Shown here piece after piece: positions 1-64,000 of a stretch of DNA of 64,000 nt. Numbering within the stretch: the stretch's first letter is position 1; every line of letters starts with the position of its first letter. This DNA comes from Methylobacter tundripaludum (GTDB lineage Bacteria > Pseudomonadota > Gammaproteobacteria > Methylococcales > Methylomonadaceae): positions 1 through 64,000 of the forward strand of contig NZ_PTIY01000010.1 in assembly GCF_002934365.1 (NCBI RefSeq). Direction: 5' to 3'. The position numbers and the translations under genes are program-made. The notes below the pieces were generated by a model, which saw only the letters and a program-made list of their open reading frames with translations, was not told the DNA's origin and ran no database searches.

Positions 1-44
1 TTGGTCTGATGACCTGTACTGGAAGTAATCAACATTTTTCACCC

Positions 45-89
45 TTTCGACCGGAAAACAGGGGCATATTTTAGCATTTCCGGTCGAAA
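45..89. repeat. Perfect 13-bp inverted repeat
   Basis: TTTCGACCGGAAA at 45-57 is matched by its exact reverse complement TTTCCGGTCGAAA at 77-89, with a 19-nt spacer. It could form a hairpin or be a two-site operator or the end of a mobile element. No T-run follows, so it is not a standard terminator. The function is unknown. Confidence 0.7.
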
Positions 90-149
90 AGATGGACTTA
101 AAAGTAGATATTAATTAAATATTTCAATTGGATAGAGGGTTTTTCAGGA

Positions 150-311
150 GTGACTAATTACAAATGGGGAACGACAGTTCAGCAATCGAACTTAGATAAA
201 ACCCGAGAGCTTCTTGGAGAAAATGCATATCAGAGGTGTAAACAGAAAAATATCAGCAGTTGCTGGACTGACAAAAAGGATGCGGCAATCAATGTCATTT
301 TACCGCAATAA
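150..311 (+). CDS. Possible small hypothetical protein, 53 aa
   Basis: An open frame starts at a GTG (150) behind a GAGGG-like ribosome site at 135-139 and ends at TAA 309-311. The product would be small and polar, with two cysteines. I recognise no family. The frame stays open upstream to about 102, so it could also be the tail of a broken gene. It lies between the inverted repeat at 45-89 and the toxin-antitoxin pair. Coding status is uncertain. Confidence 0.2.
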   Translation: MTNYKWGTTVQQSNLDKTRELLGENAYQRCKQKNISSCWTDKKDAAINVILPQ

Positions 312-368
312 AATTGCTCGTAACAACGCTGTAAGGCGGATGTTTTGTAACGCGGTAAGGCGCATATG

Positions 369-397
369 TAGGGTGCAATAGCACAGCGTATTGCACC
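369..397. repeat. Palindromic intergenic repeat (GGTGCAATA type)
   Basis: GGTGCAATA (372-380) and TATTGCACC (389-397) are exact inverted repeats around an 8-nt loop, preceded by GTAGG. A second element with the same opening, GTAGGGTGC, lies at 49760-49830, so this is probably a dispersed hairpin family. It sits 64 bp upstream of the antitoxin gene, and a TATAAT follows at 405-410. Confidence 0.6.
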
Positions 398-460
398 GTA
401 ATGTTATAATAATTAAACTTAACTTTGCGTTAGCGCTATTTTTAAATAAGTGGTGATCAA

Positions 461-685
461 ATGAACATCGAAACAATCCGTCATGAAGCGTTGTCCCTTC
501 CGCCCCAGGAGCGCGCTCAATTAGCTGAGCAATTACTGTCCAGCCTTGATGACCTGTCAGACACGGAGATTGAGCAACTTTGGTTTCAAGAGGCCGCACA
601 TCGTGCCTCCGAGTTAGACCAAGGGTTAGTTCAGCGCATTCCAGCCGACGTAGTGCGTCGAGAGGCTCAGGCTCTTCTTAAGTGA
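461..685 (+). CDS. Antitoxin, addiction module component
   Basis: This 74-residue acidic protein resembles the addiction module component family (TIGR02574 type), which is paired with ParE/RelE toxins. It opens with a helix and the typical PPQERAQLAEQLLSSLD stretch. Antitoxins of this type bind and neutralise the toxin and usually repress their own operon. Its TGA stop overlaps the GTG start of the toxin gene by 4 bp (GTGA, 682-685), so the two are translationally coupled. A TATAAT at 405-410 could be the -10 element, but I see no convincing -35. The assignment rests on the sequence pattern and on the neighbouring toxin. Confidence 0.75.
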   Translation: MNIETIRHEALSLPPQERAQLAEQLLSSLDDLSDTEIEQLWFQEAAHRASELDQGLVQRIPADVVRREAQALLK

Positions 686-975
686 GTTACTTCTTCAACC
701 CGAGGGCGCGAGTTGAACACCTCGAACACGTAACCTATTACGAATCCCGGCAGCCGGGCCTTGGTGTGCGTTATCTTGCAGCCTTCGATGCAGCAATGAC
801 CAAGGTTTGCGCGGCCCCACTCCGCTATAAGGTTGAGTTCCCACCCGATATTCGGCGTTACCGGCTTCCAGGTTTTCCGTACAATATTCTCTACCGGCTG
901 GTTGGTGCTGATGTTGAAGTCTTAGTTGTTGCTCCGCATCGTCGACGACCGGATTATTGGCGCGACAGAGTCTAA
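682..975 (+). CDS. ParE/RelE-type toxin
   Basis: A 97-residue basic protein of the RelE/ParE superfamily. It shows an N-terminal helix pair, the YRLPGFPYNILYRL strand region, and a C-terminal VVAPHRRRPDYWRDR motif that is characteristic of ParE-like plasmid-stabilisation toxins. ParE members usually poison gyrase and RelE members cleave mRNA on the ribosome; the sequence alone does not decide which applies. The start is a GTG overlapping the antitoxin stop, which fits a coupled pair in which antitoxin is made in excess. Length is normal and the frame is intact. Confidence 0.75.
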   Translation: MSYFFNPRARVEHLEHVTYYESRQPGLGVRYLAAFDAAMTKVCAAPLRYKVEFPPDIRRYRLPGFPYNILYRLVGADVEVLVVAPHRRRPDYWRDRV

Positions 976-1011
976 GTTGTGCTGGCTCCCAAGCCCCCAG
1001 CTTCGCGACAC

Positions 1012-1059
1012 GGGAAGCTGGAGCTTCCAGAACAGAATTCCCAAGCTGGAGCTTGGGAA
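1012..1059. repeat. Compound palindromic repeat, copy A
   Basis: Two adjacent palindromes: GGAAGCT-GG-AGCTTCC (1013-1028) and TTCCCAAGCT-GG-AGCTTGGGAA (1038-1059). The reverse complement of this block reappears at 32488-32535. It lies between the convergent ends of the toxin gene and rsfS, where such a hairpin could stop transcription from both sides. It looks like a dispersed REP-like element. Confidence 0.75.
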
Positions 1060-1080
1060 CTAGCGTCGGTATCTACAAAA

Positions 1081-1434
1081 CTACGAGACTTGCTGCTCGC
1101 CTTCTTTAGAACCCTCAACCGACCACAATTTCTCAAGCTGATAAAACTCACGCGCCTGAGCGGTCATCGCATGGACAATTACATCGCCCAAATCCAGCAG
1201 CACCCAGTCCGAGCCTAAATCGCCTTCAACACCCAAGGGCCTTACTCCGTTTTCCTTTAACTTTTCCGATACATACTCGCATAACGACTTCAGGTGACGA
1301 TCCGAAGTACCGGTTACTACCACCATATAATCGGTAAAGCTGGTTTTGCCCCGCACATCAAGTGTCGTTATGTTTTGTCCTTTGCGTTCATCCAAAACAT
1401 CCTGGACAATTTTCAATATATCTTCTGCTTGCAT
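1081..1434 (-). CDS. rsfS: Ribosomal silencing factor RsfS (Iojap)
   Basis: A 117-residue protein of the RsfS/Iojap family. RsfS binds ribosomal protein uL14 and blocks joining of the 30S and 50S subunits, lowering translation when nutrients are scarce. Visible family features are DVRGKTSFTDYMVVVTGTSD near residue 30, the HLKSLCEYV helix, and the C-terminal segment WVLLDLGDVIVHAM. It is the last gene of proA-nadD-rsfS on the minus strand, 26 bp after nadD, the usual partner of rsfS in proteobacteria. Length is normal for the family. Confidence 0.95.
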   Translation of the reverse strand: MQAEDILKIVQDVLDERKGQNITTLDVRGKTSFTDYMVVVTGTSDRHLKSLCEYVSEKLKENGVRPLGVEGDLGSDWVLLDLGDVIVHAMTAQAREFYQLEKLWSVEGSKEGEQQVS

Positions 1435-1460
1435 TCAAATTCCTAGTGTAAATAATGAGA

Positions 1461-2093
1461 TCAACGTGTCTCGTAAAGCTTGTGTTGCTTGATGTATTCT
1501 ATGACAGCATCGGGCAATAAAAAACCCGGATTCTGTTTTCTTGCAATTATGTCCCTGATCGCCGTCGCCGAAATATCCAGCTGGGTGACTTGCTGGAAGC
1601 ATAATTTTCCTGCGGCAGCCTGAGCCAACTCATTTACTCCGGCCAGCCGGGCTTTAAAAAAATCATCGAGCTGCTGTCTTTCAAAACCCGGCCGGGTCAT
1701 CACGACAATATGCGCATAGTCGAATAACCGCTGCCATTGATGCCAGCCGGTTAAGTGTTTAAACGCATCACTGCCGATAAACAACAATAAGGATTCGGTT
1801 GGGAATTCCTGTCTTAAAGACGCCAGCGTATCGACCATATACGACGGCACTTGATGCAAATCATACCTGTCCAATTCCCGGGTATCGATCTTTAAGCCCG
1901 GCTGGGTTTTTATCGCCAGCTCCAGCATCTGCAAGCGCATCTCGGCGGTTACGGTGGGTTGCTCGCGGTGCGGCGGATTAGCGCAGGGGATCAACCGGAC
2001 TTCATCCAACCCGAAGATGTCTTTGACTTCCAGCGCCGAACGCAAATGCCCGTAGTGTACCGGGTCGAAGGTGCCGCCGAAGATGCCGATCAT
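1461..2093 (-). CDS. nadD: Nicotinate-nucleotide adenylyltransferase
   Basis: A 210-residue NadD. It transfers AMP from ATP to nicotinate mononucleotide to give deamido-NAD, a shared step of de novo and salvage NAD synthesis. The N-terminal GGTFDPVHYGHL carries the nucleotidyltransferase HxGH motif, and the C-terminal DISATAIRD matches the second ATP-binding motif of the superfamily. The start codon directly abuts the proA stop (2094), so the two are translated from one message. Length and motifs are complete. Confidence 0.95.
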   Translation of the reverse strand: MIGIFGGTFDPVHYGHLRSALEVKDIFGLDEVRLIPCANPPHREQPTVTAEMRLQMLELAIKTQPGLKIDTRELDRYDLHQVPSYMVDTLASLRQEFPTESLLLFIGSDAFKHLTGWHQWQRLFDYAHIVVMTRPGFERQQLDDFFKARLAGVNELAQAAAGKLCFQQVTQLDISATAIRDIIARKQNPGFLLPDAVIEYIKQHKLYETR

Positions 2094-3350
2094 TTATTGC
2101 CGGATATGGCCGTCACCCAGAACGATGTATTTTAATGAGGTCAGTCCTTTTAAGCCTACCGGGCCGCGTGCATGCAGCTTGTCGGTGCTGATGCCGATTT
2201 CGGCGCCCAGTCCGTATTCAAAGCCGTCGGCAAAGCGGGTCGAGGCATTCACCATCACCGAGCTGGAATCCACTTCCCGCAAGAAGCGGCGGGCCAAGGT
2301 GTAATCTTCGGTCACAATCGCTTCGGTATGCCCTGAGCTATGCTGATTGATATGATCCATCGCCTGATCGATGCCGTCGACTATCCTGATCGATAGAATC
2401 GGGGCCAGATACTCTGTGTCCCAGTCTTCCTCAGTCGCTCTGATGCAGTTTGGAACTAAAGAACAGGTTTTAAGGCAACCGCGTAATTCGACGCCTTTTT
2501 CGCTGTATTTTTCGGCCAACAGCGGCAATACTTTTGCGGCAATGCTCTCGGCAACCAACAAAGTTTCCATTGCATTGCAAACACCGTAGCGATGGGTTTT
2601 GGCGTTGACCGCAATCCTGACCGCTTTGTCTATGTCGGCTGTGTCGTCGATATAAACATGGCAAATGCCGTCCAGATGCTTGATGACTGGAATTGTTGCG
2701 TCCTTGGAAATGCGTTCGATCAGGCTTTTGCCGCCGCGTGGTACGATCACGTCAACGTATTGGTTCATCGTGATCAGTTCGCCGACCGCCGCGCGATCCG
2801 CCGTCGCGACGATTTGCACGGCTTCCACTGGCAAACCCGCCGCTTGCAGGCCTTGGGAAATACAGGCCGCAATCGCCTGATTGGAATGGATGGACTCCGA
2901 GCCGCCCCTTAAGATACAGGCGTTGCCGGATTTAAGGCACAGAGCCGCCGCATCGACCGTCACATTGGGGCGGGATTCATAAATAATACCGATCACGCCC
3001 AAAGGCACGCGCATTTGGCCGACCTGTATGCCGCTGGGCCGGTAACTTAAATCAGTGATTTCGCCGACCGGATCGGGTAATGCGGCGACCTGTCTTAACC
3101 CTTCAACCATCGCTTGAATACCGGATGGCTTTAATTCCAGCCTGTCCAGCGAGGCCGCATCCAGGACGTTTTTCTTGCCCGCATCCAAATCCTTGCGATT
3201 TTCCGCAATCAACAGCTCATGACTGTTTTCAATGGCTGCGGCAATTTTCAGCAAGGCCAGATTTTTTTTACCTGACTCGGTGCGGCTTATTTCCCGACCT
3301 GCTTTCCTGGCTTTTTGCCCCAGGCCTTTCATGTATTCTTTGATATCCAC
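2094..3350 (-). CDS. proA: Gamma-glutamyl phosphate reductase
   Basis: A 418-residue ProA of the aldehyde dehydrogenase superfamily. It reduces gamma-glutamyl phosphate with NADPH to glutamate semialdehyde, the second step of proline synthesis. The catalytic cysteine lies in [13 protein letters not shown], and cofactor-binding segments such as [20 protein letters not shown] and LRGGSES are present. It is the first gene of the minus-strand operon proA-nadD-rsfS and has no gap to nadD. Length is typical. Confidence 0.95.
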
Positions 3351-3568
3351 TAGGTTCTCTTTAACTGGATGAATGTTTTGCGCGATTATACCGTTTAATC
3401 GATGCCTTTGACAGACTTAAACGCAACAACTATCGGATATTAAACAAGTTTATGAGTTAACTTTGCTATAGCTCAGGTTGCTTACGAAAAGACAATCGAT
3501 TACTTAAGAGGATAGATCCCTTAATAACTATCAACAAAATGAAAACAATCTATTAATTTAACGCTGCA

Positions 3569-3597
3569 TTGTAAGCATATAACTGCATCTGTATAAT
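3569..3597 (+). promoter_or_regulatory. Sigma-70 promoter for a candidate small RNA
   Basis: TTGTAA (3569-3574) and a perfect TATAAT (3592-3597) are separated by 17 nt, on the plus strand in a gene-free interval. Transcription would start near 3604. No open frame follows before the intrinsic terminator at 3796-3832. Confidence 0.6.
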
Positions 3598-3603
3598 CTT
3601 TAG

Positions 3604-3832
3604 CCATCAGATAATAAATTGCATTTTTCTCATCGGACTAGCCAATTAACGAATCGTCCGACATATTTTATTGCAGCGTTGCTATTTCCAACAATATTGT
3701 CATGAGATCGGGGCTGAACAGCCTATCTCGAAAAGTTTCATATACCTCCTCGTAGTGTGAAAGTTCAGAACTATCCAGTGTCTGTACACCTCTCCTCCCT
3801 TTGCCCTCACGGCACTGGGAGGTTTTTTTTGC
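3604..3832 (+). ncRNA. Candidate structured small RNA, about 230 nt
   Basis: The interval between proA and the lipoprotein gene, both on the minus strand, carries a complete plus-strand transcription unit. It begins with a good promoter (3569-3597). A hairpin TCGGAC (3633-3638) / GTCCGA (3656-3661) follows, then a hairpin GAGAT (3704-3708) / ATCTC (3725-3729) with an inner GGCT/AGCC stem, and finally an intrinsic terminator. An unpaired ACCTCCTC at about 3744-3751 and CTCTCCTCCC near 3793 are complementary to Shine-Dalgarno sequences, as in many small RNAs that block translation. No protein is encoded on the plus strand. I do not recognise it as 6S or another known family. Confidence 0.5.
3796..3832 (+). 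terminator. Intrinsic terminator of the candidate small RNA
   Basis: CCTCCC (3796-3801) pairs with GGGAGG (3819-3824), with an inner GCC/GGC stem separated by a symmetric internal loop, followed by eight T (3825-3832). The polarity is plus strand, although both flanking genes are minus strand. Confidence 0.75.
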
Positions 3833-3863
3833 CTGCAAAAAACTAAACAATCCTACTAAATAA

Positions 3864-4406
3864 CTAATCCTGACGATTCGGCAACCCTGCCAGCCAACCT
3901 TGGATCTTTTCCGCAGCCTGGTGCGTCAAATCAGTAAAGCCGCTGATTGCACCGGCAGCATCTGGCGTTTTAGTAAACTGTTGCAGGTAAAACTCCTGAA
4001 CGCCGATTTTTTTATTATTGGCGGCATAAGCTTCCACGGAGAAACGCAGCACCACTTTAGCCCGCTCAGGCGCTTCAAATTGTTGTTCAAAATCCTGAAG
4101 CCGAATTATCAACGCGTAATCTTTTGCCTTGCCGCTGAAAATCAAAAACTGTTCAAACAATTCAGGTGGCGAAGCAATCCAGCGATCCAAACCGTAATAC
4201 CTGACTTGAGAAGCCTCGGCAAAAAGCAAGCGATAACGGATACGGTTATCCCAAAGCCAAGTCGGCGCATTGATGTTAACCGACGCCCTACCCTGATGCG
4301 TCGGGGTTGACACAGGCAAGCCGAAATCATGCAATTCAGGCGGCTTGGCTGCATCGCTGCATGCTACAGTGAAAAATACTAGATAGCCGATTAATAAGTA
4401 TCTCAT
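3864..4406 (-). CDS. MCE transporter auxiliary lipoprotein (PqiC-like)
   Basis: A 180-residue lipoprotein of the ABC-type transport auxiliary family (PqiC/DUF330). The signal peptide ends in a lipobox with Cys16 (FFTVAC). A beta-rich domain follows, containing WLWDNRIRYRLLF, YYGLDRWIASPPELF and VVLRFSVEAYA. Such lipoproteins sit at the outer membrane and partner an MCE protein in lipid transport across the envelope. Its start overlaps the end of the MlaD-like gene by 4 bp, making it the last gene of the transporter operon. It takes the place that MlaB/MlaC genes hold in the E. coli mla operon. Confidence 0.85.
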   Translation of the reverse strand: MRYLLIGYLVFFTVACSDAAKPPELHDFGLPVSTPTHQGRASVNINAPTWLWDNRIRYRLLFAEASQVRYYGLDRWIASPPELFEQFLIFSGKAKDYALIIRLQDFEQQFEAPERAKVVLRFSVEAYAANNKKIGVQEFYLQQFTKTPDAAGAISGFTDLTHQAAEKIQGWLAGLPNRQD

Positions 4407-5317
4407 TGCTGCTCCTTATAGCCCGGTTCGCCCGGCCCTGCATCTCGTTGACTTGGCCCCAGCAACAATTCCTGTGGATTATTTTCCAGCATCGTGGCGA
4501 CTCTTTTTACCTGTTGCGTTGTCGACTGCAACTCAGTCAACAGCTTGTTAACTTTCGGTAGCGTCGACTGCCCCAGTGCATCGCCGGTAGCTTTCCCGCT
4601 ATCGACAAGACTGCCCGCTTTTATGCTGAGATTTTGCACTTCACGGGTTAAGCCCTGCAAATCATGCGTCAAGCCGTCGATGTTCGTCAGGGTTTTTCGG
4701 GCATCCGTCGTCAATGCGGGTACACCGATGAGCGCCTTATCAACACTTTTTTGCAACTCGGACAGCTTGTCCGTCAATGTTGTCAGGTTGCTTAAAAGAT
4801 CACCGATATTCTTTTCGTTTTTATCGTTTAATAAAGAACTAAGCCGCTGCATTAAATGATCGGCTTTATGCAAAAGATCTTCCCCTGAATTCATCAGTTT
4901 ATCGGTTATCGACGGCATTAACGGGATACGGGACAAGGGATCGTCCCCCGGCAATAACCGTTCGGAAATGGTACCCGAATCTTCCAGCTGAATCTGGGTT
5001 AAGCCGGTCACGCCTTTTAAGCGCAAGGTCGCGAAAACGCCTTTACTGAGCACGATATTCTTATCGACTTCAATCGGAACAAGAATGATGCCGGAATCTA
5101 AAGGATCGAACTTGACCTTACGCACTTTCCCTACCGCTATGCCGCGATAAAAAACCGTAGATTCGGGATTCAGCCCGGACACAGATGCTCGCGTTGAAAC
5201 AACGTAGAGATTGCGTTCCTTATTCATAGTGCCGATCCAGTAAATAATCGCCGTCGTTGCCGTCACCAAAGCAATCAAGAACAGACCGGTAATCAGTGCG
5301 TGGTTTTCTCTACCCAT
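4403..5317 (-). CDS. MCE-domain lipid-binding protein (MlaD-like)
   Basis: A periplasmic substrate-binding component of an MCE transporter. I place the start at ATG 5317, behind AAGGA, because the longer frame upstream lies inside the ATPase gene; this gives 304 residues. One membrane helix (ALITGLFLIALVTATTAIIYW) is followed by a single MCE domain with VSGLNPESTVFYRGIAVGKV, then a long helical region with heptad-like TLTDKLSEL, LTTDARKTLTNIDGLTHDL and LNKLLTEL stretches. The tail is much longer than in E. coli MlaD (about 180 residues) and may form a needle or tunnel to the lipoprotein. It overlaps the ATPase gene by 8 bp. Confidence 0.85.
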   Translation of the reverse strand: MGRENHALITGLFLIALVTATTAIIYWIGTMNKERNLYVVSTRASVSGLNPESTVFYRGIAVGKVRKVKFDPLDSGIILVPIEVDKNIVLSKGVFATLRLKGVTGLTQIQLEDSGTISERLLPGDDPLSRIPLMPSITDKLMNSGEDLLHKADHLMQRLSSLLNDKNEKNIGDLLSNLTTLTDKLSELQKSVDKALIGVPALTTDARKTLTNIDGLTHDLQGLTREVQNLSIKAGSLVDSGKATGDALGQSTLPKVNKLLTELQSTTQQVKRVATMLENNPQELLLGPSQRDAGPGEPGYKEQQ

Positions 5318-6110
5318 GAGCAGTTTCCTTATATTTAAATACCCGTTCAGCGCGCCTATTGTGAAAGAATTCCTCGACAAAAGGATGCTCGCAGTCCAAA
5401 ACAGAGGCCAACGGTCCAAAAGCAACCAGCTTATTATCCGCCAGTACCGCAACCTTGGTACACAAATCCCTCAATATATCCAAATCGTGAGTCACCATGA
5501 CTACGGTAAAATGAAGAGCCTTATGCATATCGGACAACAGCTTGACAAAATCCTCGCTGGAAATGGGATCAAGGCCAGAGGTCGGTTCATCGAGCAATAA
5601 CAGCCCGGGCTCCAGAACCATAGTACGGGCGAGCGCCACCCGCTTGATCATGCCGCCCGACAAAGCGGCCGGCTTTAACCAAGCGTCACTACCCGCCAAA
5701 CCCACCATCGCCAGCTTCATGAACACAATGCGCGCAATCAACTCTTCGTCATCAAAACCCAGCTCCCTGAGCGGAAAGGCGATATTATCAAACACATTTA
5801 AAACGCTAAATAACGCGCCTTTCTGAAACAGCACGCCGCAATTGTTACGCAAGCGCTGGTCGTGATTAGAATCAACATTTTTCAAAGACTGCCCCATCAC
5901 GAACACCTCGCCCTGGCTGGGTATTTGCAAACCGATAATTTCGCGCAGCAGCGTCGTCTTGCCGCAGCCGGATGCGCCAACCAGTCCTAAAATTTCGCCG
6001 TGTTCCAGACAAAGATTAATATCCCGATGAACAATCTTGTCGGTACCCTTGCCGGGATCGCCAAAACGGGTCCAGACATGCTCCAGCCGTATTGCGTAGG
6101 GATCACTCAT
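5310..6110 (-). CDS. MCE/Mla-type ABC transporter ATP-binding protein
   Basis: A 266-residue ABC ATPase of the MlaF group. Walker A is GASGCGKTT (45-53), the Q-loop glutamine is Q96, the signature is LSGGM (150-154), and Walker B LLLLDE ends at E175, followed by the switch histidine in VMVTHD. It would power lipid movement by the permease encoded just upstream, which it overlaps by 4 bp, with the MCE protein following. LSGGMIKR is the form seen in MlaF-type proteins. All catalytic motifs are intact. Confidence 0.92.
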   Translation of the reverse strand: MSDPYAIRLEHVWTRFGDPGKGTDKIVHRDINLCLEHGEILGLVGASGCGKTTLLREIIGLQIPSQGEVFVMGQSLKNVDSNHDQRLRNNCGVLFQKGALFSVLNVFDNIAFPLRELGFDDEELIARIVFMKLAMVGLAGSDAWLKPAALSGGMIKRVALARTMVLEPGLLLLDEPTSGLDPISSEDFVKLLSDMHKALHFTVVMVTHDLDILRDLCTKVAVLADNKLVAFGPLASVLDCEHPFVEEFFHNRRAERVFKYKETAHG

Positions 6111-7246
6111 GGCATCCCCACATTCATAAACAGAATGGCGAATACCGCATCAACCATAATCACCACGGTAATGGCCGCCACCACTGAGTTAGTCGTTTCA
6201 TTGCCAAGACTTTCGGTATTCGGCTTGATCCTAAAACCAAAGTGGCAGGCAATCAGCGCAATCATCAAACCGAAAACGGCGCTTTTCAGCAGGCCGATCA
6301 AAACGTTTATCAACGGCACCACATCAGGCAATTTAAGGAAAAACTGCAGGTAACTGATGTCCAATGTATTTTGCGCCGAAACCATGCCGCCGATTAACGC
6401 CAACGCGCTGGTCCATATGCCTATCAGGGGCAGGACGATAGTCAAAGCCATCACATTGGGCAGAATCAGGCGCAAGGAATGGGATATGCCCATCGCCGAT
6501 AGCGCATCAAGCTCCTCGGTCACCCGCATGATACCGATTTGCGCGGTCATGGACGAACCGGAGCGGCCCGCAACCAGAATGGCCGCCAACAAAGGCCCTA
6601 ACTCACGGATGACGCTCAAGCCCAGAATATCGATGATATAAATCTCCGCGCCGAAAATCTTCAATTGCAACGCCGACAAATAACTCAGCACGATGCCGAT
6701 CAAAAATCCGACCAGCGCCGTGATGCCCAAAGCGCGGACCCCGGATTCATAAATCGTAATGGAAATTTCCGACCAGGGAATGTCGCCCGGGTGCAGCAAC
6801 AAATAGCCCATATCCAAAAACAGTTGACCCAATAAAGTCACCAGTTGCAGCAACTGCCCCCAAAAGTTGGCGAGCAGTTGAGACACGTATTTAATAGCAA
6901 GGCTTGAACTGTATCCACCCGGTTCGGATTCAGGGGGAGGCTGAGCTTGCCAGAGATCAAATAAACGCTGATGTTCAGGCTTCAACTGCAATGCAAGCGG
7001 CAACTTTTTCCCCCATGCTTTCCAGAGAATCAACGCGCTGGCGCTGTCGAGCACATCGACAGGAGTCATATCCCATTGAATATTTTTATTGGCCGCGTAT
7101 GAACTAATTTTCCGGCCCAGATCGGGGGCCGTCAGCAACCCGCGAAGATTCCAACTGCCTGATAATTTGACACAAGATTGCCCTCTGCCCTGGTCAACGA
7201 TGTCCAGCGTAGGCGGTGTATCCTGATTTGTTGAGGTATCAGTCAT
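6107..7246 (-). CDS. MlaE-family permease with fused STAS-like domain
   Basis: A 379-residue permease. Residues about 15-105 look like a STAS-type domain (LSGSWNLRGLL and DVLDSASALILWKAW), and residues about 120-379 are the MlaE permease, with ESGVRALGITALVGFLIG, LGPLLAAILVAGRSGSSMTAQIG and several membrane helices. In E. coli the STAS protein MlaB is separate and binds MlaF; here it appears fused to the permease, so no mlaB gene is needed. It is the first gene of the four-gene minus-strand operon (permease, ATPase, MCE protein, lipoprotein). The likely role is phospholipid trafficking between the membranes; direction cannot be told. Confidence 0.9.
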   Translation of the reverse strand: MTDTSTNQDTPPTLDIVDQGRGQSCVKLSGSWNLRGLLTAPDLGRKISSYAANKNIQWDMTPVDVLDSASALILWKAWGKKLPLALQLKPEHQRLFDLWQAQPPPESEPGGYSSSLAIKYVSQLLANFWGQLLQLVTLLGQLFLDMGYLLLHPGDIPWSEISITIYESGVRALGITALVGFLIGIVLSYLSALQLKIFGAEIYIIDILGLSVIRELGPLLAAILVAGRSGSSMTAQIGIMRVTEELDALSAMGISHSLRLILPNVMALTIVLPLIGIWTSALALIGGMVSAQNTLDISYLQFFLKLPDVVPLINVLIGLLKSAVFGLMIALIACHFGFRIKPNTESLGNETTNSVVAAITVVIMVDAVFAILFMNVGMP

Positions 7247-7282
7247 CGTATTTTCCGATTTCCTATCTGAAAGTTGACGCCG

Positions 7283-8077
7283 TTAACATTCCAGCCAATC
7301 CAGCTCGGCATCCGAAAAACCGGCCATTTTGCGCAGCTCCCTGTTAAAAGGGCCTTTAGGTTTTCCGCCCACATAGTATTGATCGATCAACTCCCGGTAT
7401 TTGGCTTCGGCATCAAAACCGCGTTGCTGGCAAACAAACTTAAACCAGTAAGAACCCAATTCCACATGCCCTACTTCGTCGGTCAAAATCCGCGTTAAAA
7501 TTGCCACGCTGGCATCGTCACCCCGCGCCCTGAATTTTTCAATCAGCGCGGGCGTCACATCCAGCCCCCGCGCTTCCATGCAGCGGGGGACCATCGCCAA
7601 TCTGCCCGGTAAATCATCGGCCGTGTCTTTGGCATGGTCCCATAAACCGCTGTGCGCCGGTAAATCGCCGTAATCAAGCTGCATGGCCCGCAAATGCGCC
7701 CTGATTAAGGCAAAATGCTGGGCTTCTTCATCCGCCACTCGCAGCCAGTCCCGGTAGAATTGCTCGGGCATACCGCGAAAACGGTACAAAATATTCCAGG
7801 CCAGGTAAATGGCGACGAATTCAACATGGGCAATGGCATGAAAAAAAGCCGCAACACCGTCGGGCGTGGTCAGTTTCCGCCGGGGCATCTGCCGCGGCGC
7901 CAACAACTCCGGCCGCTCGGGAAATATTACCTGATCTATCGGTAAAACCGGCTGATCCGAGCTGAACGTTAAGTCGCCCGTGGTGTAAGTGTGCCATGCT
8001 TGATGCGTCAGCGCCAATTTATCATCGACATCGGTCAGCTGAAAAAATGCCTCGGCAAATTCAAATATGTTTTTCAT
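7283..8077 (-). CDS. DUF455 ferritin-like protein
   Basis: A 264-residue protein of the DUF455 family, which has a ferritin-like four-helix fold. Candidate di-iron ligands are in HAIAHVEFVAIYLAW, VADEEAQHFALI and LTDEVGHVELGSYWF, matching the E...ExxH pattern of carboxylate-bridged di-iron proteins. The substrate is not established. It stands alone 36 bp upstream of the permease gene on the same strand and could share a transcript. Length and motifs are intact. Confidence 0.85.
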   Translation of the reverse strand: MKNIFEFAEAFFQLTDVDDKLALTHQAWHTYTTGDLTFSSDQPVLPIDQVIFPERPELLAPRQMPRRKLTTPDGVAAFFHAIAHVEFVAIYLAWNILYRFRGMPEQFYRDWLRVADEEAQHFALIRAHLRAMQLDYGDLPAHSGLWDHAKDTADDLPGRLAMVPRCMEARGLDVTPALIEKFRARGDDASVAILTRILTDEVGHVELGSYWFKFVCQQRGFDAEAKYRELIDQYYVGGKPKGPFNRELRKMAGFSDAELDWLEC

Positions 8078-8234
8078 TTTTTATAATCGGAATATTGGCT
8101 TGGCGCAGTTTTAAACTGTCTGCTCAATCGGTTCATTATACCTGCTTTGCTTGAAGTTGCTTTTTGCAGTTTATGCGGACATTCCGATGAATGGCATCAA
8201 TCTTTTGTCGAGGGACGTTTTAATTGGGTTGCAG

Positions 8235-8263
8235 ATACCGCAGCGCTGGTTTGCGGTATTTTT
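8235..8263 (+). terminator. Terminator-like hairpin
   Basis: ATACCGCA (8235-8242) and TGCGGTAT (8252-8259) form an 8-bp stem followed by a T-run (8259-8263) on the plus strand. No plus-strand gene obviously feeds into it. The rest of 8078-8316 should hold the minus-strand promoter of the DUF455 gene, but I recognise no clear boxes. Confidence 0.35.
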
Positions 8264-8316
8264 GTTGTATCGGTTGTATTGGTAGCAATGCATAGCCCCC
8301 CAACCCATCACCAAAA

Positions 8317-9699
8317 TCAATCCGCAATTTTCAGGTTATATTTCCGCACCCGATAGCGTAGCGTTTCCCTGGTGGCTCCGAGAGCTCTGGCTGCGGCGGT
8401 CAGGTTGTTGTCCGCCCTCTCCAGAGCGGTCTTGATAATAAAGCAATCCATATCATCCAGCGCCATGCTGCCATCCAAAGGCAACCAAATACCTTGTTCG
8501 GTTTGCAAAGCCTCCACGGAGGGCTGGCCGGGCAATTGCAGCCATTGTCCGGGAAAGGTCGGCCCATCGGAAAACAATACGCAGCGCTCGATGACGTTAC
8601 GCAACTCCCTGACGTTTCCCGGCCAGCAATGCGCTTTTAATTTGTCCCACACCGCATCGGGAATGTCTTTAACCTGGCGTCCGGCTTTGGCGTTGTATTC
8701 GGCGACAAATAGCGGCACCAGTTCGTCAAGGTCTTCTACCGCTTCGCGCAACGGCGGCAAGATCAGTTTGAACACGCTTAAACGGTGGTATAAATCGGCG
8801 CGAAAACTGCCGTCCCGGGCCATTTTTTCCAGATCGCGGTTGCTGGCGGCGACTATCTGCACATCGACCTGAATTTCCTTTTCCCCGCCCAAGCGCCGGA
8901 CTTTGTGATCTTCAATCACTTTGAGCAATTTGGCCTGCAAATCCAGCGGCATTTCGCCGATTTCGTCCATGAACAGCGTGCCGCCGTCGGCCTGTTCCAG
9001 TAGGCCGCGATGCCGTCCTGCGGCTCCGGTAAATGCGCCGGGTTCATGACCGAATAATTCCGACTCCAGCAGCTCCCTAGGCAACGCCGCACAGTTCACT
9101 TCAATCATCGGCTGCTGGGCGCGGGAACCGCCGTAATGCAGTATTCGCGCAGCCAAACCTTTGCCGGTGCCGCTCTCGCCCCCGATAATCAGCGCGCTGA
9201 ACGGTACTTGCGTCAGCTTGGATAATAATTGCCGCACACCCTGCGCCTGCCGGCTATGGCCGACATAAGCATTCGGTGTATAGCGCCGATGCCGGTTCTT
9301 GGTTTGATCGACAACCCGCCGCTGGATCGACGCACTACGTGCGGCGCTGGCGACGATCAGGTCAAGCCGATCCAGATCGCAGGGCTTTTCCAGGAAGTCG
9401 TAAGCCCCCAGACGCAATGCCCTGACCGAATCCGGCACATTGCCGTAACCGGTTAAGAACAACCATTCGGTATTGCCTATCTCTGTTTTAATTTTTTCCA
9501 TAAAATCCAGCGCATTGCCATCCGGCAAATTCATGTCGGAAAGAATCAGCAACGGCTCCAGCTTTTTATCCAGCAATAATTCCCTGGCCTCTCCCAGATT
9601 GGCCGCGAGCACCACTTCCCAGCCGGACTGCCGATAATGGCGCGACAGCTCGGAACCTAGCAGCTTTTCATCTTCAATGATAAGCAGGGTTTCTATCAT
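8317..9699 (-). CDS. NtrC-family sigma-54 response regulator
   Basis: A 460-residue regulator with three domains. The receiver is residues 1-120, with phosphoacceptor D55 in LSDMNLPDG and Lys105 in FLEKPC. The AAA+ sigma-54 activator has Walker [10 protein letters not shown] (173-181), the sigma-54 contact loop GAFTGA (221-226) and GGTLFMDE. The C-terminal Fis-type helix-turn-helix ends in [21 protein letters not shown]. It activates sigma-54 promoters once phosphorylated by the kinase encoded directly upstream (3-bp gap). The target genes are unknown. All functional motifs are intact. Confidence 0.93.
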
Positions 9700-9702
9700 G
9701 AT

Positions 9703-11148
9703 TTAATCTCTGATTAGGCATTCGTTGGGCAGGAATATGGATACGCATGCACCATGAGTCGGCTGGTTGCTAAGGCTGATTGTACCGCCGACGTCTTTGA
9801 CAAAGCGCTGCACCATCGCCAGCCCCAACCCGGTGCCGCGTTGACGGCTGGTGCGGAATGGCCTGATGCCGTGCTCCAGCATGTCCTTGGAAAAACCGAC
9901 GCCGTCATCCTGCACGTCGATATGCAGTCCTTGCCTGGAGGTACGGGCCTTGATGCAAACAGTCCCCGAGTTGCCTTCAAGCGCATCGGCCGCATTCAGT
10001 ATCAGGTTCAACAAAGCCTGCCTCAACCCGCTCTCGGGCAGGTGTACCGGCAATGCACAGGGAATCTCTATGTCCAGATGGATGTTCTCGGCAATCTGGT
10101 AGCGGGTCAACGCGACCAAATCCCGGATTAGGGTCCTGACATCAAAAGCGGTAGCCAATTCCGGCGAATGACGGCTTTGCCCGAGCATATCGTTAAGCAA
10201 TATCGCCATCCGTTTCAGTTCGGCATTGATCAAGTCCAGCCTTTCCAGTTGATCCCTGTCATCAATCTCACGACGCAAATTGCGGATTGCCATTTGAATC
10301 CCCGCCAACGGATTGCGTATCTCGTGGGCCAATTCCGCGGCGACTTCGCCGATTGCGGCCAGCCTGTCGGCTCTCGCCAGACTGTATTGCTGCTCCAGTA
10401 AGGCTTGGGTGGCCAGCCTGACTTCATGTTGCAATGATTGAGCGTGTAAGCGGTTGGCATCCTCCAATTCGGCCAAATATTTGACCATATCGTTATAGCT
10501 GACAAACACCGGTAACAGCAGAGGATCAAGATGATCGGTGGTAATCGGAGTGAAATTCTCTTCAGTCAAATGTTGCAACAATTCTCTCAAATCGTTGAGC
10601 GGATGCAGGATCCTGTAGCGTAAAAACAATAGCGCCACAACCAAAATCGCGGTGAATATAGCCAAGGCCACGTACAGTTCGGCCTGGGTATCCAGACTGA
10701 TATTTTCCAGTAACTCATCACGCTGCAAGGTCTCGTTATCCAGCGTTTTATCCATCAATTTAAGGGCCGCTAACAGATGATGATGTTGTTCGTCTTTTTT
10801 GAGTGCGGACAAATCGGCCAACATAGCCCGGACTGTTTCCAGACTGGCTCTGGTCTCCTCTGACAAATAACGCTTATCCATCATTAAAGCATCCATCTCG
10901 CCCAGCGTTTTGGTCAGTGCTTCGGGATGCGAATCCGACACCGTTTCGGTCAGATATTCAATCAGTGATTGCTGTAGGCCTACCGATACATTCTGGATGC
11001 GGTGGGAATAGTTGACATAAGAAAAAACCGTTTCAAAGTGATGTACATTCCGCCAGATCATACCGCCGAGTATGGCGAGAGCCAGCAGCAGCAAACCCAG
11101 GAAGGCCAAGCCGCGCAACTGGGCAGGACGATAAAAAATCGGTTTCAT
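9703..11148 (-). CDS. Sensor histidine kinase, partner of the NtrC-type regulator
   Basis: A 481-residue membrane kinase. The first helix is at about 12-32 and the second at about 157-177, enclosing a helical periplasmic sensor of roughly 125 residues that is rich in His and acidic residues (KKDEQHHHLL). A HAMP-like linker and coiled coil follow, then the H-box AELAHEIRNP with H275 as the phosphorylated histidine. The ATPase domain has LILNAADALEG (N box), DDGVGFS (G1) and RGTGLGLAMV (G2). It precedes the response regulator gene with 3 bp between them, so they form one two-component system. The signal is unknown. Confidence 0.92.
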   Translation of the reverse strand: MKPIFYRPAQLRGLAFLGLLLLALAILGGMIWRNVHHFETVFSYVNYSHRIQNVSVGLQQSLIEYLTETVSDSHPEALTKTLGEMDALMMDKRYLSEETRASLETVRAMLADLSALKKDEQHHHLLAALKLMDKTLDNETLQRDELLENISLDTQAELYVALAIFTAILVVALLFLRYRILHPLNDLRELLQHLTEENFTPITTDHLDPLLLPVFVSYNDMVKYLAELEDANRLHAQSLQHEVRLATQALLEQQYSLARADRLAAIGEVAAELAHEIRNPLAGIQMAIRNLRREIDDRDQLERLDLINAELKRMAILLNDMLGQSRHSPELATAFDVRTLIRDLVALTRYQIAENIHLDIEIPCALPVHLPESGLRQALLNLILNAADALEGNSGTVCIKARTSRQGLHIDVQDDGVGFSKDMLEHGIRPFRTSRQRGTGLGLAMVQRFVKDVGGTISLSNQPTHGACVSIFLPNECLIRD

Positions 11149-11249
11149 TTAATATAAAAAATCACTGTAAAAGATGTCTTGGTTCGGTTCAATAATTCAG
11201 CCGTCGATACGCTGTCCGATAACCGGCGCCGTATAGGCTGATTTTTAGA

Positions 11250-11573
11250 TTAAATAATTTCAAAAGAAAAAATCACTGTAATAAGCGTCATCGACACCAA
11301 TCCCAGTAAAAAGATAATTTCCGCCCACCGCTCCAAGCCCACAGTGGAGCGCTCTAGCCGAATCGATAAAAATGACAGTAACGCACTGATCATGAACAAT
11401 AAGCTGTCGATAGCAACGGCTTTATCGATCAGGTAGTTCGTCAGCCCCGGAGCCATGCTCTTGACGATACTGATGACCATGATGCAGACACCCACCATCG
11501 TCGCGGAATTCGGCAAAATATGATGAGAGATGTTGTTTGAATTATGCTGCTTCATACTGTTTTTGGTATTCAT
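11250..11573 (-). CDS. Small membrane protein of unknown function
   Basis: A 107-residue protein with about three membrane segments: TMVGVCIMVISIVKSM, AIDSLLFMISALLSFLSI and AEIIFLLGLVSMTLITVIF. The hydrophilic start is rich in Asn, His and Lys. I recognise no family with certainty. It is the last gene of the four-gene minus-strand cluster, 6 bp after the TerB-like gene, so it is very probably co-transcribed with it. The N-terminus is uncertain because a second Met (MKQHNS) lies six codons downstream. Confidence 0.65.
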   Translation of the reverse strand: MNTKNSMKQHNSNNISHHILPNSATMVGVCIMVISIVKSMAPGLTNYLIDKAVAIDSLLFMISALLSFLSIRLERSTVGLERWAEIIFLLGLVSMTLITVIFSFEII

Positions 11574-11579
11574 CCTTAA

Positions 11580-12038
11580 TCACAAGACAGGTTCCTCGTT
11601 TACCCGATTCTTGGCCATAATAAAAGCGGTATGGGGTACATGCAAAAGGTCTGCAATTTTTCGCACCAGATACTCTTCGTTCATATCCAACACGCCGTCA
11701 ACAAAAGCAATTTTCCAAAGCGACTCAATTAAACGAATTTTTTGTTCCTGGCTGCATTCCTTGTTGATTAAGGAGGTAAACTGGAAATAATCGGTCGCCT
11801 GTTTTCTTTGTTGCTCGGCTAATTCTATTAAAGCGGTTGCCTGCTCAGCGGTTAAAGAAAAATTCCGCTGAATCAGGGATAAAATAACGGCTTGCTCTTT
11901 TAGCTCGATTTTATCGTCCATGTGCATCATTTCCAGGAATAAGACGATAGTCGCAAGTTGCAGTTTGTCTTCCGAAGTGCTTTCCGGTGCTGATAGCGCA
12001 AGATGTTGTTCAAAAAACAGTTTGATTTGGTTAAGCAT
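11580..12038 (-). CDS. TerB-like protein
   Basis: A 152-residue all-helical cytoplasmic protein resembling the TerB/TerB-like domain. It shows QLATIVLFLEMMHMDDKIELKEQAVI and LIESLWKIAFVDGVLDMNEEYLVRKIADLLHVP; the DD-I and DGVLD-EE patterns are the acidic metal-binding type repeats of TerB. TerB domains occur in tellurite resistance and in other envelope-stress modules; no other ter gene is present here, so tellurite should not be assumed. It lies 16 bp downstream of the Sel1 lipoprotein gene and 6 bp upstream of the small membrane protein gene. Confidence 0.8.
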   Translation of the reverse strand: MLNQIKLFFEQHLALSAPESTSEDKLQLATIVLFLEMMHMDDKIELKEQAVILSLIQRNFSLTAEQATALIELAEQQRKQATDYFQFTSLINKECSQEQKIRLIESLWKIAFVDGVLDMNEEYLVRKIADLLHVPHTAFIMAKNRVNEEPVL

Positions 12039-12054
12039 ATTTACAGGGTTTCAT

Positions 12055-12369
12055 TTACTTGACTGAACTCATCGCATCGAGATTATTTTGAGCCGCAGAA
12101 TGCCCATGATCTGCGGCTTGCTGATATAAATCAAGCGCCTTGACTTCGTTCTTGGGTACGCCCAGCCCATTTTCATACAGATAAGCGAGGTTATATTGCG
12201 CATCAGAGTCTCCCGCCTGCGCTTCTCTTTGCAATTGGGCGATCCTGTCTTCCGTGATATTAATCACAGGAGGCGCGACTGTTTTTGCCTGGTTGCTGTC
12301 TGCCGCCTTTTCAGTGCAAGCAACAAGTAATATCGCAATGGTTGCAACTATGGCGGGATACGATGTCAT
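12055..12369 (-). CDS. Sel1-repeat lipoprotein
   Basis: A 104-residue protein. The signal sequence ends in a lipobox (ILLVAC, Cys18), so the mature protein should be a lipoprotein. It is followed by a short linker and about one and a half Sel1-type repeats (AQAGDSDAQYNLAYLYENGLGV and ALDLYQQAADHGHSAAQNNL). Sel1 repeats mediate protein contacts. It sits between the TPR membrane protein gene and the TerB-like gene with short gaps. The partner is unknown. Confidence 0.75.
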   Translation of the reverse strand: MTSYPAIVATIAILLVACTEKAADSNQAKTVAPPVINITEDRIAQLQREAQAGDSDAQYNLAYLYENGLGVPKNEVKALDLYQQAADHGHSAAQNNLDAMSSVK

Positions 12370-12416
12370 TATTTGGCTCTGTTAATCGAGTACTTCTCTT
12401 TGGGTCTCATACAACG

Positions 12417-13247
12417 CTAGGTCCAGTCGTCTCCACCGTCGCCAATCCCGCTGTCATCCCATGAAGATGCATCCGCGATACCGAAATCAGCGCCGCCCAT
12501 ATCGTCATTCTCGCTGACGTTGCTGGCTGCACTCCATGAGGAGGAGGCATCGTGGTGCGGTTGTTCGGGGATAACATTATTCTTGTCGCCATCGATAAAG
12601 TGGTGCATCAGCGCTTCGCCTGCCACGACCCCGGCGCCCAAGGCCGCCCCCGTTGCCAGATTTCCGATAATACCGGAGCCCATCCCTCCGGCAGCGGCTT
12701 GCCCCATTGCCGGAGAGGCTCCATTCACGGCGGCAGGCATGGTTGAGTTGGCGGCATGACCGCCATAACTATCAGCCGGTATTACGTTGGAATTTCGCCG
12801 GCTCATATAGCCGATTAACAGCACAACTAAACCGATACCTAAGATCAACAGAACCCACGGCGTCCAATCTTTAACGGCAGACGGCAAATTTTGACGGGCA
12901 ATGTTTGGCTGCGCCACTCCGCTTGGTGCGGAAGAAATACGGCTCTTAAGATTCTTCACTGCGTCCGGCTTCGCAAAGGGCAATCCGGGCTGTAAGCGTT
13001 CGGCGGTAGCCAGCTCGACGCCGGCATTGCCGAGCAAACCTTGTTTTGCCAGCAATTCGGCTTCTACGAAGTGCGCCTTGGCGCTGTTGGGATGGGCAAG
13101 CAACACTTTATCCATCATAGCCTGAGCCTCAGTAAACTTTCCTGCCTCAGCCGCCAAATAGACTTGATGCATCGTGGGCTCTTCTTCGGCAAAAACAGGC
13201 GCGGCTAAAAATAGCAACGCAAGGATGGTAATACCGATTTTTAACAT
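12417..13247 (-). CDS. TPR-containing membrane protein with acidic tail
   Basis: A 276-residue protein. A signal peptide (LALLFLAAPVFA, probable cut before EEEP) is followed by about two TPR-like helical repeats (YLAAEAGKFTEAQAMMDKVLLAHPNSAKAHFVEAELL, split by family at about residues 30-95). Next come a membrane helix WVLLILGIGLVVLLIGYM, a Gly/Ala-rich segment (GIIGNLATGAALGAGVVAGEAL) and a very acidic Asp/Ser/Gly tail ending DDWT. It is the first gene of a four-gene minus-strand cluster with the Sel1 lipoprotein, TerB-like and small membrane protein genes. No known function. Confidence 0.75.
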   Translation of the reverse strand: MLKIGITILALLFLAAPVFAEEEPTMHQVYLAAEAGKFTEAQAMMDKVLLAHPNSAKAHFVEAELLAKQGLLGNAGVELATAERLQPGLPFAKPDAVKNLKSRISSAPSGVAQPNIARQNLPSAVKDWTPWVLLILGIGLVVLLIGYMSRRNSNVIPADSYGGHAANSTMPAAVNGASPAMGQAAAGGMGSGIIGNLATGAALGAGVVAGEALMHHFIDGDKNNVIPEQPHHDASSSWSAASNVSENDDMGGADFGIADASSWDDSGIGDGGDDWT

Positions 13248-13296
13248 TGTTCAGCTCCAATTTTAAATGATAAGTTTACAGATAAGTGATGAGCTA

Positions 13297-13383
13297 TTAG
13301 TCAGCCATTATTTTTTTGATGAAAATATGAGCATAAAAGACAGCGATACAAAAAACACTTGTAAGTACAATTTCAAATATCAT
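13297..13383 (-). CDS. Possible 28-aa single-helix membrane peptide
   Basis: ATG 13383 to TAA 13297 encodes 28 residues: a hydrophobic helix (IVLTSVFCIAVFYAHIFI) followed by Lys-Lys and an acidic end, the usual layout of small one-helix membrane proteins. AGGA lies about 11 nt upstream of the ATG. No homolog is recognised, and the frame is short enough to be chance. Confidence 0.35.
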   Translation of the reverse strand: MIFEIVLTSVFCIAVFYAHIFIKKIMAD

Positions 13384-13500
13384 GGCAATTCTATTCCTAA
13401 TGTATGTAAGTTAAATAATACGAGTGGTTTTTAACAAAACTTACAGACTATTAAGCCATTTCCATGCCACAAACTGCCCGTCTAATAACATGAACAAAAT

Positions 13501-13578
13501 CAAGCCCATTTTCTAAATGGGCTTGGAATAAAGAAGCTAAAGGTTGAAAAAAACCTTTTCATACGGTTTTTTTCAACC
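13501..13578. repeat. Two consecutive perfect hairpins
   Basis: CAAGCCCATTT (13501-13511) and AAATGGGCTTG (13515-13525) form an 11-bp stem with a 3-nt loop. Just beyond, GGTTGAAAAAAACC (13542-13555) and GGTTTTTTTCAACC (13565-13578) form a 14-bp stem containing long A and T runs. Together they may act as a strong two-way terminator in the gap between the four-gene cluster and feoC. Confidence 0.65.
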
Positions 13579-13813
13579 ACCCAAAAACTAATCCGGCTTC
13601 TTCTTAGTAGAGGGTTGAAGTACGATCGGTCAAGCTCATGTCCAATAAACAGTACAACGCCAACAAAAATCAAGGTTATCGCTAATTCCTTAAGCAGTTT
13701 TATATTTTACGTTTGTTTTCTCATTCAATTTTATTTACCCGATACAAAACTTACATTCCTATATTGGCCGCGCAAGCCCCAAAAAATCGCGTCACTTTTT
13801 CTTGCAGCCGGTT

Positions 13814-13963
13814 TTAGTCTCTGTCGTATATCTTGATTACCCATTCATAAAACCATGCCGGGCGAAACAGTACAACGTAAAGCAAGACAATCGGGGTGAT
13901 GGGAATGGGGCCTATCTCAATAATTGAGATAATTATAAGTGCAAGAATACAGAGAATGCGCAT
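13814..13963 (-). CDS. Small hydrophobic protein, 49 aa
   Basis: ATG 13963 to TAA 13814 encodes 49 residues: a hydrophobic stretch ILCILALIIISIIEIGPIP, a second one (TPIVLLYVVLF), then RPAWFYEWVIKIYDRD. The proline pair between two hydrophobic segments and the aromatic, charged tail look like a genuine small inner-membrane protein and not chance sequence. No good Shine-Dalgarno is visible before the ATG. It lies alone in the 830-bp gap between the TPR gene and feoC. Function is unknown. Confidence 0.55.
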   Translation of the reverse strand: MRILCILALIIISIIEIGPIPITPIVLLYVVLFRPAWFYEWVIKIYDRD

Positions 13964-14076
13964 ATTTCGATAACTTTAACTTGGGTTTAAGTTCAATAGC
14001 GTAAGTAGCGAATATAGAGTGATAATTTTTAAACCGTTTTTTGGGGTTTCCCGGTTATTAATGAAAAGTTACGAAT

Positions 14077-14301
14077 TTATTCATCAACCCATTCATAAAT
14101 CTCTGTCAAAGCAGCATCGCACTGACAACAACTGGTGCCGCAAGAGGACGTCAACGGCAATTTGCGCACTTTGCCTTTGCTGATCCATTTGTCCAGCATG
14201 CCCCGCAAGGCATCGGCGTCCATGTTGAAGTGAGTGACTATATCCGCCAGCGCAACTCGGCGCTGCTCCCTTAAATAGTCTCTCAAATCAGACAGGATCA
14301 C
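14077..14301 (-). CDS. feoC: FeoC-like protein
   Basis: A 74-residue protein with a winged-helix start (ILSDLRDYLREQRRVALADIVTHFNMDADALRGMLDKW) and a cysteine cluster CGTSCCQC, both typical of FeoC. FeoC is a small partner of the FeoB ferrous iron transporter; its cysteines can bind an iron-sulfur cluster, and it is thought to control FeoB stability or activity. The start lies within the end of feoB (14-bp overlap), in the order feoA-feoB-feoC. Confidence 0.85.
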   Translation of the reverse strand: MILSDLRDYLREQRRVALADIVTHFNMDADALRGMLDKWISKGKVRKLPLTSSCGTSCCQCDAALTEIYEWVDE

Positions 14302-16636
14302 TTAAAGACTCCCGGCTTTGTTTTATGCCGGTTGCGTCGGAATTTTTACCGAGCAGCCACAGGCCTAGCAATACGGCTGAAAATGCAATGATTAATCCGG
14401 CTATCCATACCAATGAATAGTCGGGGTGCCGGCTATAGGTTATCGTTTGATAAAAAATAGTTGCGGTCATGTAGGCAATGCCGGTGGTCCAGAACACCAC
14501 GAATAAAGTCCAGTTCCGGTTGGTTTCCCGGTAAATTGCAGCGGTTGCCGCTACACACGGCGCATACAATAAGATAAACAATAGATAGGCGAAAGCCCCG
14601 GCTTTACCGTCAAAGCTTTGCTGCATCGCGGCGAATGTACCGGCATTGACTTCCTGTTCGCCGGCAGCCGCCGCTATGTCGTTGACGGTGCCGATATTCA
14701 GGCCCAATGGATCCAGCAGGTTGTCCGCAACGTCTTGCAGTTTTTTCGGCACGGTTAAACAGGCGTCTATTAAAGCCTGTTCAAGATTGAACGGCGCTTT
14801 ATCGCCAGCGCCTGAATCATCCGTTCCGAGCTGGCTGTACAAGGCATCCAAGGTTCCGACCACGGCTTCTTTAGCGAGAACGCCGGTAAAAATCCCTACC
14901 GTTGCAGGCCAGTTGTCTTTTTCTATGCCCATCGGCTTAAACGCGGGTGTCAGGCTGCGCCCTATCTCGCTTAATACCGATTTATTGCTGTTTTCCTGCC
15001 CGAATGTACCGTCTGTACCCAGCGCATTAAGAAAATTCAGCACCAGCACCATCGGTACGATGACTTTGCCGGCGTTGAACAAAAACGACTTGAGCCGGTC
15101 CCAGGTTCTGATAAAGACGCCGCGTAATGTCGGCATGTGGTAGGCGGGCAATTCCATAATAAAGGGAGCAGACTCCCCTTTAAACAGGGTATGGCGCATG
15201 ATTAATCCGGTCAGTACCGCGACTGCTATGCCTAATAGATACAAACCGAAAACCAGATTCTGGCCGCCGATCGGAAAAAATGCGGCGGCGAATAAGGCGT
15301 AAACCGGCAATCTGGCGCCACAGGACATGAACGGGTTCATCAGGTTGGTCAATATCCTGTCGCGCTGGTTTTCCAGCGTCCGCGTCGCCATAATCGCAGG
15401 GACATTGCAGCCGAAACCGACGATCATCGGCACGAAGGATTTGCCGGGCAAGCCGATCATGCGCATGAACCTGTCCATCACGAAAGCCGCCCGAGCCATA
15501 TAACCCGAGTCTTCCAGCGCCGATAAAAACATAAATAGAAAACCGACGATAGGGATAAAGGTGGCGACCACCTGGATACCACCGCCTACGCCCTTGGTGA
15601 TTAAAACAATCAGCCATTGCGGCCAGTTCAGATCAGCGAGCGCTAGACTTAAACCGTCAACCAACAAAGCGCCTACGGCTTGATCGAAAAAATCGACAAA
15701 AGCGCTGCCGATGTTGATCGTAAACATGAACATCGCATACATGACGAACAGGAAAACCGGGATGCCCAAAAAGCGGTTCAAAACGATGTTGTCGATTTTT
15801 TCCGTGGTGTGGCGACTGACTTCGTTCAGTTTACAAACTGCGCCACCGGTCAGTTCATTGACGAATCCGTAACGGGCGTCGGCGGCGAGAATGTCTATTT
15901 CATCATCGGTCTCGGATTCCACCCGGCGCTGTAATTCGGCGACTGTCGGCAACAATGCTGTCCCGGCCATCTGCTGAGCCAGCGTATCGTTCTCCAGCAA
16001 ACGCACGGACAACCAACGCAGGTCGCAATGATGCTGTTGCGCCGCCTCAATCAGCAAAGGCGAAATTTCATCGATGGCCTGCTCCAGCGCGGAGATATAG
16101 CTGATTTTTATCGAAGGTATCGGCTTGGCGATAGCGGCGTTATTGATTGCGGCCTTCAATATGCCGATGCCGTCCTTGGTTGAGGCGGTAATCGGAATAA
16201 CCGGACAACCCAGAAACTGCTCGAGAAAGCCAATGTCAATTTTAATGCCGCGTTGCTTAACCGCGTCCATCATATTAAGGACTAAAATCATCGGCACCCG
16301 CATCTCGATCAGTTGCGAGGTCAAATACAGGTTTCGTTCCAAATTGGAGGCGTCGACAATGTTGATGATTAAATCGGCCTGCTGGGAGGCGACATAATCG
16401 CGGGCGACTTTTTCATCCAGGGAAACCTGATCGTCGGCGGCTTCCAACGAATAGGTGCCGGGCAGATCGACTAATTCGATCAGTTTATGATCGTAGCTGT
16501 ATTCGCCGGTTTTTTTCTCGACCGTAACGCCGGGCCAATTACCGACATGCTGTCTGGCGCCGGTAAGCGCATTGAATAGTGTGGTTTTGCCGCAATTCGG
16601 ATTACCGACAACACCAACCGTAAAATCAGTTTTCAT
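14288..16636 (-). CDS. feoB: Ferrous iron transporter FeoB
   Basis: A 782-residue FeoB that takes up Fe(II) across the inner membrane. The N-terminal G domain has G1 GNPNCGKTT (11-19), G3 DLPGTYSL and G4 NMMD. The helical domain (about 165-270) is followed by the membrane region with two Gate motifs, including MARAAFVMDRFMRMIGLPGKSFVPMIVGFGCNVPA (cysteine in GFGCNVPA) and the second Gate near PFMSCGARLPVYALFAAAFF. Length matches E. coli FeoB (773). It is transcribed after feoA, with a 1-bp overlap. Confidence 0.96.
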   Translation of the reverse strand: MKTDFTVGVVGNPNCGKTTLFNALTGARQHVGNWPGVTVEKKTGEYSYDHKLIELVDLPGTYSLEAADDQVSLDEKVARDYVASQQADLIINIVDASNLERNLYLTSQLIEMRVPMILVLNMMDAVKQRGIKIDIGFLEQFLGCPVIPITASTKDGIGILKAAINNAAIAKPIPSIKISYISALEQAIDEISPLLIEAAQQHHCDLRWLSVRLLENDTLAQQMAGTALLPTVAELQRRVESETDDEIDILAADARYGFVNELTGGAVCKLNEVSRHTTEKIDNIVLNRFLGIPVFLFVMYAMFMFTINIGSAFVDFFDQAVGALLVDGLSLALADLNWPQWLIVLITKGVGGGIQVVATFIPIVGFLFMFLSALEDSGYMARAAFVMDRFMRMIGLPGKSFVPMIVGFGCNVPAIMATRTLENQRDRILTNLMNPFMSCGARLPVYALFAAAFFPIGGQNLVFGLYLLGIAVAVLTGLIMRHTLFKGESAPFIMELPAYHMPTLRGVFIRTWDRLKSFLFNAGKVIVPMVLVLNFLNALGTDGTFGQENSNKSVLSEIGRSLTPAFKPMGIEKDNWPATVGIFTGVLAKEAVVGTLDALYSQLGTDDSGAGDKAPFNLEQALIDACLTVPKKLQDVADNLLDPLGLNIGTVNDIAAAAGEQEVNAGTFAAMQQSFDGKAGAFAYLLFILLYAPCVAATAAIYRETNRNWTLFVVFWTTGIAYMTATIFYQTITYSRHPDYSLVWIAGLIIAFSAVLLGLWLLGKNSDATGIKQSRESLSDPV

Positions 16637-16869
16637 CAGAGTTTCTCTATCAATAATATTGCCGCTTCATCCTTACGCAGGGTTAATGAAAATCCGCGCA
16701 ATTTAATTTCGACTGGATCTCCCATCGGCGCAAACCGGGTAATGCTGAACTCGGTTCCCGGCGTCAAGCCCATAGCCAACAGCCGTTTACGATAAGCCTT
16801 ACCCGATTGCTCAAAGCCCACTACCTTTCCAGAATCGCCCACAGCCAGGCTTTTTAAGCTTGTTGTCAT
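16636..16869 (-). CDS. feoA: FeoA ferrous transport accessory protein
   Basis: A 77-residue SH3-like FeoA protein. It has the family patterns LAVGDSGKVVGF, YRKRLLAMGLTPGTEFSITRFAPMGDP and EIKLRGFSLTLRKDEAAIL. FeoA binds FeoB and is needed for efficient Fe(II) uptake. It is the first gene of feoABC. A Fur-box-like sequence lies about 60 bp upstream, suggesting that the operon is repressed when iron is plentiful. Confidence 0.95.
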   Translation of the reverse strand: MTTSLKSLAVGDSGKVVGFEQSGKAYRKRLLAMGLTPGTEFSITRFAPMGDPVEIKLRGFSLTLRKDEAAILLIEKL

Positions 16870-16921
16870 AAATTAACCACCAAAATTAAAGTGTTCTAAG
16901 AAACAACTGCCCAAAGTTATC

Positions 16922-16940
16922 AGCAATCATTCTCATTTGA
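16922..16940 (-). promoter_or_regulatory. Fur-box-like operator upstream of feoA
   Basis: On the minus strand, AATGAGAATGATT (16937-16925) matches 11 of 13 bases of the centre of the Fur consensus (AATGATAATCATT). It lies 55-70 bp before the feoA start, where a repressor site would be expected. The rest of the gap up to 17157 is GC-rich and contains nested inverted repeats (GGAACG near 17100 and CGTTCC near 17130) of unknown role. Confidence 0.55.
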
Positions 16941-17157
16941 GATGACTATATCATATAACAGACTATTTTCCGTATTTTTAAACAGATGTTTTTACAGTCG
17001 GAAAAAGTGGCGGGTAGAGCAATTGCAACTTGCTCCAACAAGGAGGAATGTACCGGTGAAAACCGACGCGACGACGGGTAAATGCGGGTGAGCGGCGCGG
17101 GAACGATGAAGCCCCCATCGGGCAGTCAGCGTTCCTGCATGCATATTGCTTAATACA

Positions 17158-17472
17158 CTATACTTCAAATTCAGAGCGCTGACGCCCGGCGTTCAGCAAC
17201 TCCTGCATCCATCTTGGCGCCACGCCGCGTCCGGTCCATGTTTTGCTATGATCGTCGGGATGACGATATTTAATGGCGACTTTTGCGCCCTTGCGAACAG
17301 GTCTCTTCTCAGGCTCGTGAATTTCTACAATAAGGTCGATAGAGGCCGCCAATTCTTTAATCTGCGCTATGACTTCTTTACGCTTATTAGCCTGTTTATT
17401 TTTTAAGGCTTTTTCTGCGTTTTCAATAACAGCTTGCAGCTCATGTTCAGAAAGATCTTGATATTCAGTCAT
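17158..17472 (-). CDS. H-NS-like nucleoid protein
   Basis: A 104-residue H-NS family protein. I place the start at ATG 17472, which has AAGGG eight bases before it; the frame extends 21 codons further but that part is hydrophobic and lacks a site. The N-terminal half is a coiled-coil oligomerisation region (LQAVIENAEKALKNKQANKRKEVIAQIKELA). The C-terminal DNA-binding motif reads KYRHPDDHSKTWTGRGVAPRWMQELL, close to the family core Y-x-x-P-x-x-x-x-W-x-G-R-G. Such proteins coat AT-rich DNA and silence acquired genes, which may matter for the AT-rich restriction island at 37-39 kb. Confidence 0.85.
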   Translation of the reverse strand: MTEYQDLSEHELQAVIENAEKALKNKQANKRKEVIAQIKELAASIDLIVEIHEPEKRPVRKGAKVAIKYRHPDDHSKTWTGRGVAPRWMQELLNAGRQRSEFEV

Positions 17473-17565
17473 TTTTTTGCCCTTAAATAAAAAACATATA
17501 TTATATATCATATAACCGATTATAAATATATTCAATTATCTAACAATCAATATACCGATTAAAAG

Positions 17566-18327
17566 TTATTCGACTTTAAATTTCTTTTCATTTAATAACC
17601 GGCCTTTTTCATCGACCAGCCTCACGGCCCAGTTACCTTGCTCGGAATCGGATAATAACTTTCGACTTGATGTGCGCGAGCTATCTCCTGATATAACCGA
17701 TGCTTTCCTGGAAACAACCACACCGTTTTTAAGCCACTCATGATAAACACGTTTACCATTCATCGCCCTTAATTCAATAAAATAATCAACCCATACCGGT
17801 TTTTCACGGCTAACGTCCAAAACCTTAACTACCTCGGCTCCCGGAGCTTTATTATCAATCTTATAGGTTAGCCACGCTCTCGACACATTATGATTATCGC
17901 CTGAATTCCATTGTTCTTTATTAAATTTATTACTGGATTGTTTTTTTATAACTTCCTTAGCAGCAATACCGGTAGTTTGCTTGCTTTTCTTAATAAGCTC
18001 TTTTTCCGGCTTAACTGAAGGGTTAGCTTTTGCGCCTGACTGGCTGGGTATATCCCGGCTCTTTATATCCGCTTCCCTATTATCATCCTCCGGCGTCACC
18101 TGTTTTTCTGCCGCGGAAACTATCGCCGCAGTATTATCTGAATTTGTCTCTTGCGTATCGTTATTAATAACATAAAACAACGACGATAAGATCAGAACCA
18201 GCACGCCGCCGGCAAGCAGAATCCTTTTAACATTCCACTCTGTTACCATCTTGGGCGTCGGATTCTCCGGCGCTTTTCCAGATACCGGGTATTTAACTTT
18301 AATTACAATATTTCTTTTGTCTATCAT
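17566..18327 (-). CDS. DUF2914 membrane protein
   Basis: A 253-residue protein with a short cytoplasmic start, one membrane helix (RILLAGGVLVLILSSLFYVI), a Ser/Lys-rich linker of roughly 70 residues, and a C-terminal DUF2914-type beta domain with VSRAWLTYKI, PVWVDYFIELRAMNGKRVYHEWLKNG and GNWAVRLVDEKGRLL. The domain probably lies in the periplasm. Function is unknown. It stands between the H-NS-like gene and sucA, is divergent from sucA, and is codirectional with the H-NS-like gene (93-bp gap). Confidence 0.75.
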   Translation of the reverse strand: MIDKRNIVIKVKYPVSGKAPENPTPKMVTEWNVKRILLAGGVLVLILSSLFYVINNDTQETNSDNTAAIVSAAEKQVTPEDDNREADIKSRDIPSQSGAKANPSVKPEKELIKKSKQTTGIAAKEVIKKQSSNKFNKEQWNSGDNHNVSRAWLTYKIDNKAPGAEVVKVLDVSREKPVWVDYFIELRAMNGKRVYHEWLKNGVVVSRKASVISGDSSRTSSRKLLSDSEQGNWAVRLVDEKGRLLNEKKFKVE

Positions 18328-18484
18328 AAAATTATTCCGGCTATACTTTGGAAGAAAACATCTTGGCTGTATTTCCTGACTAAGCGCAGCATATTTTAGT
18401 CAGTACATGGGTTAAATGTTGGTAATATACTACTTAAGCGTTCAGACAAGACAAAATCCTTGCAGAATAAATTGGACATTCATA

Positions 18485-21310
18485 ATGAGTAAGCTGCTTA
18501 AACTTTTTCAAGACTCCTCTTCTCTCTATGGCAGCAACGCCGACTTTGTTGAGAATCTGTATGAACGATTCCTGGAAGACCCGGATTCTGTCGAAGCCAG
18601 CTGGCAAAAAAAATTCAACGAAATTCACAACGGCGCCGATTTTGAAACGCCTCACAGCCCTGTCGTAGAGCGCTTTGCGCAACTTGCGCTTAAATCTCAA
18701 GGCAGACTGGCAAAGTTACAAGGTTTTACCGAAGAAAGCGTCAAAAAACAATCGGCTGTTGCCCGGCTCATCAATCATTACCGGGTCCGCGGACACCAGA
18801 TTGCCAACAATAATCCGTTGGGAAGGACCTTGCCCCCGCCCGCCGATATGGATCCTGCTTATTACGGTCTTTCCGAGCCCGACATGGACACGCTGTTCGA
18901 CACCGGCGCGCTTTACGGCGTCGACCGGCTGCCTTTGCGCAACATTATCGCCAACCTGCAAGAGATTTACTGCGGCAGTATCGGCTCCGAATACATGCAC
19001 ATCGCCGATACCCAGATCAGGCGCTGGATCATAAACCGTTTGGAAAGTTCCAAAACCAACCTGGACTTGGGACCTGAAAAAAAACTTTGGCTGCTCAAAT
19101 TACTGACCGCCGCCGAAGGCATAGAAAGCCATTTGCACAACCGATTCGTCGGTCAAAAGCGTTTTTCTCTGGAAGGCGGCGAATCACTAATTCCGATTCT
19201 GGACGAATTAATTCAAGGATTCGGCGCAAAAGGCGTTAATGAAATCGTAATCGGCATGGCGCATCGGGGCCGGCTGAATGTGCTGGTCAACATTCTGGGC
19301 AAAAGCCCCGCCAGCCTGTTTAATGAATTTGCCGGCACTTCGCCGCTTTCGCCGGGCGTCAGTACCGGCGATGTCAAATACCACATGGGATTTTCATCCG
19401 ACCTCAGCACGCCGGGGGGGCCGACCCATATCACATTGGCGTTCAACCCATCGCATCTGGAGATCATCAATCCGGTAGTCGAAGGTTCGGTCAAGGCCCG
19501 TCAGGACAGGGCGGGGGAAAACGGCATCAACACGGTCATCCCGATATTAATCCACGGCGATGCAGCCTTTTCCGGTCAAGGCATTATCATGGAAACCCTG
19601 AATATGTCGCAAACCCGCGCTTTTTCCACCGGCGGAACCGTGCATATCGTCATCAACAATCAAATCGGCTTTACCACCAGCAACCCGAAGGATGCACGCT
19701 CCACGCTTTATTGCACCGATGTGGCCAGCATGATCCAGGCCCCGGTTTTTCATGTCAACGGCGACGATCCCGACGCGGTTATATTTGTCACCAAACTGGC
19801 GCTGGATTACCGGATGACCTTTAACAAGGATGTCGTCATCGACCTTATTTGCTATCGCCGACTTGGGCATAATGAAGCCGACGAACCCTCGGCCACCCAG
19901 CCGTTGATGTATAAAAAAATCCGCAAACTGAAAACGACGCGGAAGCTTTATGCCGAGAAGCTGATTAAAGCCGGGCTTATCACCGATGAGCAAGCGACAG
20001 AGCTCGAGCAAAACTACCAAAAACTGCTCGAAGCCGGCGAAGTGGTGTCCAGGCCTGTGCTAACCGACGGCCCCTACCCTTACACCAATCAATGGAATAA
20101 ATTCCTGGGCAGCGACTGGAAATCAGCCTGTAAAACGGCTGTTTCCATGGATCGCCTACGCTTTTGCAACGACAGAATGCAGCGTTTGCCGACCGGCTTT
20201 GAGTTACATCCCAGGGTCGCCAAAGTCATGGATAACCGCCGTAAAATGGCGGCGGGAGCGATGCCGCTGGACTGGGGCTTTGCCGAAAACATGGCCTATG
20301 CGACCTTGCTGATGGAGAAATACGACGTTCGACTGACCGGGCAGGATGTCGGGCGCGGCACCTTTGTGCATCGCCATGCTGTGTTACATAATCAATTGCA
20401 GAATAAAACCTATACGCCGCTTAAACATCTGGACAAAGATCAGGGCAATGCTCAGATATTCGACTCCCTGCTATCCGAAGCGGGCGTGCTAGGTTTCGAA
20501 TACGGCTACAGCACGACGATGCCGGACACCTTGGTCATCTGGGAAGCGCAATTCGGCGATTTCGCCAATGGCGCGCAAGTCGTTATCGACCAGTTTATCA
20601 GTTCCGGCGAAACCAAATGGGGCCGCATGTGCAACCTGGTGATGCTGCTGCCGCACGGTTTTGAAGGCCAGGGGCCGGAACACTCCTCCGCCCGCCTGGA
20701 ACGCTATCTGCAATTGTGCGCCGAACATAATATGCAGGTTTGCAGTCCGACCACGCCCGCGCAAATATTCCACTTGTTGCGTCGCCAGATGCTGCGCCCC
20801 TATCGCAAACCGTTGATCGTGATGAGTCCGAAGAGCCTGCTGCGGCATAAGCTGGCGGTTTCCACGTTGGAAGATTTAACCGCCGGCCAGTTCCTATCCG
20901 TCATCGGCGAGCAGGACGACATCAATCCGAAAAAAGTGACCCGTCTGGTTATGTGCGCCGGCAAAGTCTATTACGATCTGTTGGAAGCACGGCGCCAGGA
21001 CGATCTCAAACATGTCGCTATTGCGCGCATTGAGCAGCTCTATCCTTTTCCCGACGAGTTATTTAGAGCGGAAGTTAGCAAATACCCGCAACTCAAGGAA
21101 TTCATCTGGTGCCAGGAAGAACCCCAAAACCAAGGCGCCTGGTATCAGTCCAAACATCACTTTAGCGACAATCTGGGCCCCAAAATCAGCACGACTTATG
21201 CCGGTCGCGAGGCCTCGGCAGCGCCCGCTGTCGGCAATTTTCGCGTCCATATAGAACAACAAAAAGCCGTCGTTCAATCGGCTCTTTACGGCAAACCTTC
21301 AGGAAAATAA
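18485..21310 (+). CDS. sucA: 2-oxoglutarate dehydrogenase E1 component
   Basis: A 941-residue thiamine diphosphate enzyme that decarboxylates 2-oxoglutarate and passes succinyl to the lipoyl arm of E2. I start at ATG 18485, where the family start [27 protein letters not shown] begins. Features are the N-terminal E2/E3-binding segment, [10 protein letters not shown], the ThDP/Mg site around [11 protein letters not shown] and [13 protein letters not shown], and the loop [11 protein letters not shown]. Length is typical. It is the first gene of sucA-sucB-E3, with 1 bp between sucA and sucB. Methanotrophs of the Methylococcales often show little 2-oxoglutarate dehydrogenase activity; see the E3 entry. 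Confidence 0.96.
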
Positions 21311-21311
21311 C

Positions 21312-22571
21312 ATGAGCATTGAAGTCTTAGTCCCCAACCTACCCGAATCCGTTTCCGACGCAACGCTGATCGCTTGGCATAAGCAGCCCGGCGACACCGT
21401 TATCAAGAACGAAAATCTCGTCGACCTTGAAACGGATAAAGTGGTGCTTGAAGTCCCGGCGCCGGAATCCGGCATCCTAGGCAAAATACTCAAGGAAGAC
21501 GGCTCCATTGTGGTCGGCGGCGACGTGCTCGCCTTACTGGAACCCCAAGCTATAGAAGCAAGCCCGGCAACGGCGGCCGGCGCAGAATCCGAGCAAGAAG
21601 AATCCGACATACCGCTAAGCCCTTCGGTACGCCGGTTAATCGCTGAAAATGCGTTGGATCCATCGGCCATTAAAGGCTCTGGAAAAGACGGCCGCCTGAC
21701 TAAAACCGATGTCCTGGATTATCTGCATAAAAAAAACCTGCAGGAAGCCCAGCTCATAGTGCCTGCGGCCAAAGCCGAAATCCCCCCGTCTTCAACAAAG
21801 GTGGAAGCTCCTACCGCCATCAGTCAACCGACGTCTAAGGAGACGACGGAACGCCGGGGGGGCTCAAATCTGAGACCGGAGCAGCGTGTTCCGATGACCC
21901 GGCTAAGGGCCAAAGTGGCCGAACGCCTGTTACAGGCCCAGCAAAATGCCGCGATGTTGACCACCTTTAATGAAGTCAACATGCAAAACGTGATTGATCT
22001 ACGCAACCAATACAAAGAACGCTTTGAAAAAAAGCACCATGTCAAACTGGGCTTTATGTCGTTCTTTGTTAAGGCTTCGATAGAAGCCTTAAAGCGCTTT
22101 CCGGCGATCAACGCCTCCATTGACGACAACGACATTATCTATCACGGCTACTACGACATCGGCATTGCGGTCAGCACCGAGCGCGGCCTGATCGTACCGG
22201 TGCTGCGCGATGCGGATCAACTCGATTTTGCCGGCATTGAGCAAAGCATCGTCGATTTCGGCGCAAAGACCCGATCCGGCACCCTGACCTACGACGACTT
22301 GAAAGGCGGCACCTTCACGATCACCAACGGCGGCATTTTCGGCTCCATGCTGTCCACGCCGATACTCAATCCGCCGCAATGCGCCATCCTGGGTATGCAT
22401 GCGATCAAAGAGCGCGCTGTGGTTGAAAACGGGCAGATTGTTATCAGGCCGATCATGTACCTGGCTTTATCGTATGATCATCGTCTGGTTGACGGCCGCG
22501 AAGCCGTGCAATTTTTAGTCACTATCAAAGAATGCCTGGAAGCGCCCGCCCACTTATTACTTAACATATAA
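21312..22571 (+). CDS. sucB: 2-oxoglutarate dehydrogenase E2 (dihydrolipoyl succinyltransferase)
   Basis: A 419-residue E2. The N-terminal lipoyl domain has the lipoylated lysine K43 in [10 protein letters not shown] peripheral-subunit-binding domain follows ([32 protein letters not shown] region, about residues 97-135), then a linker and the catalytic domain, which ends in the HxxxDG motif [14 protein letters not shown]. It transfers succinyl from lipoyl to CoA and forms the core of the complex. All motifs are normal, in contrast with the E3 encoded just downstream (5 bp). Confidence 0.95.
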
Positions 22572-22575
22572 GACC

Positions 22576-24009
22576 ATGCAAAAAAAACAAATGCAGCCGT
22601 TTGATGTGATCGTTATCGGCGCAGGGCCGGCAGGCTATTCCAGCGCCATCCGCTGCGCCCAGCTCGGCCTGAAAACCGCCTGTATTGACAACTGGCATAA
22701 TGAAAAGGGCCGTAGCAGCTTGGGCGGCACCTACCTCAACGCCGGTTGTGTTGCATCTTTAGCCTTATTGGAATCGGCGAAAATTTATCACTCGCTCAAC
22801 CACAATCTGAAGCAACACGGTATCCAGGCCGATGCCGTTACTGCGGATATTACGCTGATGATGCAGCGCAAAAACAATATTATCGAAACACTCAGCCGAC
22901 AAATTGCCGACTTGTTTGCCCAGCACAAAATTACCTGCATTCAAGCGAAAGCCAAATTGCTTAATGAACGACGGGTGGAAATTACGCCGGCGGATCGATC
23001 GCCTTCATCAATAATCGGAGCCAAGCATATTATTCTGGCTACAGGCTCCTCCCCGGTCGATTTGCCCGGCGCACAAATCGACAATGCATTTATTATTGAT
23101 TCCGGCATGGCTTTAAATCTCGACGCAGTCCCCAAGAGACTGGCCATAATCGGCGCGGGCGTTATCGGCCTTGAATTAGCCGGCATCTGGAGCAGGCTCG
23201 GCGCCGAAACCATCCTGTTGGAAGCGCAGGAAACATTTTTAAGCATGACCGATCAGCAAATCGCGCGCGAGGCTTACCGTATTTACACCGAACAGGGGCT
23301 GGAACTGCGTTTGGGCGCACGGGTTATTTCCGCAAAAAAAGGCAACAAAAAAGTCACGGTAGAATATCAGGATAGTGAAGGCACTCACGCGCTGCGCGTC
23401 GATAAACTGATTGTTGCATCCGGCCGGAAACCCAACACCGAAAATCTGGCCGCCGCCGAAGCCGATTTACTGCTGGATGAAAACGGCTATGTCTATGTCG
23501 ATGAAAACTGCCGCAGCAACCTGCCCGGCGTTTACGCGATCGGCGACCTGACCTTGCTGGGTCCGATGATTGCCCACAAAGGCATAGAGGAAGGCCTATT
23601 TGTTGCCGAACAAATCGCCGGTCTCCATAATCCTATCAACTATGATCTTTTGCCCAGCGTTGTTTTTACCGAACCCGAAATTGCCTGGGTCGGCCAGACC
23701 GAACAAGCTTTAAGAGCGATGGGCGAGCCGATCAAAATCGGCATCTACCCCTTAAAAGCCACCGCTCGCGCCCAAGCTTTAGGCCAAACGGAAGGCATGG
23801 TTAAGATTATCGCACACGCAGAAACCGACGCTCTGCTCGGCATTCACATCATCGGCACGCAAGCTTCCGAAATGATTGCCGAAGCCGTGCTGGCCATGGA
23901 GTTTTCCGCCAGTAGCGAAGACCTGGCCAGAACCATACACGCCCACCCTACCCTTGCCAAAGCCCTGCATGGCGCGGCGCTGGCTCTCAAAACAAGATTC
24001 AGCACTTAA
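22576..24009 (+). CDS. E3-like flavoprotein, degenerate dihydrolipoyl dehydrogenase
   Basis: A 477-residue protein of the dihydrolipoyl dehydrogenase family by overall sequence and operon position, but with its redox centre altered. FAD-binding GAGPAGYSSA and the NAD-binding GAGVIGLELAGIWSRLG are intact, as is YAIGDLT. The canonical active site GGTCLNVGCIPSKALL reads GGTYLNAGCVASLALL here: the first redox cysteine is Tyr53 (codon TAC, 22732-22734), while Cys58 remains. The C-terminal His-Glu pair (HPTxxE) reads HPTLAK: His457 is kept but the glutamate is Lys462. Without the disulfide and the dyad it should not oxidise dihydrolipoamide normally. The frame is full length and undisturbed, so a different or structural role is possible. 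Confidence 0.85.
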   Translation: MQKKQMQPFDVIVIGAGPAGYSSAIRCAQLGLKTACIDNWHNEKGRSSLGGTYLNAGCVASLALLESAKIYHSLNHNLKQHGIQADAVTADITLMMQRKNNIIETLSRQIADLFAQHKITCIQAKAKLLNERRVEITPADRSPSSIIGAKHIILATGSSPVDLPGAQIDNAFIIDSGMALNLDAVPKRLAIIGAGVIGLELAGIWSRLGAETILLEAQETFLSMTDQQIAREAYRIYTEQGLELRLGARVISAKKGNKKVTVEYQDSEGTHALRVDKLIVASGRKPNTENLAAAEADLLLDENGYVYVDENCRSNLPGVYAIGDLTLLGPMIAHKGIEEGLFVAEQIAGLHNPINYDLLPSVVFTEPEIAWVGQTEQALRAMGEPIKIGIYPLKATARAQALGQTEGMVKIIAHAETDALLGIHIIGTQASEMIAEAVLAMEFSASSEDLARTIHAHPTLAKALHGAALALKTRFST

Positions 24010-24032
24010 GGCCGGAATCGGCTTGATTTTTT
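24008..24032 (+). terminator. Weak intrinsic terminator after the sucA-sucB-E3 operon
   Basis: GCCG (24011-24014) and CGGC (24019-24022) form a short stem with a GAAT loop, flanked by AA/TT and followed by TTTTTT (24027-24032). It starts at the E3 stop codon. The rest of the gap to 24234 shows nothing clear. Confidence 0.4.
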
Positions 24033-24234
24033 GATTAAAAACAACCTTCTCGCCGACTTCAGGCATTAAAAAAATCGAGGCGGTTTGTTCATCAAGCCTT
24101 CATGCTCTTCGCGGTAAAAACATTCCAGCTACTTGTATACCATCACCGGTCCCAGTATTTCTAAAGCGTCCGGCCTTATTTCATGTCAAAATATACGTTT
24201 ATCTTACCGTGTTAAATCGAGAATTTAAGTCTTT

Positions 24235-25179
24235 ATGAAAATTGCTATTTTATCCCGCAACCCCAAACTGTATTCGACTTCACGGTTGGTTCAGGCCGCA
24301 GAAGCACGGGGCCATGAGGTACGGGTTCTGGATGTATTGCGTTGTTACATGAACATTACTTCGCACAACCCATCCATTCATTACCGCGGCGAAGATTTAA
24401 CGGGATTCGACGCCGTTATTCCCCGGATCGGCGCTTCAGTCACTTTCTACGGGACTGCGGTATTGCGGCAATTTGAGATGATGAATGTATTGCCTTTGAA
24501 CGAGTCGGTAGCCATATCACGATCCCGCGATAAATTAAGGTCAACCCAGCTGCTTGCCAGAAAAGGCATCGGTCTGCCGGTAACCGGCTTTGCCAATAAT
24601 CCTGACGACATTGAAGACTTAATCGCCCAGGTCGGCGGCGCTCCGCTGGTCATTAAACTGTTGGAAGGTACCCAAGGCATCGGCGTGGTTCTGGCCGAAA
24701 CCCATAATGCCGCGGAAAGCGTTATTCAGGCGTTCATGGGACTCAAAGCCAATATCATGGTGCAGGAATTTATCAAGGAAGCCTGCGGCAGCGACATTCG
24801 CTGCTTTGTAGTCGGCGATAAGGTCGTTGCCGCGATGAAACGCCAAGCCACAGAGGGGGAGTTTCGTTCCAATCTACATCGCGGCGGTTCCGCCACTTTA
24901 GTGCGTTTAACGCCCGAGGAACGCTCTACTGCGGTGCGAGCGGCAAAAATCATGGGACTGAATGTGTGCGGCGTCGATATGCTGCGCTCCAATCATGGCC
25001 CTGTCATTATGGAGGTTAACTCGTCTCCCGGACTGCAAGGCATTGAAAACGCCAGCGGCAAGGACATCGCCGACTTAATCATTCAATTTATTGAAAAACG
25101 CTTTGAGACGCTGGAAATATCCAAAGACAAATCGCCTACCAGCACCAACCCCAGAACCCGTACTCGCGGTAAAGGCTAA
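24235..25179 (+). CDS. rimK: RimK-type ATP-grasp glutamate ligase
   Basis: A 314-residue ATP-grasp enzyme of the RimK family, which adds glutamate residues to the C-terminus of ribosomal protein S6. Family features are the start [18 protein letters not shown], the ATP-grasp segments [17 protein letters not shown] and [30 protein letters not shown], and the metal-binding [12 protein letters not shown]. The C-terminal tail is basic (RTRTRGKG). Length fits E. coli RimK (300). It may instead modify another protein, as some relatives do. Confidence 0.9.
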
Positions 25180-25229
25180 GCGTGCGCCCGGCTTCCAACA
25201 CGCGTAGACTACCCATAACGAGGTGAAAC

Positions 25230-25400
25230 ATGTCGAACTTTAAAAAATACCACTGCTTGGAATGTGAACACATCTACGATGAAGAAAAAGGCGACCCGGA
25301 TAGCGGCATTGCACCGGGAACCCGTTGGGCGGACATTCCCGATAGCTGGGATTGCCCGATATGCGGCGCCCCAAAAAGCTTTTTCAAATTGATCGAATAA
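25230..25400 (+). CDS. Rubredoxin
   Basis: A 56-residue rubredoxin with the two iron-binding knuckles CLEC (Cys9, Cys12) and CPIC (Cys42, Cys45), followed by the conserved GAPKSFF. Also typical are the Tyr/Trp core residues and GDPDSGIAPGTRWADIPDSW between the knuckles. It is a small one-electron carrier. GAGGTG lies six bases before the ATG. It follows rimK by 50 bp and precedes the secreted protein gene; its redox partner cannot be read from the context. Confidence 0.95.
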   Translation: MSNFKKYHCLECEHIYDEEKGDPDSGIAPGTRWADIPDSWDCPICGAPKSFFKLIE

Positions 25401-25440
25401 GCTTTAACTTTTATAACCGTTAGATACGGGGACATCCAAA

Positions 25441-26127
25441 ATGACACGCCGCTATATTTTTGCATTACCCTACTCCATTCCGTCGACGGCGTTATTTAAC
25501 AAAGCCGCCCGGCGACTCCTTCTGGCACTGCTGTTTCTTTGTCCCTTTACTGTCGTTGCCGCCGATACCTGGAGCTATCACCAGGAAAGCGACCGATTGA
25601 CCAATCGAAACTATAGCTTTGCGCTGTCGCCTCTGCCGCCTCGCGGTCTTTATGACAACATCAGACTGGAAATCATCTGCAAGGACAATGCCCTGCAAGT
25701 GGTTATTGATGCCGACAGCTTGATCGCCTCGCAAGGCAGCGCTTTTGATTTTGAATACCAAATCGACAAAAATCCCCCCGTTAAACTACAGATGAAAACC
25801 TTCAAGGACTCGAAACGCAGAGGCTATGCGGAAGAGCATGCCAAACGCATCATCGACGACTTGCTGACCGGGCAATCGGTTTTTATTCGCGTCAACACCA
25901 TGATCCGCAAGGTTCTGTCCGCCGCCATACCCTTGGAACATGCCGCCGAACCTGTTAATCGGGTCGTTGCCGATTGCGGCCTTGCTTTATCAAGCGCCCC
26001 GGCCTATACCCTGGACGAATTTGAACAGGACTTCGCCAAACTGCCTTCAGAGCAACAACAGCAAGTGTTGAGTAAAGTAAAAAAAATCATCTTGGAAACA
26101 CAAAAGGCTCTTTCAACAGAGAAATGA
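25441..26127 (+). CDS. Secreted protein of unknown function (VasI-like pattern)
   Basis: A 228-residue protein with a long signal region (about residues 23-41, LLLALLFLCPFTVVAA, likely cut near AADTW). The mature part has two cysteines (in LEIICKDNAL and VVADCGLAL) that could form a disulfide, and a pattern of a compact beta domain (VFIRVNTMIR, AIPLEHA) faintly like VasI-type proteins associated with type VI secretion. No type VI genes are present, so this resemblance is only a hint. The C-terminus is a charged helix. It lies between rubredoxin and the NnrS gene. Confidence 0.6.
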   Translation: MTRRYIFALPYSIPSTALFNKAARRLLLALLFLCPFTVVAADTWSYHQESDRLTNRNYSFALSPLPPRGLYDNIRLEIICKDNALQVVIDADSLIASQGSAFDFEYQIDKNPPVKLQMKTFKDSKRRGYAEEHAKRIIDDLLTGQSVFIRVNTMIRKVLSAAIPLEHAAEPVNRVVADCGLALSSAPAYTLDEFEQDFAKLPSEQQQQVLSKVKKIILETQKALSTEK

Positions 26128-26179
26128 GTATAATTAGACAAATTCTCGAACACTGAGCAGAGCCGCTGGAAAACACACC

Positions 26180-27355
26180 ATGAAATCACAACCTATTTTT
26201 GATTATCCGCTTTTTGCGCTGGGATTTAGAGCCTTTTTCGCCTTGGCAGGCCTTGCGGCGCTGATTCTGATTGTCTTCTGGAACGCCATATTCAACGGCA
26301 CGTTAACATCGGAACATTACTTCTCCAACAACTACTGGCATGCCCACGAAATGCTGCTGGGTTACGCGGTTGCCGTCATCGCAGGATTTTTATTGACCGC
26401 AGTCAAAAACTGGACCGGCAAGCAAACCTTGACCGGCGACCCGTTGGCAAACTTGTGCCTGTTATGGCTTTACGGGCGCATCCTGCCGTTTTATGCGGGC
26501 CTGTTGCCTGACGCCTTGATTGCACTGGTGGATTTTTCATTTCTGCCTGTCTTGGCTTATCAAGTCAGCAAACCGATCATTGAGGCAAAGCAGTACCGCA
26601 ATCTGTTCTTCATCGGGCTGTTGCTGCTGTTGGCGCTAAGTAACGGCATGATCCACCTTGAAATGCTGGGCTTGCAGCCTAACTCCGCTGCAACCGGCAT
26701 CCAGCTGGCGGTTGCGACTATTATTATTTTAATTTTGATCATTGCCGGACGGGTGTTTCCATTCTTTACCGAACGCGGCATACCGGGAACGCTGATTATC
26801 AGAAACCCGTTGCTGGATAACGTATCGGTAGCTTCAGCCGTTATCGTATTCGCCCTGCAACTGTTCGGTATTTCAGGAACCTTGCTGGCCTTGGCGGCAG
26901 TTGCCGCCGTTATCGTTAATATCGCCAGACTGTCCGGCTGGTATGTGCCGCGCGTCATCTATGTACCGCTGTTATGGGTGCTTTATGCCGGTTACGGCTG
27001 GGTGATCCTCGGCTTTTTGTTGACCGTGTTATCGGCTTATTCGTTGGTGTCGCCGTCGTTGGCGTTGCATGCTTTTACGCTGGGCGGTATCGGCGTATTA
27101 ACGCTGGGCATGATGGCGCGGGTATCGCTAGGCCATACCGGCCGTGCGATGAAGGCTTCCAATGCGATAGCCGTCGCGTTTGTATTGATCAATATCGCCG
27201 CATTATTCCGGGTTTTGTTGCCGATAGCGATGCCGGGCTGGTACGAAACTTTAATCTATATCTCGACGCTTTCCTGGCTGGCGGCCTTCTCCTTATTCGT
27301 CTTTGTTTACGGACCGATATTAACCACTGCCAGAATTGACGGCCAGGAGGGTTAA
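26180..27355 (+). CDS. NnrS family membrane protein
   Basis: A 391-residue protein with about 12 membrane helices, of the NnrS family (heme- and copper-containing membrane proteins linked to nitric oxide and nitrosative stress). Typical features are FDYPLFALGFRAFFALAGL, the NNYWHAHEMLLGYAVAVIAGFLLTAVKNWTG region with candidate heme ligands (WHAHEM), and LGMMARVSLGHTGR. Its stop overlaps the start of the next gene by 1 bp, so it is co-translated with the DUF2721 gene. The exact function of NnrS is not settled. Confidence 0.88.
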   Translation: MKSQPIFDYPLFALGFRAFFALAGLAALILIVFWNAIFNGTLTSEHYFSNNYWHAHEMLLGYAVAVIAGFLLTAVKNWTGKQTLTGDPLANLCLLWLYGRILPFYAGLLPDALIALVDFSFLPVLAYQVSKPIIEAKQYRNLFFIGLLLLLALSNGMIHLEMLGLQPNSAATGIQLAVATIIILILIIAGRVFPFFTERGIPGTLIIRNPLLDNVSVASAVIVFALQLFGISGTLLALAAVAAVIVNIARLSGWYVPRVIYVPLLWVLYAGYGWVILGFLLTVLSAYSLVSPSLALHAFTLGGIGVLTLGMMARVSLGHTGRAMKASNAIAVAFVLINIAALFRVLLPIAMPGWYETLIYISTLSWLAAFSLFVFVYGPILTTARIDGQEG

Positions 27356-27783
27356 TGCTGTCGAGGTTGGATGGCATTGTCGAACTGGTAACCAGCTCCC
27401 TGGTTTTGTTTTCCAGCATCGGCATCTTTGTATTGACCTTGAACGCCCGTTACACCCATGCCATCGGCCGACTCAGAGACATCTACGAGGAACTGAAAAC
27501 CAGTTCAACCGCGGAAAAACTGGAGAAAGAACTCAACTCGATGGTGTACCGGTGTCAGGTGCTCAAGTGGAGTTTCGCCCTGCTGTTATGCAGCGCGATA
27601 AGCAGCGGCGTGTTTATGCTGGGCTCAATCTCTTCGCGGTTTACCGATCAAATCAGCACTGAAGTCTTGGTTGTATTTGTCGTGCTCAGCGTGTTGTTTA
27701 TTTTCAGCTCAATGGTTTGTTTGTTTATCGATGTGCTGGCTTCTTTACGGGCGACTATGATTCATATTGAGAGAGTGAAATAA
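27355..27783 (+). CDS. DUF2721 membrane protein
   Basis: A 142-residue protein with three membrane segments: LVTSSLVLFSSIGIFVLTLNAR, LKWSFALLLCSAISSGVFML and VLVVFVVLSVLFIFSSMVCLF. The layout and the pattern of R-Y-T-H-x-I-x-R-L-R-D after the first helix match DUF2721. Function is unknown. It overlaps the NnrS stop by 1 bp, so it may assist NnrS or simply share its message. The 216-bp gap after it (27784-27999) shows no clear features. Confidence 0.8.
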   Translation: MLSRLDGIVELVTSSLVLFSSIGIFVLTLNARYTHAIGRLRDIYEELKTSSTAEKLEKELNSMVYRCQVLKWSFALLLCSAISSGVFMLGSISSRFTDQISTEVLVVFVVLSVLFIFSSMVCLFIDVLASLRATMIHIERVK

Positions 27784-27999
27784 CCCAAGCCCCGCCGAGA
27801 ATGTGTTGATTTTTTTAGTTAAAACCGACCGTCCATTAACGACCTGAATCTGCCTTTTGCTGTAATTATTTGAGTGGCTGGTTAGTACAGCACTACTGAC
27901 TGTCTTCAAGATAAAAAGAAACTCTATATTATCCGATAAGGGAAGATATACAGAAACTATCTAATCACTTGTTAGACCACATCATTTTGTATTGAAAAT

Positions 28000-28545
28000 A
28001 TGGAAAATACGCCAGAACAACTTCTACCCACGAACTACATCAAAGAACGTGTAGAGCAATATCAGGCATGGTATGACAGGAAAGCTGTCGCAACTAAAGC
28101 ACTCTATCTTCGAATGCGTGCCTGCTCAGTAGTTGGCGGTGGTATCGTTCCAGTTCTTATTAATGTCCAACCTGGCTGGGAGTTGTGGGGCATTGATGTA
28201 GTTAAGCTTGTAGTTACGCTAATTAGCCTTCTTGTTGTGGTCTTTGTCTCACTTGAAAGTGTTTTCCATTATCGTGAACAATGGAAAAATTACCGCTCTA
28301 CTGAACAGTTGCTTGGACATGAAAAATTCCTCTTCCTCTCGCGGGTAGGACGATATGCGGGGCTAGACGATAATAAGGCTTTTACTCTCTTCGTTGAGAG
28401 GGTGGAAGATGCCATCGCATCCGAAAATTCGGCAACCTTAAACGTTATGACTATGGCAGCAGAGACATCCGAAGTTATTAAGAAACCCCAGAATAGTTCC
28501 GTAGGCTGGGTTGAATGCAATGAAACCCAGCATCGGCGGTCATAA
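28000..28545 (+). CDS. DUF4231 (SLATT-like) membrane protein with a repeat-derived end
   Basis: A 181-residue protein resembling DUF4231/SLATT membrane proteins: a helical start (YIKERVEQYQAWYDRKAVATKALYLRMR), two membrane helices (VVGGGIVPVLINV and VVKLVVTLISLLVVVFVSLESVF), then a helical cytoplasmic part (FHYREQWKNYRSTEQLLGHEKFLF). Related families occur in some two-gene antiphage or toxin modules. The last 14 residues (168-181, VGWVECNETQHRRS) are not family sequence: they are encoded by an inverted-repeat element that begins at 28499, so the original C-terminus has been replaced. Confidence 0.75.
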   Translation: MENTPEQLLPTNYIKERVEQYQAWYDRKAVATKALYLRMRACSVVGGGIVPVLINVQPGWELWGIDVVKLVVTLISLLVVVFVSLESVFHYREQWKNYRSTEQLLGHEKFLFLSRVGRYAGLDDNKAFTLFVERVEDAIASENSATLNVMTMAAETSEVIKKPQNSSVGWVECNETQHRRS

Positions 28546-28601
28546 ATCTGGGTTTCGCGTTGCATAAAGCGCCTACTTTTGGTGCTCTACCCAGCCTACG
28601 G
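28499..28601. repeat. Inverted-repeat element at the end of the DUF4231 gene
   Basis: CCGTAGGCTGGGT (28499-28511) and ACCCAGCCTACGG (28589-28601) are perfect 13-bp terminal inverted repeats of a 103-bp element. Inside are a nested pair GAAACCCAG (28522-28530) / CTGGGTTTC (28548-28556) and TGCAA/TTGCA. The 22-nt segment 28565-28586 is shared at 20 of 22 bases with 62343-62364. No transposase is encoded, so it is a non-autonomous or REP-like element. Confidence 0.75.
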
Positions 28602-28658
28602 CTCTGTTTATGCAGAGTTTACAACTCCATTCCGAACATTTTGACAGGTAGCTTAAAG

Positions 28659-28924
28659 CTATTTGTAAATATGCTTTCGATGAGCAATGTCGTTAAGAAC
28701 GATTATAAAACGATCACGCTCAAATACTGTCAATAAACGGTAATCGCCGACTCTGTATGACCAGAATTCGGACAACGGACCTTGTAGTCGTTTTCCCAGT
28801 TGCCTTGGATCATCCAATTTAGCCAAGCGAGAAGTAAGGAAGGTGCTGATTCTTTGCTGTACCGTTTAACCAACTTGTTAAACTGTCTTGCAGCTTGAAC
28901 AGTAAATTCAATCTTCCAAGTCAT
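28659..28924 (-). pseudogene. Frameshifted RelE-type toxin
   Basis: From ATG 28924, the first frame reads a normal RelE start (MTWKIEFTVQAARQFNKL) and then a meaningless tail. After a shift near 28861 a second frame continues the family: QQRISTFLTSRLAKLDDP, then SEFWSYRVGDYRLL, then FIIVLNDIAHRKHIYK, ending at the TAG 28659. The span of 266 nt is one base short of 89 codons, so a single-base deletion in the stretch coding NKLVKR-QQR explains it. In this sequence it can make only a truncated product of 64 residues. The antitoxin gene next to it is intact. Confidence 0.85.
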
Positions 28925-29123
28925 TGTCTTTTATTAGTTGATCTAAAGACACGGTTTGACCTGTACGCTTGTATTCAGCATAAGATTGTTCGGCGCGAGC
29001 CACTGCTTCCCTTTCGGATTGGTAATCCATAATAAAGTCTTCGATCAATTGAGAAACGCTTATACCCTGCTCTACTGCGATATGTTCAAGCTGGTGCTCT
29101 AGCTGTTGGTCTAATGTAATCAT
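28908..29123 (-). CDS. Antitoxin of a RelBE-type pair
   Basis: A 71-residue protein of antitoxin type. It has a ribbon-helix-helix-like start (MITLDQQLEHQLEHIAVEQGISVSQLIEDFI) and an acidic C-terminal tail with YAEYKRTGQTVSLDQLIKDND that would wrap the toxin. Its end overlaps the start of the frameshifted RelE-type gene by 17 bp, the usual arrangement. With the toxin broken, the antitoxin may persist as a repressor or as protection against related toxins. Confidence 0.75.
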   Translation of the reverse strand: MITLDQQLEHQLEHIAVEQGISVSQLIEDFIMDYQSEREAVARAEQSYAEYKRTGQTVSLDQLIKDNDLED

Positions 29124-29152
29124 AGAATCACCTTCTTAATTTTTAGAGGAAT

Positions 29153-30160
29153 TTATTTTTGGTCAGCTTTGACTTTTTCTTGCAACAAAGCCAATAACCC
29201 CTCAGCAAAACCCGTTTCAGGAACGGCTTTTACCGGGACAAACCAATGCCGGTCGCCTGCGAACGCCATGCACTTTACCGCGTCCTTCTCGGTCATCAAT
29301 ACCGGCTCCGAATCTGAAAACAAGATGTCGCTAACCTGGAATTTATAATGATCCGGGAAGCTGTGGGTTTTACAGGTCAAACCTGCTGACTCCAGCAGCT
29401 TGAAGAACCGGTCGGGGTTGCCGATGCCCGCCAAGGCATGGCAACCGGTAACGTTAAATTCCTGCAACGGTTTTTGCTGCCCGGTAGCGAGGTTGACGGC
29501 CGTATTGCCGGTGATTTGCATCGAAAACTCGTTGTCTTCCGCTTTCTCTCCATTCACGACTCTAAAATCGACGCTTTGCAATCTTTCTATCGGTTCACGA
29601 AGCGGCCCGGCCGGCAGGCAATAACCGTTGCCGAAACGCCTTTCCCCGTCGATCACGGCGATCTCAATATCCCGGTTCAGCGCGTAATGTTGCAGGCCGT
29701 CGTCGGATAAAATGACATTGCAATCTGATTTTTCAAGCAGCAGTCTGGCGGCATCCGCCCGCAACGGACTTACGGTCATCGGGCAGCCGGTTTGCTTGGC
29801 GATCAGCAAAGCCTCGTCTCCGACCTGTTCCGCCGTGCTGTTTGCATCGACCCACTGGGGCCAGACTTCAGCATGCCCGCCGTAGCCTCGGCTGATAATG
29901 CCGGGCTTAAAACCCTGGCTTTTAAGCAACTCGGCCAGCCAGATAATCAACGGCGTTTTGCCGGTGCCGCCGACGGTAATGTTGCCTATCACGATAACCG
30001 GAACCGGAAGGCTGTGTTTTTTTAACACGCCGATACGGTACAAAAACTTCCTGAATTTAACGAAATCGCTGAACAGAAAACCCAGCGGCATAAGCCACAC
30101 GCCGATAAACGGGTCTTTGTACCAGATGTCCACCAGCCATCGGGATAAGGTTTTTTTCAT
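29153..30160 (-). CDS. lpxK: Tetraacyldisaccharide 4'-kinase
   Basis: A 335-residue LpxK, the inner-membrane kinase that adds the 4'-phosphate to lipid A disaccharide. It has an N-terminal membrane-associated helix (FIGVWLMPLGFLFSDF), the Walker A-type loop GNITVGGTGKTP (59-70), and the family motifs RGYGGH, DEALLIAKQTGCP and DDGLQHYALNRDIEI (the DDGLQH motif). It lies 2 bp after the exbD-like gene in the minus-strand order exbB-exbD-lpxK. It confirms a Gram-negative outer membrane with lipid A. Confidence 0.95.
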   Translation of the reverse strand: MKKTLSRWLVDIWYKDPFIGVWLMPLGFLFSDFVKFRKFLYRIGVLKKHSLPVPVIVIGNITVGGTGKTPLIIWLAELLKSQGFKPGIISRGYGGHAEVWPQWVDANSTAEQVGDEALLIAKQTGCPMTVSPLRADAARLLLEKSDCNVILSDDGLQHYALNRDIEIAVIDGERRFGNGYCLPAGPLREPIERLQSVDFRVVNGEKAEDNEFSMQITGNTAVNLATGQQKPLQEFNVTGCHALAGIGNPDRFFKLLESAGLTCKTHSFPDHYKFQVSDILFSDSEPVLMTEKDAVKCMAFAGDRHWFVPVKAVPETGFAEGLLALLQEKVKADQK

Positions 30161-30162
30161 GG

Positions 30163-30594
30163 TTATTCGGCCGGATGCAGGGTGGCAAAAGTGATACGGC
30201 TGAAGCCGACCTGACCGGCAATATCCAGCGCCGTCATGACCGCCTTGTTCGGCGTTTTGTCATCGGCATTAATAATAAAAGGGACATCCTTTGAATTTAC
30301 CGCAAGTTTGCCCAGCTCCTGTTTTAATCCGGCCCTGGTTTGATCAGCTAATTGATGAGCCTGCCCGTCATCGCCGACCAACGAGTAAATACCGTTTGCA
30401 TCGATCATCAGGGAAACTGTTTTGGGATGTTCCTCAGCCGCAGATCCTTCCGCCTCGGGAAGCTTGATATTGACTTCCGTATGTTGGCTAAAGGTTGTAG
30501 AGACCATGAAGAACAGCAACAGCACAAACAGCACGTCGATCATTGAGATCAACGTAATATCGACATTCTCCCTTTTTTTACGCTGGAACTTCAT
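30163..30594 (-). CDS. ExbD/TolR-type proton-channel protein
   Basis: A 143-residue ExbD/TolR family protein: a short basic start (MKFQRKKRENVDITLISMID), one membrane helix carrying the conserved Asp (D19 in SMIDVLFVLLLFFMVSTTF), and a periplasmic domain. With the ExbB-like protein it forms a proton-driven motor that energises outer-membrane processes. It adjoins the ExbB-like gene without a gap and lpxK with 2 bp. This exbB-exbD-lpxK order is common in gammaproteobacteria, and the specific partner is unknown, so I give no symbol. Confidence 0.88.
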   Translation of the reverse strand: MKFQRKKRENVDITLISMIDVLFVLLLFFMVSTTFSQHTEVNIKLPEAEGSAAEEHPKTVSLMIDANGIYSLVGDDGQAHQLADQTRAGLKQELGKLAVNSKDVPFIINADDKTPNKAVMTALDIAGQVGFSRITFATLHPAE

Positions 30595-31217
30595 CAGGAC
30601 GTCCGGTCTTCGTGCAACATATCGACCAGTTTTAACGCTTCCTCTTCCATGGTGACGACATATTCGTCGACCAGCCTTTCAAAATAGCGATGAAAAACCA
30701 GACTGGGGATGGCCACGGTCAATCCCGACGCCGTCGTAATCAACGCCACCGAGATACCCCCGGCCAAAACGGCGGGATTGCCGGCGCCATGCTGCAACAG
30801 CGAGGCGAAAATATCGATCATGCCGAACACGGTGCCTAATAAACCCAGCAAAGGGCTGACGGCTGCGATAGTACCCAAGGTATTGAGAAAACGCTCCAGG
30901 TCATGCACGACCCTACGCCCGGTTTCTTCAATACATTCCTTCATGAATTTCCTGCCGTGATGGCTGTTGGCGAGGCCTGCGGCCAAAATACAGCCGAGCG
31001 GAGAGCTGTTTCTCAATTGCCGCAAAGTGGCGTCATCCAGCTTTTTTTCGCGCGACAATCGCCATACCTGCGCAACCAGCTCGGGCGGTATAATTTTCTT
31101 TCTACGCAAAGACCAAAAACGTTCCGCGATAATACCCATGGCGCCAATGGAACACAGTACGATCGGCAGCATCATCCAGCCGCCGCTTTTTATGATTTCA
31201 AACACATTATTTCCCAA
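30594..31217 (-). CDS. ExbB/TolQ/MotA-type proton-channel protein
   Basis: A 207-residue MotA/TolQ/ExbB family protein. It has a first membrane helix near residues 12-32 (GGWMMLPIVLCSIGAMGIIAERFW), a cytoplasmic domain, and two later helices including LGTIAAVSPLLGLLGTVFGMIDIF and ISVALITTASGLTVAIPSLVF, with the conserved channel threonine and proline patterns. It pairs with the ExbD-like protein encoded next (1-bp overlap) to convert the proton gradient into force. Confidence 0.9.
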   Translation of the reverse strand: MGNNVFEIIKSGGWMMLPIVLCSIGAMGIIAERFWSLRRKKIIPPELVAQVWRLSREKKLDDATLRQLRNSSPLGCILAAGLANSHHGRKFMKECIEETGRRVVHDLERFLNTLGTIAAVSPLLGLLGTVFGMIDIFASLLQHGAGNPAVLAGGISVALITTASGLTVAIPSLVFHRYFERLVDEYVVTMEEEALKLVDMLHEDRTS

Positions 31218-31254
31218 AAAATTACAAGTCGGGTTGAACTAACCCGGCGCTATT

Positions 31255-32430
31255 TTAACCCAAGACCGTCTTATCTTGAGAACTTTCCCGCCCAACCCAG
31301 ATATAGACGATCACAAAAGCAATGCTACAAAAAACCGCCGCCATTGAATAGACGGACTGAGCCCCCAACGACTCCCAATAATAGCCGCTGTAGTAACTGC
31401 CCAGCATCCCGCCCAGACCAAACCCCAAACTGGCGTAGAGCGCTTGGCCTTTACCCTGATGCCGGTCACCAAAATACTGATGAACCAAATGAATAGCGGC
31501 GACATGAACACCGGCAAAGGTCGCCGCGTGCAATAGCTGGGCAACAATCAACAGCCAAAAATAATCGATGCACCAGCCAATTATCAACCAGCGCATTATC
31601 GACAGCAGGCTGCTGGCCAATAAAATCGCCCGCAGGGAAAACCGCTTCAACACCCGGCGCATGTAAATAAATAAAACAATCTCGGCAAAAACACCCAGCG
31701 CCCAAAGAAATCCGGTCAGGCTTGCCGAGTACTGGTAGTGTTTCAGGTAAATCGAATAAAAAACGTAATACGGCGCATGGGCGAACTGTAACAACATACT
31801 CGCCAGCAGAAACGCCAGCACTTCCGGTCTTTTTATGATTTGCAGGATGCCGATAGCGGCAGTCTCGTGATGGGTCGCCTGAGCCGGCGGCGTCATCAAG
31901 CTGACCAGCCAGATCATCGCCATCCATGAAGTAACCGCTGCCGGGATTATGTCGGACGGCAGGACATCCAATAACCGGCCTACGCCCAGCACCGAAACAA
32001 TAAAACCGATAGATCCCCACAGCCTTATCCGGCTGTAGCGATGCGCTTGGTCTTTTAAATGGTATAAGGTTACCGCCTCGAATTGCGGCAACGTGGAGTT
32101 CCAAAAAATGCCGAAGGCGACCGTTACCCAGGCGAACCAGGAATAACCGTCAATAATCAAAAAACCGGCGAACAGTAAAGCGGTTAAAAAAGAGCTTATG
32201 CGGATAATGCGTAAATTTTTCCCGGTATGATCGGCAATCCAGCCGCATAACATCGGAGCGATAATTCTTGTGCCGCCCAGCAGCGCAAAAAGCTCGCCGA
32301 TTTGAACCGGATTAAAGCCGCTTTCTTTTAAATAGAGGCTCCAGTAAGGGAGAAAAGTCCCTACCGTGGCGAAATAAAAGAAGTAAAAGCCTGACAGGCG
32401 CCAGTATGGAATTGACATTGAATTGCTCAT
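31255..32430 (-). CDS. MFS permease (HcaT/LacY-like)
   Basis: A 12-helix transporter of the MFS_1-like group, in the family of 3-phenylpropionate and sugar or nucleoside symporters. I place the start at ATG 32430 (391 residues), which begins MSNSMSIPYWRLSGFYFFYFATVGTFLPYWSLYL; an ATG 11 codons upstream has no ribosome site. Other features are the GELFALLGGTRIIAPMLCGWIADHTGKNLRI loop between helices 2 and 3 and FGDRHQGKGQALYASLGFGLGGMLGSYYSG. The substrate is unknown. It lies between exbB and the palindromic repeats upstream of it. Confidence 0.8.
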   Translation of the reverse strand: MSNSMSIPYWRLSGFYFFYFATVGTFLPYWSLYLKESGFNPVQIGELFALLGGTRIIAPMLCGWIADHTGKNLRIIRISSFLTALLFAGFLIIDGYSWFAWVTVAFGIFWNSTLPQFEAVTLYHLKDQAHRYSRIRLWGSIGFIVSVLGVGRLLDVLPSDIIPAAVTSWMAMIWLVSLMTPPAQATHHETAAIGILQIIKRPEVLAFLLASMLLQFAHAPYYVFYSIYLKHYQYSASLTGFLWALGVFAEIVLFIYMRRVLKRFSLRAILLASSLLSIMRWLIIGWCIDYFWLLIVAQLLHAATFAGVHVAAIHLVHQYFGDRHQGKGQALYASLGFGLGGMLGSYYSGYYWESLGAQSVYSMAAVFCSIAFVIVYIWVGRESSQDKTVLG

Positions 32431-32487
32431 CTTCAGTCGATCCCACGCACGCGTCAGTGCCATTAAGTTGGATTTTAGTAAGCGCTA

Positions 32488-32553
32488 GTTCCCAAGCTCC
32501 AGCTTGGGAATTCAGTGCAGGAAGCTCTAGCTTCCCAAGCGGGAGCTTGGGAA
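32488..32553. repeat. Compound palindromic repeat, copies B and C
   Basis: TTCCCAAGCT-CC-AGCTTGGGAA (32489-32510), GGAAGCT-CT-AGCTTCC (32520-32535) and a third palindrome TTCCCAAGC-GGGA-GCTTGGGAA (32532-32553). The first two reproduce, in reverse orientation, the block at 1012-1059. The element sits between aroC and the MFS gene. Confidence 0.75.
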
Positions 32554-32623
32554 CCAGCTTAACCAGTTTAATCCTTTACTAAATAGTAGTAACGTCGCAT
32601 GTGGAAATGAGGGTAACTGTCTC

Positions 32624-33712
32624 TTATCTTAAAACAGGCAGTCCCGATTGAACGTTCAAGTTTTGCGCCCGATGCCGCAACAGATGATCCATAATCACTA
32701 TCGCCATCATCGCCTCGGCAATCGGCGTTGCCCGTATGCCGACGCAAGGATCGTGGCGGCCTTCGGTAACCACTTCAATCGCCTCGCCTTGCAGGTTGAT
32801 GCTTCTGCCCGGCAGCCGCAAGCTGGAGGTCGGCTTCAAAGCGATACTGGCCGTTACATTCTGGCCGCTGGAAATGCCGCCCAAAATGCCGCCGGCATGA
32901 TTGCTTAAAAAGCCGTCCGGGGTGATTTCATCGCGAAACTGGGTGCCTTTGCTGTCGATGCAGGCAAAACCGTCACCGATTTCCACGCCTTTGACCGCAT
33001 TGATGCTCATCAAGGCATGGGCTAAATCCGCATCGAGCCGGTCGAAAATAGGCTCGCCCAAACCCGGCGGCACGTTGGTTGCCACGACTTCAATTCTTGC
33101 GCCGATGGACTCGCCTTCTTTGCGCAACGCATCCATATAGGCTTCCATGTCCGCGACTTTATCCGCATCGGGGCAGAAAAACGGATTGCTGTCGATAATA
33201 GACCAATCGACTTTTTCGATTTTTATCGGCCCCAGCTGCGACAAATAACCGCGTATGTCTATGCCTGCCTGTTCTTTCAGGTATTTTTTGGCGATGCCGC
33301 CCGCCGCAACCCGCATGGCGGTTTCGCGAGCCGACGAGCGTCCGCCGCCCCGGTAATCCCTGATTCCGTATTTGTGCTGGTAGCTGTAGTCGGCATGGCC
33401 GGGCCTGAAGGTATCGGCGATTTTCGAATAATCTTTGGAGCGCTGATCGGTGTTTTCAATCAGCAATCCGATAGGCGTGCCGGTGGTTTTGCCTTCAAAC
33501 ACGCCGGACAAAATCCTGACTTCATCGGCTTCGCGGCGTTGGGTGGTGTGACGTGAGGTGCCGGGTTTCCTGCGATCCAGGTCTTCCTGCAAATCGGCTT
33601 CGGTCAAGGCCATGCCCGGAGGGCAGCCATCGACGATACAGCCTATCGCGGGGCCGTGGCTTTCGCCGAACGAGGTGACGGTGAATAATTTTCCTATTGT
33701 GTTTCCAGACAT
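32624..33712 (-). CDS. aroC: Chorismate synthase
   Basis: A 362-residue AroC, which converts EPSP to chorismate with reduced FMN, the last common step of the aromatic pathway. The start [32 protein letters not shown] is the family signature. Others include [43 protein letters not shown] (signature 2 and the FMN loop, split here only for orientation at about residues 100-145) and the later GGISSGQ. It follows prmB by 2 bp on the minus strand. Length is normal. Confidence 0.96.
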
Positions 33713-33714
33713 AG

Positions 33715-34644
33715 TTATAAAGCCGCTAAAAATAATTCGTTATATTGACTGACTTGCTCGGCCGTCAGCAAAAACACGCCGTCGCCGCCGCGTTCAAAGT
33801 CCAGCCAGTAAAAAGGCACATCGGGAAATGCGTTCTGCAATGTTTCGGCGCTGCTGCCCACTTCCACGATCAAAATCCCCTGCTCCGCCAGATAACGGTC
33901 GGCGTCGACCAAAATACGCAAGACGATGTCCAATCCCGTGTATCCGCCCTTAAACCCCATATCGGGCTCGGCGCGAAACTCTGCGGGCAATTGTTCCCAT
34001 TCTTCATGGCTCACATAAGGCGGATTGCTGACGATGATGTCATAGCGGACATCGGGCAGTTCTTTAAACAAGTCCGACTGGTAAAGGCTTACCGCATCAT
34101 CCAGATCATGCTTGGCGACATTGATTTTTGCGACCGCCAGCGCATCCGCCGATAAATCCACCGCATCGACGTCGGCGGCGGGAAAGGCATAAGCGCAGGC
34201 TATCGCGATGCAGGCGCTGCCGGTACATAAATCCAGGATACGTTCGACCTGTTCTTCATCGACCCAAGGCGCAAAACGCTGTTCAATCAATTCGGCGATA
34301 GGCGATCTCGGCACCAGCACCCGCTGGTCGACATAAAACGACAGGCCTGCAAAAATGGCTTCATGCGTCAGATAGGCGGCCGGTATGCGCTCGTTAATGC
34401 GCCTGTCGACCATATCGATCACAGCCTGGCGCTCAGTCAGCGTTAAAACGCTTTGCAGATAGGCGTCGGCCAAGTTATAGGGTTGGCGGACGGTATGTAA
34501 AACCAGCGCCGCCGCTTCATCCAGCGCGGTTTCAGTGCCGTGGCCGAAACACACCCCGGCCTCAGTAAACCGGCTGGCGGCCCAGCGGATATAATCGCGG
34601 ATGGTGGATAAGGTTGTTAAAACTTCAGATGGCGTTGTTTTCAT
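33715..34644 (-). CDS. prmB: Ribosomal protein L3 glutamine methyltransferase
   Basis: A 309-residue HemK-family methyltransferase. The SAM-binding motif is [20 protein letters not shown], with an acidic residue in [15 protein letters not shown], and the catalytic NPPYV motif is in [14 protein letters not shown]. PrmB methylates a glutamine of ribosomal protein uL3. The N-terminal helical domain and the position beside aroC fit PrmB and not PrmC, which lies beside prfA. Length and motifs are complete. Confidence 0.93.
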
Positions 34645-34888
34645 CGCTAAGATAGATGCAATACGGTTCGACTAAACGGTAGATTTTAAACTAAACTTTG
34701 CGGGCTTGTTTGAATATTAAAGAAACGCAACCTGGGCAAAACCAATAACAAGCTCAGCAATACCGCCCCGTAAGTTTGGTTAAAACAGACTTCGGCATCG
34801 AACCCATATTGACTTATCCCGATCCTGCATTTGCAGCTGCCGTAAAGAAATTGCAAATTATTCGCCGGCGAAGATTTCCCGGCGATTT
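34645..34888. other. Gap before the FliK-like gene: nothing clear in the first part
   Basis: I see no convincing gene, hairpin or promoter in 34645-34888. A 94-codon minus-strand open frame (34686-34970) lacks a ribosome site and any family resemblance. The sigma-28-like promoter in the second part of the gap is listed separately. Confidence 0.4.
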
Positions 34889-34915
34889 TAAAGATATGTA
34901 GATCCATGCCGACAA
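34889..34915 (+). promoter_or_regulatory. Sigma-28 (FliA)-like promoter upstream of the FliK-like gene
   Basis: TAAA (34889-34892) and GCCGACAA (34908-34915) are separated by exactly 15 nt, matching the sigma-28 consensus TAAA-N15-GCCGATAA with one mismatch. It lies about 120 bp upstream of the FliK-like start, which suits a late flagellar gene. Confidence 0.5.
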
Positions 34916-35035
34916 TTAGTTTCGTAATGACAATAATCGGCCAGTATCGATAAATCAACGACCTGCCCATTTAAATGCGAATGACGGCATGAATAGAGTG
35001 GATACCGCCAAAAATGAAATCGAATCTATCCTGCA

Positions 35036-36871
35036 ATGGACATTAACTCGCCGATCAACACCCAAAGCCTGTTAGCTTCCAGCAGGTTGGCGGAAAACCC
35101 GTTAAACCTGAAGGTTGGACAACAGCTCGACGTAAAGGTAATCGCCGCGGACATACAAGCGGCAAAAAACGCCATTACCTTAAGCCTCGGCGACAAGAAT
35201 GTCACCGTGCAAAGCAACCAGCCGATTACGCCAAAACCCGGGCAGGATTTAAAAATCCAGGTTACCCAGGTCGCCCCTGTCGTAGAATTTAAAGTGCTCG
35301 ATTCATTACCCGAACTAAAAACCCAAGCCGCCGAATTGCGTTTGAGGTTAATTGCGACCGCCAGGGATGGTGGAAGTGTCGCAAGCGGTAGGGAACCGAT
35401 GCGACCGAACGCCAGGGATGGTGGAAGTGCTGCAATCGGTAAGGAACCGATGCGGCCGGCTGCGACTGATGGCGGAAATACCGCAAGCGCGACGCGGACG
35501 ACTGTCGCTAATGCCGGAAGCGCCTCAATCGGCAGGCCGGTTGCCGATGAAAAACAAGGCGGCGCTCCCGCCTCATTTCTGCCGACACAGCCGCTGGACG
35601 CGAAAATAATCAGTATCGCCGGAAATAAAATCCAATTGCAGGTTTCATCGACTGCGGATGCAGGCAACAAACAAACCGGCCTTATCACTATTGATCGAGC
35701 GCAATTGACCAATGCGCCGCCGGATCTAAAACCAGGACAAAGCCTTAATCTGGAAATCGTTAAAACAGGCCCCACGCCCACATTTAAGATTGTTCCTGCC
35801 TCCGCCAACATTCCCGAAGCCAAAATAACCGAATTTGTAAAACAGTTTCTGCCGCGGCATGAAGCTTCACCGATCATGTTAAATCAGTTGATAAAAGATT
35901 TGCCGCAACTGATGAAAAACGACAGCGTGCCTCAAGCTCTGAAGGATATTGCCGCAAAAATAATCCAGAACCTGCCGCCTAAAGAGCAGCTGATCACCAG
36001 CCAGGGCCTCAAGCAATCGATAGTCAATTCAGGGCTGTTTCTTGAAGCCAAATTGCCGTCCTCAATGACTCAGGCCGAATTACTTAATGAGCTCCCCCAA
36101 CTGATAAAAAATGCCAGCGTCCCCCAGTCGCTGCAACGTATCGCCGCGGAAATATTGCAGAACCTGACGCAAAAAGAGCCCTTGCTTAACAGCCCTGGAG
36201 TTCCTGCTTCAAAGCCTATTGCGGAAGCCGAATCTGCGCCGTTAAAGCCAAACCCGGCAAGCCCCCCGATAGAGACGCCGAAAAGCACTGCCGGACTCAT
36301 TACCGATGACTTCAAAGGCAACTTGCTTAAATTTATCCAAGCCTTAAAGCAGGAAATTGTGCATCAAGGCGAGCAGCTATCAAATCAAGTCGATCTTGAC
36401 CTGCTCAAAAACCTGCAACATAAAACCGAAAACACCGTCGCCAAGATAGTGCTGGACCAATTGACCTCCCTGCCCAAGGACGACAACCCGAAGCAGCTAT
36501 GGATTATCGACATTCCTTTTATTGACAGGCAGCAGGCGGAATCGGTCAGGATTGAAGTGCAGCGGGACAAGGAAAACAACCAACAATCCGGCAGCCACGA
36601 CTGGTCGGTCAACATCACGATTACACCACCGGGATTGGGTACGATTCATTGCCTGGTTTCCTACCAAAACGATGTTATCAATACCTTCTTTAAGAGCCCG
36701 GCCATTCAAACGACTGAGCTCATCAAACACAACCTTGATTATTTGAAAAACCAGCTTGAAGAATCGGGATTAAAAACGGGGCACATGGACGCGCTAGACG
36801 GAGCTCAAAAACCGCAACCCGCGCATCCTCATCAACTGACCGGAAAAAAGCTGTTTGACGATAAGGCGTAG
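35036..36871 (+). CDS. FliK-like flagellar hook-length control protein
   Basis: A 611-residue protein whose last part (about 440-600) resembles the Flg_hook domain of FliK, with WSVNITITPPGLGTIHCLVSYQNDVINTFF. The front half is repetitive and low in complexity, as in other FliK proteins: an N-terminal segment (LNLKVGQQLDVKV, ITLSLGDKNVTVQS), Gly/Ser-rich repeats near residues 107-150, and two copies of a helical unit (LIKDLPQLMKNDSVPQALKDIAAKIIQNL and LLNELPQLIKNASVPQSLQRIAAEILQNL, about residues 288-320 and 345-375). FliK sets hook length and switches export to filament proteins. No other flagellar genes lie in the window. It sits behind a sigma-28-like promoter. Confidence 0.7.
   Translation: MDINSPINTQSLLASSRLAENPLNLKVGQQLDVKVIAADIQAAKNAITLSLGDKNVTVQSNQPITPKPGQDLKIQVTQVAPVVEFKVLDSLPELKTQAAELRLRLIATARDGGSVASGREPMRPNARDGGSAAIGKEPMRPAATDGGNTASATRTTVANAGSASIGRPVADEKQGGAPASFLPTQPLDAKIISIAGNKIQLQVSSTADAGNKQTGLITIDRAQLTNAPPDLKPGQSLNLEIVKTGPTPTFKIVPASANIPEAKITEFVKQFLPRHEASPIMLNQLIKDLPQLMKNDSVPQALKDIAAKIIQNLPPKEQLITSQGLKQSIVNSGLFLEAKLPSSMTQAELLNELPQLIKNASVPQSLQRIAAEILQNLTQKEPLLNSPGVPASKPIAEAESAPLKPNPASPPIETPKSTAGLITDDFKGNLLKFIQALKQEIVHQGEQLSNQVDLDLLKNLQHKTENTVAKIVLDQLTSLPKDDNPKQLWIIDIPFIDRQQAESVRIEVQRDKENNQQSGSHDWSVNITITPPGLGTIHCLVSYQNDVINTFFKSPAIQTTELIKHNLDYLKNQLEESGLKTGHMDALDGAQKPQPAHPHQLTGKKLFDDKA
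35360..35482 (+). repeat. 51-nt tandem repeat inside the FliK-like gene
   Basis: Two 51-nt units (35360-35410 and 35411-35461), identical at about 43 of 51 bases, and a partial third. Each encodes ARDGG followed by GREPMRP or GKEPMRP. Within each unit ATCGGT and ACCGAT, or a close variant, can form a hairpin, so the units look like a palindromic element captured in frame. Confidence 0.75.
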
Positions 36872-36884
36872 ACGTTTTGACGAT

Positions 36885-37092
36885 CTAACGCTCTCGCCCG
36901 GCTTCATGAAACGCCTTTAATCGCGCAATGTTTATGTCGTAAGCCTTGTCCGCTAAAACGGCAGAGACTTTAACGTTTTCAAGCAAGGGTATCGGCTTGC
37001 TTGCATTCAGCTCCCTGTCGCCTGTAAGGATATATCTTTAAGTTTGCCAATATTCGCAGCCATTCTTCATCACTTAGATTTATCCGGTTCAT
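36885..37092 (-). pseudogene. Remnant of an IS5-type transposase
   Basis: On the minus strand from 37092 a frame begins MNRINLSDEEWLRILANL, the typical start of an IS5-group transposase. In another frame, the end region reads GDRELNASKPIPLLENVKV and SAVLADKAYDINIARLKAF, with the second catalytic aspartate in LADKAYD. The middle of the gene is missing and the frames disagree, so it is a deleted, dead copy. Upstream, GGTTCTGTTGACGTTTCAC (about 37125-37143 on the minus strand) resembles an IS end. It flanks the restriction-modification genes. Confidence 0.75.
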
Positions 37093-37215
37093 TCTACTCA
37101 AAATGATCGATTCCACCGGATTAGTGAAACGTCAACAGAACCTAATCTTCGATAGAATTTTACTTCGTGCCCAGGCGACGCGTGCGAGCGAGCGAGCGAA
37201 TCCACCTTATAGCGT

Positions 37216-38109
37216 TTACTTCACGAAGTCCCACATATCTGAAAATACAAAATGATCAAATGTTTTTATATGATCTTTTAAGATAGGTTCAGAAACCATA
37301 TTTGGGCGAATATCACAATAGTAGACACCATCCAAAGGGTTCAACTTTACGGTGTAACCTTTGAAGTGACCAGGAAGAAAAGTGGCGCTAATACCATACT
37401 TTCCTTCTTGCCCCTTTCTTTGAACATCATTTAAAAAAATTGCAAAATGCGGTGTGGACTTCTCGGTGAGACGGTTGTACAAGAACTTGTCAATAAAAAC
37501 TTTATCAAGGCGATCTTTGCTGGATGTCTTTACTGACCCAATAGCCATAACTTCGCCATTTTTTATCAAATTCAAGTCATGCTGGTAGTTCATTTTAAAT
37601 GCTTCTTGACCTTCCACTTTTACTGGAACCCGAATCGTACCTTCGGTTACTTCAAGACCGCATCGCTCAATAATTAGACGAATAAATCTTTCAAATAAGT
37701 CGCCGTTTATCTTCCGAGCGGTGTTTGACTGATTTGCCGGAAGAGCATCAAGACAAGCTCCAATTGACTGCTGAGCAGAATATATTATCCGATTAATTAA
37801 CTCTCTATTCTCGACGGTATCGAATCCTTTTTCTTTTATGCTATCAATTAACTCGTTAAATTTTTTTGACAAAATTTCAAAATCTTCTAACGAATAAAAA
37901 AGATTCGAGTTAATCGGTCGAGTCACATTGAATGTTCCATCTTTTTTGTACTGAAAAAACTGATAGTGATTTTCGTTTTTTGAAACAATTACGGCCTGCA
38001 AGTTGTTCTTGATGAACTCAAGATAATGCTTAGGAAATTCCAAGTAATCATCAACTGTCAAAAAATTATCTTTGTTTAGTGCTTGGCCTACCAATTCACT
38101 TAATTTCAT
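37216..38109 (-). CDS. Type II restriction endonuclease (PD-(D/E)XK-like)
   Basis: A 297-residue protein that I take to be the restriction enzyme paired with the methyltransferase gene just upstream (4-bp ATGA overlap). Candidate active-site residues are Glu140 (GDLFERF), Asp178 (YQHDLNLI) and Lys194 in GSVKTSS. The S-x-K in place of the usual E-x-K recalls the Cfr10I, Bse634I and BsaWI group, which cut CCGG-containing sites; this is inference, and the recognition sequence is unknown. The gene is distinctly AT-rich compared with its neighbours. Confidence 0.65.
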   Translation of the reverse strand: MKLSELVGQALNKDNFLTVDDYLEFPKHYLEFIKNNLQAVIVSKNENHYQFFQYKKDGTFNVTRPINSNLFYSLEDFEILSKKFNELIDSIKEKGFDTVENRELINRIIYSAQQSIGACLDALPANQSNTARKINGDLFERFIRLIIERCGLEVTEGTIRVPVKVEGQEAFKMNYQHDLNLIKNGEVMAIGSVKTSSKDRLDKVFIDKFLYNRLTEKSTPHFAIFLNDVQRKGQEGKYGISATFLPGHFKGYTVKLNPLDGVYYCDIRPNMVSEPILKDHIKTFDHFVFSDMWDFVK

Positions 38110-39131
38110 CTAATAGAATTCCTTCTTTTATCGTTTTCTCGATCAAAATCAATCCAATCATCTTTAGTTCTGTATATTACGCTATCAAGCCTGTCCATCG
38201 CCCACTCATTATATTCGCTCTCAATCTCACAACCAGCCCAACGCCTGCCTAGTTGTTCTGCAACTACTACGGTTGTACCTGAACCGGAAAAGGGATCAAT
38301 TACAAGATCTCCCTCATTTGAAGAAGCCAAAATAAACTTACGCACCAACTCTTCTGGCTTTTGTGTGGGATGTTTGGTTGTTTCACCCATTCCGTTGCAA
38401 GTAGTTGGAACTTCGATAACATCTCTCGGTTTTGCGCCTCTAGGATGCGGAGTCCAAACGTCCTTCCGCTTGCCTCCATTTCCATATTGGCTTGTTTCAG
38501 CCTGGGGATGGGATGGGTATTTTAAAGTGTGTCCGCCATAAGGAACTCTTACGTCATCCACATTAAAAATTTGCTTTTTTGATTTTCTAAGATGAAGGAT
38601 GCTCTCATGTGAGCGCCCCCAATCATTACCTAAGTTGGCTTTATTTTTGTAATGCCATATAAGCCATCGGCAGGCCTTAAAGTATTTCATTGACGGATGT
38701 TTAATGTCAGCTAGTATTTCCGAAAAGCCACACACATACAGAGTTCCTTCTTTTTTTAGAACTCTATGCGCCTCAGATATCCACTGCATTGACCAATCGA
38801 TATATTTTTCTTGCGTTTCAAACTTGTCCCAGTCTGCCTTGTTAATGTTATATGGAGGATCAGCAAAAATAAGGTCTATTGATTCTGACTCAAGACTTTT
38901 CAGCCACTCGATTGAATCGCCTTCGTAGAGAGTTCCATTTGGGTGCTCATAAACGGGCGAAAATAAGCTATCTTGCTTCTTTTTATGCCTTCTACCTTTT
39001 AACTCATTTTCAAAGAGTTCATCTTGTTCGACAGAATTCACACTAGACACTATTAATCTCCTGATTCCTGCTGCTGAGATAACTTCTTTTCCGCAATCCT
39101 GTAGATTGAGCATGCTTTTTATGCCCGACAT
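38106..39131 (-). CDS. Type II DNA methyltransferase (N6A or N4C, beta class)
   Basis: A site-specific DNA methyltransferase of the beta class by motif order. Motif IV is ADPPYNI at about residue 95, and near the C-terminus come PTQKPEELV (motif X) and VIDPFSGSGTTVVVAEQLGRRWAG (motif I, with the SAM-binding FSGSGTT). DPPY occurs in adenine-N6 and cytosine-N4 enzymes, so the target base is open. The start is uncertain: ATG 39131 (341 residues) is used here, ATG 39113 is an alternative; the frame remains open upstream into nifJ but that cannot all be coding. It precedes the endonuclease gene with a 4-bp overlap and would protect the host DNA. AT-rich like the endonuclease gene. Confidence 0.82.
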   Translation of the reverse strand: MSGIKSMLNLQDCGKEVISAAGIRRLIVSSVNSVEQDELFENELKGRRHKKKQDSLFSPVYEHPNGTLYEGDSIEWLKSLESESIDLIFADPPYNINKADWDKFETQEKYIDWSMQWISEAHRVLKKEGTLYVCGFSEILADIKHPSMKYFKACRWLIWHYKNKANLGNDWGRSHESILHLRKSKKQIFNVDDVRVPYGGHTLKYPSHPQAETSQYGNGGKRKDVWTPHPRGAKPRDVIEVPTTCNGMGETTKHPTQKPEELVRKFILASSNEGDLVIDPFSGSGTTVVVAEQLGRRWAGCEIESEYNEWAMDRLDSVIYRTKDDWIDFDRENDKRRNSIR

Positions 39132-39177
39132 TCTTATACATAAATCTATGGCATCCACTCTATTACCAGTTCTCGAA

Positions 39178-39209
39178 AGGTCGGGCAACGAAAAGCCGTC
39201 GCCCGACCT
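39178..39209 (-). terminator. Hairpin after nifJ
   Basis: AGGTCGGGC (39178-39186) and GCCCGACCT (39201-39209) form a 9-bp GC-rich stem just past the nifJ stop (39217), followed on the minus strand by TTTCGAG. It lies upstream of the methyltransferase gene and probably ends the nifJ transcript. Confidence 0.6.
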
Positions 39210-39216
39210 ATCCTCT

Positions 39217-42200
39217 TTATAGTTTCCTAGCAATCCGCGTATCCGGCAAAAACTCATGCTCATCCCGCGTCGCCATTTCCTCATACAACGCCCATTTCTG
39301 GTCAACCACTTTCTGCGCATAATCCATCAGCTTGTCGGCTTGTTCCAGATTACTGCGTCTTAAGCTGCTGTAACGGGTTTCGTTATAGGCATAGTCTCTC
39401 AACGGAATAGTCGGGCGTAGCGAGTCCAGAATAAACGGGTTTTTGGCTTGTCCGCGCAAGGTCGGGTTGTAGCGGTACAGCGGCCAGTAGCCTGATTTTA
39501 CGGCCATTTCCTGTTGTTCCAGGCCGTTTTCCAGATTGATACCGTGAGCTATGCAGGGGCTGTAGGCGATAATCAGCGAAGGGCCGTTGTAGGCTTCGGC
39601 TTCGCGGAAGGCTTGTAGCGCCTGCTGCGGACTGGCGCCCAACGCAATTCTGGCGACATACACATTGCCGTAGGCTATGGCTTGCAGCGCCAGGTCTTTT
39701 TTCGCCGTGACTTTACCGCCCGAGGCAAACTTGGCGACAGCACCGATAGGCGTGGACTTGGAAGCCTGGCCGCCGGTATTGGAATAAACTTCGGTATCCA
39801 TAACCAGGATGTTGACGTCCGATCCGGTCGCCAGCACTTGGTCGATGCCGCCGTAGTCTATATCATAGGCCCAGCCGTCACCGCCGATAATCCAGATGCT
39901 GCGGCGCACGAAATGATCGATAATCGACAACAATTCTCCGGCCTTGTGAGTACCGAGCTTTTCCAATTGCTCGCGTAATTGCACTACCCGTGCGCGCTGT
40001 TTGCGAATATCGCTTTCTTCGCTTTGAGGCGCTGCGAGTATTTCGCCAGCCAGCTTGGCATCCACTTCATCTTTTAACTCGGTTAGCAGCCGATGCGCCA
40101 TCGCGACATGTTGATCGGTCGTCAGCCTGTAGCCGTAGCCGAATTCCGCATTATCTTCAAACAACGAGTTGGACCAGGCCGGGCCTTTTCCTTCCGCATT
40201 TTTCGACCAGGGTGTTGTGGGCAGGTTGCCTCCGTATATGGACGAGCAACCGGTGGCATTGGCCGCCAGGATGCGGTCGCCGAACAACTGGCTGATCATT
40301 TTCAAGTACGGGGTTTCGCCGCAACCTGAACAAGCGCTTGAGAACTCGAACAGCGGCTCCAGAAATTGCACACCGCGAATATTTGAGAAATCGACGCGGG
40401 CGCGGTCGTTGTAAGGCAAACTTTCAAAGAAAGCCACGGACCTTTTCTCGACTTCAAGGTGTTCGGCTTTGGGTGTCATGTTAATGGCTTTGATGCTTAC
40501 GTCTTTTTCCGACACGGCCGGGCAGGCTTTTACGCACAAATTACAGCCGGTGCAATCTTCCGGGAACACCTGCAAGGTGTAGCGGGTGTCGGGGAAGCCG
40601 CGCGAAGTGACATTCGCTGTTTTAAAGCCTTCCGGCGCTTGCTCCAAAAGGTCTTTTGTGTAGAACTTGGCGCGAATGGCCGCATGCGGGCAAACGGCCG
40701 AGCAGTTGCCGCATTGAATGCACAGGTCGGATTCCCAGATAGGAATATCCTGGGCGATATTGCGTTTTTCCCATTGCGTGGTGCCGGTCGGATAAGTGCC
40801 GTCGACAGGCAGGAAACTGATCGGAATCCAGTCGCCCTTGCCTGCGATCATTTGCGCGGTCACATCCTGCACAAAGCGCGGCGCATCGGCGAATTTTCCA
40901 AGGCCAGTGTCGGCAAGCGCCGTGACTGTTGCAGGCAAGGTTACCTTTTCCAAATGCGCCAGGGACTGGTCTATCGCCTCAAAGTTCTGTTGTACGACTT
41001 CAGGCCCTTTACGGGCGTAGGTTTTCTCGGCATATTGCTTGATTTTTTTGATCGCTTCATCTTTCGGCATGACGCCGGACAACGCAAAGAAACAGGTTTG
41101 CATGACCGTGTTGATGCGTCTGCCCATGCCGGTTTGCCTTGCGACTTTGACCGCATCGATCACATAAAACTGGATATTTTTATCCAGCAATTGCTTTTGC
41201 ACGCGCGCAGGCAATTGCCCCCAAATTTGCCCGGCATCAAACGGGCTGTTTAGCAGGAAGGTTGCGCCCTGTTTGGCCCGCTCCAGCATATCGGTGGTTT
41301 CGATAAAGTTGAAGTCGTGACAGGCGATAAAGTTGGCCGATTCAATCAGGTAAGGCGCTTTGATCGGCTCGGGGCCGAAACGCAAATGCGATACGGTTTG
41401 CGATCCGGCTTTTTTCGAATCGTAAACAAAATACCCTTGCGCAAAATACTGGGGTTCGCTACCGATGATTTTAATGCTGTTTTTATTGGCGCCGACAGTA
41501 CCGTCGGAACCCAGCCCGTAAAACATCGCCCGCACGACGTTGTCCGACTCTATATCCAAATGTTCCGTAACCGCGAGACTGGTAAAGGTCACGTCGTCAA
41601 TGATGCCGATCGTAAAACCGTTTTTCGGCTGTTCGGCTTGCAGTTCCTGATAAATCCTGGCCACCATCGATGGCGTAAATTCCTTGCTGGACAGGCCGTA
41701 ACGGCCGCCGATCACGCGCGGCATGGTAAGAAGCTGGCCGTGGGCGAAAGCCTGGCTTAACTCGGTGATAACGTCTTTGTACAGCGGTTCGCCGCTGCTG
41801 CCTGGCTCTTTGGTTCTGTCCAATACCGCAATGTGCCGCACCGATTCAGGCAGCGCCGCCAGGAAGTTCTTGGCGCTGAACGGGCGATAAAGGCGCACGT
41901 TCAGCACGCCGACGTTCCCGCCTTTCTGATTGAGTTTTTCCGCTGTGGTAACGGCTGTTTCAACGCCGGAGCCCATCATGATGATAATGCGCTCGGCATT
42001 TTCGGAACCGAAATATTCAAAGGCTTTATAGCTTCGGCCTGTGACCTGCTCGAACTGTTTTAACACCTCATCGAACACGTCGACTGTGCGCTCGTAATAG
42101 ATATTCGAGCTTTCGCGGGATTGGAAATAAGTGTCCGGGTTTTGCGCCGTTCCCCGCATCATCGGCTTGTCGGGATTTAACGCCCGATCCCGGTGTGCAA

Positions 42201-42798
42201 ACACCAACACATCGTCGATCATGGCCCTGATTTGATCGTCTTCGAGCAAGGTGATCTTGTTGATTTCGTGCGAAGTCCTGAAACCGTCGAAGAAATGCAA
42301 AAACGGAATCCGCGATTTCAAGGTAGTGGCCTGGGCGACCAGCGCCATATCGTGGGCTTCCTGGACATTGCAGGAAGCCAGCAGCGCAAAGCCGGTCATG
42401 CGCACGCTCATCACGTCCTGATGGTCGCCGAAAATCGACAGCCCCTGCGTCGCCAACGAACGTGCGGCGACATGGATGACGGTCGAGGTCAGCTCACCGG
42501 CAATTTTGTACATATTGGGGATCATCAATAACAATCCCTGGGATGCGGTGAACGTTGTGGCTAAAGCGCCGGTTTGCAATGCGCCGTGCAAAGCTCCGGC
42601 GGCGCCGCCTTCGCTTTGCATTTCGGCAATAGTCGGAATGCCGCCCCAAAGATTGGTTTTATGTTCCGTCGTCCATTGGTCGCAAAACTCGGCCATCGAT
42701 GAAGACGGGGTGATCGGGTAAATTGCGCAGACTTCATTGGTTCTGTACGCAACGTAGGCGGCCGCTTCGCCGCCGTCGATAGTAACTTGTTTGGTCAT
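39217..42798 (-). CDS. nifJ: Pyruvate:ferredoxin (flavodoxin) oxidoreductase
   Basis: A 1193-residue one-chain PFOR. It oxidises pyruvate to acetyl-CoA and CO2 while reducing ferredoxin or flavodoxin. Features are the pyruvate-binding start AAYVAYRTNEVCAIYPITPSSSMAE, the two [4Fe-4S] motifs CIQCGNCSAVCPH and CTGCNLCVKACP, the third cluster pattern around FSSACSGCGETPYLKM, and the thiamine diphosphate region GDGWAYDIDYGG with NTGGQASKSTPIGAV. Length is typical of NifJ. The flavoprotein gene upstream (203-bp gap) is a likely electron partner. The enzyme is oxygen sensitive, which suggests use at low oxygen. Confidence 0.95.
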   Translation of the reverse strand: MTKQVTIDGGEAAAYVAYRTNEVCAIYPITPSSSMAEFCDQWTTEHKTNLWGGIPTIAEMQSEGGAAGALHGALQTGALATTFTASQGLLLMIPNMYKIAGELTSTVIHVAARSLATQGLSIFGDHQDVMSVRMTGFALLASCNVQEAHDMALVAQATTLKSRIPFLHFFDGFRTSHEINKITLLEDDQIRAMIDDVLVFAHRDRALNPDKPMMRGTAQNPDTYFQSRESSNIYYERTVDVFDEVLKQFEQVTGRSYKAFEYFGSENAERIIIMMGSGVETAVTTAEKLNQKGGNVGVLNVRLYRPFSAKNFLAALPESVRHIAVLDRTKEPGSSGEPLYKDVITELSQAFAHGQLLTMPRVIGGRYGLSSKEFTPSMVARIYQELQAEQPKNGFTIGIIDDVTFTSLAVTEHLDIESDNVVRAMFYGLGSDGTVGANKNSIKIIGSEPQYFAQGYFVYDSKKAGSQTVSHLRFGPEPIKAPYLIESANFIACHDFNFIETTDMLERAKQGATFLLNSPFDAGQIWGQLPARVQKQLLDKNIQFYVIDAVKVARQTGMGRRINTVMQTCFFALSGVMPKDEAIKKIKQYAEKTYARKGPEVVQQNFEAIDQSLAHLEKVTLPATVTALADTGLGKFADAPRFVQDVTAQMIAGKGDWIPISFLPVDGTYPTGTTQWEKRNIAQDIPIWESDLCIQCGNCSAVCPHAAIRAKFYTKDLLEQAPEGFKTANVTSRGFPDTRYTLQVFPEDCTGCNLCVKACPAVSEKDVSIKAINMTPKAEHLEVEKRSVAFFESLPYNDRARVDFSNIRGVQFLEPLFEFSSACSGCGETPYLKMISQLFGDRILAANATGCSSIYGGNLPTTPWSKNAEGKGPAWSNSLFEDNAEFGYGYRLTTDQHVAMAHRLLTELKDEVDAKLAGEILAAPQSEESDIRKQRARVVQLREQLEKLGTHKAGELLSIIDHFVRRSIWIIGGDGWAYDIDYGGIDQVLATGSDVNILVMDTEVYSNTGGQASKSTPIGAVAKFASGGKVTAKKDLALQAIAYGNVYVARIALGASPQQALQAFREAEAYNGPSLIIAYSPCIAHGINLENGLEQQEMAVKSGYWPLYRYNPTLRGQAKNPFILDSLRPTIPLRDYAYNETRYSSLRRSNLEQADKLMDYAQKVVDQKWALYEEMATRDEHEFLPDTRIARKL

Positions 42799-42882
42799 GG
42801 TGGATTTCCTGGCAACTAAAGTTTATTTGTAACTATTCAATAATGGAACGCGGATGAGGTTGCACGACGGATTTAATTAGCA

Positions 42883-42950
42883 AAAGGTAAAAGGCAAAGG
42901 GCGAAAGGTGGTTTCTTTGCCCTTTGCCCTTTGCCTTTCGCCTTTCAATA
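42883..42950. repeat. Purine/pyrimidine-rich hairpin between the GltD-like gene and nifJ
   Basis: GGCAAAGGGCGAAAG near 42892 pairs with CTTTGCCCTTTGCC near 42915-42935, with one bulge. The unit (AAAGGCAAAGGGC) is repeated several times. It could terminate or attenuate transcription between the GltD-like gene and nifJ. A short ATCCGTG-type direct repeat follows at about 42970-42995. Confidence 0.5.
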
Positions 42951-43000
42951 TCCCCATTTTATCAGTGCTAATCCGTCAAATCCGTGCCATCCGTGTTCCG

Positions 43001-44617
43001 CTATTTATCAATCATGTGGATTGCAGCAGTCGGGCACTGCAAGGTGCAGGCGGTACAGCCTGTGCAAAGGTTGTAATTCACGTCGTAGAATTTGCCTTTG
43101 CCGAGCTTGATAATGGCCCCTTCCGGACAAGCGCCGTAACAGCCGTCGCATTCGAAACAGTTGCCGCAGGAATAACAGCGGCTGGCTTCGTAAGTCGCCT
43201 CCTCCAAGGTCAGCCCGCCCAACACTTCGTCGAAGTTTTTATTCCGCACTAGCGGCGACATCGTGGGTTGTTCCGACTGGTCGGCATCGGTGCTGTACCA
43301 AAGATTGAGTTCTTCATGCAGGACGATGTGCTTCTTGCCGGGATGCTGATATTGAGTGCCGCGCAGGTAAGCGTCGATATTTCTGGCGGCTTTTTTGCCG
43401 TGTCCGGTCGCAATGGTCACGGTGCGCAAGCTGGGTACCATGTCGCCTCCGGCAAAAACGCCTGCTGCGGCGGTCATCATGTTGTCGTTAACGGGAACCA
43501 CGCCGTCGCTTTGCGCTTCAATCTCAGGAAAGGTTTTTAATAACTCGGAATCGATATTTTGCCCCAGCGCCAAGATCAACGTATCGGCTTCGATGATTTC
43601 AAACTCGCCGGTGGCTTGCGGCCGGCCTTTGTCGTCCAGGGCCATGATTTCAACCTGAATGCGGCTGCCGTCAATGCCTACGATGGTGCGTAGCCAGTGA
43701 AACGCCACGCCTTCTTCGATCGCTTCGGAGGCTTCAAAATCATGCGCGGGCATGTTTTTGCGGTCGCGCCGGTAAATGACCATAGTTTCCGCACCCAACC
43801 GCTTGGCGGTCCGCGCCGCATCCATCGCGGTATTGCCGCCGCCGTAGACGGCGACCCGTTTGCCGATCTTGGACGGTTTGCCCAAACCGATGTTGTGTAG
43901 GAAAGTGACCGCATCCCTAGTGTCGCTTTCGCGGTATAAGGGTATATCAATCGAGCGTCCTATATGCGCTCCGACGGCGACAAAAACCGCATCAAAATTC
44001 CCGGCTTCTTTTTCCGCTTTTAAATCTTCAATTTTCCGGTTCAGCGTGATCTTTACGCCCATGTCCTCGATACGCTTGACCTCGGCTGCCAACACTTCGC
44101 GCGGCAAGCGGTAAGACGGAATGCCGAAGTGCATCATGCCGCCCGCTATCGGTTGCGCGTCCCTGATTTCAACGTCATGGCCCAAACGGGCAAGATGATA
44201 AGCCGCCGACAAGCCGCTGGGTCCCGCCCCGACCACCAGCACCCGTTTATTGGATTTTTCGCCGACGATCTGCGGCGTCCAGCCCTGTTCGAAGGCCATG
44301 TCGCCAAGAAAGCGTTCAACCGCATGAATGCTGACCGCTCCGTCGACCGCCACCCGATTGCAGGCCGATTCGCAAGGATGGTAACAGACGCGGCCATGCA
44401 CGGCGGGCATCGGGTTATTTTCCAGTAAGCTATTCCAGGCTTCCTGATAGCGTCCGGCCTGAGCTAAATCCAGCCAAACCTGGATGTTTTCACCGGCCGG
44501 ACAGGCATTATTGCAAGGCGGCAGGTAGTTTTCGTAAACAGGCATGCGCCGTTGCTGCGGGCCAGTGCCGGTACTCAATGTCAAATCCGGTGGAGTGGTC
44601 ATATCGTGGTGTTTCAT
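43001..44617 (-). CDS. GltD-like NAD(P)H:ferredoxin oxidoreductase with C-terminal ferredoxin domain
   Basis: A 538-residue flavoprotein. The N-terminal part has cysteines in YLPPCNNACPAGENIQVW and VCYHPCESACN, as in glutamate synthase small subunits. Next come the FAD fold VLVVGAGPSGLSAAYHLARLG, the NADPH fold RVAVYGGGNTAMDAARTAKRLG, and an FAD closing motif GVFAGGDMV. The C-terminal part is a ferredoxin-like domain with CYGACPEGAI and CTGCTACTLQCPTAAI (two [4Fe-4S]). No large glutamate synthase subunit lies here, so it is not simply GltD. It likely moves electrons between NAD(P)H and ferredoxin for the PFOR downstream. Confidence 0.85.
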   Translation of the reverse strand: MKHHDMTTPPDLTLSTGTGPQQRRMPVYENYLPPCNNACPAGENIQVWLDLAQAGRYQEAWNSLLENNPMPAVHGRVCYHPCESACNRVAVDGAVSIHAVERFLGDMAFEQGWTPQIVGEKSNKRVLVVGAGPSGLSAAYHLARLGHDVEIRDAQPIAGGMMHFGIPSYRLPREVLAAEVKRIEDMGVKITLNRKIEDLKAEKEAGNFDAVFVAVGAHIGRSIDIPLYRESDTRDAVTFLHNIGLGKPSKIGKRVAVYGGGNTAMDAARTAKRLGAETMVIYRRDRKNMPAHDFEASEAIEEGVAFHWLRTIVGIDGSRIQVEIMALDDKGRPQATGEFEIIEADTLILALGQNIDSELLKTFPEIEAQSDGVVPVNDNMMTAAAGVFAGGDMVPSLRTVTIATGHGKKAARNIDAYLRGTQYQHPGKKHIVLHEELNLWYSTDADQSEQPTMSPLVRNKNFDEVLGGLTLEEATYEASRCYSCGNCFECDGCYGACPEGAIIKLGKGKFYDVNYNLCTGCTACTLQCPTAAIHMIDK

Positions 44618-45142
44618 ATGCGCTTAACTCAATGGTTGCGGTTCAGATTTATTGCCGAGGTAACTTGCAATCGCCCAATCGGACTGTGTGTTCAAACTAA
44701 ATCATCCACACCCGGCAAGATGCGGACACTTTGCCTATTCTACCCTGTAAGCCAGAACGACGTTAGGCAATCCGCAAATACTAGCGGGGTTTTATTTCAA
44801 TTGTTCAATGATCGGAGAAACTTTATGAATCAAGCATTTTATCGCTAATTGACACTCCCCTCATTCAGACTTATAGTCGTCAACACGCAATCCACCGGGA
44901 TTGGCGCTTTTTACCGCAAAAAGACACGCAGTTTTCGTCGATTTCTGCTGCATAACCCACGAGTTCTGGATTATGCAGGAGACAGAAATGCACGGAGCAA
45001 TTGCCGAGAGCACCAACAGTACGCGCTTTAGGCGACGTAAAAGAAAGTAACTCGCTTTCGGGCGCGAGAACCCGATCCAAATAACCGTCGCGTCAGCGAC
45101 ACCTTTCTGCAACAGATAAGAACCGTGTAACATCAATTAATT
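44618..45142. other. Gap with several inverted repeats, no gene supported
   Basis: This 525-bp gap between divergent genes contains paired repeats: TGCGGA/TTGCCTA (44721-44737) with TAGGCAA/TCCGCA (44764-44776), and CTGCATAA (44948-44955) with TTATGCAG (44971-44978), extended by ATTTCTG (44941-44947) and CAGAAAT (44983-44989). Several open frames overlap them but lack ribosome sites, and one is the translation of a repeat. The promoters of the GltD-like gene (minus) and of the MlaC-like gene (plus) should lie here; I cannot place them. Confidence 0.5.
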
Positions 45143-45790
45143 ATGAGAAATACAACTAAACGATATGCCGCAGTCGGTTTATTTTTTACGATACTGCTCG
45201 TTCTAATGCCGGCTACCAAAGCAATGGCCGATAATTTGCAGCCCCCGCAGCAGGTCATACAAAATGTTTCGACACAACTACAGCAAAAACTGCGGGATAA
45301 ATCCTTTACCAAGAATTTTGCTCAAGTTGCGCAGTATGTTCACAACGTCATTGACCCGCATACGGATTTCGACAAAATCGCACCGTTAGTTTTGGGAAAA
45401 TACTGGAAAACAGCAACAAGCGGGGAGCAAGAGCGTTTTAAACATGAATTTCAAACGCTGATAGTCAGAACCTATTCCAGGGCGTTTGTGGAATATAACG
45501 ACTGGTCGATACGTTACATGCCGGTTGAAATGGCGGATGAGGCCACAAAAGTCATCGTCAAAACGGAAGTTCTGCAACCCGGCCGTCAGCCTGTCGATGT
45601 AAATTACCGGATGTTCCTGAGTAAAGGCGAATGGAAAGTCTACGACATTATGATTGACGGTGTGAGCCTGGTGACTAATTACCGTTCGAGTTTTAGCGAA
45701 GAAATACAAAAGAAAGGCTCATTAAGCGCCGTGATCGATGCACTGGCCAAACGTAATATTGAAGCGCTTGCTGCAAAAGGTTCCTCATGA
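45143..45790 (+). CDS. MlaC-like periplasmic phospholipid-binding protein
   Basis: A 215-residue protein of the MlaC/Ttg2D (toluene tolerance) family. A signal peptide (VGLFFTILLVLMPATKAMA, cut before DN) is followed by the family core with LRDKSFTKNFAQVAQYVHNVIDPHTDFDKIAPLVLGKYWKTATSGEQERFKHEFQTLIVRTYSRAF (split in text: residues about 55-115) and YRMFLSKGEWKVYDIMIDGVSLVTNYRSSFSEEI. MlaC carries phospholipids between the outer- and inner-membrane complexes. Here it is far from the other transporter genes (3.9-7.2 kb) and overlaps the htpX-like start by 4 bp. Confidence 0.88.
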   Translation: MRNTTKRYAAVGLFFTILLVLMPATKAMADNLQPPQQVIQNVSTQLQQKLRDKSFTKNFAQVAQYVHNVIDPHTDFDKIAPLVLGKYWKTATSGEQERFKHEFQTLIVRTYSRAFVEYNDWSIRYMPVEMADEATKVIVKTEVLQPGRQPVDVNYRMFLSKGEWKVYDIMIDGVSLVTNYRSSFSEEIQKKGSLSAVIDALAKRNIEALAAKGSS

Positions 45791-46734
45791 CGGTCAGCCA
45801 CAATCTAAAAAACTTCATTCATACCTTGGCGCTCTTTCTTTGCATGGGCGCTATTTTGTCGCTGCTGGGTTTTATTTTGGCCGGGGCCACGGGTATTTTA
45901 TGGGCGGCAGCTCTGGGCGTGATGATACTTGTTATTAGCCCGAACATATCGCCGTCTTTTATCTTTTCCATGTATAAGGGAAAGCTGCTGTCGGAAAACG
46001 ATGCGCCCCGCCTTTATCAGATAATACGGGAACTGGCCGCCCGCGCCGATTTGCCGTCGCTGCCCGCGATTTACTACCTGCCCAGCCAAATCATGAATGC
46101 TTTTTCCGTAGGCACGTCCGAAAACTCGGCCATCGGCCTCAGCGACGCCCTGCTAAATTCGTTGAGCGAACGGGAGATTATTGCCGTGCTGGCGCATGAA
46201 ATCAGTCATATCCGGCATAATGATGTGCGGGTAATGACTTATGCCGACATCATCAGCAGAGTCACCAGCGCCTTGTCTTTAACGGGTTTTCTATTGATTT
46301 TTTTCAATTTACCGCTGTATTTCATGGGCCTGGTTACCATTTCCTGGTCTGCATTGGGCGTGCTCGTTATGGCGCCTACGATTATGAGTTCGCTGCAACT
46401 TTCATTATCCCGAATGAAGGAATTTGACGCCGACCGCCACGCCGTTTTATTAACAGGCGACCCCGAAGGTCTGGCAATGGCGTTAAGAAAACTAGAACTC
46501 TACGAATCATCGGTTTTCGATATGCTGTTTGGCCGCAGCGGTCATGGCGCATCGATTCCATCAATCCTCAGAACCCATCCTGAAACCGAAGAAAGAATAA
46601 AACAGCTGTTAAGCCTAAAGAAGCCTTCCCGGCAAACTCTGCAATATTCAATCCACGAGAAGTTTTACATCCCCGCCCACTATCGTAAATCGATCAGAAA
46701 ACCCCGCTGGCATTTAGGCGGATTCTGGTACTGA
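45787..46734 (+). CDS. HtpX-like M48 metalloprotease
   Basis: A 315-residue membrane zinc protease of the M48 family. The zinc motif HExxH is HEISH (137-141) in LAHEISHIRHND, and the third ligand is in the downstream KEFDADRHA, where the Glu of E-F-D-A-D is expected. It has two membrane segments at the start (LALFLCMGAILSLLGFILAG and LWAAALGVMILVISP) and two in the middle. Such proteases degrade damaged membrane proteins. The gene starts inside the MlaC-like stop, so envelope lipid transport and membrane quality control are translated together. C-terminal part is rich in basic residues. Confidence 0.85.
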   Translation: MTVSHNLKNFIHTLALFLCMGAILSLLGFILAGATGILWAAALGVMILVISPNISPSFIFSMYKGKLLSENDAPRLYQIIRELAARADLPSLPAIYYLPSQIMNAFSVGTSENSAIGLSDALLNSLSEREIIAVLAHEISHIRHNDVRVMTYADIISRVTSALSLTGFLLIFFNLPLYFMGLVTISWSALGVLVMAPTIMSSLQLSLSRMKEFDADRHAVLLTGDPEGLAMALRKLELYESSVFDMLFGRSGHGASIPSILRTHPETEERIKQLLSLKKPSRQTLQYSIHEKFYIPAHYRKSIRKPRWHLGGFWY

Positions 46735-46770
46735 CCGGCATTACAACAACAATCCCAATCTTCCTCAACG

Positions 46771-49581
46771 CTAAAACTCTTCCCATCCGCCGCTATCTGC
46801 CGATTGCGGATCCAGTTTAACGATGTGACCCACAGGAACATGGTCGGCTTCAGTTTCGTTTTCAGCCGGTTCGGCAAGATAAGAATCCGCATCGCCTTCC
46901 ATTTTAAAGTGCGCTACCGTAACCGTCAGCTGTTGCGTCTGCTCTTCCAGCGACTCCGCCGAGGCTGTGGCTTGCTCAACCAAAGCGGCATTTTGCTGGG
47001 TTACGTCGTCCATCTGGCAAATGGCCATATTCACTTGCTCGATACCCGCAGTTTGCTCGACAGAAGCCGCGCTGATCTCGGACATGATGGCCGTAACGCC
47101 ACGGATAGAGTTAACGATGTCTTCCATAGTCTTTCCGGCTTGAGAAACCAGTTTACTGCCGTCCTCAACTTTCTCAACCGAATCGCCAATCAGGTTTTTG
47201 ATCTCCCCGGCGGCGGATGCAGCGCGTTGTGAGAGACTCCGCACCTCTCCGGCCACTACCGCAAAGCCGCGGCCCTGCTCCCCGGCACGGGCCGCCTCAA
47301 CTGCGGCATTGAGTGCGAGTATATTAGTCTGAAAGGCGATGCTGTCTATCACAGAGATAATTTCGACAACCTTGCGCGAAGATTCATTGATGCCTTCCAT
47401 CATTTTTACAACTTGACCGATCACAGTAACGCCCTTAGCCGCGGTACTTGAAGCACTAACGGCAAGTTCACTGGCGTGCTTGGCGTTTTCAGTATTTTGC
47501 TGTACCGCCGAGGTCAGCTTTTGCATACTGGTCGCCGTTTGATCCAAGCTGGTTGCCTGCACTTCGGTGCGGTGAGACAACGATGTGTTGCCGTGCGCGA
47601 TTTCTTTTGCGGCAATATGAATCGATTCCGCGACCTCCTTAACTTGACCGAGAATATCATTAAGATCGTCCACCGTGGAATTGGCGTCGTCCTTGAGTTG
47701 CCCGAAGGTGCCTGAATAGTAATTAATGATTTTTTCAGTCAGATTTCCGTGGGACAAGGCATTGAACACACGCACCGCTTCATTAAGGCCGCTTTCGCTG
47801 GTTTGCATCAACTGGTTGATCGATTCACTCAACTCACGGTAGAAACCTGTCTTACCCTGCATAACAATGCGTTGGGTAAAATCACCCATCACAGCAGCCA
47901 CCAGAATAACGGCCACCTCTTTTTCCACCATGACTTCCGCAGTGCGGTCCAGCCATTCCGCGACCGTCCCCATACGCCTGCCTTGCGGGTTGATGACCGG
48001 ACTGGCGGTCACCACCCAATAGCGCTCTCCCAAAGCAATATTGACTGGGCTTAAACTGCCGGCGGCATTAGCCAGTAACTGTGCCTGATGCGACGGATTC
48101 TTGTGAAAGACGTCAATATTAGCGCCGACCAGATTATCAACGGAAAAATCCGGCAACAGCTCGCGGATACTTGCTTCGGCTTTGCCGAACATACCGGCTG
48201 CCGCTTTATTGACATAAATGATGTTACGGTCATTGTCGGCAATCATTACGCCGGTACTGACGTTATCCAATGCAATCTTAATGCGCAGATGCTCATCGGC
48301 AATGCGCTTGGCTTCCGCGACATCAAAGCCGAGCTTGATCTGCATCGCCTTGAGCGCCGCCGTCACCTTGCCAACCTCGTCCATACTGCCTATTTCAATC
48401 GGGTGATTGTAATTACCCTGGGCTATTTGTCCAAAATGCCTGATCGTAGCGTTCAGCGGGCTGGCGATGGAACGCAGCAAAGAGAAACTTAGCCACAACG
48501 CCAGCAAAATACCCGAAGCGATCAAGATACCGGCGCTGTCGCGGGTACTGTAATAACGAGACAAACTCGCCTCGAATTCATTCTTGGTATCGTCTATCTG
48601 TAATTGCAATAAATTCTGAGCTTCCTCATTGACCGATTCGTAAAGCGGAGCGACCTTATCCTCGATAATCTTACTGGCAAGTGCGACGTTATTACTGCGC
48701 AATGCTGAAATAGCCGGTTGCAAACCTTCGGTCACAAAACGACTTTCGTCATTTTTGAATTGATTCGCCTGGTTTTTTTCACTCGCATTAAGCGGGCTTT
48801 CAAGGTATGCCTCCAAAATCTTGGCGATAACGGCGATGTTGCGTTCGACTTCGGCGGTATTTTTCTGAATCGATTCGGGAGCCGGGTTGAACAGACTGGA
48901 GGAAATACTCAGCCGGTTAATCAACATCAATTTCTGTATCTGGGAAATCCGGTTCAAAGGCAACATATGATGGTCATGAACGTTAAGCAATCCTTCGCTG
49001 TCCTTGCTCATACCGAAAAGCCCCAGGGCGCCGACAATGCACAGCAGGATTGACATGATAGCGATAACCATCAATAAACGAGCTTTGATGCTGATGTTTT
49101 CCAGCGACGGAAATCTTCCCCGCAATGTCTTTTTGACGATTTTTCCATGCTGTATTTGGGTATTGCCCGCCTTGCCTTCGCGAAACTTCCGGTAAGCCTC
49201 GGCGGCCTCTGCAACCTGCTTTGGGCTGGGTTTGCTGCGTACCGACATATAACCGGCCAGCTTATCATTCTCATAGTAGGGCGTAACATTGGCCTGAACC
49301 CAGTAAAAGTCGCCGTTTTTGCAACGATTCTTGATCACGCCGGTCCATGGACGGCCCGATTTCATCGACTGCCACAAATCGGCAAAGACTTCTACCGGCA
49401 TGTCAGGATGACGGATTATATTGTGCGGGACGCCAATCAGCTCTTCTCTAGTAAACCCGCAAATCCGAATAAAATCTTCATTTGCGTAGGTAATCATCCC
49501 CTCTAAGTCGGTCTTGGTAACAATGGAATCAGTCTCTGTAAGCGCGCGCTCCACATTGGTGATCGGCAAGTTAATTTTCAT
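46771..49581 (-). CDS. Aer-like chemoreceptor with two PAS domains and GWEEF tether
   Basis: A 936-residue receptor. Order: an Aer-type PAS domain at about 15-115 with GKTD-like start TKTDLEGMITYANEDFIRICGF and the HPDMPVEVFADLWQSMKSGRPW and NGDFYWVQANVTPY motifs; a membrane helix (LLMVIAIMSILLCIVGALGLF); a helical periplasmic module; a second helix near 350-370; a HAMP domain; a second PAS domain (about 440-550, IALDNVSTGVMIADNDRNIIYVNK); and a signalling domain with the tip IAFQTNILALNAAVEAARAGEQGRGFAVVA. The last five residues GWEEF match the CheR/CheB-binding pentapeptide known from Aer2/McpB of Pseudomonas. The tip type differs from that of the other two receptors here. Confidence 0.9.
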   Translation of the reverse strand: MKINLPITNVERALTETDSIVTKTDLEGMITYANEDFIRICGFTREELIGVPHNIIRHPDMPVEVFADLWQSMKSGRPWTGVIKNRCKNGDFYWVQANVTPYYENDKLAGYMSVRSKPSPKQVAEAAEAYRKFREGKAGNTQIQHGKIVKKTLRGRFPSLENISIKARLLMVIAIMSILLCIVGALGLFGMSKDSEGLLNVHDHHMLPLNRISQIQKLMLINRLSISSSLFNPAPESIQKNTAEVERNIAVIAKILEAYLESPLNASEKNQANQFKNDESRFVTEGLQPAISALRSNNVALASKIIEDKVAPLYESVNEEAQNLLQLQIDDTKNEFEASLSRYYSTRDSAGILIASGILLALWLSFSLLRSIASPLNATIRHFGQIAQGNYNHPIEIGSMDEVGKVTAALKAMQIKLGFDVAEAKRIADEHLRIKIALDNVSTGVMIADNDRNIIYVNKAAAGMFGKAEASIRELLPDFSVDNLVGANIDVFHKNPSHQAQLLANAAGSLSPVNIALGERYWVVTASPVINPQGRRMGTVAEWLDRTAEVMVEKEVAVILVAAVMGDFTQRIVMQGKTGFYRELSESINQLMQTSESGLNEAVRVFNALSHGNLTEKIINYYSGTFGQLKDDANSTVDDLNDILGQVKEVAESIHIAAKEIAHGNTSLSHRTEVQATSLDQTATSMQKLTSAVQQNTENAKHASELAVSASSTAAKGVTVIGQVVKMMEGINESSRKVVEIISVIDSIAFQTNILALNAAVEAARAGEQGRGFAVVAGEVRSLSQRAASAAGEIKNLIGDSVEKVEDGSKLVSQAGKTMEDIVNSIRGVTAIMSEISAASVEQTAGIEQVNMAICQMDDVTQQNAALVEQATASAESLEEQTQQLTVTVAHFKMEGDADSYLAEPAENETEADHVPVGHIVKLDPQSADSGGWEEF

Positions 49582-49759
49582 GGGGTGTTTTTTCTTGGAA
49601 GTTGGATAATTTAAATACTTTTTGATGTTGCAAAACGAATTTTGAACGTCGCTATTTTTCTTGTTCCCACTCGCTGAGCATTAATGCCCTTAAGTTAAGG
49701 AAGCGCTGTTAAAAACAATGTGTTTTCTATTGTGAAAGTTGAACAACGTTCCCGTTGCT

Positions 49760-49830
49760 GTAGGGTGCGCCGGCGCGCTTTTCCCGATGGTTGAAAAAAA
49801 CCGCCATCCCTTGGCTCGCACGACGCACCC
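49760..49830. repeat. GTAGGGTGCG-type inverted repeat
   Basis: GGGTGCG (49763-49769) pairs with CGCACCC (49824-49830), with GC-rich sequence between. It shares the opening GTAGGGTGC with the element at 369-397, so the two may belong to a dispersed family. Confidence 0.5.
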
Positions 49831-49947
49831 GACTCGATTAACATTTTGTTTTTTACATTCTAAGCAAAAACTCAGAACATACCTCCCAAATAAAATCACC
49901 TCGTTAATGCGTTCTCACGTAGGAGAGCGTGAAATAATTGATTGAGT

Positions 49948-50003
49948 AAGGAGCACAAACCTGGTTTGTACTCCTTAACTCGTCCATATCCTCGAGAGTA
50001 TGG
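49948..50003. other. Hairpins in the gap between two receptors
   Basis: AAGGAG (49948-49953) and CTCCTT (49971-49976), extended by ACAAACC/GGTTTGT, form a long stem, followed by CCATA (49984-49988) / TATGG (49999-50003). Neither is followed by a clear T-run. They lie after the stop of the 50028-51911 receptor gene, where they may slow or end transcription. The rest of 49582-50027 holds only the repeat at 49760-49830. Confidence 0.45.
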
Positions 50004-50027
50004 GAACGAAGCCAACCGGCAACCGGA

Positions 50028-51911
50028 TTAACGGTCGCCCACTTTAAAGAACGCCATAACCTGTTGCAGCTGCATGGCTTGGCCGCTCAGCTCTTCCGCC
50101 GTGGCGGCAAGCTGTTCCGAACCCGATGCGTTTTGTTGCGCCGCTTTATCCAGCTGACCGACCGCATCGCTGATCTGGCCTATGCCTTGCGCCTGCTCTT
50201 CCGAAGACGCGGTAATTTCTTCGACTAGATCGGCGGTCTTCTGAATATTAGGCACCATTTTTTCCAGCAGGATGCCTGCGTCCTCGGCAATCTTGACGCT
50301 GTTTTTTGCCAAGCTGTTGATTTCCTGGGCGGTTACCCGGCTGTTTTCCGCCAGCTTCCTGACTTCGGCGGCGACGACGGTAAAGCCTTTGCCGTGTTCG
50401 CCGGCACGCGCCGCTTCAATCGCGGCATTGAGTGACAATAGATTGGTTTTGTAAGCAATATCTTCAATCAATCCGATTTTATCGGCGATTTCTTTCATCG
50501 CCTCTACGGTACGTTTCACCGCCTGCCCGCCATTGGCGGCCTCTTCCGCAGCCGTTGTCGCCATACTGTTGGTCACTTTGGCGTTATCGGCATTCTGTTT
50601 AACCGACGCACTCAACTCTTCGATGGAAGCAGTGGTCTCTTCAACGCCCGATGCCTGCTCGGTGGCGCTTTGACTGATGGATTGGGCGGTCGCGCTGATT
50701 TCCTGCGAGGCGCTGCCCAAGGCGTCGGAATTGGTGCGCACTTGCTGTACAACACTGCTGAGCTGGTCGCGCATGGTTTGCAGCGCATTGGCCAGAACGC
50801 CGATCTCGTCTTTCTGGTCAATATCGATCTGTGCGGTCAAATCCCCTTCCGACAGGGACTCGGCGAATTTAACCCCCAGAATAATCGGTTTGGTGATCAT
50901 CGAAGCCAAAAACAACGCAATGATAACGCCCAACACTATCGCCAGAATGATCGTGCCGATGATGATTTTGTTGGCGTCACTGACCAATTGCTCGGCTTCG
51001 GTACGCGCATTGCCCAACTGTGCGTAACCGGCGGCTTCGGCGTCTTGCGCCTGCTTGATCACATTACTGCCCAGACTTGCCATATCGGCCAAAATAGCTT
51101 TCAGTTTATTGTCGTTTTCTATCCAGCTTTTGGCTGATTCGGTGTAATTCCGCGTTCCGTTACGGGCGTCTGTAATCAATTTGATTTCGTCTTCTTTCAC
51201 GACAATTTTTTGCAGATCGTCGTATAAGTCCATTAGCTCCGGCAATAAAACTTCCATTTTTTTCCAGGCCACGCGATCCTTGTAATTAACTTCTTCCTTT
51301 TCAGCGCGCATGATTTGCATCGCTTTGATATAGATATTGGTCGTGATGATATAACGCTGGACGAACTGATCAAGCTCCTGTGCGCTTAATCCTTTTTTCA
51401 TCGCTTCGCTATAATTGTTTACCTGCTTTTTAAGCATGATATCGGCCGCATTCGCTACGGTATTGCCGTTTTCCACCATCTCGGCAACGGATTGTTTGTT
51501 CGCTTTCAGTGCGGCAACTCCCGCCCGGTATTTATCGGCGTATTGCGCAGTGCCTTCCCTTGCCGTTTTCGACTGCTCCAACAGCTCAGTGTTCTTGTAT
51601 TGCTTAGCTACGGTATCCACTTTATCCAGGAAACCCATCAGTTCCTTGACGTTCTGTTCGGCGCGCTGGTGAACTTCGTCCTTTTCCTGCAACAAGTAGT
51701 TTTTTTCTTCCATAATGGTCGACAGCGCCATCCGTTCGACCCCGGTTGCGTATTCAACCGCCTTGCCGTTGTTATCGGTAATGCCGAACAGCGAATCGGA
51801 CACTTTGCCAATATAGAGCTTTGACAGCATTCCGAATCCGCAGGTAATCAATACCAACAGCAACGCACCGGTTAATATCTTGGTTTTTATACTTAAGTCT
51901 TTTATGTTCAT
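50028..51911 (-). CDS. Methyl-accepting chemotaxis receptor with HBM-like sensor
   Basis: A 627-residue receptor. A membrane helix (ILTGALLLVLITCGFGMLSKL) is followed by a large helical periplasmic sensor of about 270 residues (VDTVAKQYKNTELLEQSKTAREGT and WKKMEVLLPELMDLYDDLQK regions), which fits the helical bimodular (HBM) type. A second helix (IIIGTIILAIVLGVIIALFLASM), a HAMP segment and the signalling domain follow, with tip LIEDIAYKTNLLSLNAAIEAARAGEHGKGFTVVAAEVRKLAENS (split at about 490-530). The C-terminus FFKVGDR carries no CheR-binding pentapeptide. The signalling half is almost identical to that of the receptor at 52517-54205. Confidence 0.9.
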   Translation of the reverse strand: MNIKDLSIKTKILTGALLLVLITCGFGMLSKLYIGKVSDSLFGITDNNGKAVEYATGVERMALSTIMEEKNYLLQEKDEVHQRAEQNVKELMGFLDKVDTVAKQYKNTELLEQSKTAREGTAQYADKYRAGVAALKANKQSVAEMVENGNTVANAADIMLKKQVNNYSEAMKKGLSAQELDQFVQRYIITTNIYIKAMQIMRAEKEEVNYKDRVAWKKMEVLLPELMDLYDDLQKIVVKEDEIKLITDARNGTRNYTESAKSWIENDNKLKAILADMASLGSNVIKQAQDAEAAGYAQLGNARTEAEQLVSDANKIIIGTIILAIVLGVIIALFLASMITKPIILGVKFAESLSEGDLTAQIDIDQKDEIGVLANALQTMRDQLSSVVQQVRTNSDALGSASQEISATAQSISQSATEQASGVEETTASIEELSASVKQNADNAKVTNSMATTAAEEAANGGQAVKRTVEAMKEIADKIGLIEDIAYKTNLLSLNAAIEAARAGEHGKGFTVVAAEVRKLAENSRVTAQEINSLAKNSVKIAEDAGILLEKMVPNIQKTADLVEEITASSEEQAQGIGQISDAVGQLDKAAQQNASGSEQLAATAEELSGQAMQLQQVMAFFKVGDR

Positions 51912-51935
51912 AAAAATGAGTCCTTGTGTGGATTA

Positions 51936-52502
51936 TCAGTTCAGTGCGGTGAAGCTGGTTTCTTTGTTTGTGTTGCCGCCTTCGTATTCGGCAACTTGTT
52001 TGAGCTGAGATAATTCTTTTATCGAAAGCACGCGGTTAATATTCAGCAAAATAATAAATTCGTCACCCACCCGTCCCATCGACTGAATAAAATCGGTTCG
52101 AATATCGGCGCCAAAATCGGGCGGCGGCATGATATTCGCCTCGGGTATTTCCAGAATTTCATCGACGGCGTCGACCAACATCCCCAGTAACTGGGCATCC
52201 TCGTTGTATTCAACCTGCACCAGCACGATACAGCTGCGTTTGGTTATTTCGCTGCTTTGCCGACCCAGGCGCGCCGACAAATCGATGACCGGAACGACGT
52301 TACCGCGCAGATTAATGACGCCGCGTATATACTCGGGCGTCATCGGCACGTCGGTAATCGTGTTGATTTCGATAATTTCTTTGACGTCCAAAATGCTGAT
52401 AGCCAGATTTTCATTGCCTGCCCGAAAAGTCAGGTACTGGCGTAGTTGATCCTGAGCCGCTAACTCGGTTTTGTTTTCTTGCTTATGTATTAACTGGTTC
52501 AT
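51936..52502 (-). CDS. cheW: CheW-like coupling protein
   Basis: A 188-residue CheW. It links receptors to the kinase CheA. Typical segments are YLTFRAGNENLAISILDVKEII, VPMTPEYIRGVINLRGNVVPVIDLSARLG and LVDAVDEILEIPEANIMPPPDFG. It lies 14 bp downstream of the receptor gene at 52517-54205 and 24 bp upstream of the next receptor, inside the receptor run, and presumably serves both. Slightly longer than E. coli CheW (167). Confidence 0.92.
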   Translation of the reverse strand: MNQLIHKQENKTELAAQDQLRQYLTFRAGNENLAISILDVKEIIEINTITDVPMTPEYIRGVINLRGNVVPVIDLSARLGRQSSEITKRSCIVLVQVEYNEDAQLLGMLVDAVDEILEIPEANIMPPPDFGADIRTDFIQSMGRVGDEFIILLNINRVLSIKELSQLKQVAEYEGGNTNKETSFTALN

Positions 52503-52516
52503 GGTTCATCTACCTG

Positions 52517-54205
52517 TCAAAATCGTTCAAAATCATGTTCATTAAATTCAGGTTTGGTTCCTCCCGCCTTGCTGACCGGCATGGGCGTCGGTGTTACCGG
52601 AGAAGGTCCGGCCGAAGTAAAATGAGGAGCGGTTTTTTTGTTGGCGCCCGTCTGTTTGCCGGGAAGGATGGATTGTCTCGTTTGGCCTTTAGCGGTGCGA
52701 CTTTGGTTCGCATCCACTTTAAAGAACGCCATAACCTGTTGCAGCTGCATGGCTTGGCCGCTCAACTCTTCCGCCGTGGCGGCAAGCTGTTCCGAACCCG
52801 ATGCGTTTTGTTGCGCCGCTTTATCCAACTGGCCGACCGCATCGCTGATCTGGCCTATGCCTTGCGCCTGCTCTTCTGAAGACGCGGTAATTTCTTCGAC
52901 CAGATCGGCTGTTTTCTGAATATTGGGTACCATTTGCGCTAACAGGTTACCCGCGTCTTCGGCAATCTTGACGCTGTTTTTGGCCAGCGTATTGATTTCT
53001 TGCGCGGTTATCCGGCTGTTTTCCGCCAGCTTCCTGACTTCGGCTGCGACAACGGTAAAACCTTTGCCGTGTTCGCCGGCCAAGGCTGCTTCAATCGCGG
53101 CATTGAGCGACAACAGATTGGTTTTATAGGCGATGTCCTCAATCAGGCTGATTTTTTCAGCGATTTCCTTCATCGCGTCTACGGTGCGTTTCACCGCCTG
53201 CCCGCCATTGGCGGCCTCTTCCGCAGCCGTTGTCGCCATGCCGTTGGTTAATTTAGCGTTATCGGCGTTTTGTTTAACCGATGCGCTCAACTCTTCGATG
53301 GAAGCCGTGGTCTCCTCAACGCCCGCTGCCTGTTCGGTAGCGCTTTGACTGATGGATTGGGCGGTCGCGCTGATTTCCTGCGAGGCGCTGCCCAAGGCGT
53401 CGGAATTGGTGCGCACTTGCTGCACAACGCTGCTGAGCTGGTCACGCATACTTGTCATTGATTTAGCCAACATGCCGATTTCGTCATTTTGTTCAAGGTC
53501 GATACGAACGGTCAGGTCGCCTTGGGCTAAAGACTCGGAAAACTGTTGCATCGCAAATAAAGAGCGTGAAATACCTCGAATCAACATAAAACCGATGAAT
53601 ACCGACAATAACAAACCCACTGTCAGAAGAACGATCGAAATAAAACGGCTTTCTTCATAACGGGTTTGAGCCAGATCGTATTCTTGTTTGGCGACATCCA
53701 GCTGTAATTGCATCAACGCATTGATACCTTCTGCAACAGGTACGAATAATGGGCGCACTGACTCCCTGACGGTCTTCTCCACAGCTTCGGCATTGCCGGC
53801 AAGCAGGTATTCCATGATGGGATTTAAGCCTTCAACCACAAATCGCTTACGATCGATTGCAAATTTATCGGCCAGTTTTTTCTCTTCCACCGTTAGATAG
53901 GTTGACATGTACTGATCCCATATCTTGTTAATATCGATAATATTCTGTCTGACGAGATCGATATTTTTTTGACTTTCTTCCTTGAACACCAAGGTATTGG
54001 TAATTGCCAGCCGATTAGCCAGTAATTTTGCATTAATTTCGCCCAACTGCCCCATAGGCACAGTACGGTCGACATAAACGGTTAGCAAACCTTGATTGGC
54101 TTTTTTCATCCCGTTCAAACCGAGAGCCCCTAACGCAATAGCAAGCACTGACATTAGTCCTACAACCAAAATCAGCCGGGCTTTGATAGTGAGGTTCTTC
54201 AGCAT
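52517..54205 (-). CDS. Chemotaxis receptor (4HB type) with altered hairpin tip
   Basis: A 562-residue receptor. I choose ATG 54205, which has GGGAG nine bases before it; the frame starts 8 codons earlier. A membrane helix (ILVVGLMSVLAIALGALGL) is followed by a four-helix-bundle periplasmic sensor, a second helix (ISIVLLTVGLLLSVFIGFML), a HAMP domain, and the signalling domain. At the hairpin tip AAIEAALAGEHGKGF carries Leu375 (codon TTG, 53083-53081) where receptors almost always have Arg, a residue important in trimer contacts. The C-terminus NEHDFERF may be an unusual CheR tether. The signalling half is nearly the same as in the neighbouring receptor. Confidence 0.9.
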   Translation of the reverse strand: MLKNLTIKARLILVVGLMSVLAIALGALGLNGMKKANQGLLTVYVDRTVPMGQLGEINAKLLANRLAITNTLVFKEESQKNIDLVRQNIIDINKIWDQYMSTYLTVEEKKLADKFAIDRKRFVVEGLNPIMEYLLAGNAEAVEKTVRESVRPLFVPVAEGINALMQLQLDVAKQEYDLAQTRYEESRFISIVLLTVGLLLSVFIGFMLIRGISRSLFAMQQFSESLAQGDLTVRIDLEQNDEIGMLAKSMTSMRDQLSSVVQQVRTNSDALGSASQEISATAQSISQSATEQAAGVEETTASIEELSASVKQNADNAKLTNGMATTAAEEAANGGQAVKRTVDAMKEIAEKISLIEDIAYKTNLLSLNAAIEAALAGEHGKGFTVVAAEVRKLAENSRITAQEINTLAKNSVKIAEDAGNLLAQMVPNIQKTADLVEEITASSEEQAQGIGQISDAVGQLDKAAQQNASGSEQLAATAEELSGQAMQLQQVMAFFKVDANQSRTAKGQTRQSILPGKQTGANKKTAPHFTSAGPSPVTPTPMPVSKAGGTKPEFNEHDFERF

Positions 54206-54366
54206 GGCAAGACTCCCGTGTATATGCATATTTTCATTATTAAGTCGTTACTATTCATAGAGTACCTGGCCTGTTTTTAGATTGAAGCTCAATTTGGGAA
54301 CCCCAATATTGATAATTGGATTGTCGTTCTGTTAAAAATTCAGCCACAGCCTGCTGCGCTGGCTTT

Positions 54367-56553
54367 TTAAACACCCGACAACAACGCCAAAGCAGGATTC
54401 GCCCGCTTTTTTGCGTGATGAATAAGCCCTTGCACGTCGAGAATTAATGCCACATCACCACTACCCAGCACAGTTGCTCCGCCAATACCGTCGAGATTCT
54501 CAAACAGCTTGCCGAGCGGTTTGATTACGGTTTGATTTTCGCCATGCAACTCATCGACAACAAAACCCGCCTTGGCCTCGCCGAAACGCACGACAACCAA
54601 GCTTTCCCGTTGAGTGCGCGTGTGTTTTTTATTGTTGTGGAAGAAATCGCCCAAACGCAAATACGGCAAAACCTGCCCGCGCAGATTGACGTAATGTTGA
54701 ACGTCGTCAATTTGCCATTCGTCGCTGTTCATCTCGACGCATTCTTCGACCATACTCAACGGTATGATATAGCGTTCCTGTTGCGCTTCCACCATAAACC
54801 CATCGATAATCGCCAGCGTTAGCGGCAAATGGATTGTTACCGAAGTGCCTTGCCCCAACTCGCTGTCTACGGAAACACTGCCGCGCAATGCCTCGATATT
54901 GCGCTTGACCACATCCATACCGACGCCGCGACCGGACAGGTTGCTCGCCTCCTCTTTAGTGCTCAAGCCGGGTTCAAAAATAAGGCTGTAAATTTCACTC
55001 TTGCTGAGGACTTGATCCGGCTTAATCAGCCCTTTGGCTATCGCTTTGGCGACGATTCTTTCCGGGTCCAGGCCTTTGCCGTCGTCACTGATCTGGATCA
55101 CGATGCGTCCCGAGTCATGATAGGCGTTCAACTGTATAGTGCCTTTTTCGGGTTTTCCCGCCCGCACGCGCACTTCGGGGGATTCAATGCCATGATCAAG
55201 CGAATTGCGCACCAGGTGGGTCAGCGGATCGTTGATTTTTTCCACTACGGTTTTATCCAGTTCGGATTCGCCGCCGGTTATTTGCAATTGAATTTGCTTG
55301 CCCAATTCCTTGCTGACGTCATGCACGACTCTCTGGAAGCGCGTAAACGTTTCGCCGATCTGCACCATGCGTAATTGCAATGCGGTATCGCGTATATCTT
55401 CCACCAGATGACTCATGGTCGAGGCGACGTCGTCGACATCGGACAAGCCGTGCTTATCGACCATCAGCCGCATCGCGGCGCCCGAAATAACCAATTCCCC
55501 GACCAGATTGATAAGATAACCCAGCTTGGCGGCGTCTACCCGGATGTAATTGGACTCCTTGTTAATCTTTTGTTTGACTGCTTCCTGCTTTTTAAGCGCC
55601 TGCTCTATGACCGGTTGCTGCAATATATTTTTTTCCACCAGCCTTTCGCCGAGCGGTTTCGCCTCGGCATCATCATCTTCGCGCTGCTCGTGAAGCGTGT
55701 TTGCAACTTCTTTTTCAGTCAAGGCGCCGATCTCGACCAGCATTTCGCCTAAGCGCTTGACTTGATCTTCCGGTAAATTCGCCAGCAACTGCACGTAGTG
55801 TTCCTGCCTGGAATTCGGCGGCAAGATATGAATATCGCAATCGTCCTCGGCAAACTCGAACACGTCTTCTATCGTTTTTTTATCGGCGCTGCTGTTAAAA
55901 GCTATTTTAAAATTGAGGTAACAATCCTCGGGAACCATATCCTCAATGCGCGGAAGCGCCGGCATGGTAATAATCACTTCGATTATTTTTCCAAGCGTTT
56001 GCAGATAACGGATAAACGACAGCGGATCCATGCCGTTTCGGAGGGCGTCCTTTTTAAAAGCCAGGCTGATAACCCAATTATCGCTGCTGTTAGACGTATT
56101 GGGATCGACTTCAAAATGATCGGCTTTTTCCTCTTGGGTCGAGGGCATGCCTCCGGCGGCGGGTGCTCCGGTTAACCGGACAATCAGCGCCTGATTTTGC
56201 TGCTGCAACGCTTCCGGCAGCGGTTCGCCCTCATTGAAAAGAACGTGCTGAATCAGCTGCGCCGTGTGGTCTTTACAGGCCAGCAAAACCGAGATGAGTT
56301 CTGCATCAATCAAACGCTCGCCGTTTCTAACCCGGTCCAACACGGTTTCGGCCTCATGGGTGAAAGCGACAACATCGTCGAACCCAAACAATCCCGAAGA
56401 CCCTTTAATGGTGTGCATCGCGCGAAAAATACTGTTGATGCAATCAGCGTCGTCGGGCGCGCCTTCCAAGCCTAACAAGGCTTCTTCCATTGCCGTCAGT
56501 AATTCGTCGACTTCCTGGGAAAAGGTTTCTAAGGCGGGGTTCATATCGCTCAT
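54367..56553 (-). CDS. cheA: Chemotaxis histidine kinase CheA
   Basis: A 728-residue CheA; ATG 56553 is used because GGAAAAA precedes it and it overlaps the STAS stop in ATGA. The HPt domain has H47 in FRAMHTIKGSSGLFGF. A middle region (about 160-330) with LGEMLVEIGALTEKEVANTLHEQ is followed by the dimerisation domain, ATPase domain with HLVRNSLDHGIESP (N box), ISDDGKGLDPERI (G1) and GRGVGMDVVKRNIEALRG (G2), and a CheW-like regulatory domain with VNLRGQVLPYLRLGDFF. It phosphorylates CheY and CheB. It follows the STAS gene in the minus-strand order CheZ-like, CheY, STAS, CheA. Confidence 0.95.
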   Translation of the reverse strand: MSDMNPALETFSQEVDELLTAMEEALLGLEGAPDDADCINSIFRAMHTIKGSSGLFGFDDVVAFTHEAETVLDRVRNGERLIDAELISVLLACKDHTAQLIQHVLFNEGEPLPEALQQQNQALIVRLTGAPAAGGMPSTQEEKADHFEVDPNTSNSSDNWVISLAFKKDALRNGMDPLSFIRYLQTLGKIIEVIITMPALPRIEDMVPEDCYLNFKIAFNSSADKKTIEDVFEFAEDDCDIHILPPNSRQEHYVQLLANLPEDQVKRLGEMLVEIGALTEKEVANTLHEQREDDDAEAKPLGERLVEKNILQQPVIEQALKKQEAVKQKINKESNYIRVDAAKLGYLINLVGELVISGAAMRLMVDKHGLSDVDDVASTMSHLVEDIRDTALQLRMVQIGETFTRFQRVVHDVSKELGKQIQLQITGGESELDKTVVEKINDPLTHLVRNSLDHGIESPEVRVRAGKPEKGTIQLNAYHDSGRIVIQISDDGKGLDPERIVAKAIAKGLIKPDQVLSKSEIYSLIFEPGLSTKEEASNLSGRGVGMDVVKRNIEALRGSVSVDSELGQGTSVTIHLPLTLAIIDGFMVEAQQERYIIPLSMVEECVEMNSDEWQIDDVQHYVNLRGQVLPYLRLGDFFHNNKKHTRTQRESLVVVRFGEAKAGFVVDELHGENQTVIKPLGKLFENLDGIGGATVLGSGDVALILDVQGLIHHAKKRANPALALLSGV

Positions 56554-56882
56554 GATTTTTTCCAATTAGCGGGGATAACAATGGGATCGCCAAAATACAT
56601 ACCGAGTTTGAGCAGCTCAAAAACCTCAATCACCGCTTCGCTGTGCCGCAACAATCGCAGCGTAAACCCTCGTTTTTGCGCTTCGGCCTTCAGTAACAAC
56701 AGCAATTGCAAACCCGCGCTGTCTATTTCAGTGACGGCCGACAAATCAAGCTGCAACTCCCTTGTACCCGGATGAAAATACCCCAACAAGGTTTCCTTGA
56801 GCGATTCGGCATTGTAGATAGTCATGTCATCCTTAATGGCCAATTGAACTGTCCCGTCATTTTTCTTAGCTTTTGCAGTCAT
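56550..56882 (-). CDS. STAS-domain protein
   Basis: A 110-residue single STAS domain, as in anti-sigma factor antagonists. It has a start AIKDDMTIYNAESLKETLLGYFHPGTRELQLDLSAVTEIDSAGLQLLLLL, split here as two parts: the strand-helix AESLKETLLG, and DSAGLQLL, whose Ser is the usual phosphorylation site. STAS genes beside cheY and cheA occur in other gammaproteobacterial clusters, where they modulate signalling; the partner kinase is not evident here. Its stop overlaps the CheA start by 4 bp. Confidence 0.85.
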   Translation of the reverse strand: MTAKAKKNDGTVQLAIKDDMTIYNAESLKETLLGYFHPGTRELQLDLSAVTEIDSAGLQLLLLLKAEAQKRGFTLRLLRHSEAVIEVFELLKLGMYFGDPIVIPANWKKS

Positions 56883-56900
56883 GGCATCTCTCGGATAAGG

Positions 56901-57269
56901 TTACGGCAGCACTAATTTGGCAATGGCTGCGAGCAGGATAGGCGGTTGGAAAGGTTTGGTCACCCAGGCTTTAGCACCGGCCTCTTTGGCGGCCCGTTTC
57001 TTATCGTCTTCCATTTCAGTAGTCAGCATAATGATGGGGGTGAATTTGTAATGGTCGAGTTGTTTAACGGCTTTAACAAAGGTAATGCCGTCCATAACCG
57101 GCATATTAATATCGCTGACGATAAGATGGATTTTCACCCCAGTCAGTTTGCTTAACGCGTCTTTGCCGTCGCACGCTTCGATCACCTCATAACCCGCACC
57201 TTTTAGGGCAATGCTGACAACCTGCCGCATTGAGGCCGAGTCGTCCACGATCATAATTGTTTTTGCCAT
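56901..57269 (-). CDS. cheY: CheY response regulator
   Basis: A 122-residue single receiver domain. The phosphoacceptor is D53 in LIVSDINMPVMDG, the acidic pocket is DD (9-10), with the conserved threonine in IIMLTTE and lysine in AWVTKPFQPP. It carries the signal from CheA to the flagellar motor. It lies 18 bp upstream of the STAS gene and 46 bp downstream of the membrane protein with CheZ-like motifs. Confidence 0.93.
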   Translation of the reverse strand: MAKTIMIVDDSASMRQVVSIALKGAGYEVIEACDGKDALSKLTGVKIHLIVSDINMPVMDGITFVKAVKQLDHYKFTPIIMLTTEMEDDKKRAAKEAGAKAWVTKPFQPPILLAAIAKLVLP

Positions 57270-57315
57270 AAGTTAAAGCCCAGTGTTGAATTAAAAAATA
57301 CGTTCTTGATTCGCA

Positions 57316-58224
57316 TCAAAAAAAAGTTAAATCATCGTCTGAGTCGTCCGGCGAATGCTTAGCCCGGGAACTGACCGACTTGTAGTTTTCTTCTATATGC
57401 TCTACGGCTTTATCGACTTCAAGCATATCGCCGTCGCGATTACTGCCCTGCTGTTGAATTCTTTCGATGGTTTTTTGTAGATTCAGCAAGTTGTTTTCGA
57501 CTTGCGTTAATATCTGGCTGACGCGATCCTGAAACTGCAAGGCCACCAGGACATTATTGATCTCGCCGCGAATTTGCTCGGCATGGTTTCTAAGCGCGCA
57601 GGCATCATCGCGGTAATGGCCCAGAACTTGGCTCAAAAGGGCTAATGTCTGGTTGATATTGGCTTCGGCCTGGGACAAGACTGCGTCATCAACGGCTTTT
57701 TGCTCTGCCTGACGAAGCTGTCCGAGCAAATCCAGAATCGGTTGCAGCAAATCGCGACAGGCATCGATTACGCTGTCCAGGTGGTTGCTTTGCCGCCCGC
57801 CAAAGGCATTATCGGTGCTGTCTACAATCAGTTGGAGTTCGTTGACCATGCAGGAAAAACGGCTCGATAGCGAAGTAATTTCCTGCTCGGTATGCTCGCG
57901 CGAAACCATTACGTGCTGGGAAAGTATAGGACTGATGGTCAGCAGCAGCCGCTCCAACTCGCCGGTATAGGTCGAAACCGCCGCTATCTTGCTGTTTTCG
58001 TCCTGAGCCCAGCGGAAATTGGTTTGCGCCAATTCGTTATCATGGCGGCGCCACAAAAACAAACCGCTTCCAATCCCGAAAAACACCAGCAGCACACTGA
58101 ACAACACATTATATAAGGTAGCGCCGTATTGCCACCCCACGACCATACCACCCAATATTACCGGCAATGCAGAAAGTGAAATGTACAAAAATTTACCGTC
58201 GGCATTGTTCTGGATCTGCTGCAT
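57316..58224 (-). CDS. Membrane-anchored protein with CheZ-like motifs
   Basis: A 302-residue protein from ATG 58224, which has GGGG 8 bases before it; an ATG 10 codons earlier lacks a site. Two membrane helices (FLYISLSALPVILGGMVVGWQYG and TLYNVLFSVLLVFFGIGSGLFLW) precede a long helical cytoplasmic part. Near residues 227-240, LVALQFQDRVSQIL contains D233-x-x-x-Q237, the same D-x-x-x-Q as the catalytic D143/Q147 of CheZ (DFQDLTGQVI in E. coli). The C-terminal peptide SDDDLTFF (295-302) resembles the CheY-binding tail DDLLDSLGF of CheZ. The gene sits directly upstream of cheY, and no ordinary cheZ gene is present. I infer a membrane-bound CheY-P phosphatase; not proven. Confidence 0.6.
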   Translation of the reverse strand: MQQIQNNADGKFLYISLSALPVILGGMVVGWQYGATLYNVLFSVLLVFFGIGSGLFLWRRHDNELAQTNFRWAQDENSKIAAVSTYTGELERLLLTISPILSQHVMVSREHTEQEITSLSSRFSCMVNELQLIVDSTDNAFGGRQSNHLDSVIDACRDLLQPILDLLGQLRQAEQKAVDDAVLSQAEANINQTLALLSQVLGHYRDDACALRNHAEQIRGEINNVLVALQFQDRVSQILTQVENNLLNLQKTIERIQQQGSNRDGDMLEVDKAVEHIEENYKSVSSRAKHSPDDSDDDLTFF

Positions 58225-58477
58225 TAAAATCCCCGTTGTTCTTGCGAAGGACATAGTTTAGTATGTAATCATACTTATATCCATTCAAAACTGTACGGAA
58301 TATACGGCAATAACATTTTAATTATATTGACTTTTACAAAGAATCTATAATCAATTGCTTACGAGCTTTATTTTCGCATAGCGCCTTAAGCCATCCTCCT
58401 CCCTATAGACCATACGGTTTTATATAGGCGCGATTACGGCCGAGATGACATATTAAGATCACTTAAAGCAGGAATTT

Positions 58478-59293
58478 ATTATCAGCTTAGAACCCATAAG
58501 CGCCGAAGAGTTTTCCCATTTCAGGCGCGTTATTTACGATCACGCAGGCATTGCGCTCACCCCGGAAAAAAAAATCATGGTGGCCAGTCGCTTAGCCAAG
58601 CGCTTACTGCATTATGGTTTGCAAACCTACGGGCAATACTACCAATTGCTGAATACAGGACAACATCCCCAGGAATTTCAATTGATGGTTAATATTCTGA
58701 CCACCAATGAAACTTATTTTTTCCGTGAACCCAAGCATTTTGATTTCCTTCAGGAACAGATTGTTAAAACCTGGCGCGGCGATAATTTCCGCCTGTGGAG
58801 CGCCGCAAGCTCGACAGGCGAAGAAAGTTACTCCATCGGCATGACATTGGCCGAGACTCTGGGCATGAGAAAATGGGAAGTATTCGGCTCGGATCTCAAT
58901 ACCGAAGTGCTGGACACCGCGCGTCAAGGCGTTTATTTAATGGATAGACTGGATAATATGGATAAGCGTTTCCTGGATAAATATTGCCTGAAAGGCGTGC
59001 GTTCGCAAGAAGGCTATTTTCGCGTCGATGAAAAAATAAGAAAACGCGTCAGTTTCGGCCAGATCAACCTTAAAACCCCGCTTCCCAAAAGCCTTGGGCA
59101 ATTTGATGTTATTTTTTTGCGCAATGTGCTGATCTACTTTGATACCGAAACCAAGCAAGATATAGTCCAGCGCGTCATTTCGGCGTTAAAACCGGGCGGC
59201 TATTTTTTTATCAGCCATTCCGAAACGTTGCACAACATTAAAACCGGATTATCCGTAGTGGCGCCTTCCATTTATCAAAAACCATGCAAATAG
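58478..59293 (+). CDS. cheR: Chemotaxis methyltransferase CheR, atypical start
   Basis: CheR methylates receptor glutamates. The catalytic part has VNILTTNETYFFREPKHF, LWSAASSTGEESYSIGMTLAE and FDVIFLRNVLIYF. The N-terminal helix expected for the family (ISLEPISAEEFSHFRRVIYD, then HAGIALTPEKKIMVASRLAKRL) is encoded in the same frame upstream of the only ATG (58577), but no ATG, GTG or TTG precedes it before the stop at 58454. I therefore suggest an ATT (58478) or ATC (58481) start behind AGGA (58470-58473). Starting at 58577 would remove about 33 residues of the N-terminal domain. It overlaps cheD by 10 bp. Confidence 0.75.
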   Translation: MISLEPISAEEFSHFRRVIYDHAGIALTPEKKIMVASRLAKRLLHYGLQTYGQYYQLLNTGQHPQEFQLMVNILTTNETYFFREPKHFDFLQEQIVKTWRGDNFRLWSAASSTGEESYSIGMTLAETLGMRKWEVFGSDLNTEVLDTARQGVYLMDRLDNMDKRFLDKYCLKGVRSQEGYFRVDEKIRKRVSFGQINLKTPLPKSLGQFDVIFLRNVLIYFDTETKQDIVQRVISALKPGGYFFISHSETLHNIKTGLSVVAPSIYQKPCK

Positions 59294-59883
59294 GGCAATA
59301 TCAGGGACTGCCGCGCATCATCATCGATCCCGGCGAAAGTTATGTCACTAAAAAAGATGAAATAATTTCCACCCTGCTGGGTTCTTGCGTGGCGGCATGT
59401 TTGTATGATCCGGTAAATCATGTGATCGGCATGAATCATTTCCTGCTGGCTCAGCAGCATGCAGCCCATAATGCGGCCTTATTGGGCTCGGAAGGCGGAC
59501 GCTACGGCATCCATGCGATGGAGCTGCTGATCAATCAAATGTTGAAACAGGGCGCGCAACGCATCCATTTAAAAGCCAAAGCCTTTGGCGGCGGCGATGT
59601 GCTGAAATTGGGCAATGAATTACGCGGCGGGCAATCCATAGGCGCGGTCAATTGCGAGTTTATTAAAACTTTTTTGCGTACCGAGCGCATCCCATTAATA
59701 GCATCCGCCTTGGGCGGCCCTATAGGCCGCAATATTTTTTTCCTGGCCAGCGATTTCTCCGTTTATGTCAAAACCATTGAAAGAAGCGAAGAACAAGCCG
59801 TTATTAAACAAGAAAAACGTTTCCTGGAAAAAAACACCACTGCACAGACACAGCAGCCGCCGAATCAGGCCGATTTCTGGTAA
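59284..59883 (+). CDS. cheD: Chemoreceptor glutamine deamidase CheD
   Basis: A 199-residue CheD. The catalytic cysteine and histidine are in LLGSCVAACLYD and IGMNHFLL, with the conserved threonine region and KAFGGGDVL. It deamidates receptor glutamines and can also aid CheY dephosphorylation in some bacteria. It overlaps the cheR stop and precedes cheB by 22 bp in the plus-strand order cheR-cheD-cheB. Length is usual (about 160-220). Confidence 0.93.
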   Translation: MQIGQYQGLPRIIIDPGESYVTKKDEIISTLLGSCVAACLYDPVNHVIGMNHFLLAQQHAAHNAALLGSEGGRYGIHAMELLINQMLKQGAQRIHLKAKAFGGGDVLKLGNELRGGQSIGAVNCEFIKTFLRTERIPLIASALGGPIGRNIFFLASDFSVYVKTIERSEEQAVIKQEKRFLEKNTTAQTQQPPNQADFW

Positions 59884-59905
59884 CCGCACTCAATAATTAA
59901 ACAAC

Positions 59906-60988
59906 ATGCCAACTGAAATTAAAGTATTGATTGTCGACGACTCCGCCGTGGTGCGACAGGTATTAACCGGCTTACTGGACGGCGTATCGGGATTAAAAGT
60001 CATCGGCGCAGCGCCCGACCCTATTTTCGCGATGAAACGCATGGAAACCGAATGGCCTGATGTCATCGTATTGGACATTGAAATGCCGCGCATGGACGGC
60101 GTGACTTTCCTTAGAAAACTGATGAGCGAGCGCCCCACTCCGGTGGTCATTTGCTCCACCTTAACGGAAAAAGGCGCGGAAGTGACTATGCAGGCGATGA
60201 GTGCCGGAGCGGTCGATATTATTACCAAGCCGAAGGTAAACTTGCGCGGTTTCCTGCAAGAATCCAAAACTGCCATTGTCGACGTTATCAAAGCCGCCGT
60301 AGGCTCCCGCCCCAGCGTCATCAAGTCCGCCTCAACCTCGCCCAGCCGCGCCCCGGCAAACACTCTCAGTGCGTGCGTCCCAAAGCCGATGGTGCAAACG
60401 ACCGACCGGGTCATTGTGATCGGCACCTCGACCGGCGGCACCCAGGCCTTGGAATACCTGTTCACCCAACTGCCGCGTACCGCCCCGCCTATTGTCGTGG
60501 TGCAACACATGCCGGAACATTTTACCGCCGCATTTGCCAAAAGGCTGGACGGCATTTGCCAGGTGACGGTAAAAGAAGCCGCGCAAAATGACCGCGCCTT
60601 GCCCGGCTTGGTGTTGATCGCTCCCGGCGGCAAGCACATGCTGCTGCAACGCAGCGGCGCGCAGTATCAGGTTGAGGTCAAAGACGGCCCGCTGGTCAGT
60701 AGACACCGCCCATCGGTTGACGTACTATTCCGCTCCAGCGCTCAATCTGCCGGGGCTAACGCCGTGGGCATCATCCTGACCGGCATGGGCGATGACGGCG
60801 CGCACGGCATGAAGGAGATGCACGATGCCGGAGCGCTGACCATAGCGCAAGATGAAGCCAGTTGCGTGGTCTACGGCATGCCCAAAGAAGCCGTCAAACT
60901 CGGCGCCGTCGATGGCATTCTGCCGCTGTCGTCCATCCCGCAACTGATCATGCAGGCTCCTACCCGGGCGCTGTTTAAAAGAACCTAA
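59906..60988 (+). CDS. cheB: Chemotaxis methylesterase CheB
   Basis: A 360-residue CheB. The receiver domain has D57 in [13 protein letters not shown], joined by a linker to the methylesterase domain, whose catalytic triad lies in [11 protein letters not shown] (Ser), VVQHMPEHF (His) and [10 protein letters not shown] (Asp). It removes receptor methyl groups and can deamidate glutamines. It is the last gene of cheR-cheD-cheB. Length is as expected. Confidence 0.95.
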
Positions 60989-61036
60989 CCGTTACGCCCC
61001 CCTTATTGAGATTGCATTCGGAGTTGAATCCACCTT

Positions 61037-62197
61037 ATGAATAAAAGCCAATATGATAGTTTAATTGAGGCAATTTACGATGCCGCCGTCATGCCGGAGT
61101 TATGGTCAATTTTCTTGGAACAGTTGTCAGATACCTTCAAAAGCAGGGGTACAGCGCTTCATCTGGTGGATTTTGCCAGTCTCAACTCCACTTGCCGTAG
61201 CGATGAATCTTCCTTTATTCAAACCGTCCGCACCGACCCTGAAACCGTCGTGTCTTACGAGCGGTATTATTCCAAGGTCAATGTCTGGCTTGAAAACTCC
61301 AAAAATTTACCTGAAGGCGAACTGATAACATCTGATCGCTTGTTTCCCGTGCAGGAATTTGTCAAGACTGAATGGTATAACGATTGGCTTAAACCGCAGG
61401 ATTATTTTCATGCCATGATCGGTCATCTTCTCAAGCAGGATACGCTGACGGTGCGTCTGTCGATTTTCAGATCCAAACAACAACCCTTTTCTGCCGACGA
61501 AACAGCGCTGTTCGCGCGTTTGGTGCCGCATTTACGCCGCTCTTGCATGATCCACAAAAAATTTTCCGAAGTTAAAAGTGTACTGAACACAGACACTGAG
61601 CTGCTGAACCGCTTGCCGGTCGGGTTGGTCTTGTTCGATAAATGCGGCCAAGCCGTATTTGTCAATCACAGAGCGGAATCTTTAATCCGCTGTTCAGACG
61701 GCTTTCGTCTCAATACCTCTGGCCGCTGCCAAGCGGATAACGCCAATGAAACCCGTGCCTTGCGTCAGTTAATCAGCAATGCCATAGAACTGGGGCACGG
61801 CAATGCGATGAACTTGCACCGAGGCAACTCAAGCCGTCCTTTATCGGCAATAGTGGTATCGCTACAAAACCAACCGTTACCTTTCATCGGCTCGGTGCCG
61901 AGCGTTGCGTTATTTCTTTGCGATCCCGATCTGCCGCTTAACTTGGACGATAGCCTATTGACTCAATGCTACGGTCTATCCCCGGCCGAAGCCAAACTTG
62001 CGGTCGCTTTGCTGCGGGGACAAACGGTTAGCGATTATGCCCAAACACGAGGCATCAGCAACAACACGGTAAAAACCCAACTAAAACAGGTGCTGGAGAA
62101 AACCCAAACGCATCGTCAATCCGAACTCATACAATTGCTGACTACAGGTTTCGGCATGCTTGCAGCCCCAGCTAAGACGGTTATAACAAAAATCTGA
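61037..62197 (+). CDS. LuxR-type transcriptional regulator
   Basis: A 386-residue regulator. A long N-terminal region (about 1-310), in part PAS-like (LPVGLVLFDKCGQAVFVNHRAE), would sense a signal. The C-terminal LuxR/GerE helix-turn-helix reads YGLSPAEAKLAVALLRGQTVSDYAQTRGISNNTVKTQLKQVLEKT (about 315-360). The signal and targets are unknown. It starts 48 bp after cheB on the same strand, so it may be read from the same message, but it also precedes the efflux genes and could control those. Confidence 0.82.
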   Translation: MNKSQYDSLIEAIYDAAVMPELWSIFLEQLSDTFKSRGTALHLVDFASLNSTCRSDESSFIQTVRTDPETVVSYERYYSKVNVWLENSKNLPEGELITSDRLFPVQEFVKTEWYNDWLKPQDYFHAMIGHLLKQDTLTVRLSIFRSKQQPFSADETALFARLVPHLRRSCMIHKKFSEVKSVLNTDTELLNRLPVGLVLFDKCGQAVFVNHRAESLIRCSDGFRLNTSGRCQADNANETRALRQLISNAIELGHGNAMNLHRGNSSRPLSAIVVSLQNQPLPFIGSVPSVALFLCDPDLPLNLDDSLLTQCYGLSPAEAKLAVALLRGQTVSDYAQTRGISNNTVKTQLKQVLEKTQTHRQSELIQLLTTGFGMLAAPAKTVITKI

Positions 62198-62263
62198 TCC
62201 GCACCTGCTTATTATTCGCCTAAAGCAATACCAATCTCAATAAGTTCACATGCATCCTTTCTA

Positions 62264-62435
62264 CAACGGAAATAATGCCGTTAAGTTAGACGATTTTTTA
62301 GCTCACATAAAAAATAGTGATCGCTGGAGTGCAAGCTTCGCCTAAAGCGCCCACTTTGGGTGCTTGCATTAGCAGGCGGAGCCTGCACTCCAAATACAGA
62401 AGACTTTCATTAACTTAACGGCATTATTCAACGGA
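62264..62435. mobile_element. MITE-like element with 18-bp TIRs and 7-bp direct repeats
   Basis: AATAATGCCGTTAAGTTA (62271-62288) is exactly complementary to TAACTTAACGGCATTATT (62411-62428). Directly outside both ends lies the 7-bp direct repeat CAACGGA (62264-62270 and 62429-62435), as expected of a target-site duplication. The 158-bp element has no gene. It contains a second, nested inverted repeat, TGGAGTGCA (62325-62333) / TGCACTCCA (62384-62392), and a 22-nt core shared with the element at 28499-28601. Confidence 0.75.
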
Positions 62436-62530
62436 AAAAGGTTAGGTTGATGGGGGCAAACTGCGTGTTTTTATAGCGCCCGGAATCCAGTACCCACTAG
62501 GGCGGATAGTTGAAAATTATTTTCCTTTTT

Positions 62531-62544
62531 CACCCGAACGGGTG
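62531..62544. promoter_or_regulatory. CACCCG-AA-CGGGTG palindrome
   Basis: A perfect 6-bp palindrome with a 2-nt centre, about 136 bp upstream of the efflux adaptor start. It may be an operator for that operon or a small hairpin. No binding protein can be named. Confidence 0.4.
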
Positions 62545-62679
62545 ACGCGCTGTTCAATCGCTTAGTTTAAATTGTATCGCAACAGAACATTACCACACCG
62601 CGCAATCTGTTTCGAACGCGCACCGTTGGACGTATCCAATGTTCTCATTACGTGTGTAACTACATTAACTGGAGAGCAG

Positions 62680-63846
62680 ATGAATTCCCCCAATTCTCGC
62701 TGTAGAGGTCGCTTACCTTTGCTATTCAAAAATACCCCTATCAACCATTTGATAACGGTATTACTTTTGACATTAGTTGGATGTACGCATCGCAACCAAG
62801 AGCAGCCCTCTGTTCGCCCCGTCAATATTGTTCGCATAACGAGCCAAGAGACACTGAACGACAGGCCGTTTTCGGGCGAGGTTAGAGCGCGTTTTGAGAC
62901 GACTTTATCATTCCGGGTGGCGGGAAAACTAACCGGCCGCTTAGTCGATATAGGCGAGCAAGTGCATAAAGGGCAGTTGCTGGCAAGGCTTGATCCCGGC
63001 GATTTCCGGCTTGCCGCGCTGAATATTAAGGCTCAGCTTATATCCGCTAAAGCCGACAGCGAATACAGCAAAGACGACTTAAGCCGATACCGGGAATTGT
63101 TCGATCAGAACATCATCAGCAAACCTGAGTTAGATCGCCGCCAAACGCTTTACATTACCGCGCGGCAAAAGGTTGCGGCGCTCGAAGCCCAACTCGGTCA
63201 GGCCGACAACCAACTGACTTACACCGATTTGCGGGCCGACCGCGACGGCGTGGTGACCGCGCTGGAAATCGAAACCGGGCAAGTCGTCTCCTCCGGTCAG
63301 CCGGTTATCAGGCTGGCCCAACTCGATGAAAAGGAAATCCATATCGACATTCCCGAGCACCGCGTAGCCGAACTCAAACAGCGCCAAGACGTCATGGTTA
63401 CCTTGTGGGCCGACAGCGACAAACAAATCAAGGCGCGTATCCGCGAAATCGCGGCGGCAGCCGATCCGGTCAGCCGTACCTATCGGGTCAAAGCAACTCT
63501 TCTGGAAGGCCGGGATGATGCGCGGCTTGGTATGACCGCAATGGTTTGGATACCTTCAATCACGCCTTCCCGCCTCGCCGTTCCCCTCTCGGCTATTTTT
63601 ACGCCCCAGAATAAGCCGGAACAAACCCGTGTCTGGCTGGTTGACGAACGCACGTCTACAGTCAAAGCCACGCCGATACAAATCGGCGCAGCACTGCCCG
63701 GCGAGCGGGTTGCAGTGACAGGATTGAGTTCCGGGCAACTGATTGTCAGCGCCGGCGTAAACCGCCTGCGCGAAGCCCAACCCGTGCGTTTGCCGCAACA
63801 ATTTATCCTGGCGTTAACGCAGGCAAAGAATTCCAGTCATGAATAA
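62680..63846 (+). CDS. RND efflux membrane fusion protein (lipoprotein)
   Basis: A 388-residue HlyD/AcrA-type adaptor. I start at ATG 62680, preceded by GGAGAG; the frame opens 36 codons earlier without a good site. A signal peptide ends in a lipobox (LLLTLVGC). The mature part has the lipoyl-like halves (FRVAGKLTGRLVDIGEQVHKGQLLARLDP and VTALEIETGQVVSSGQPVIRLAQLDE), split by a coiled-coil hairpin (DSEYSKDDLSRYRELFDQN region), and beta-barrel and proximal domains. It links an inner-membrane RND pump to an outer-membrane channel. Its stop overlaps the pump gene by 8 bp. Confidence 0.88.
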   Translation: MNSPNSRCRGRLPLLFKNTPINHLITVLLLTLVGCTHRNQEQPSVRPVNIVRITSQETLNDRPFSGEVRARFETTLSFRVAGKLTGRLVDIGEQVHKGQLLARLDPGDFRLAALNIKAQLISAKADSEYSKDDLSRYRELFDQNIISKPELDRRQTLYITARQKVAALEAQLGQADNQLTYTDLRADRDGVVTALEIETGQVVSSGQPVIRLAQLDEKEIHIDIPEHRVAELKQRQDVMVTLWADSDKQIKARIREIAAAADPVSRTYRVKATLLEGRDDARLGMTAMVWIPSITPSRLAVPLSAIFTPQNKPEQTRVWLVDERTSTVKATPIQIGAALPGERVAVTGLSSGQLIVSAGVNRLREAQPVRLPQQFILALTQAKNSSHE

Positions 63847-64000
63847 CTTCAATCTAAGCGCCTGGGTGTTAAAACACCGCGCTTTCACCGGTTTTATCAT
63901 GGTGCTGTTGCTGTTGGGTGGGCTATTCGCCTATTTCCGCCTCGGACAACGGGAAGACCCGGAATTTACCTTCCGGGTGATGGTGGTCAAAACCCTCTAT
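63839..64000 (+). CDS. RND efflux pump, 5' part only
   Basis: The gene runs off the window. The visible 54 residues, MNNFNLSAWVLKHRAFTGF then IMVLLLLGGLFAYFRLGQREDPEF, match the first membrane helix and the start of the porter domain of RND pumps, with the usual LGQREDPEF turn. It is coupled to the adaptor gene by an 8-bp overlap. The substrate cannot be inferred. Confidence 0.85.
   Translation, partial: MNNFNLSAWVLKHRAFTGFIMVLLLLGGLFAYFRLGQREDPEFTFRVMVVKTLY

Follow-up and report, generated by a model that had tools for sequence, protein, structure and literature searches.

A probable anti-Shine-Dalgarno small RNA of Methylobacter and its likely origin from a decayed watS gene

The locus and its conservation

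The window, that is, the whole stretch of 64,000 nucleotides of Methylobacter tundripaludum DNA analysed here, contains a transcription unit on the plus strand (3569-3830) with a conserved promoter, a CUCC-rich conserved 3' part and a terminator with eight T residues. The features of the unit and its surroundings are the following.

2094-3350, minus strand: upstream neighbour with an aldehyde-dehydrogenase fold (Pfam Aldedh), read as proA (gamma-glutamyl phosphate reductase); syntenic in several relatives
3527-3548, plus strand: predicted WatR-type operator, ACTATC-N11-AACAA, centred at about -65
3569-3574 and 3592-3597, plus strand: -35 element TTGTAA and -10 element TATAAT, separated by a 17-nt spacer, read directly
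3602-3604, plus strand: region near which the transcript is expected to start, judging from the promoter
3603-3830, plus strand: predicted sRNA transcript of about 228 nt, delimited by promoter and terminator
3671-3722, plus strand: relic of a watS frame, final third only, with no intact ORF (nhmmer search by watS DNA profile, E 1.3e-4)
3704-3729, plus strand: hairpin GAGAU..AUCUC over the old ORF end, from the fold and the alignment of relatives
3727-3830, plus strand: 3' RNA module common to watS 3'UTRs (model R1, 43.8 bits)
3736-3762, plus strand: hairpin UUUCAUAU / GUGUGAAA with ACCUCCUCG (3744-3752) exposed in an accessible loop
3766-3784, plus strand: short hairpin CAGA..UCUG, counterpart of a CAAGCAG..CUGCUUG hairpin in other members
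3790-3830, plus strand: C-rich strand CUCUCCUCCC and intrinsic terminator, with compensatory changes
3794-3799 and 3817-3822, plus strand: terminator stem CCTCCC / GGGAGG, followed by T8 at 3823-3830
3864-4406, minus strand: downstream neighbour, a small lipoprotein-like gene convergent with the RNA; syntenic in relatives of four genera

The preliminary description of this DNA had placed minus-strand genes on both sides of the unit, as we also found, but its statement that the RNA is antisense to them was mistaken. The predicted RNA leaves a gap of about 250 nt to the upstream gene (3350), and its 3' end at 3830 stops 34 nt short of where the downstream gene ends (3864), so that it overlaps neither. 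The downstream gene, for which no Pfam match was obtained, is the last of an MlaE / ABC / MlaD operon. The unit lies beside this Mla operon in 15 of the 20 relatives of the conservation set (3-kb loci) and in the loci of three further genera, while the short loci of the other five relatives show no Mla-operon flank.

The TTGTAA/TATAAT promoter and the T8 intrinsic terminator reported in the preliminary description are both present by direct reading, although the automated terminator scan did not list the latter. Sigma-70 matches of equal quality numbered four in 4 kb against 4.5 expected, and the promoter score is thus not above chance. We take the unit to be real because it is conserved in about 20 Methylobacter genomes, not because of this score; judged from these sequences, it is very probably a genuine small regulatory RNA gene of Methylobacter. 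The fold of the predicted RNA is stronger than those of all 200 dinucleotide shuffles (z -2.7). An inverted repeat, AACGCTGCA / TGCAGCGTT, occurs at 3560-3568, just 5' of the -35 element, and at 3673-3681, within the transcript.

Some 20 other genomes of the host's genus contain close relatives of the unit, the named records being Methylobacter, such as M. tundripaludum SV96. Among 20 close relatives, identity amounts to 72% over the operator and promoter block (from the operator to the -10 element), 35% in the middle stretch between the promoter and the 3' part, 57% in the hairpin at 3704-3729 and 88% in the last 95 nt or so of the RNA. These segment identities suggest that selection keeps the RNA end and not the whole transcript. 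The structured part under conservation is 3704-3830, and a hairpin TCGGAC..GTCCGA at 3634-3662 falls in the unconserved middle. A minus-strand ORF of 60 codons (3668-3850) and several short plus-strand ORFs were rejected as genes because they are crossed by small insertions and deletions that vary among relatives.

Probable remains of a watS frame and a putative WatR-type operator

Other genera of the host's family have, between the same promoter and 3' part, an intact ORF of about 50 codons for a small hydrophobic protein. A profile of this ORF finds matches, up to ten per genome, in 193 of 201 family genomes; across a sample of the order, every match listed falls within the family. Pfam returned for it a sub-threshold match to DUF6949 only, and NCBIfam nothing above cut-off. 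In a collection of plasmids, one relative was found, a watS-like gene (L205) carried by a plasmid of 61.8 kb in Methylobacter sp. YRD-M1 (NZ_CP091426.1, 21781-21921).

In Methylomonas sp. DH-1, Cha et al. (2023, PMC10355033) describe watS1-watS5 as ORFs that had escaped annotation and encode about 50 amino acids, with one membrane segment in each of WatS1-4; the LysR-type regulator WatR represses the genes, acetate induces them, and their products act by way of the WatABO efflux pump. The small ORFs of the relatives are much alike, as they belong to gammaproteobacterial methanotrophs, encode about 50 amino acids with a membrane segment, exist in several copies per genome and have the operator motif ATTGTT-N11-AACAA; their predicted transcripts are likewise intergenic. 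From size, membrane segment, copy number, host group and operator motif we infer that they are watS. The window copy differs from watS1-watS5 in being devoid of the ORF. The accessible part of that paper deals with the small proteins, and neither a 3'UTR RNA nor ORF-free copies are treated there (PMC10355033).

No intact watS frame of about 50 codons is present in the window, where only the last third is recognizable and the match to the watS DNA profile stops at the last watS codon. Six orthologs of the window unit match the same profile with E values of 1e-6 or better. In one relative (G003, locus L013), nearly the whole watS frame can still be read (E 1.4e-26), interrupted by one frame break and by TGA codons at two in-frame positions. 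At another locus, in a different genus (g39; L118, L135 and L139), the watS frame has decayed and the RNA module has been retained, apparently independently of the decay at the window locus.

The WatR consensus given by Cha et al. is ATTGTT-N11-AACAA (PMC10355033). The site in the window lies at exactly the expected position, 19 nt 5' of the -35 ATTGT, with one degenerate half-site and 3 of 11 mismatches to that consensus. Its orthologs with a readable site have one to four mismatches. With spacing fixed at 19 nt, zero to two mismatches were found in 32 of 40 ORF-less promoters and 27 of 31 ORF-bearing watS promoters, against at most 1.2% of shuffles; allowing up to 4 of 11 mismatches, the operator is found in 39 of the 40 ORF-less modules with a recognizable promoter. 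A search for the best motif match at any position did not set the window subfamily clearly apart from shuffles, and only the fixed-distance test (19 nt from the -35 element) is informative. Since the half-site is degenerate and the free scan behaves like shuffles, WatR control of the window locus rests on the fixed position and on the relatives.

A 3' RNA module present throughout the family

A covariance model (R1) with 15 base pairs was built from the 3'UTRs of 37 ORF-bearing watS genes, leaving the window out. On the 64-kb window its sole significant match is 3727-3830 on the plus strand (E 1.6e-7). On the whole host genome it gives three clear matches, which include the window copy (E 1.1e-5) and two others. 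Within the host's family, R1 has matches in 104 of 121 genomes, which represent 28 of 29 genera. Outside the family none was found: among 274 genomes from across the class only two match, both belonging to the family. The RNA family thus delimited, spread throughout one family of methane-eating bacteria, is apparently undescribed, no description having been found in the literature, mostly that open to read without subscription.

Covariation of the stems in relatives had been named beforehand as a check whose failure would speak against the unit, and covariation was found. In the R1 set of ORF-bearing relatives, two-sided changes affect 10 of 15 pairs, with the middle and terminator stems covarying, and the covariation score exceeds those of all 500 shuffles. 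In the window subfamily (29 sequences from four genera), two-sided changes affect 5 of 22 pairs; the stem of the CUCC-loop hairpin is kept in 29 of 29 sequences, with one-sided changes only.

Of 74 modules examined, 32 lie behind a watS ORF and 42 have no ORF, a split that is not a frequency, as the set was enriched for ORF-less candidates. Conversely, the watS paralogs L195-L205, one of which is in the host genome, mostly have a plain terminator at the 3' end and no CUCC module, and L198 has a reduced ACCUCCUCG motif. The existence both of modules without an ORF and of watS genes without the module indicates that ORF and RNA are separable parts.

A second free-standing copy of the module was found in Methylobacter at G000:C9:98160-98266 (L103) and at loci L071, L072, L073, L075, L080, L153 and L158. 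By eye, some of these second copies are near a methenyl-H4F cyclohydrolase-like gene. The one second-copy promoter that was scored, that of L153, is without a WatR-type operator, and the second copy may therefore answer to another regulator.

Proposed function and alternative readings

The heptamer ACCUCCU consists of the letters of the anti-Shine-Dalgarno end of 16S rRNA. It is accessible in the predicted fold of the window RNA, where six of the eight bases of ACCUCCUC (3744-3751) have unpaired probabilities of 0.91-1.0, and we propose ACCUCCUCG at 3744-3752 as a candidate anti-Shine-Dalgarno seed. By sequence and conservation the unit combines the features of a base-pairing sRNA, namely its own promoter, an intrinsic terminator and an accessible conserved seed. 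The reading that we favour, at a probability of roughly two in three, is that of a conserved, trans-acting anti-Shine-Dalgarno sRNA controlled by WatR and derived from a decayed watS mRNA; the trans-acting sRNA with anti-Shine-Dalgarno stretches of the preliminary description is still the best interpretation.

On this proposal, the reading frame of a watS-type mRNA, composed of the gene for a membrane protein of about 50 codons and a structured CUCC-rich 3'UTR, would have decayed, with selection continuing to act on operator, promoter and 3' RNA module. During stress by a weak acid (acetate), the synthesis of the RNA would be turned on by a WatR-like LysR regulator. The RNA would expose ACCUCCUC in a hairpin loop and a second C-rich stretch 5' of the terminator, and would pair with the Shine-Dalgarno regions of target mRNAs, lowering their translation. 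Hfq, which the host genome encodes (hfq), would probably bind the U8 tail. For the window locus itself, transcription, WatR binding, the use of Hfq, the pairing mechanism and the targets are all what we infer from these comparisons.

Shortly 5' of ATG codons in the host genome, the only instance of ACGAGGAGGT is the complement of the RNA gene itself; GAGGAGGT, which is shorter, occurs before start codons at seven sites against six for the backward control, without enrichment. No target stands out as a result. By eye, two long ORFs 3' of seed sites are a solute-binding-protein-like gene and a gene for a thioredoxin-like membrane protein. That no target stands out would also suit a sponge or decoy, whose CUCC motifs pair with other RNAs or whose operator titrates WatR, with no blocking of ribosome-binding sites. 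The many copies with the same motifs would make such cross-talk possible, but the seed has the very letters of the 16S anti-Shine-Dalgarno and presents them in a loop, as do the alpha-r14 sRNAs (PMC10746234), and we find a sponge or decoy improbable.

Also unlikely is that the unit is merely a dead watS gene, with a lingering promoter and terminator and a transcript free of function. Its ORF is clearly decayed and the last part of the RNA is a terminator, which any gene needs; nevertheless, the contrast between an 88% identical module and a 35% identical decayed frame in the 20 relatives extends to a hairpin loop outside the terminator, and the same module is found ORF-less at other loci. That the product is a short peptide encoded within the transcript seems very unlikely. 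Although ATGAGATC opens a frame of 17-18 codons in many relatives, the start codon is missing in several of them, the frame in the window lacks a good ribosome-binding site and coincides with what was once the watS C-terminus, with the most conserved part lying 3' of it.

We give hardly any credence to membership in a described family of C-rich sRNAs. At gathering score, Rfam gave no match in the window, 6S RNA included, and at relaxed thresholds nothing above cut-off, in line with the earlier remark that the RNA resembles neither 6S nor other recognizable RNAs. ErsA (Pseudomon-1, RF01719), with which the unit shares a C-rich stretch and a terminator region, reached 16.0 bits over the full model against a gathering score of 50, and alpha-r14 (cuckoo RNA, RF02344), whose anti-Shine-Dalgarno motif is of the same kind, 14.3 bits against 58.8; both were rejected, the scores being far under gathering. 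The Methylobacterium-1 RNA (RF01712, PMC2864571) is a motif of Methylobacterium and was set aside as not relevant. Whereas alpha-r14 sRNAs carry CCUCCUCCC motifs within hairpins (PMC10746234), three hairpins each with an unpaired CCUCCUCCC are not found in the window RNA: one loop has ACCUCCUC, and the CCUCCC near the RNA end is inside the terminator stem.

The conserved anti-Shine-Dalgarno sRNA that we favour may nonetheless work like the cuckoo RNAs of Alphaproteobacteria (alpha-r14/NfeR1; CIN1 ccaF1-CcsR1-4) without belonging to them, an analogy that we propose. In both, hairpins expose anti-Shine-Dalgarno motifs of the CCUCC type and several homologous copies exist; the CIN1 loci, where RNAs of this type and a small DUF1127 protein come from one transcript, resemble the ORF-bearing relatives in this arrangement (PMC10746234, PMC10253847). 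The differences lie in the bacterial class, in sequence and structure, in the regulators, and in the small protein, which in the relatives of the window unit is not DUF1127 but comes from another family. Another parallel is VcdRP, a dual-function RNA of Vibrio cholerae, which like the ORF-bearing relatives joins a small-protein frame and a base-pairing RNA in one transcript (PMC8672173). There is no sign of homology with it, the window copy consists of RNA only, and base pairing is here a prediction.

A broader scenario can be advanced only tentatively and may well prove wrong. WatR would govern a multi-copy anti-Shine-Dalgarno RNA throughout the family, in three interchangeable forms (as small protein alone, as RNA alone or as both), and repeated decay of the ORF in a dual-function mRNA, at two loci, would have given rise to new sRNAs; the RNA would curb transport or metabolic proteins while WatS aids acid export.

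Gammaproteobacterial methanotrophs are used for methane conversion. If the reading that we favour is true, their WatR acid-stress regulon would include an undescribed, family-wide sRNA layer, which would raise the question of whether the RNA accounts for part of the watS phenotypes reported. The passage of an mRNA through a dual-function RNA to a free-standing sRNA would be traceable in living species, and Gammaproteobacteria would have their own counterpart of the alphaproteobacterial cuckoo RNAs.
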